Shown: in pieces, positions 1 to 14,315 of the stretch
Position numbering within the stretch: position 1 is the stretch's first letter
How the letters are laid out: each line of letters opens with the position of its first letter
Assembly: GCA_023263735.1 (NCBI GenBank)
Contig: JALQUQ010000027.1
Span: 1 to 14,315 of the forward strand
DNA: 14,315 nucleotides
Direction: 5' to 3'
Origin: Paracoccaceae bacterium
GTDB taxonomy: Bacteria; Pseudomonadota; Alphaproteobacteria; Rhodobacterales; Rhodobacteraceae
Program-made: the position numbers and the translations under genes
The notes under the pieces: generated by a model
What the model was told of the DNA's origin: nothing
What the model saw: the letters and a program-made list of their open reading frames with translations, nothing else
The model's database searches: none

Positions 1-1
1 G

Positions 2-283
2 TCGTTTTGTGAAATGCAGTCATCGACCCCGCGCGAATTGCTCGATGGATCGTCGCTGACCACTCTGGTGCAGATGGTCGGGGCCGGAATCGGCGTGACA
101 TTGATTCCGGAAATGGCGGTCCCAGTCGAAACCCGGTCCTCATCGGTCTGTGTCAGCCGGTTCCGTGACCCGCAACCCAGTCGGACGATCGGCATGGTCT
201 GGCGCAAAACAAGCCCCCTCGCCAAACAACTGACCGAGGTGGCCGACATCGTCAGAACCGCCGGACAGCGGACTGTGCCGTGA
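2..283 (+). CDS. oxyR: OxyR-type LysR-family peroxide regulator, C-terminal part (runs in from the left edge)
   Basis: Only the last 93 residues are visible. The frame is open from base 2 to the TGA at 281-283, so the true start lies left of the window. The fragment is the end of a LysR-type effector domain. The stretch GAGIGVTLIPEMAV and the later RTIGMVWRKTSPL match the C-terminus of OxyR, where E. coli has GSGITLLPALAV and RTIGLVYRPGSPL. The cysteine in SFC (codon 8-10) falls where E. coli OxyR has the resolving Cys208; the peroxidatic Cys199 would lie just outside. By family knowledge it would be a cytoplasmic peroxide sensor that activates catalase and related genes. Another LysR regulator cannot be fully excluded without the DNA-binding domain. 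Confidence 0.75.
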   Translation, partial: SFCEMQSSTPRELLDGSSLTTLVQMVGAGIGVTLIPEMAVPVETRSSSVCVSRFRDPQPSRTIGMVWRKTSPLAKQLTEVADIVRTAGQRTVP

Positions 284-342
284 CGCAACAGCGAAAAGCG
301 CTTTGCCCCAAGTGGGGAAGTGCCTGATTTTCAAGGGAGAAG

Positions 343-419
343 TGGCGGACCCGGAGCGATTCGAACGCCCGACCCTCAGATTCGTAGTCTGATGCTCTAT
401 CCAGCTGAGCTACGGGTCC
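343..419 (-). tRNA. tRNA-Arg (anticodon ACG)
   Basis: The reverse complement folds into a complete 77-nt cloverleaf: acceptor GGACCCG pairing with CGGGTCC, D-arm GCTC/GAGC, anticodon stem TCAGA/TCTGA with loop CTACGAA, and T-arm GGGCG/CGCTC with TTCGAAT. The anticodon ACG is at 383-385 on the plus strand. The discriminator base is G and the 3' CCA is encoded in the DNA (343-345). By family knowledge A34 is deaminated to inosine by TadA so that CGU, CGC and CGA are read. It lies 50 bp downstream of the histidine kinase gene on the same strand, with its own promoter in between. Confidence 0.97.
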
Positions 420-431
420 GTCTTGAAGGGG

Positions 432-460
432 CGTATACGAATCCCCGTCAGGGTTTGCAA
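432..460 (-). promoter_or_regulatory. Probable sigma-70-type promoter of the tRNA-Arg gene
   Basis: On the minus strand a TTGCAA box (455-460) and a TATACG box (432-437) are separated by 17 bp. The mature tRNA begins 12 bp below the -10 box, leaving room for a start site and a leader of about five bases. The bases after the -10 box (CCCC) are GC-rich, as in stringently controlled stable-RNA promoters. The placement makes the call more convincing than the match alone. Confidence 0.6.
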
Positions 461-469
461 GGGCAAAAA

Positions 470-1879
470 TCACGGAATTTCATGAAGCTGTTTCGGAAGG
501 CGGATTAAAAACTCCGTCCCCTCGGAATCCGAGCGGGAAAGTTCAAGTTTTCCTCCATGTCCACGCACCAATTCGGCAGCGATGACCAATCCCAGCCCCG
601 TCCCGCCCTTTCGCGCATTTCCCTGAAAGGCTTCGAAAAGATGTTCACGGGCCTTTTGCGGCAGCCCGGGCCCGGTGTCGCCCACGCGAATCCACCATTC
701 CGATTCGCCGTCGCCGGCTGAAAGTTCGATGGTGCCCCCACGACCCGTGGCCTCGATGGCCTGCCGGGCGTTGCGGACAAGGTTCGAGATCACGCGGAAC
801 AACTGCTCGGCATCGGCGCGGATGATGAGATTCGGATGCACGTCGATCAGGCAGCCTATGTCCGAATTGATCGCCAGACTTTCAGCCTCGACCACATCCT
901 CTATAAGCGGGCGCAGGTGAAACCGCTCGATCCGCGGGGGGGGCTCTTCGGCTTTGCCAAAGGCCAGCGTCGCCTCACACAGATTGACGGCGCGCGAAAT
1001 CGACCCAACCAGCTTCGGTGCAGCCCGCGCCACGACGGGGTCGGCACTGTCTTCGATCCGGTCCGCAAAAAGCTGGGCTGTCGTCAGAATGTTTCGCAGG
1101 TCATGACTGATTTTGGCCACCGCGCCACCAAGTTGCGCCAGATGCTCTTTTTGCCGCAGGGCGCTGGTCAGTTGGGTCTGCAGGCTCTGCAACGCCTCTT
1201 CTGCCGCCCGCAATTCGGTCACCCCCGCCGAGGGCGAAATCACCCGGCGCGAATCCTCGGGCGCCTCGGCATATGCGGCCATGTGCATGATCACACGGCG
1301 AATGGGCACGACGATCATCGTTCGCACCGAAAGAAACAGCAACACAGCCGTCACCGCCGAAATCAGGGCAGACAGCATCAGGATCCGCACACCATAGTCA
1401 ACCATCGCCTCGCGCAGGGGGCCGGTCTCCATGGTGATTTCGATCAGCAGACCCGCTTGCTGCACCGGATTTCCGATCACGCGGATCACACGGTTCATCG
1501 GATCAGACAGCACCTGGATCGCGTCTCGGATCAGCTCCCACGGGCCAGAAAGCCGCAAATCATAGGTGTCGTAGACGGCTGCCGGGATCGGAGAGCTTAG
1601 GACCAGTTGCCGAACCTCATCCCGGCGCAGCACGACGTTGAACACACCCGCATTGACCAAAAGCTCGGATTCCAGCTCGGGGGAAATGCTCTGATCCGTC
1701 GCTAGCAGCGACAATGATGCGATCTGCGACTTCTCTAACCGCAACAAAAGGTAATCGGCCCGAAACCGCGCGATCGACGGCACAAAGATAAAGACTTCGG
1801 CCAGCATCACGAAAGCCACGGTCAACAGCAAAAAGCGCCCGGAAAGGGATTTGAAGAAGCGTCCCTTCCCCACGTTCAC
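470..1879 (-). CDS. Orphan membrane sensor histidine kinase (HAMP, HisKA, HATPase)
   Basis: Predicted inner-membrane sensor kinase of 469 residues. The chosen start is GTG at 1877-1879, because GGAGG at 1887-1891 sits seven bases upstream. A TTG at 1901-1903 would add eight residues but has no such site. In order (GTG numbering): TM helix about 15-37, a periplasmic sensor region of roughly 125 residues without cysteines, TM helix about 164-187, a HAMP-like linker, an H-box SHDLRN with phosphorylatable His259, an N-box (NLVRNARQAI) near 366-375, G1 DTGPGLP near 401 and G2 GGTGLGL near 424-430. All ATP-binding motifs are intact, so an active kinase is expected. No response regulator is present, so partner and signal are unknown. 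It is the third gene of an operon, starting 26 bp after the flavoprotein stop codon. Hybrid-kinase receiver or PAS domains were not seen. Confidence 0.9.
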   Translation of the reverse strand: MNVGKGRFFKSLSGRFLLLTVAFVMLAEVFIFVPSIARFRADYLLLRLEKSQIASLSLLATDQSISPELESELLVNAGVFNVVLRRDEVRQLVLSSPIPAAVYDTYDLRLSGPWELIRDAIQVLSDPMNRVIRVIGNPVQQAGLLIEITMETGPLREAMVDYGVRILMLSALISAVTAVLLFLSVRTMIVVPIRRVIMHMAAYAEAPEDSRRVISPSAGVTELRAAEEALQSLQTQLTSALRQKEHLAQLGGAVAKISHDLRNILTTAQLFADRIEDSADPVVARAAPKLVGSISRAVNLCEATLAFGKAEEPPPRIERFHLRPLIEDVVEAESLAINSDIGCLIDVHPNLIIRADAEQLFRVISNLVRNARQAIEATGRGGTIELSAGDGESEWWIRVGDTGPGLPQKAREHLFEAFQGNARKGGTGLGLVIAAELVRGHGGKLELSRSDSEGTEFLIRLPKQLHEIP

Positions 1880-1905
1880 CGCCGTTCCTCCGCGACTGGT
1901 CAAGA

Positions 1906-3327
1906 CTACGGCACCAGTTTCTGGATCAACCGGACCGCCTGTTTCACCATAGGATTATCAAAGAGCTGCGGAGAAAAATAGGCTCCTGCCGCACGTTTCG
2001 AGATTTCGCCCATCGTTGGATAAGGCGCGATCATCCCGGCCACGGTTGACAGTTTCATCTTGGCCGACAGCGCCAAGGCCCACAGGCCAATCAACTCTCC
2101 CGCACCCGCCCCGACAATGCCAACGCCAACCGGTCGCCCCTTGACCACCATCAGCTTGATCATTCCCGAAGTCGCCCCGCCAGCAATGGCACGGTCATTG
2201 TGATGAAAGTCCTGACGCAGCACCGTGAGCCCTGCGCCAAACCGATCGCGCGCCTCGGCCTCGGTCAGACCAACCTGCGCCAATTCAGGGTCGCAATAGG
2301 TGACCCGAGGGAGATGTGATGTCACAGCCCTAGCTGGCAATCCCAGAACCACCTGCCGGATCACCACACCCGCATGATAGCCCGCCAGATGGGTGAATTG
2401 CAGGCCCCCGGCGGCGTCACCCACCGCATAGACCTTTCGGTTCGACGAGCGCAGGCGCGCATCGACGACGACACCCCTCGCATTAAACTCCACCTTTGCC
2501 GCGTCCAGATTCAGTCCCGACAGATCAACCCGTCGCCCGGTTGCCACCAAAAGATGGCTGCCTTCGACGTGGGTTCCATCTTTCAGCCAAACGATAATCT
2601 TGCCATCCGATTGCATGACACGCGACGCAGGGCTGTCCTCCAGGATCTCGACCCCCTCGTGGCGAAGGCGCGACAGCGCAACGGCGGCCAGTTCTGGATC
2701 TTCGCGACCAAAGGCCTTGGTGGCCTCGATGACCGTCACCTTACACCCCAAGCGTCGATGCGCCTGCGCCATTTCCAGACCAATCGGGCCGCCGCCCAGC
2801 ACGATCAAATGGTCGGGCTTCTCCCGCAGATCGAAAATCGTCTCGTTGGTCAGAAAGGTGACCTCGGCCAATCCCGGGATCGGGGGGATAAAGGCGCGGC
2901 TGCCGGTCGCAATCACGAATCGCCGTGCCTTGATCTGAAACGCCCCTGCCTCAACCCGGTCGGGCGCAACGAAACGCGCCCATTCGCGAAGCACCGTACA
3001 GCCCAGATTTTCAAACCGCTCTTGGCTGTCGACCGGTGCGATCTGATCGATCACGCGGCGAACATGATCCTTGACCGCGCCAAAGTCGATCTGGGGCTCA
3101 ACGGCGGCAATCCCGAATTCCGCGCCACTCCGCTGGGCATGGGCTGCCTTTGCCGCGGCGATCAGCGCTTTTGACGGAACACAGCCTGTGTTCAGGCAAT
3201 CCCCCCCCATCTCGCCGCCTTCGATCAGCACAACGCGGGCCCCCATTTGAACGGCCCCTGCGGCAACCGACAAACCGCCCGATCCGGCGCCGATGACACA
3301 AATGTCTGTTTTAATCAGCTTGCTCAT
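1906..3327 (-). CDS. MerA/Lpd-like FAD-dependent pyridine nucleotide-disulfide oxidoreductase
   Basis: Cytoplasmic flavoprotein of 473 residues, class I disulfide oxidoreductase family. The FAD-binding GAGSGG is at 13-18, the redox disulfide motif GGDCLNTGCVPSK has Cys44 and Cys49, the second Rossmann motif GGGPIGLEMAQ is near 178-188, and the second FAD motif YAVGDAA is near 300-306. Glu201 after the second NAD-fold strand favours NADH over NADPH. The C-terminal active-site motif reads APYPTMGE: Tyr436 replaces the His of lipoamide dehydrogenase and glutathione reductase, while Glu441 is kept. Tyr is also found here in mercuric reductase, but the N-terminal metal domain and C-terminal vicinal cysteines of MerA are absent. 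The substrate is therefore unknown. The ATG at 3325-3327 overlaps the TGA of the TVP38 gene (ATGA), implying translational coupling. A longer in-frame extension to 3393 would run through the TVP38 coding sequence and is not supported. Confidence 0.88.
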   Translation of the reverse strand: MSKLIKTDICVIGAGSGGLSVAAGAVQMGARVVLIEGGEMGGDCLNTGCVPSKALIAAAKAAHAQRSGAEFGIAAVEPQIDFGAVKDHVRRVIDQIAPVDSQERFENLGCTVLREWARFVAPDRVEAGAFQIKARRFVIATGSRAFIPPIPGLAEVTFLTNETIFDLREKPDHLIVLGGGPIGLEMAQAHRRLGCKVTVIEATKAFGREDPELAAVALSRLRHEGVEILEDSPASRVMQSDGKIIVWLKDGTHVEGSHLLVATGRRVDLSGLNLDAAKVEFNARGVVVDARLRSSNRKVYAVGDAAGGLQFTHLAGYHAGVVIRQVVLGLPARAVTSHLPRVTYCDPELAQVGLTEAEARDRFGAGLTVLRQDFHHNDRAIAGGATSGMIKLMVVKGRPVGVGIVGAGAGELIGLWALALSAKMKLSTVAGMIAPYPTMGEISKRAAGAYFSPQLFDNPMVKQAVRLIQKLVP

Positions 3328-4037
3328 TTCCGCTTTAGCCCCTTGATCACCATCGGCAGTGCAGAAAGCGCCCCCAATCCAAACAGCGGCCACACCAAAT
3401 CCGGCGAAGCGATACGGTCAAGCGTCAGTGCCCCACCTTCGGCCAAGATCTGGTCGATTCCCGCCCCCGCCGCCGTAAAGATGATGGCCGCCGGTATGAT
3501 CCCCGCAACCGTTGTGACGGCAAAAGGCACCAGCCCCACCCCGACAAAGGCCGGAACCAGATTCGCCAGAAAAAAGGGAATGGCCGGGACCAGCCGCATG
3601 GTCAGCAAAGCGGACCACTGATTGCCGTGCAACGCGTCGATGAGAGATTTGACGGGGCCACCGGACGTGGAAAGCCGCTTGGCAATATCCGCGCCAAAAC
3701 CCGACCGGGCCGCGACAAAAATCGCAATTGCCCCAAGAGACGCCCCCATCACGTTATAGACGACCCCGGGAAACAGCCCAAACAAGAAACCACCGGTCAG
3801 TGTGGCCACGGTCGCCCCGGGCAGGCTGAAAGCAACCACGCAGAAGTAAACCACCACAAACCCCGCAGCCGCCATAACGGGATGCAAAGCCACCAGATCC
3901 GACAACTGCGCATGATAAAGACCAAGAGAATCCAACGATGCAAAGTCGCGCAAGTAAATCGCCCCAAAGATCGCGGCCAGCGCGATGACCAGTATGGGCA
4001 TCCGCGACCAAATCGCGGCCTTCTTTGACTTTTGCAT
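3324..4037 (-). CDS. TVP38/TMEM64 (SNARE-associated/VTT domain) family membrane protein
   Basis: Integral inner-membrane protein of 237 residues. Hydrophobic segments lie near 13-29, 53-72, 78-110, 144-165, 168-192 and 214-230. The central stretch with GGFLFG (82-87), GxxYNxxGASLGA (91-103) and ARSGFG (110-115) is the glycine-rich core of the VTT/SNARE-associated domain, and MRLVPAIPFF (147-156) is its second conserved block. By family knowledge these are DedA-superfamily proteins, whose members scramble or flip lipids; no substrate can be assigned here. ATG 4035-4037 is chosen because AAGGGG lies six bases upstream; a GTG at 4062-4064 has weaker support. It is the first gene of the operon with the flavoprotein and the histidine kinase. 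TVP38 beside a MerA-like flavoprotein is a pairing I recall from other bacteria. Confidence 0.88.
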   Translation of the reverse strand: MQKSKKAAIWSRMPILVIALAAIFGAIYLRDFASLDSLGLYHAQLSDLVALHPVMAAAGFVVVYFCVVAFSLPGATVATLTGGFLFGLFPGVVYNVMGASLGAIAIFVAARSGFGADIAKRLSTSGGPVKSLIDALHGNQWSALLTMRLVPAIPFFLANLVPAFVGVGLVPFAVTTVAGIIPAAIIFTAAGAGIDQILAEGGALTLDRIASPDLVWPLFGLGALSALPMVIKGLKRK

Positions 4038-4096
4038 CTTGTTCCCCTTTTCGCTTACCCGCACAGTCGCGCGAAAATCGGGGACTAGGCCAGTAG

Positions 4097-4136
4097 GCTC
4101 ACATCTGATTGATCAGAGCCCCCAAACTCTGTGAGC
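4097..4136. repeat. Nested, mutually overlapping inverted repeats between the TVP38 gene and rpmH
   Basis: An outer pair GCTCACA (4097-4103) / TGTGAGC (4130-4136) encloses TCTGAT/ATCAGA (4104-4109 and 4112-4117). A second inner pair, CAGAG (4114-4118) / CTCTG (4127-4131), shares bases with both others, so the hairpins would compete. The site is about 60 bp upstream of the TVP38 start codon and about 85 bp upstream of the rpmH -35 box. It could be an operator, a leader structure or chance. The 278-bp gap holds no coding region that I can support. Confidence 0.5.
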
Positions 4137-4218
4137 GATTGTAACCTTTCCGCGTGGCACGGCCTGCAACATCTGTTTCCTAATCCAGAATTGTTACAGG
4201 AAAAGCACCCGTAAGGCG

Positions 4219-4247
4219 TTGACTTGGCCCAGAACCCCCCTTAAAGC
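4219..4247 (+). promoter_or_regulatory. Candidate promoter of rpmH-rnpA-yidD
   Basis: TTGACT (4219-4224) is a strong -35 match. After 16 to 17 bp comes a weak -10 candidate, TTAAAG/TAAAGC (4241-4247). The rpmH start codon follows about 70 bp downstream, giving a leader of roughly 60 bases. The -10 match is poor, as is often the case in this group, so the call rests mainly on the -35 box and position. Confidence 0.45.
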
Positions 4248-4315
4248 ACGGGCTTCAAGTTACCAGCCCTCGAATCCTTTGTGGGTTCGGGCATTCCGTC
4301 TGATGGAGAGCCGCT

Positions 4316-4450
4316 ATGAAGCGCACTTACCAACCGTCGAACCTGGTTCGCAAGCGTCGCCACGGGTTCCGCGCCCGTATGGCAACCAAAGGTGGCCGTC
4401 TGGTGTTGGCAGCACGCCGCGCCAAAGGCCGTAAGCGCCTGTCGGCTTAA
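4316..4450 (+). CDS. rpmH: 50S ribosomal protein L34
   Basis: Forty-four codons starting [20 protein letters not shown] and ending GRKRLSA, the complete, highly basic L34 of the large ribosomal subunit. It has the family's usual length of 44-46 residues and the conserved core [17 protein letters not shown]. The ATG is preceded by GGAGAG (4305-4310) at five bases. It heads the rpmH-rnpA-yidD cluster, and L34 and the RNase P protein are commonly co-transcribed. rnpA begins about 42 bp downstream. Confidence 0.98.
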
Positions 4451-4459
4451 TCCTTTCTT

Positions 4460-4476
4460 CCCCGGTCCCGGGGTTT
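4460..4476 (+). terminator. Small GC-rich hairpin between rpmH and rnpA
   Basis: CCCCG (4460-4464) pairs with CGGGG (4469-4473) around a four-base loop and is followed by only three T. It resembles a weak terminator or RNA processing site. A partial stop here could lower rnpA relative to rpmH, which would suit the high demand for L34; that is inference. Confidence 0.35.
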
Positions 4477-4492
4477 GACAGGTTTGCAAGAC

Positions 4493-4906
4493 ATGACGCC
4501 GCCGGAGGATATGGGTCAAGGCAAAACAGCCGATGCGCCCGTACAGCCTTCGGCGGTTTCGCTTTGCCTGAACGTTCTGAAAACCCGCCCGGAATTTCTT
4601 CGGGTCGCCTCGGCCCGCAGACAGGGGACCGGGGGTTTTCTGCTGCAAGCCCGTCATCGTAATGATGCGGACAGTCGGGTTCAGATCGGCTTTACGGCCT
4701 CAAAGAAGATTGGCAACGCCGTGGCCCGCAATCGGGCCAAGCGCAGGTTGCGCGCGATTGCGCGCGATGTCATGCCAAGGCTTGCCAAAGCGGGATGGGA
4801 TTACGTCTTGGTTGCCCGCCCGGGGGCCACGATCGCACGTGATTATTCTGACCTGATCAGGGATCTGGAAAGCGCATTGCGCCAGATTCACAAAGAGAAG
4901 CCATGA
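4493..4906 (+). CDS. rnpA: Ribonuclease P protein component
   Basis: Protein subunit of RNase P, which binds the catalytic RNA and 5'-trims precursor tRNAs. The core is clear: LKTRPEFLRVA (29-39), FTASKKIGNAVARNRAKRRLR (67-87), which holds the basic RNR signature, and a C-terminal YVLVARPGA (104-112). The ATG at 4493 (137 residues) is chosen because it opens with MTPPE, a start I recall from related species. No good Shine-Dalgarno site precedes it. The TTG at 4475 and the ATG at 4511 (GGAGG only two bases upstream) remain possible. The stop TGA overlaps the ATG of yidD by four bases, so the two are likely translationally coupled. Confidence 0.93.
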   Translation: MTPPEDMGQGKTADAPVQPSAVSLCLNVLKTRPEFLRVASARRQGTGGFLLQARHRNDADSRVQIGFTASKKIGNAVARNRAKRRLRAIARDVMPRLAKAGWDYVLVARPGATIARDYSDLIRDLESALRQIHKEKP

Positions 4907-5169
4907 CCCTTTTGGCCCAGATCGTGGCCTTGCCGGTTCGGGCTTATCGCCTCATCTTGTCGCCGTGGGTCGGACACGGTTGCCGCTATCAACCCACCTG
5001 CTCGGCCTATGCGCTTGAAGCCTTAGAGCGACATGGCGCGGCAAAGGGCAGTTATCTGATGATTCACCGCATCTGCCGCTGCCACCCTTGGGGAGGACAT
5101 GGCTATGACCCTGTCCCCGGCGCTGACCCGGATCACGACCTAAACAAGCGTCGCGATCACGGAGCGTAG
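4903..5169 (+). CDS. yidD: Membrane protein insertion efficiency factor YidD
   Basis: Eighty-eight residues. An N-terminal amphipathic or hydrophobic stretch (1-21) ends in LILSPWVG. Then come the signatures CRYQPTCSAYALEA (27-40) and CRCHPWGGHGYDPVP (58-72), with Cys27, Cys33, Cys58 and Cys60. This small protein sits at the inner face of the membrane and, in E. coli, aids YidC-dependent insertion. The ATG overlaps the rnpA stop. The usual neighbour yidC is present but on the opposite strand, about 1.4 kb away. The last nine or ten codons (after about residue 78) are read through the antisense of the engB 3' end, so the tail may not be ancestral. Confidence 0.95.
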   Translation: MTLLAQIVALPVRAYRLILSPWVGHGCRYQPTCSAYALEALERHGAAKGSYLMIHRICRCHPWGGHGYDPVPGADPDHDLNKRRDHGA

Positions 5170-5790
5170 GGTTTCCAACCCCTCACCTTTTTCCGAACTG
5201 GTCACGATGATTTCCGGATAGGCTGCCGGATGGGCGGCCAGCGCCCCCTGAACCTGCGCGATGTTTTCTTCGCGGGTGGCGCGGTTCACTTTATCCGCCT
5301 TGGTCATGACGACCTGAAAGGTCACTGCGGCCCGATCCAGCAGTGTCAGAATCTCATCATCCACCTTTTTGATCCCGTGACGGGTATCGATCAGCACAAA
5401 GGCGCGGCGCAGGGTCTGCCGCCCCTGCAAATAGCTTTTCAACAGAGCCTGCCACTTGGCGACCACAGCAACCGGGGCCTCGGCAAAGCCATAGCCGGGA
5501 AGGTCGACCAGATACCGCTCTTCTCCCAACGTGAAATAGTTGATTTCTTGCGTCCGACCCGGCGTGTTCGACGCGCGGGCAAGGTTCTTGCGCCCGGTCA
5601 AAGCGTTGATCAAACTGGATTTGCCCACGTTCGACCGCCCGGCAAAGCAGACCTCCAACCGGTCTGCGGGCGGCAAACCAGACATGGCGACCACGCCTTT
5701 GACAAAATCGACCGGCCCAGCAAACAGCAGGCGCCCTTTTTCTCGCGAAAACTCATCCGGTTCTTCGGCAAGAGGAAATTGCAACGTCAT
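5140..5790 (-). CDS. engB: Ribosome biogenesis GTPase EngB (YihA/YsxC)
   Basis: Cytoplasmic GTPase of 216 residues, needed for late 50S subunit assembly. The G1 loop GRSNVGKSS is at 51-59, the G2 region NTPGRTQEINYF at 75-86, G3 DLPGYGF at 96-102, G4 TKADK at 163-167 and G5 TSSEKG at 197-202. All are intact and the length is normal. The ATG (5788-5790) overlaps the TGA of the MOSC gene in an ATGA, so translation is probably coupled along yidC-MOSC-engB. The 3' end overlaps yidD in convergent orientation by 30 bp, leaving no room for a private terminator. Confidence 0.97.
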   Translation of the reverse strand: MTLQFPLAEEPDEFSREKGRLLFAGPVDFVKGVVAMSGLPPADRLEVCFAGRSNVGKSSLINALTGRKNLARASNTPGRTQEINYFTLGEERYLVDLPGYGFAEAPVAVVAKWQALLKSYLQGRQTLRRAFVLIDTRHGIKKVDDEILTLLDRAAVTFQVVMTKADKVNRATREENIAQVQGALAAHPAAYPEIIVTSSEKGEGLETLRSVIATLV

Positions 5791-6533
5791 TTGATCCTAA
5801 CCTCATCGCCAACCGCAATCGCGCCAGATTCCACCACCACTGCATAGGTGCCAAAATCCTGATGCCCGTAGAACATGTTCAAAGCCCCCAGCGTATCGGC
5901 ATCTGATACGCCCGTCTCGGGGTTAACCGTGGTGGCCTTGCAGCGGGTGATCCGCTGCCGAATTTCCAGAACCGCCGCGCCGATCTGTATCTGACGGCCA
6001 ATCAGATCGAACTCTTGCCACGGGGCCAGGCCATCCAGCCACAGATTGCCGCGCCACCGATGGCGCGACAAATCCTTACCCATCCGGCGACCCAATTCGT
6101 CATTGGTCGCCAAGCCAAGCACCGAAAGAAAAGGATCGGGCCAATCGGTCATCGCCTGCCCCGGCACGCGTTCAACCCGGGCCGCCGCCGGCCGATCGGC
6201 TGGCCACAACGGACGCAACCAATCCAGCAAAGCCGCGCCATCGGTGTCGGGGGCAACCGTGATCTCTCCAGCAACCGGATGCATCAGAGTGACGCGTCGC
6301 GACGACTCATCCAGTTTGGCACGGATTGCCATCAACTGATGCCCGGCAACCCCGCGCAAAAAGTTCATCTTGGGCTGCCATTCAGTCAGCACCTGAAACT
6401 TTGCCGCGTCATGGGCCACGGCCCATTCACGATCAAAAGGCAAAGCGCGCCCCTTTGTCAGGGACGCGCCAGCCATGTCTTCAAACCCAATGGACTTGAT
6501 CGGATGGCGAACGATATGCGCCAGCCTTATCAT
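5787..6533 (-). CDS. MOSC-domain molybdenum cofactor protein (mARC/YcbX-like)
   Basis: A 248-residue protein with an N-terminal beta-barrel domain (from about 1, with RHPIKSIGFEDM at 9-20) followed by a MOSC domain (about 118-247). The segment RCKATTVNPETG (197-208) matches RCILTTVDPDTG of mammalian mARC, where the Cys ligates molybdenum; here this is Cys198. The family reduces N-hydroxylated compounds, or in other members handles sulfur-bound cofactor. YcbX has an extra C-terminal ferredoxin domain that is missing here, so electrons would have to come from a separate partner. The ATG at 6531-6533 overlaps the yidC stop (ATGA) and the stop overlaps engB. The reading frame stays open upstream to 6884, but that stretch lies inside yidC and is not part of the gene. 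The substrate is unknown. Confidence 0.88.
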   Translation of the reverse strand: MIRLAHIVRHPIKSIGFEDMAGASLTKGRALPFDREWAVAHDAAKFQVLTEWQPKMNFLRGVAGHQLMAIRAKLDESSRRVTLMHPVAGEITVAPDTDGAALLDWLRPLWPADRPAAARVERVPGQAMTDWPDPFLSVLGLATNDELGRRMGKDLSRHRWRGNLWLDGLAPWQEFDLIGRQIQIGAAVLEIRQRITRCKATTVNPETGVSDADTLGALNMFYGHQDFGTYAVVVESGAIAVGDEVRIK

Positions 6534-8392
6534 TTCTTGCTGGGTTTCTTTGTCGAATTCGCCGCCACGGCCACCGGCTTTTTCTTGAAGCTGGCTTTGA
6601 TGTTGCCAAAGATATCCGGCTTGTGACCATGGCTGCGCATGATCAGGTACTGCTGGGTAAAGGTGATGATGTTGTTTGTGATCCAGTACACCACCAAGCC
6701 CGATGCAAAGCTGCCCAACATGAACATGAAAATCCACGGCATGAAGGCAAAGATCTGCTGCTGCACCGGATCGGTGGGCGCCGGGTTCAGTTTCTGCTGC
6801 AACCACATCGAGATGCCGAGAAGGATCGGCAAGACCCCGATAAAGATCATGTGCAGCATCGACCCCTGGACAGGCGCCGCCCAAGGCAGCAGGCCAAAGA
6901 GGTTGAACAGAGACGACGGATCGGGGGCAGACAGGTCATTGAGCCAGCCAAAGAACGGCGAATGACGCAGTTCGATCGTGACAAAAATCACCTTGTAGAG
7001 CGAGAAGAAGATCGGGATCTGAATCAGGATCGGAAGGCAGCCCGCAGCGGGGTTCACCTTCTTATCCTTGTAAAGCTTCATCATTTCGCGCTGAAGCATC
7101 TGCTTGTCTTCGCCCGCGCGCTCTTTCAGCGCTTCCATTTCGGGCTGCAGTTCTTTCATGCGCGCCATGCTGACATATGATTTATACGCAAGCGGCAGCA
7201 CGATCAGCTTCAGCACAAAGGTCAGTGCGATGATCGACAGACCCATGTTGCCAATGGCGCCGTGCAGCCAATGCAGAACGGTAAAGATCGGCTTGGTCAG
7301 GAAGAAGAACCAACCCCAGTCGATCACGTCAAGGAAGCCGGCAATCGGGGTGCCCGCCGTGCCATCGGTGGTGCCCGTGGCCTGATATTCTTTCAGCTTT
7401 TCCCATTCCTTGGCACCTGCGAACAGACGCTGCGAAACGGTGGTCGAAGCACCAGGAGCCACCGAAACCACGGGGCTGCGCACTTCGGTCTGATAGATCT
7501 GGCTGGAGGGGACGTATTTCACCACCGAGGTGAAGGCCGAACCCTGCTGCGGAACCAGCACAGTCATCCAGTATTTGCTGGTAAAGCCGATCCAGCCATC
7601 GGCGGTCGCGTCGGTGACTTCGGCATTGCCGCCTTCGCGATCCACAACCGGCAGCTTTGCGACATCGTCATACTTGATTTCAGTCCGGGTGCCGTCCGAG
7701 CTACGAACAACGCCTTCGTGGCTGATGAAGAACTTTTCCAGATCGGTCGGCGTGCCGTGGCGGGCAACGATGCCATAGGGGAACAGCCGCGCCTCGGACG
7801 TACCGGTGTTTTTCACCGTCTCGTTGACCGTGAACATAAAGTCCTGATCAACAGAAATCTCACGCTTGAACTCCAGCCCTTTGCCATTGTTCCAGATCAT
7901 GGTGACCGGATTTCCGGGCGAAAGCGTGCCGCCGCCAGCCGGCGTCCATTCGGTGTTGGCACCGGGCACATCGGCATAATCCAGCGAACCGGCCGGGCCC
8001 CAACCAAACAGGGCGTAATAGGCATTTTCCTGCCCCACAGGCGACAGCAGGCGAACGATGTCAGACCCCGGTTCCAGCGTCTTTTTGTACTCTCTCAACT
8101 GCAGATCGTCGATCCGGCCGCCCAGCAGTGAAATGGTGCCAGTCAACGACGGCGTGTCGATCGTGACACGCGGTGCCGCAGCGGCAGCGGTGGGCGCATC
8201 CGACTGGGTCGCAACAGGGTCTGCCGCAGATGCCGGTGGCGCAGCAGCCTGACCATCCGTGGCCGTTGCCGTCACAGCCGGAGCGTTCGGGTCAACCACA
8301 GGGTCAGGTTGCGGGAACAGCATGTACCAGCCCATGATGACCACAAAGGACAGCACAGTTGCCAGGATAAGATTCTTGTTCTGATCGTCCAT
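6530..8392 (-). CDS. yidC: Membrane protein insertase YidC
   Basis: Inner-membrane insertase of 620 residues, working alone or with SecYEG, with YidD as helper. It starts MDDQNKNLIL, with TM1 at about 7-26. An Ala/Thr/Pro-rich linker (30-75) leads to the periplasmic P1 domain (about 76-340). The conserved C-terminal core has TM segments near 358-380, 383-402, 453-472, 512-531 and 547-572, and a basic tail. Signatures include LAYKSYVSMARMKELQPEM (401-419), NPAAGCLPILIQIPIFFSLY (447-466) and VYWITNNI (568-575). The hydrophilic-groove residue that is Arg366 in E. coli aligns with Lys395, a conservative change. ATG 8390-8392 is preferred over TTG 8405-8407, because GGCGGA lies seven bases upstream and the protein start is typical of the group. 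It is the first gene of the yidC-MOSC-engB set. Confidence 0.97.
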   Translation of the reverse strand: MDDQNKNLILATVLSFVVIMGWYMLFPQPDPVVDPNAPAVTATATDGQAAAPPASAADPVATQSDAPTAAAAAPRVTIDTPSLTGTISLLGGRIDDLQLREYKKTLEPGSDIVRLLSPVGQENAYYALFGWGPAGSLDYADVPGANTEWTPAGGGTLSPGNPVTMIWNNGKGLEFKREISVDQDFMFTVNETVKNTGTSEARLFPYGIVARHGTPTDLEKFFISHEGVVRSSDGTRTEIKYDDVAKLPVVDREGGNAEVTDATADGWIGFTSKYWMTVLVPQQGSAFTSVVKYVPSSQIYQTEVRSPVVSVAPGASTTVSQRLFAGAKEWEKLKEYQATGTTDGTAGTPIAGFLDVIDWGWFFFLTKPIFTVLHWLHGAIGNMGLSIIALTFVLKLIVLPLAYKSYVSMARMKELQPEMEALKERAGEDKQMLQREMMKLYKDKKVNPAAGCLPILIQIPIFFSLYKVIFVTIELRHSPFFGWLNDLSAPDPSSLFNLFGLLPWAAPVQGSMLHMIFIGVLPILLGISMWLQQKLNPAPTDPVQQQIFAFMPWIFMFMLGSFASGLVVYWITNNIITFTQQYLIMRSHGHKPDIFGNIKASFKKKPVAVAANSTKKPSKK

Positions 8393-8427
8393 CGGGACAT
8401 CCGCCAACGTTGTTCAGGTCAGCGGTC

Positions 8428-8485
8428 GTTCAACAGAAGGGGGCCGAAAAGGTCAAGCGGTTTTCCGGGAAACGGCCCCCTTCTG
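8428..8485 (-). promoter_or_regulatory. Long inverted repeat and possible promoter upstream of yidC
   Basis: A perfect 13-bp inverted repeat, CAGAAGGGGGCCG (8434-8446) and CGGCCCCCTTCTG (8473-8485), encloses 26 bp. On the minus strand a TTGACC box (8451-8456) lies in the loop. TTGAAC (8428-8433) follows after 17 bp, so the -35 box would be in the loop and one arm would form the promoter spacer. No T-run follows the repeat, which argues against a simple terminator of the upstream EAL gene. It may be a regulated yidC promoter, an RNA structure, or a terminator of the other type. Confidence 0.5.
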
Positions 8486-8536
8486 CGGCGATCAACCACT
8501 CAAATCTTGGCGTTTCGGGGCTGATCCCACGAAAAG

Positions 8537-8549
8537 GGTCACTTTGACC
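8537..8549 (-). terminator. Short hairpin at the end of the EAL-domain gene
   Basis: On the minus strand GGTCA and TGACC pair around a three-base loop, directly followed by CCTTTT. The hairpin includes the TGA stop codon (8539-8541). With only five base pairs it would be a weak intrinsic terminator. Confidence 0.3.
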
Positions 8550-10083
8550 GCCTGGTCAGGCCCAGCGGTTTGATGCGTGCCGCCTCATGCCGAGCGATCC
8601 AGGGCAGCGTTTCATCAAATGCCATAGGCCGGCCAATCCCGAACCCCTGCACATGGCCGCACCCCAATTGTGCAACGGTCGCATGTTCGGCCGGGGTTTC
8701 AACGCCCTCTGCCAAAGTTTCCAGACCAAGTTGTTCGGCCAGCGACACAATGCCCGCCACCATCTGCTTTTGCATCGGATCGTCATCGACCCGGTGAATA
8801 AAGCTGCGATCAATCTTGATTCGCTGAATGGAATAGCGGCGCAAATTGGCAAGGCACAAAAGGCCCGTGCCAAAGTCATCCAGATCGATGTGGCACCCCA
8901 TTTTGGACAATCCGGCAAGGTTGGAAACCACCACGTCATCATCGCTGCGCACGGCCACGCTTTCCAGCACCTCTATGGTCAGGCGATGCGGTTCGATGCC
9001 GAACCGGTCCAGATCCCACTTGAGCTTTTCGCAAAGACTGGGATTGCGCAGATCGTTTTCAGAAAAATTGACCGCAACCCTTGGCACGGAAAGTCCGGCC
9101 TTGTCCCATCGGACGAGGGCACTGAGTGATTGATAGAGGATCACCTCAACAAGGCGCTCAGACAGGCCCGCGTCATCGATCACCGGCAGGAATTCGGCGG
9201 GCGAAATCACGCCCTTTTGCGGATGAACCCATCGCGCCAACGCTTCGAACCCGGAAACGGCCCCGGTATCGGTACACACTTGGGGCTGAAACCACGCCAT
9301 CACCTCGCCCTCATCCAATGCTTTTTGGATGCCCGCGCGCAATTCCGCCCGATCGGCGCGACGGCGGGTCAGATCAGGTTGAAAGGCGCGGATCGCAGAC
9401 GGGCCATGGTGCAACGCCTCATCCGCCGCGATGCGCGCCGCATCCAGAATTGATCGCCCCAACGGCGCAGGGCTGCGTTCGGCCAGACAAAAGCCGATGG
9501 AGACCGATGGATGCAGGGTCAATTCCCCCTCAACCATCGCCGCTGAAATGCAGGCCTGCAGACGAGAGGAAAGCTGGACGGCCGTTTCCAGATCAAACCG
9601 GCGAATGGGGGACAGGATCACCGCATAAGCCGGAACATCCCCAGCCAGCCGCGCAACCATATCACCACCCCGCAAGACAGCGCCCAACCGCTCTCCCACA
9701 CGATAGATCATCCGGTCGGTCACATGCTGGCCATGTCGGCCAGCGAACCGGTCGATTTCGTCAAAAACGATCACAAAACAGGCCGTGGTCAGGCCCGTTA
9801 CGGGCTGATCCGCCAAGATCTGATCAAGAACTTTCAGCGCCCTAACCTCAGACGCGAAGCCGCCCGCCAGATCAGAGGGTTCGTCGATCATCACAGCGCC
9901 GTGGGATCGCATGGACATCAGCGCAACGATCACCGGGCATAAGAGTGCCGTTGCGATCACGGCGTTTTCGCCGCCCAACCACAAGGCCACAAGACTGACC
10001 GAGGGCAGAAAAACCAGCACTTCGACCCGGGCGAACCACCAGCCTTGCCCGGACTTGCCAGCAGAGCGGAACTTTTGCGCCAT
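8539..10083 (-). CDS. Membrane cyclic-di-GMP phosphodiesterase with degenerate GGDEF and intact EAL domain
   Basis: Protein of 514 residues. Two hydrophobic segments (about 20-37 and 40-57) form a membrane hairpin with almost no periplasmic loop. A GGDEF-fold domain follows (about 97-235), but the signature is AGDVPAY at 147-153, so it should not make cyclic di-GMP. The EAL domain (about 245-500) keeps the metal and catalytic residues: EAL at 280-282, Asn339, Glu371, Asp402-Asp403 in DDFGTG, Lys423, Glu459 in AEGVET and Gln479. An active phosphodiesterase that lowers cyclic di-GMP is therefore expected, perhaps tuned by GTP binding in the degenerate domain, as known for some relatives. No PAS, GAF or receiver domain is present. 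It sits between ttcA (60 bp upstream) and yidC (146 bp downstream) on the same strand, with no functional link to either that I can see. Confidence 0.92.
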   Translation of the reverse strand: MAQKFRSAGKSGQGWWFARVEVLVFLPSVSLVALWLGGENAVIATALLCPVIVALMSMRSHGAVMIDEPSDLAGGFASEVRALKVLDQILADQPVTGLTTACFVIVFDEIDRFAGRHGQHVTDRMIYRVGERLGAVLRGGDMVARLAGDVPAYAVILSPIRRFDLETAVQLSSRLQACISAAMVEGELTLHPSVSIGFCLAERSPAPLGRSILDAARIAADEALHHGPSAIRAFQPDLTRRRADRAELRAGIQKALDEGEVMAWFQPQVCTDTGAVSGFEALARWVHPQKGVISPAEFLPVIDDAGLSERLVEVILYQSLSALVRWDKAGLSVPRVAVNFSENDLRNPSLCEKLKWDLDRFGIEPHRLTIEVLESVAVRSDDDVVVSNLAGLSKMGCHIDLDDFGTGLLCLANLRRYSIQRIKIDRSFIHRVDDDPMQKQMVAGIVSLAEQLGLETLAEGVETPAEHATVAQLGCGHVQGFGIGRPMAFDETLPWIARHEAARIKPLGLTRRSK

Positions 10084-10143
10084 CGTCTTTGCCCCCGATC
10101 CATGCGTCGAAGGTCACGCTAGGGGCAGTTCCTGACCGAAAAC

Positions 10144-11025
10144 TTAATCCAGTTTGCCCAGATGCGGAGGATTTTCCATATCCGGGGCCAAGCCCCGCAT
10201 CAGACCCGCAAAGTCGAAAATACCGGGGTCGGCCAAATGGGAGGGTCGGACATTCATCAATGACCGAAACATCACCTGCCGTCGGCCGGGAACACGGGTT
10301 TCCCATTCATCCAACAGCTTTTTCACTTGGGCGCGCTGCAACCCTTCCTGACTTCCGCACAGATCGCAGGGAATGATCGGATAGTTCATGGCGCGGGCAA
10401 ATTTATCGCAATCGGCCTCGGCCACAAAGGCCAAGGGCCGCGCGACGAACAGATCACCATCTTCGTTCAGCAAACGCGGCGGCATGGTTGCCAAACGGCC
10501 GCCGTGGAAGAGGTTCATGAAGAAGGTTTCCAACAGATCGTCTCGGTGGTGGCCCAGAACGACCGTCGAACAGCCCTCTTCGCGCGCAATCCGATAAAGA
10601 TTACCCCGACGCAAACGCGAGCAGAGCGAACACATCGTCCCGCCGGGTTTGATCTTGTCGACCACGACCGAATAGGTGTCCTGATATTCAATGCGATGCG
10701 GCACGCCCATCCGGGTCAGGAATTCGGGCAGCACCGTTGCGGGAAACCCGGGCTGCCCCTGATCCAGATTGCAGGCCAGCAGGTCAACTGGCAGCAAGCC
10801 ACGCCATTTCAATTCATGCAGCACGGCCAAAAGGGTGTAACTGTCCTTGCCCCCCGAAAGACACACCAGCCAACGATCCCCCGGCACGATCATGCCATAG
10901 GTTTCCATCGCCTCGCGCACCTGTTGCACCAGACGTTTGCGCAGTTTGCGGAACTCTAGCCCCTTGGGCGCCCCGTAAAACAGCGGGTGGATATCGTCGG
11001 CGATATCGTCAGACTCGTCCAGCAT
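10144..11025 (-). CDS. ttcA: tRNA 2-thiocytidine(32) synthetase TtcA
   Basis: Cytoplasmic Fe-S enzyme of 293 residues that thiolates C32 of certain tRNAs, including tRNA-Arg species. The PP-loop ATP motif SGGKDS is at 57-62. The first cysteine pair CSLC (Cys132, Cys135) and the second CDLC (Cys220, Cys223) are in the positions expected of cluster ligands in the TtcA family. GHHRDD (158-163) and the final block [13 protein letters not shown] (252-264) also fit. Length and start are normal, with ATG at 11023-11025. It lies 58 bp after the SDR gene and 60 bp before the EAL gene on the same strand. A TtuA/Ncs6-type thiolase is less likely, because the zinc-finger cysteines of that group are missing. 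Confidence 0.95.
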
Positions 11026-11083
11026 GGCAGGCCTTTCACCAAGAATGCGCGCTTATCCGTGACCGTGGCGATAGGGTCAAGCG

Positions 11084-11815
11084 TCAGACGTGCTGCGCCC
11101 CGTTTACCTCAATTTCGGCCCCGGAAATATAGGTCGACTGATCCGAACAAAGGAACCAGATCAAATCCGCAACTTCCTTGGGTTGACCCAAACGCTGCAA
11201 AGGCAGTTTCTCGACTATCTTGTCTGTGCCAGGGGAAAGAATGGCCGTCTGGATTTCCCCCGGGGCGATGGCATTGACCCGCACCCCCAGCGGCCCGAAG
11301 TCATGCGCCATTTCACGGGTCAACGCGGCCAGCGCCGCCTTTGACGTCGCATAGGCGGCCCCGGCAAAGGGATGAACGCGCGCGCCCGCAATCGATGTCA
11401 CGTTCACAACCGACCCTTTCGCGGACGACAGCTCATCCTTGAGACCGCGGGCCAAGACGATCGAGGCGAAAAAGTTGACGTGAAACACCTGACCCCAGGT
11501 GCGAAGGTCGGTTTCCAAGGTGTTCAACCGCGATCCATTGGGGCCTTTCGGGCTGATCCCCGCGTTATTTACCAAGGCATGAAGTCTGCCCTGAACCTTA
11601 TCCTTGATCAGGGCAATCGCCTCGATCGTTTTGTTGGGGTCTGCAAGATCGATCTGAATGTGGTTCTCCTCGCCCCCCGGCCAAGGGCACCGCGGATCAA
11701 AGGGTTGGCGCGAACAGGTCAACACCCGCCATCCTTCGGATGAAAACCGTTTGACCGTCGCATGGCCGATCCCGCGCGAGGCCCCAGTCAGCACCAATGT
11801 CTTTTGCTCGCTCAT
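11084..11815 (-). CDS. Short-chain dehydrogenase/reductase (classical SDR)
   Basis: Soluble NAD(P)-dependent oxidoreductase of 243 residues. The cofactor motif TGASRGIG is at 10-17 and NNAG at 83-86. The catalytic set is Asn114, Ser141, Tyr155 and Lys159 (YATSK), with PGEIQT (185-190) after it. Ser35-Arg36 at the end of the second beta strand suggest NADPH preference, which is inference. Length and Rossmann layout are standard. The ATG at 11813-11815 has GGGGA five bases upstream. It is the first gene of the minus-strand block and diverges from argB across 122 bp. Substrate and pathway cannot be read from sequence; motifs specific to FabG-type reductases were not convincing. Confidence 0.9.
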   Translation of the reverse strand: MSEQKTLVLTGASRGIGHATVKRFSSEGWRVLTCSRQPFDPRCPWPGGEENHIQIDLADPNKTIEAIALIKDKVQGRLHALVNNAGISPKGPNGSRLNTLETDLRTWGQVFHVNFFASIVLARGLKDELSSAKGSVVNVTSIAGARVHPFAGAAYATSKAALAALTREMAHDFGPLGVRVNAIAPGEIQTAILSPGTDKIVEKLPLQRLGQPKEVADLIWFLCSDQSTYISGAEIEVNGAQHV

Positions 11816-11840
11816 TTTCGTCCCCGGTCAAACTGTGGTT

Positions 11841-11868
11841 AAACTAAGCTGGGAATTGCGGAACGCAA
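11841..11868 (-). promoter_or_regulatory. Candidate promoter of the SDR gene
   Basis: TTGCGT (11863-11868) and TAGTTT (11841-11846) on the minus strand are 16 bp apart. The start codon is 25 bp below the -10 box, which fits a short leader. The match is moderate. Confidence 0.35.
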
Positions 11869-11882
11869 GGCGGCCAAAATTC

Positions 11883-11911
11883 TTGGCTTGCGCCTGCAAA
11901 GGCGTTACTTA
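11883..11911 (+). promoter_or_regulatory. Candidate promoter of argB
   Basis: TTGGCT (11883-11888), 17 bp, then TACTTA (11906-11911). The argB ribosome-binding site AGGAGG (11924-11929) follows and lies eight bases before the ATG. The -10 match is weak. No clear ArgR operator pair was seen in the 122-bp divergent region. Confidence 0.35.
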
Positions 11912-11937
11912 GGCCCCCTACGCAGGAGGCCTGCCCG

Positions 11938-12837
11938 ATGAAACAACAGACATTGACCATGCAAGACGCCATTCATACCGCCAAGATGCTGAGCGAAGCC
12001 CTGCCCTACCTTCAGCGCTATTCCGGCGCTGTTGTCGTGGTGAAGTTTGGCGGCAACGCCATGGGCGATGATGATGCGATGGCCGAATTCGCGCGTGACA
12101 TCGTTCTGATGCGCCAGGTGGGGGTGAACCCGGTCGTTGTGCACGGCGGCGGGCCGATGATCAACGACATGCTGAACAAGCTGGGGATCAAGTCGGAATT
12201 CGTGCGCGGCAAGCGTGTGACCGACAAGGCGACGGTCCAGGTTGTCGAGATGATCCTGTCGGGTCTGGTGAACAAGCGGATCGTGCAGGCAATCATGGAT
12301 GCCGGTGGGCGCGCCGTCGGCATCTCGGGCAAGGATGATGACCTCATGGTCTGCGAGGCTGACGATCCCGAATTGGGGTTCGTGGGCCGCCCTATCGAAA
12401 TGAATGTGCAAGTGCTCCGCGATCTTTACAATGCGGGCATCATCCCGGTCATTGCCCCGGTTGGTACGGGCATGGCCGATAACGAAACGTTCAACGTCAA
12501 TGGCGACACGGCTGCCGGTGCCATTGCTGGCGCGTTGCAGGCCGACCGCCTGCTCCTCTTGACCGACGTGCCCGGCGTCAAAGGCCCCGATGGCAATGTG
12601 ATGACCCAGATCACGCCCGAGGAAATTCGCGCCATGATCGCAGACGGCACCATTTCGGGCGGGATGATCCCGAAAACCGAAACGGCGCTGATGGCATTGG
12701 ACAGGGGCACCCGCGCCGTGACCATCCTTGATGGCAAGGTGCCGAATGCGGCCCTGTTGGAATTGTTCACGGACCACGGCGCCGGATCGCAGATCCGCTC
12801 TACCGAACCGCGGGTCAAGCCGCACATCAAACGGTGA
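11938..12837 (+). CDS. argB: Acetylglutamate kinase (N-acetyl-L-glutamate 5-phosphotransferase)
   Basis: Cytoplasmic amino-acid kinase of 299 residues, second step of arginine synthesis, phosphorylating N-acetylglutamate with ATP. KFGGNAM at 36-42 holds the catalytic Lys36, HGGGP at 69-73 binds the substrate phosphate region, and further core motifs are [18 protein letters not shown] and LLTDVPGV. The protein carries an N-terminal extension (about 1-25) before the first strand and an ending of the DHGAGSQI type. In this family these mark the hexameric, arginine-inhibited form, so feedback control by arginine is expected. AGGAGG lies eight bases before the ATG. The stop overlaps the GTG start of the next gene. 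No other arg gene is present in the window. Confidence 0.97.
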
Positions 12838-13490
12838 CTCCGCTCGACATCGCCCAGCGCGTCCAAAGTGACGCGCTGGAGGTTCTGGGCGGCTTTCACC
12901 CGGAGCCGGACGAAGAAGGCTTTCCTTCGACGGCAAGAACCATTCTGCTGCTTGGCCCTGCCGAGCCGGGCTTTTGGCGGCATTTGACCGCACAACCCGA
13001 ATGGCAAGACGGTCAGCCCGACCCGGTGGATCGCTGGTCCCGGCGGGCCATAGGGCGCATAGCCTGTGACCTTGGGGGCAAGGCCTTTTTCCCCTTTGGC
13101 GGCCCGCCCTATCATCCCTTTTACCGTTGGGCCTTGCGATCTGGCACGACATGGGAAAGCCCGGTGCGCCTTTTGGTGCATCAAAGCCAAGGCTTGATGG
13201 TCAGTTTTCGCGGGGCCTTGGCGCTGAAAGATCACATCGACCTTCCCTCGCCTGCAGCGAAACCCTGCGACACCTGCGCCGCGCCCTGCCTGACCGTCTG
13301 CCCAACACATGCACTGGGCGCGGCGGGCTATGATGTTCCGGCCTGCCATGCCCTTTTGGACACGCCACAAGGCCAACCCTGTCTATCCGGTGGATGTCTT
13401 GTTCGACGCGCTTGCCCGGTGTCACAGGCCTATGCAAGACTTCCCGAACAATCGGCCTATCACATGGCGCGATTCCATAAGACGGGGTAA
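12834..13490 (+). CDS. CblC/QueG-core-like protein with C-terminal dicluster ferredoxin domain
   Basis: Protein of 218 residues starting at GTG 12834-12836, which overlaps the argB stop (GTGA). The C-terminal third holds eight cysteines: C-x2-C-x3-C-x3-CP (145, 148, 152, 156), then Cys171, Cys183, Cys188 and Cys194-Pro. This pattern fits two [4Fe-4S] clusters, as in the ferredoxin domain of epoxyqueuosine reductase QueG. The first 140 residues have no cluster motif. By eye they follow human CblC/MMACHC in order: a hydrophobic strand then PGFWRHL (45-51), DPVDR at 63-67 with GR nearby, a His-Pro at 94-95, and a late segment [16 protein letters not shown] before the proline-rich hinge. QueG also combines such a core with a ferredoxin domain, but is about 1.6 times longer. 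Cobalamin binding is thus inferred, not shown. Database annotation is likely to be just 'ferredoxin'. Confidence 0.7.
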
Positions 13491-13515
13491 CCGTCTGAAT
13501 CAAAGGGGAGAAGGA

Positions 13516-14019
13516 ATGAAGCGGCTGATCCTGACGCGTCACGCGAAATCAAGCTGGGACGACCCACTAACGCCCGACCACGACCGCCCCCTGAACGAAC
13601 GCGGCAAGGCCGCAGCCGCCGATCTGGGCCAATGGCTAGCCAGCCGCGGTTATGTGCCCGATCAGGTTCTGTGTTCTGATGCCGAACGCACGCGAAAAAC
13701 CTTTGCGGGCATTGCCCCCGCCCTTCCCGGCGGTTTGACCATGGACCTAAAGCCCGCCCTGTATCACGCAGGGCCTGATGTGATGCTGGCCGTCTTGCGC
13801 CATGCCGTCGGCGATGTGGTGATGATGATCGGCCATAATCCGGGCATTGCGGAATTTGCGGCGCGACTGGTGGCCAAGGCACCCCAGAACGCGGAATTCA
13901 TGCGCTATCCAACGGGTGCAACGCTTGTGGTCGATTTCAGCATCGACTCGTGGGCCGAGCTTGAGTTTGGCATGGGGACTGTCGACGATTTTATCGTGCC
14001 GCGCGAAATCGCGGCCTAA
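13516..14019 (+). CDS. SixA-like histidine phosphatase family protein
   Basis: Cytoplasmic phosphatase of 167 residues. The RHG-type motif TRHAKSSW carries the phospho-accepting His9 with Arg8, followed by DRPLNERG (23-30), Arg58 in SDAERTR, and the second catalytic histidine His107 in GHNPG. The size matches E. coli SixA (161 residues), which dephosphorylates histidine phosphotransfer proteins. Many relatives act on unknown targets. The ATG is chosen because GGGGAG (13505-13510) lies five bases upstream. The open frame extends further left to 13309 but overlaps the previous gene. It follows that gene's stop by 25 bp, so argB, the Fe-S protein and this gene probably share a transcript. A substrate link with the histidine kinase 11 kb away is not implied. 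Confidence 0.9.
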   Translation: MKRLILTRHAKSSWDDPLTPDHDRPLNERGKAAAADLGQWLASRGYVPDQVLCSDAERTRKTFAGIAPALPGGLTMDLKPALYHAGPDVMLAVLRHAVGDVVMMIGHNPGIAEFAARLVAKAPQNAEFMRYPTGATLVVDFSIDSWAELEFGMGTVDDFIVPREIAA

Positions 14020-14029
14020 GCGCCGATCA

Positions 14030-14056
14030 GCGCCCGGCGGTCATTCTGCCGGGCGC
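14030..14056. terminator. Bidirectional GC-rich hairpin between the phosphatase gene and rmuC
   Basis: GCGCCCGGC (14030-14038) and GCCGGGCGC (14048-14056) are perfect inverted repeats. Two more pairs (one G-T) extend the stem to 11 bp with a five-base loop. It lies ten bases past the phosphatase stop and contains the rmuC TGA (14041-14043). Neither strand has a T-run after it, so it is a hairpin between convergent genes rather than a textbook intrinsic terminator. Confidence 0.5.
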
Positions 14057-14315
14057 CCAATCAGCGGCGCAGGATCACCCGGCGCCAATTCCTCAAAATC
14101 GAAATTGTCCAACCGACGCGCCCGTTTCGTGGCCTTTTCCGAACTGATGCGGATTTCTTCCAGATCCTTGGCCGCCTGACCAAAATGGCGATCCAGATTT
14201 TCGACCCGCGTTCCCAAACGTTCCACATCGCCGTACAGCAAGGCCAGTTCCTTGCGGATCGCCCCTGCTTGTTCCCGCATGCGCGCATCTTTCAGAACGG
14301 CCCGCATCGTGTTCA
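14041..14315 (-). CDS. rmuC: DNA recombination protein RmuC, C-terminal end (runs out of the right edge)
   Basis: The last 91 codons are visible; the frame remains open to the window edge (Asn-Thr before the Met at 14305-14307), so that Met is internal. The fragment is a charged helical region (AIRKELALLYGDVERLGTRV) followed by KATKRARRLDNFDFEEL. This corresponds to the helical tail of RmuC after its nuclease-like domain; E. coli RmuC has REIARQAGALYDKF in the same place. By family knowledge RmuC limits recombination at inverted repeats. The catalytic domain lies outside the window, so its integrity is unknown. It converges with the phosphatase gene, 21 bp apart. Confidence 0.8.
   Translation of the reverse strand, partial: NTMRAVLKDARMREQAGAIRKELALLYGDVERLGTRVENLDRHFGQAAKDLEEIRISSEKATKRARRLDNFDFEELAPGDPAPLIGRPAE

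Follow-up and report, generated by a model that had tools for sequence, protein, structure and literature searches.

A bacterial relative of CblC with its own dicluster ferredoxin part, predicted to reduce or supply cobalamin

A coherent family of CblC-ferredoxin proteins

The window, by which we mean the whole stretch of 14,315 nucleotides analysed, carries on its forward strand a gene for a 218-residue protein (12834–13490) with a GTG start, directly behind argB (11938–12837, forward strand). The GTG codon (12834–12836) overlaps the argB stop codon TGA (12835–12837) in a four-base overlap, and both the reading frame and its coupling to argB are present as the first-pass annotation had described them. 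A SixA-like histidine phosphatase gene follows downstream on the same strand (13516–14019; PF00300, E 2.2e-11) and is the next gene in 11 loci of a 50-locus neighbourhood scan, in which the family gene itself was uncalled at 13 of the 50.

Three parts are distinguished along the protein, all encoded on the forward strand. Residues 1–138 (12834–13247) form a CblC/MMACHC-like module that includes P64-x-D66, S109-P110, H116, G120 and the invariant R126. Residues 144–196 (13263–13421) form a QueG-like dicluster ferredoxin part with eight invariant cysteines (C145, C148, C152, C156, C171, C183, C188 and C194) and the invariant R191. The C-terminal tail (residues 200–214; 13431–13475) reads RLPEQSAYH in the window protein and YxxxQxx(Y/F)H across the family, matching RYSEEQKAYF of MMACHC.

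Searching with the window protein yielded 6388 relatives with E values up to 1e-3. The database names among the best 120 of these are ‘ferredoxin’, ‘epoxyqueuosine reductase’ or hypothetical, in line with the earlier expectation that ordinary annotation hides the protein under ‘ferredoxin’. All eight C-terminal cysteines noted at the outset are there, invariant in a small alignment (20 of 20 members) and in a broad one (98 of 98) that extends to members with approximately 20% identity to the window protein. Among 123 members 121 keep the full set, the exceptions being L125 and a record with a frame break, L181. The 20-sequence alignment has 43 invariant columns in common. In the 98-sequence alignment R126 and R191 are invariant (R126 also in 123 of 123 members), P87 and G120 are each found in 97 rows, W48 and P110 in 96, D66 in 92 and P64 in 91, while position 63 is D in 59 of the 98 rows and position 202 is Y in 72 (R in the window protein). 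With these invariant and near-invariant residues, the sequences are one coherent family rather than a chance arrangement.

Relationship to CblC/MMACHC and QueG

The first-pass annotation had also read the residues ahead of the cysteines as following human MMACHC (CblC) segment by segment, and profile comparison recovers this order above shuffled and reversed controls. With hhalign, a 58-member family profile matched the single human MMACHC sequence at a probability of 62 and a score of 30, where 60 shuffles stayed at or below 0.67 and 10.6, with 0.26 and 7.4 for the reversed control; under a second comparison setting the values were 80 and 41 over 30 columns. When the counterpart was a set of 21 vertebrate MMACHC sequences, the 58-member profile reached 86.9 (score 45.6) and the 98-member profile 94.3 (score 55.5), the controls for the latter giving at most 0.6 and 17.9 in 40 column shuffles and 0.21 and 14.6 when reversed. 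A profile of clade II (described below) matched MMACHC at 96.0 (score 64.7). The N-terminal halves compared on their own gave probabilities of 95–96 (score 52–57; 40 shuffles at most 27), and the C-terminal parts 38–54 (score 24–26; 60 shuffles at most 14.6) over just 15–16 columns, the latter match placing MMACHC RYSEEQKAYF with the family YxxxQxx(Y/F)H after the last cysteine. These comparisons support homology of residues ~1–138 to CblC/MMACHC. The individual segments fared unevenly: DPVD, SPVRLLVH and RGALAL are recovered as proposed, whereas the supposed His-Pro near the middle is not, hhalign pairing P91 or P92 with MMACHC P109 instead of H94-P95 with H108-P109.

In a scan of 58 members PF16690 (MMACHC) was hit more often than any other Pfam family, in 20 of them, with E values up to 1 and a best value of 0.0076; its cut-off of 27 bits was reached by no scanned member, and ten members scanned singly scored at most 15.9 bits, six of them matching over the HPxxGxWxAxRG segment. 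The window protein met no Pfam cut-off and gave no PF16690 match in the Pfam scan. A PF16690 search of 58 genomes found no match, but carries no weight, as its 14 control genomes gave none either.

Several family residues can be set against the glutathione pocket of MMACHC, in which R161, R206 and R230 form the lining and D77, D80 and Y215 make further contacts (PMC10740964). R126 aligns with R161 in the HPxxGxWxAxRG segment, a residue of the glutathione pocket and not of the cobalamin pocket (PMC10740964, PMC13320084). R191 is probably the equivalent of R206, in a low-confidence stretch of the alignment, and D63, D66 and position 202 may stand opposite D77, D80 and Y215, respectively. The animal protein, a cyanocobalamin reductase and alkylcobalamin dealkylase, resembles the family in its profile over residues ~34–137, in DPxD, in HPxxGxWxAxRG with R161 and in the C-terminal RYSEEQKAYF, but it has no ferredoxin part and none of the eight cysteine ligands; MMACHC uses flavin or glutathione (PMC10740964), where the bacterial family has eight invariant cysteines instead.

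The ferredoxin part presents its eight cysteines as two CP-ended groups in 98 of 98 rows, a pattern that fits two [4Fe-4S] clusters and from which we infer the cluster number, although the window protein reached no Pfam Fer4 cut-off in the Pfam scan. The suggested resemblance to QueG is borne out by TIGR00276 (QueG), which matches 39 of 58 members, and in a PDB profile search the QueG chains 5d08 and 5d6s appear at E 0.003–0.004, behind three generic ferredoxin-type chains. In QueG a similarly spaced dicluster ferredoxin is attached to a B12 module of the nitroreductase type (PMC4646009), an arrangement that the family is predicted to share. The family differs from QueG in falling far under the TIGR00276 cut-off (20.7 bits for the window protein against 200), in lacking the C-terminal domain (just 20–40 residues follow the last CP in the 98-row alignment) and in the CblC-type RG motif of its N-terminal module; the DYH motif, which is specific to QueG (PMC4646009), occurs in just 1 of the 98 rows. 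CblC itself is described as binding cobalamin in a manner similar to QueG but without a ferredoxin domain (PMC4646009).

Genomic context and association with RamA

A quick tree built from 123 members separates clade I (104 rows, mostly Alphaproteobacteria) from clade II (18 rows: family f167, genome G287 and Methylibium); L125 stands by itself on a long branch. From names among the database matches, f167 is probably Mariprofundaceae. Within 1.5 kb of the 123 loci the probes recognised argB at 41, MttB at 12 and other corrinoid genes at 5; nothing was recognised at 65, many of which have short flanks. Every member with argB nearby belongs to the Rhodobacterales clade. Coupling to argB is a feature of that group and tells little about what the protein does. 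When 145 neighbouring proteins from 37 loci were tallied by Pfam family (two at most on either side, without the three Rhodobacterales loci), no common partner emerged, the top families among the 25 listed of 184 being GST (5), the CbiA fold (4) and phosphoribosyltransferase (4).

The orthologue neighbourhoods were checked for cobalamin genes, and family genes do lie in cobalamin-synthesis clusters at three loci from three lineages (G287, a Methylibium plasmid and G410). In G287 the start of the clade II gene lies within the cobS stop codon, in the order cobU-cobT-cobS-[gene], and the gene faces cobO-cobC-cobD-cobQ-btuDCF-cobB-btuB; these names are our own reading, with seven of them supported by resemblance to annotated genes of Methylibium and CobO by PF02572 as well. 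Among the seven genomes of its family G287 alone has a clade II copy. On plasmid RPME01 of Methylibium petroleiphilum the family gene is the last of an annotated cob cluster, following cobS, a histidine phosphatase gene and a 2'-5' RNA ligase gene. The annotated 206-residue gene of this record (L181:14992–15700; ~472442–473150 of RPME01) ends early and the family similarity runs on in another frame, which indicates a frame break in the 3' part, from either a sequencing error or decay of the gene. In G410 (f167) the family gene is followed by cobU and cobT, a context not seen in the other 16 f167 genomes, where the available stretches have mostly 1.2–7 kb flanks.

A second set of neighbours handles methyl transfer. 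An MttB-type corrinoid methyltransferase gene lies directly upstream at 12 of the 123 loci. In f160 this holds for 10 of 11 carrier genomes, and RamA is found 7.0–12.4 kb away on the same contig in all 11. On Sinorhizobium meliloti pSymB and Paracoccus aminovorans plasmid IV the family gene comes immediately behind a gene of the MttB family; a corrinoid protein and DUF1638 are encoded nearby, as is a RamA-like ASKHA protein on plasmid IV. Family matches occur in four further plasmid records. RamA adjoins the family gene at two loci. In G088 the order is family gene, pterin-binding methyltransferase, RamA, and in G287 the clade I gene lies between a methyltransferase (URO-D-like by our reading) with a corrinoid protein and RamA. 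The minus strand of L126:5568–14474 (G287) holds a corrinoid methyltransferase island, where the family gene and RamA accompany methyltransferase-like genes and corrinoid proteins, and near which TRAP-type transporter genes are found (functions by our reading).

The association with RamA extends to whole genomes. Of 289 genomes of the class 73 gave a match and 60 were kept as carriers at E ≤2.1e-13, some being fragments; the 13 dropped matches had E values of 9.9e-6 to 5.6e-4, 12 of them in frames of 304–447 residues, and were taken as QueG or other ferredoxins. CobO is present in 43 of 60 carriers and in 64 of 229 others. RamA (PF14574) is present in 44 of 60 carriers versus 12 among 100 non-carriers chosen for the scan, an odds ratio of 20 (p 3e-15); kinship was ignored, and as the genomes are not independent the p-values overstate this co-occurrence. 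The 100 comprise all 64 CobO-positive non-carriers and 36 of the 66 with a MetH domain but without CobO, the 99 with neither having been left out of the RamA scan; one of the 12 RamA-positive non-carriers, G077, is a fragment with a stop. Restricting the comparison to CobO-positive genomes gave RamA in 36 of 43 carriers versus 12 of 64 non-carriers, again with kinship ignored. No RamA match was found in 16 of the 60 carriers, the window's own genome (85.8% complete) among them.

A second set, of 60 genomes, gave RamA in 11 of 11 carriers and none of 3 non-carriers of f160. For the window's own family it was found in all 15 new carriers and in two of the four non-carriers (G493 and G577). Three of the latter four are uncertain as non-carriers, the calls resting on an E cut-off of 1e-15 and G444 alone being negative also with a sharper profile. 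Elsewhere in this set RamA was found in 4 of 15 f167 genomes, 0 of 2 of f165, the single genome G528 (1 of 1) and 2 of 8 other non-carriers; the window's own genome, included here, had none. Two own-family genomes of genus g227, G444 and G602, have neither a family match nor a RamA match, the family absence in G602 resting on a strict cut-off. No association was found with the MetH activation domain (35 of 60 carriers, 118 of 229 others). It is missing from the four own-family genomes of the 289-genome set, which agrees with the split methionine synthase described for Phaeobacter (PMC5764234).

Proposed function and a possible origin of animal CblC

Taken as a whole, the data are best explained by a bacterial CblC-superfamily protein that brings its own electron relay and is predicted to reduce or supply cobalamin, a reading to which we assign a probability of roughly 0.6. 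Points that weigh against it are the 65 of 123 loci without a recognised neighbour, the absence of a common partner in the Pfam tally, the argB neighbour in Rhodobacterales, the carriers without a RamA match, the scarcity of RamA in f167 and f165, the cobalamin genes at just 1 of 17 f167 genomes, the single clade II copy in the family of G287, the lack of association with the MetH activation domain, and the place of R161 in the glutathione pocket. The relationship to CblC, together with relatives that sit among vitamin B12 genes, suggests that the protein reduces or prepares B12 for B12-requiring enzymes, and the corrinoid gene neighbourhoods and the co-occurrence with RamA lend independent support to the B12 role first proposed from the letters of the window. 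Most likely it is a self-contained cobalamin reductase or processing protein serving corrinoid enzymes such as the Rhodobacterales split methionine synthase. The N-terminal nitroreductase-type module would hold base-off cobalamin in a cleft formed with the C-terminal part, while the two predicted [4Fe-4S] clusters would carry low-potential electrons to cobalt, drawing on a donor in the cell. The upper ligand would be stripped and cob(III)/(II)alamin taken to cob(II)/(I)alamin, the reduced cobalamin then being handed to, or regenerated for, corrinoid-dependent enzymes. A CblC-type module combined with a dicluster ferredoxin is well suited to such stripping, reduction and hand-over. The clients of clade I would be RamA-dependent methyltransferases or the split methionine synthase (Mtg) system, with action before or beside RamA; those of clade II may be the products of cobalamin synthesis and adenosylation genes, in salvage, adenosylation or lower-ligand assembly.

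Methionine synthesis in Rhodobacterales uses a split B12 enzyme, the reactivation of which has been ascribed to a RamA-like protein and DUF1638 (PMC5764234, PMC12478193). The RamA-like (DUF4445/ASKHA) and DUF1638 proteins, whose published role is reactivation from cob(II) to cob(I) (PMC5764234, PMC12478193), are unrelated to the family but occur in the same organisms and, in some lineages, in the same gene clusters. The word ‘ferredoxin’ occurs 0 times in the available text of PMC12478193 and refers to proteins other than the family in that of PMC5764234; the family gene is named in neither of these texts. DUF1638 lies beside MttB, corrinoid-protein and CblC-ferredoxin genes (L183:1825–6339, L182:8627–12663), suggesting that these two unknowns may act together.

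Other readings account for parts of these observations. The protein could be an electron carrier in which the CblC-fold domain serves for docking and which feeds RamA or a corrinoid protein without binding or processing cobalamin; its adjacency to or co-occurrence with RamA would fit, and MMADHC provides a precedent in reusing the CblC fold for protein contact only (PMC4705923). We consider this unlikely, given that the family retains R126, R191 and the P-x-D motif in addition to the ferredoxin, and that neither the members in cobalamin clusters nor those of the RamA-poor f167 (4 of 15) require a RamA partner. Less probable still is a B12/Fe-S enzyme acting on a small non-cobalamin substrate, a reductase in the manner of QueG or of reductive dehalogenases. 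The QueG-like ferredoxin part and the broad spread of the family, with no fixed neighbour outside a few lineages, are compatible with such an enzyme, but the score of 20.7 against the QueG cut-off of 200, the single DYH among 98 rows and the short extension of 20–40 residues past the last CP all argue otherwise, as do recurring neighbours that handle corrinoids. An ordinary ferredoxin tied to arginine synthesis would explain the four-base argB overlap and the gene order kept in Rhodobacterales; we rejected it as highly improbable because argB lies within 1.5 kb only of members in the Rhodobacterales clade (123 members compared), and no Fer4 cut-off was reached while the CblC match stood far above controls.

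A bolder and distinctly tentative proposal is that animal CblC arose from this family by loss of the clusters, the bacterial form being an overlooked B12 reductase or loader widespread in Alphaproteobacteria. The C-terminal part of CblC would then be an eroded ferredoxin domain, with electrons now coming from flavin or glutathione, while the intact bacterial form would serve the RamA-dependent methionine synthase and glycine betaine demethylase. CblC/MMACHC was called eukaryote-only in a 2026 paper (PMC13376404), the available portions of PMC8123684, PMC7733943 and PMC8085122 mention no bacterial CblC, and among the open-licence papers listed we found no description of the family. The parts are of known kinds; their combination, spread and corrinoid linkage appear to be new. 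A widespread bacterial relative with an iron-sulfur relay would give CblC a prokaryotic root, and thousands of proteins named ‘ferredoxin’, ‘epoxyqueuosine reductase’ or hypothetical would be re-labelled. It would also supply a candidate redox partner for the split methionine synthase/glycine betaine demethylase system, which is abundant in marine bacteria and for which the available text of PMC12478193 mentions no partner of this type (abundance: PMC12478193).

The divergent member L125 (L125:3254–4027, genome G116) bears on how such a loss might proceed. It has just C145, C148, C152 and C194 of the eight cysteines and keeps P64, D66, R126, R191, Y202 and Q206. In the classical ferredoxin scheme these four cysteines together ligate a single cluster, and L125, a single long-branch sequence, may be a one-cluster form and a possible intermediate. 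Its four remaining cysteines, retained together with the pocket residues, suggest how a cluster-free animal form might have arisen.
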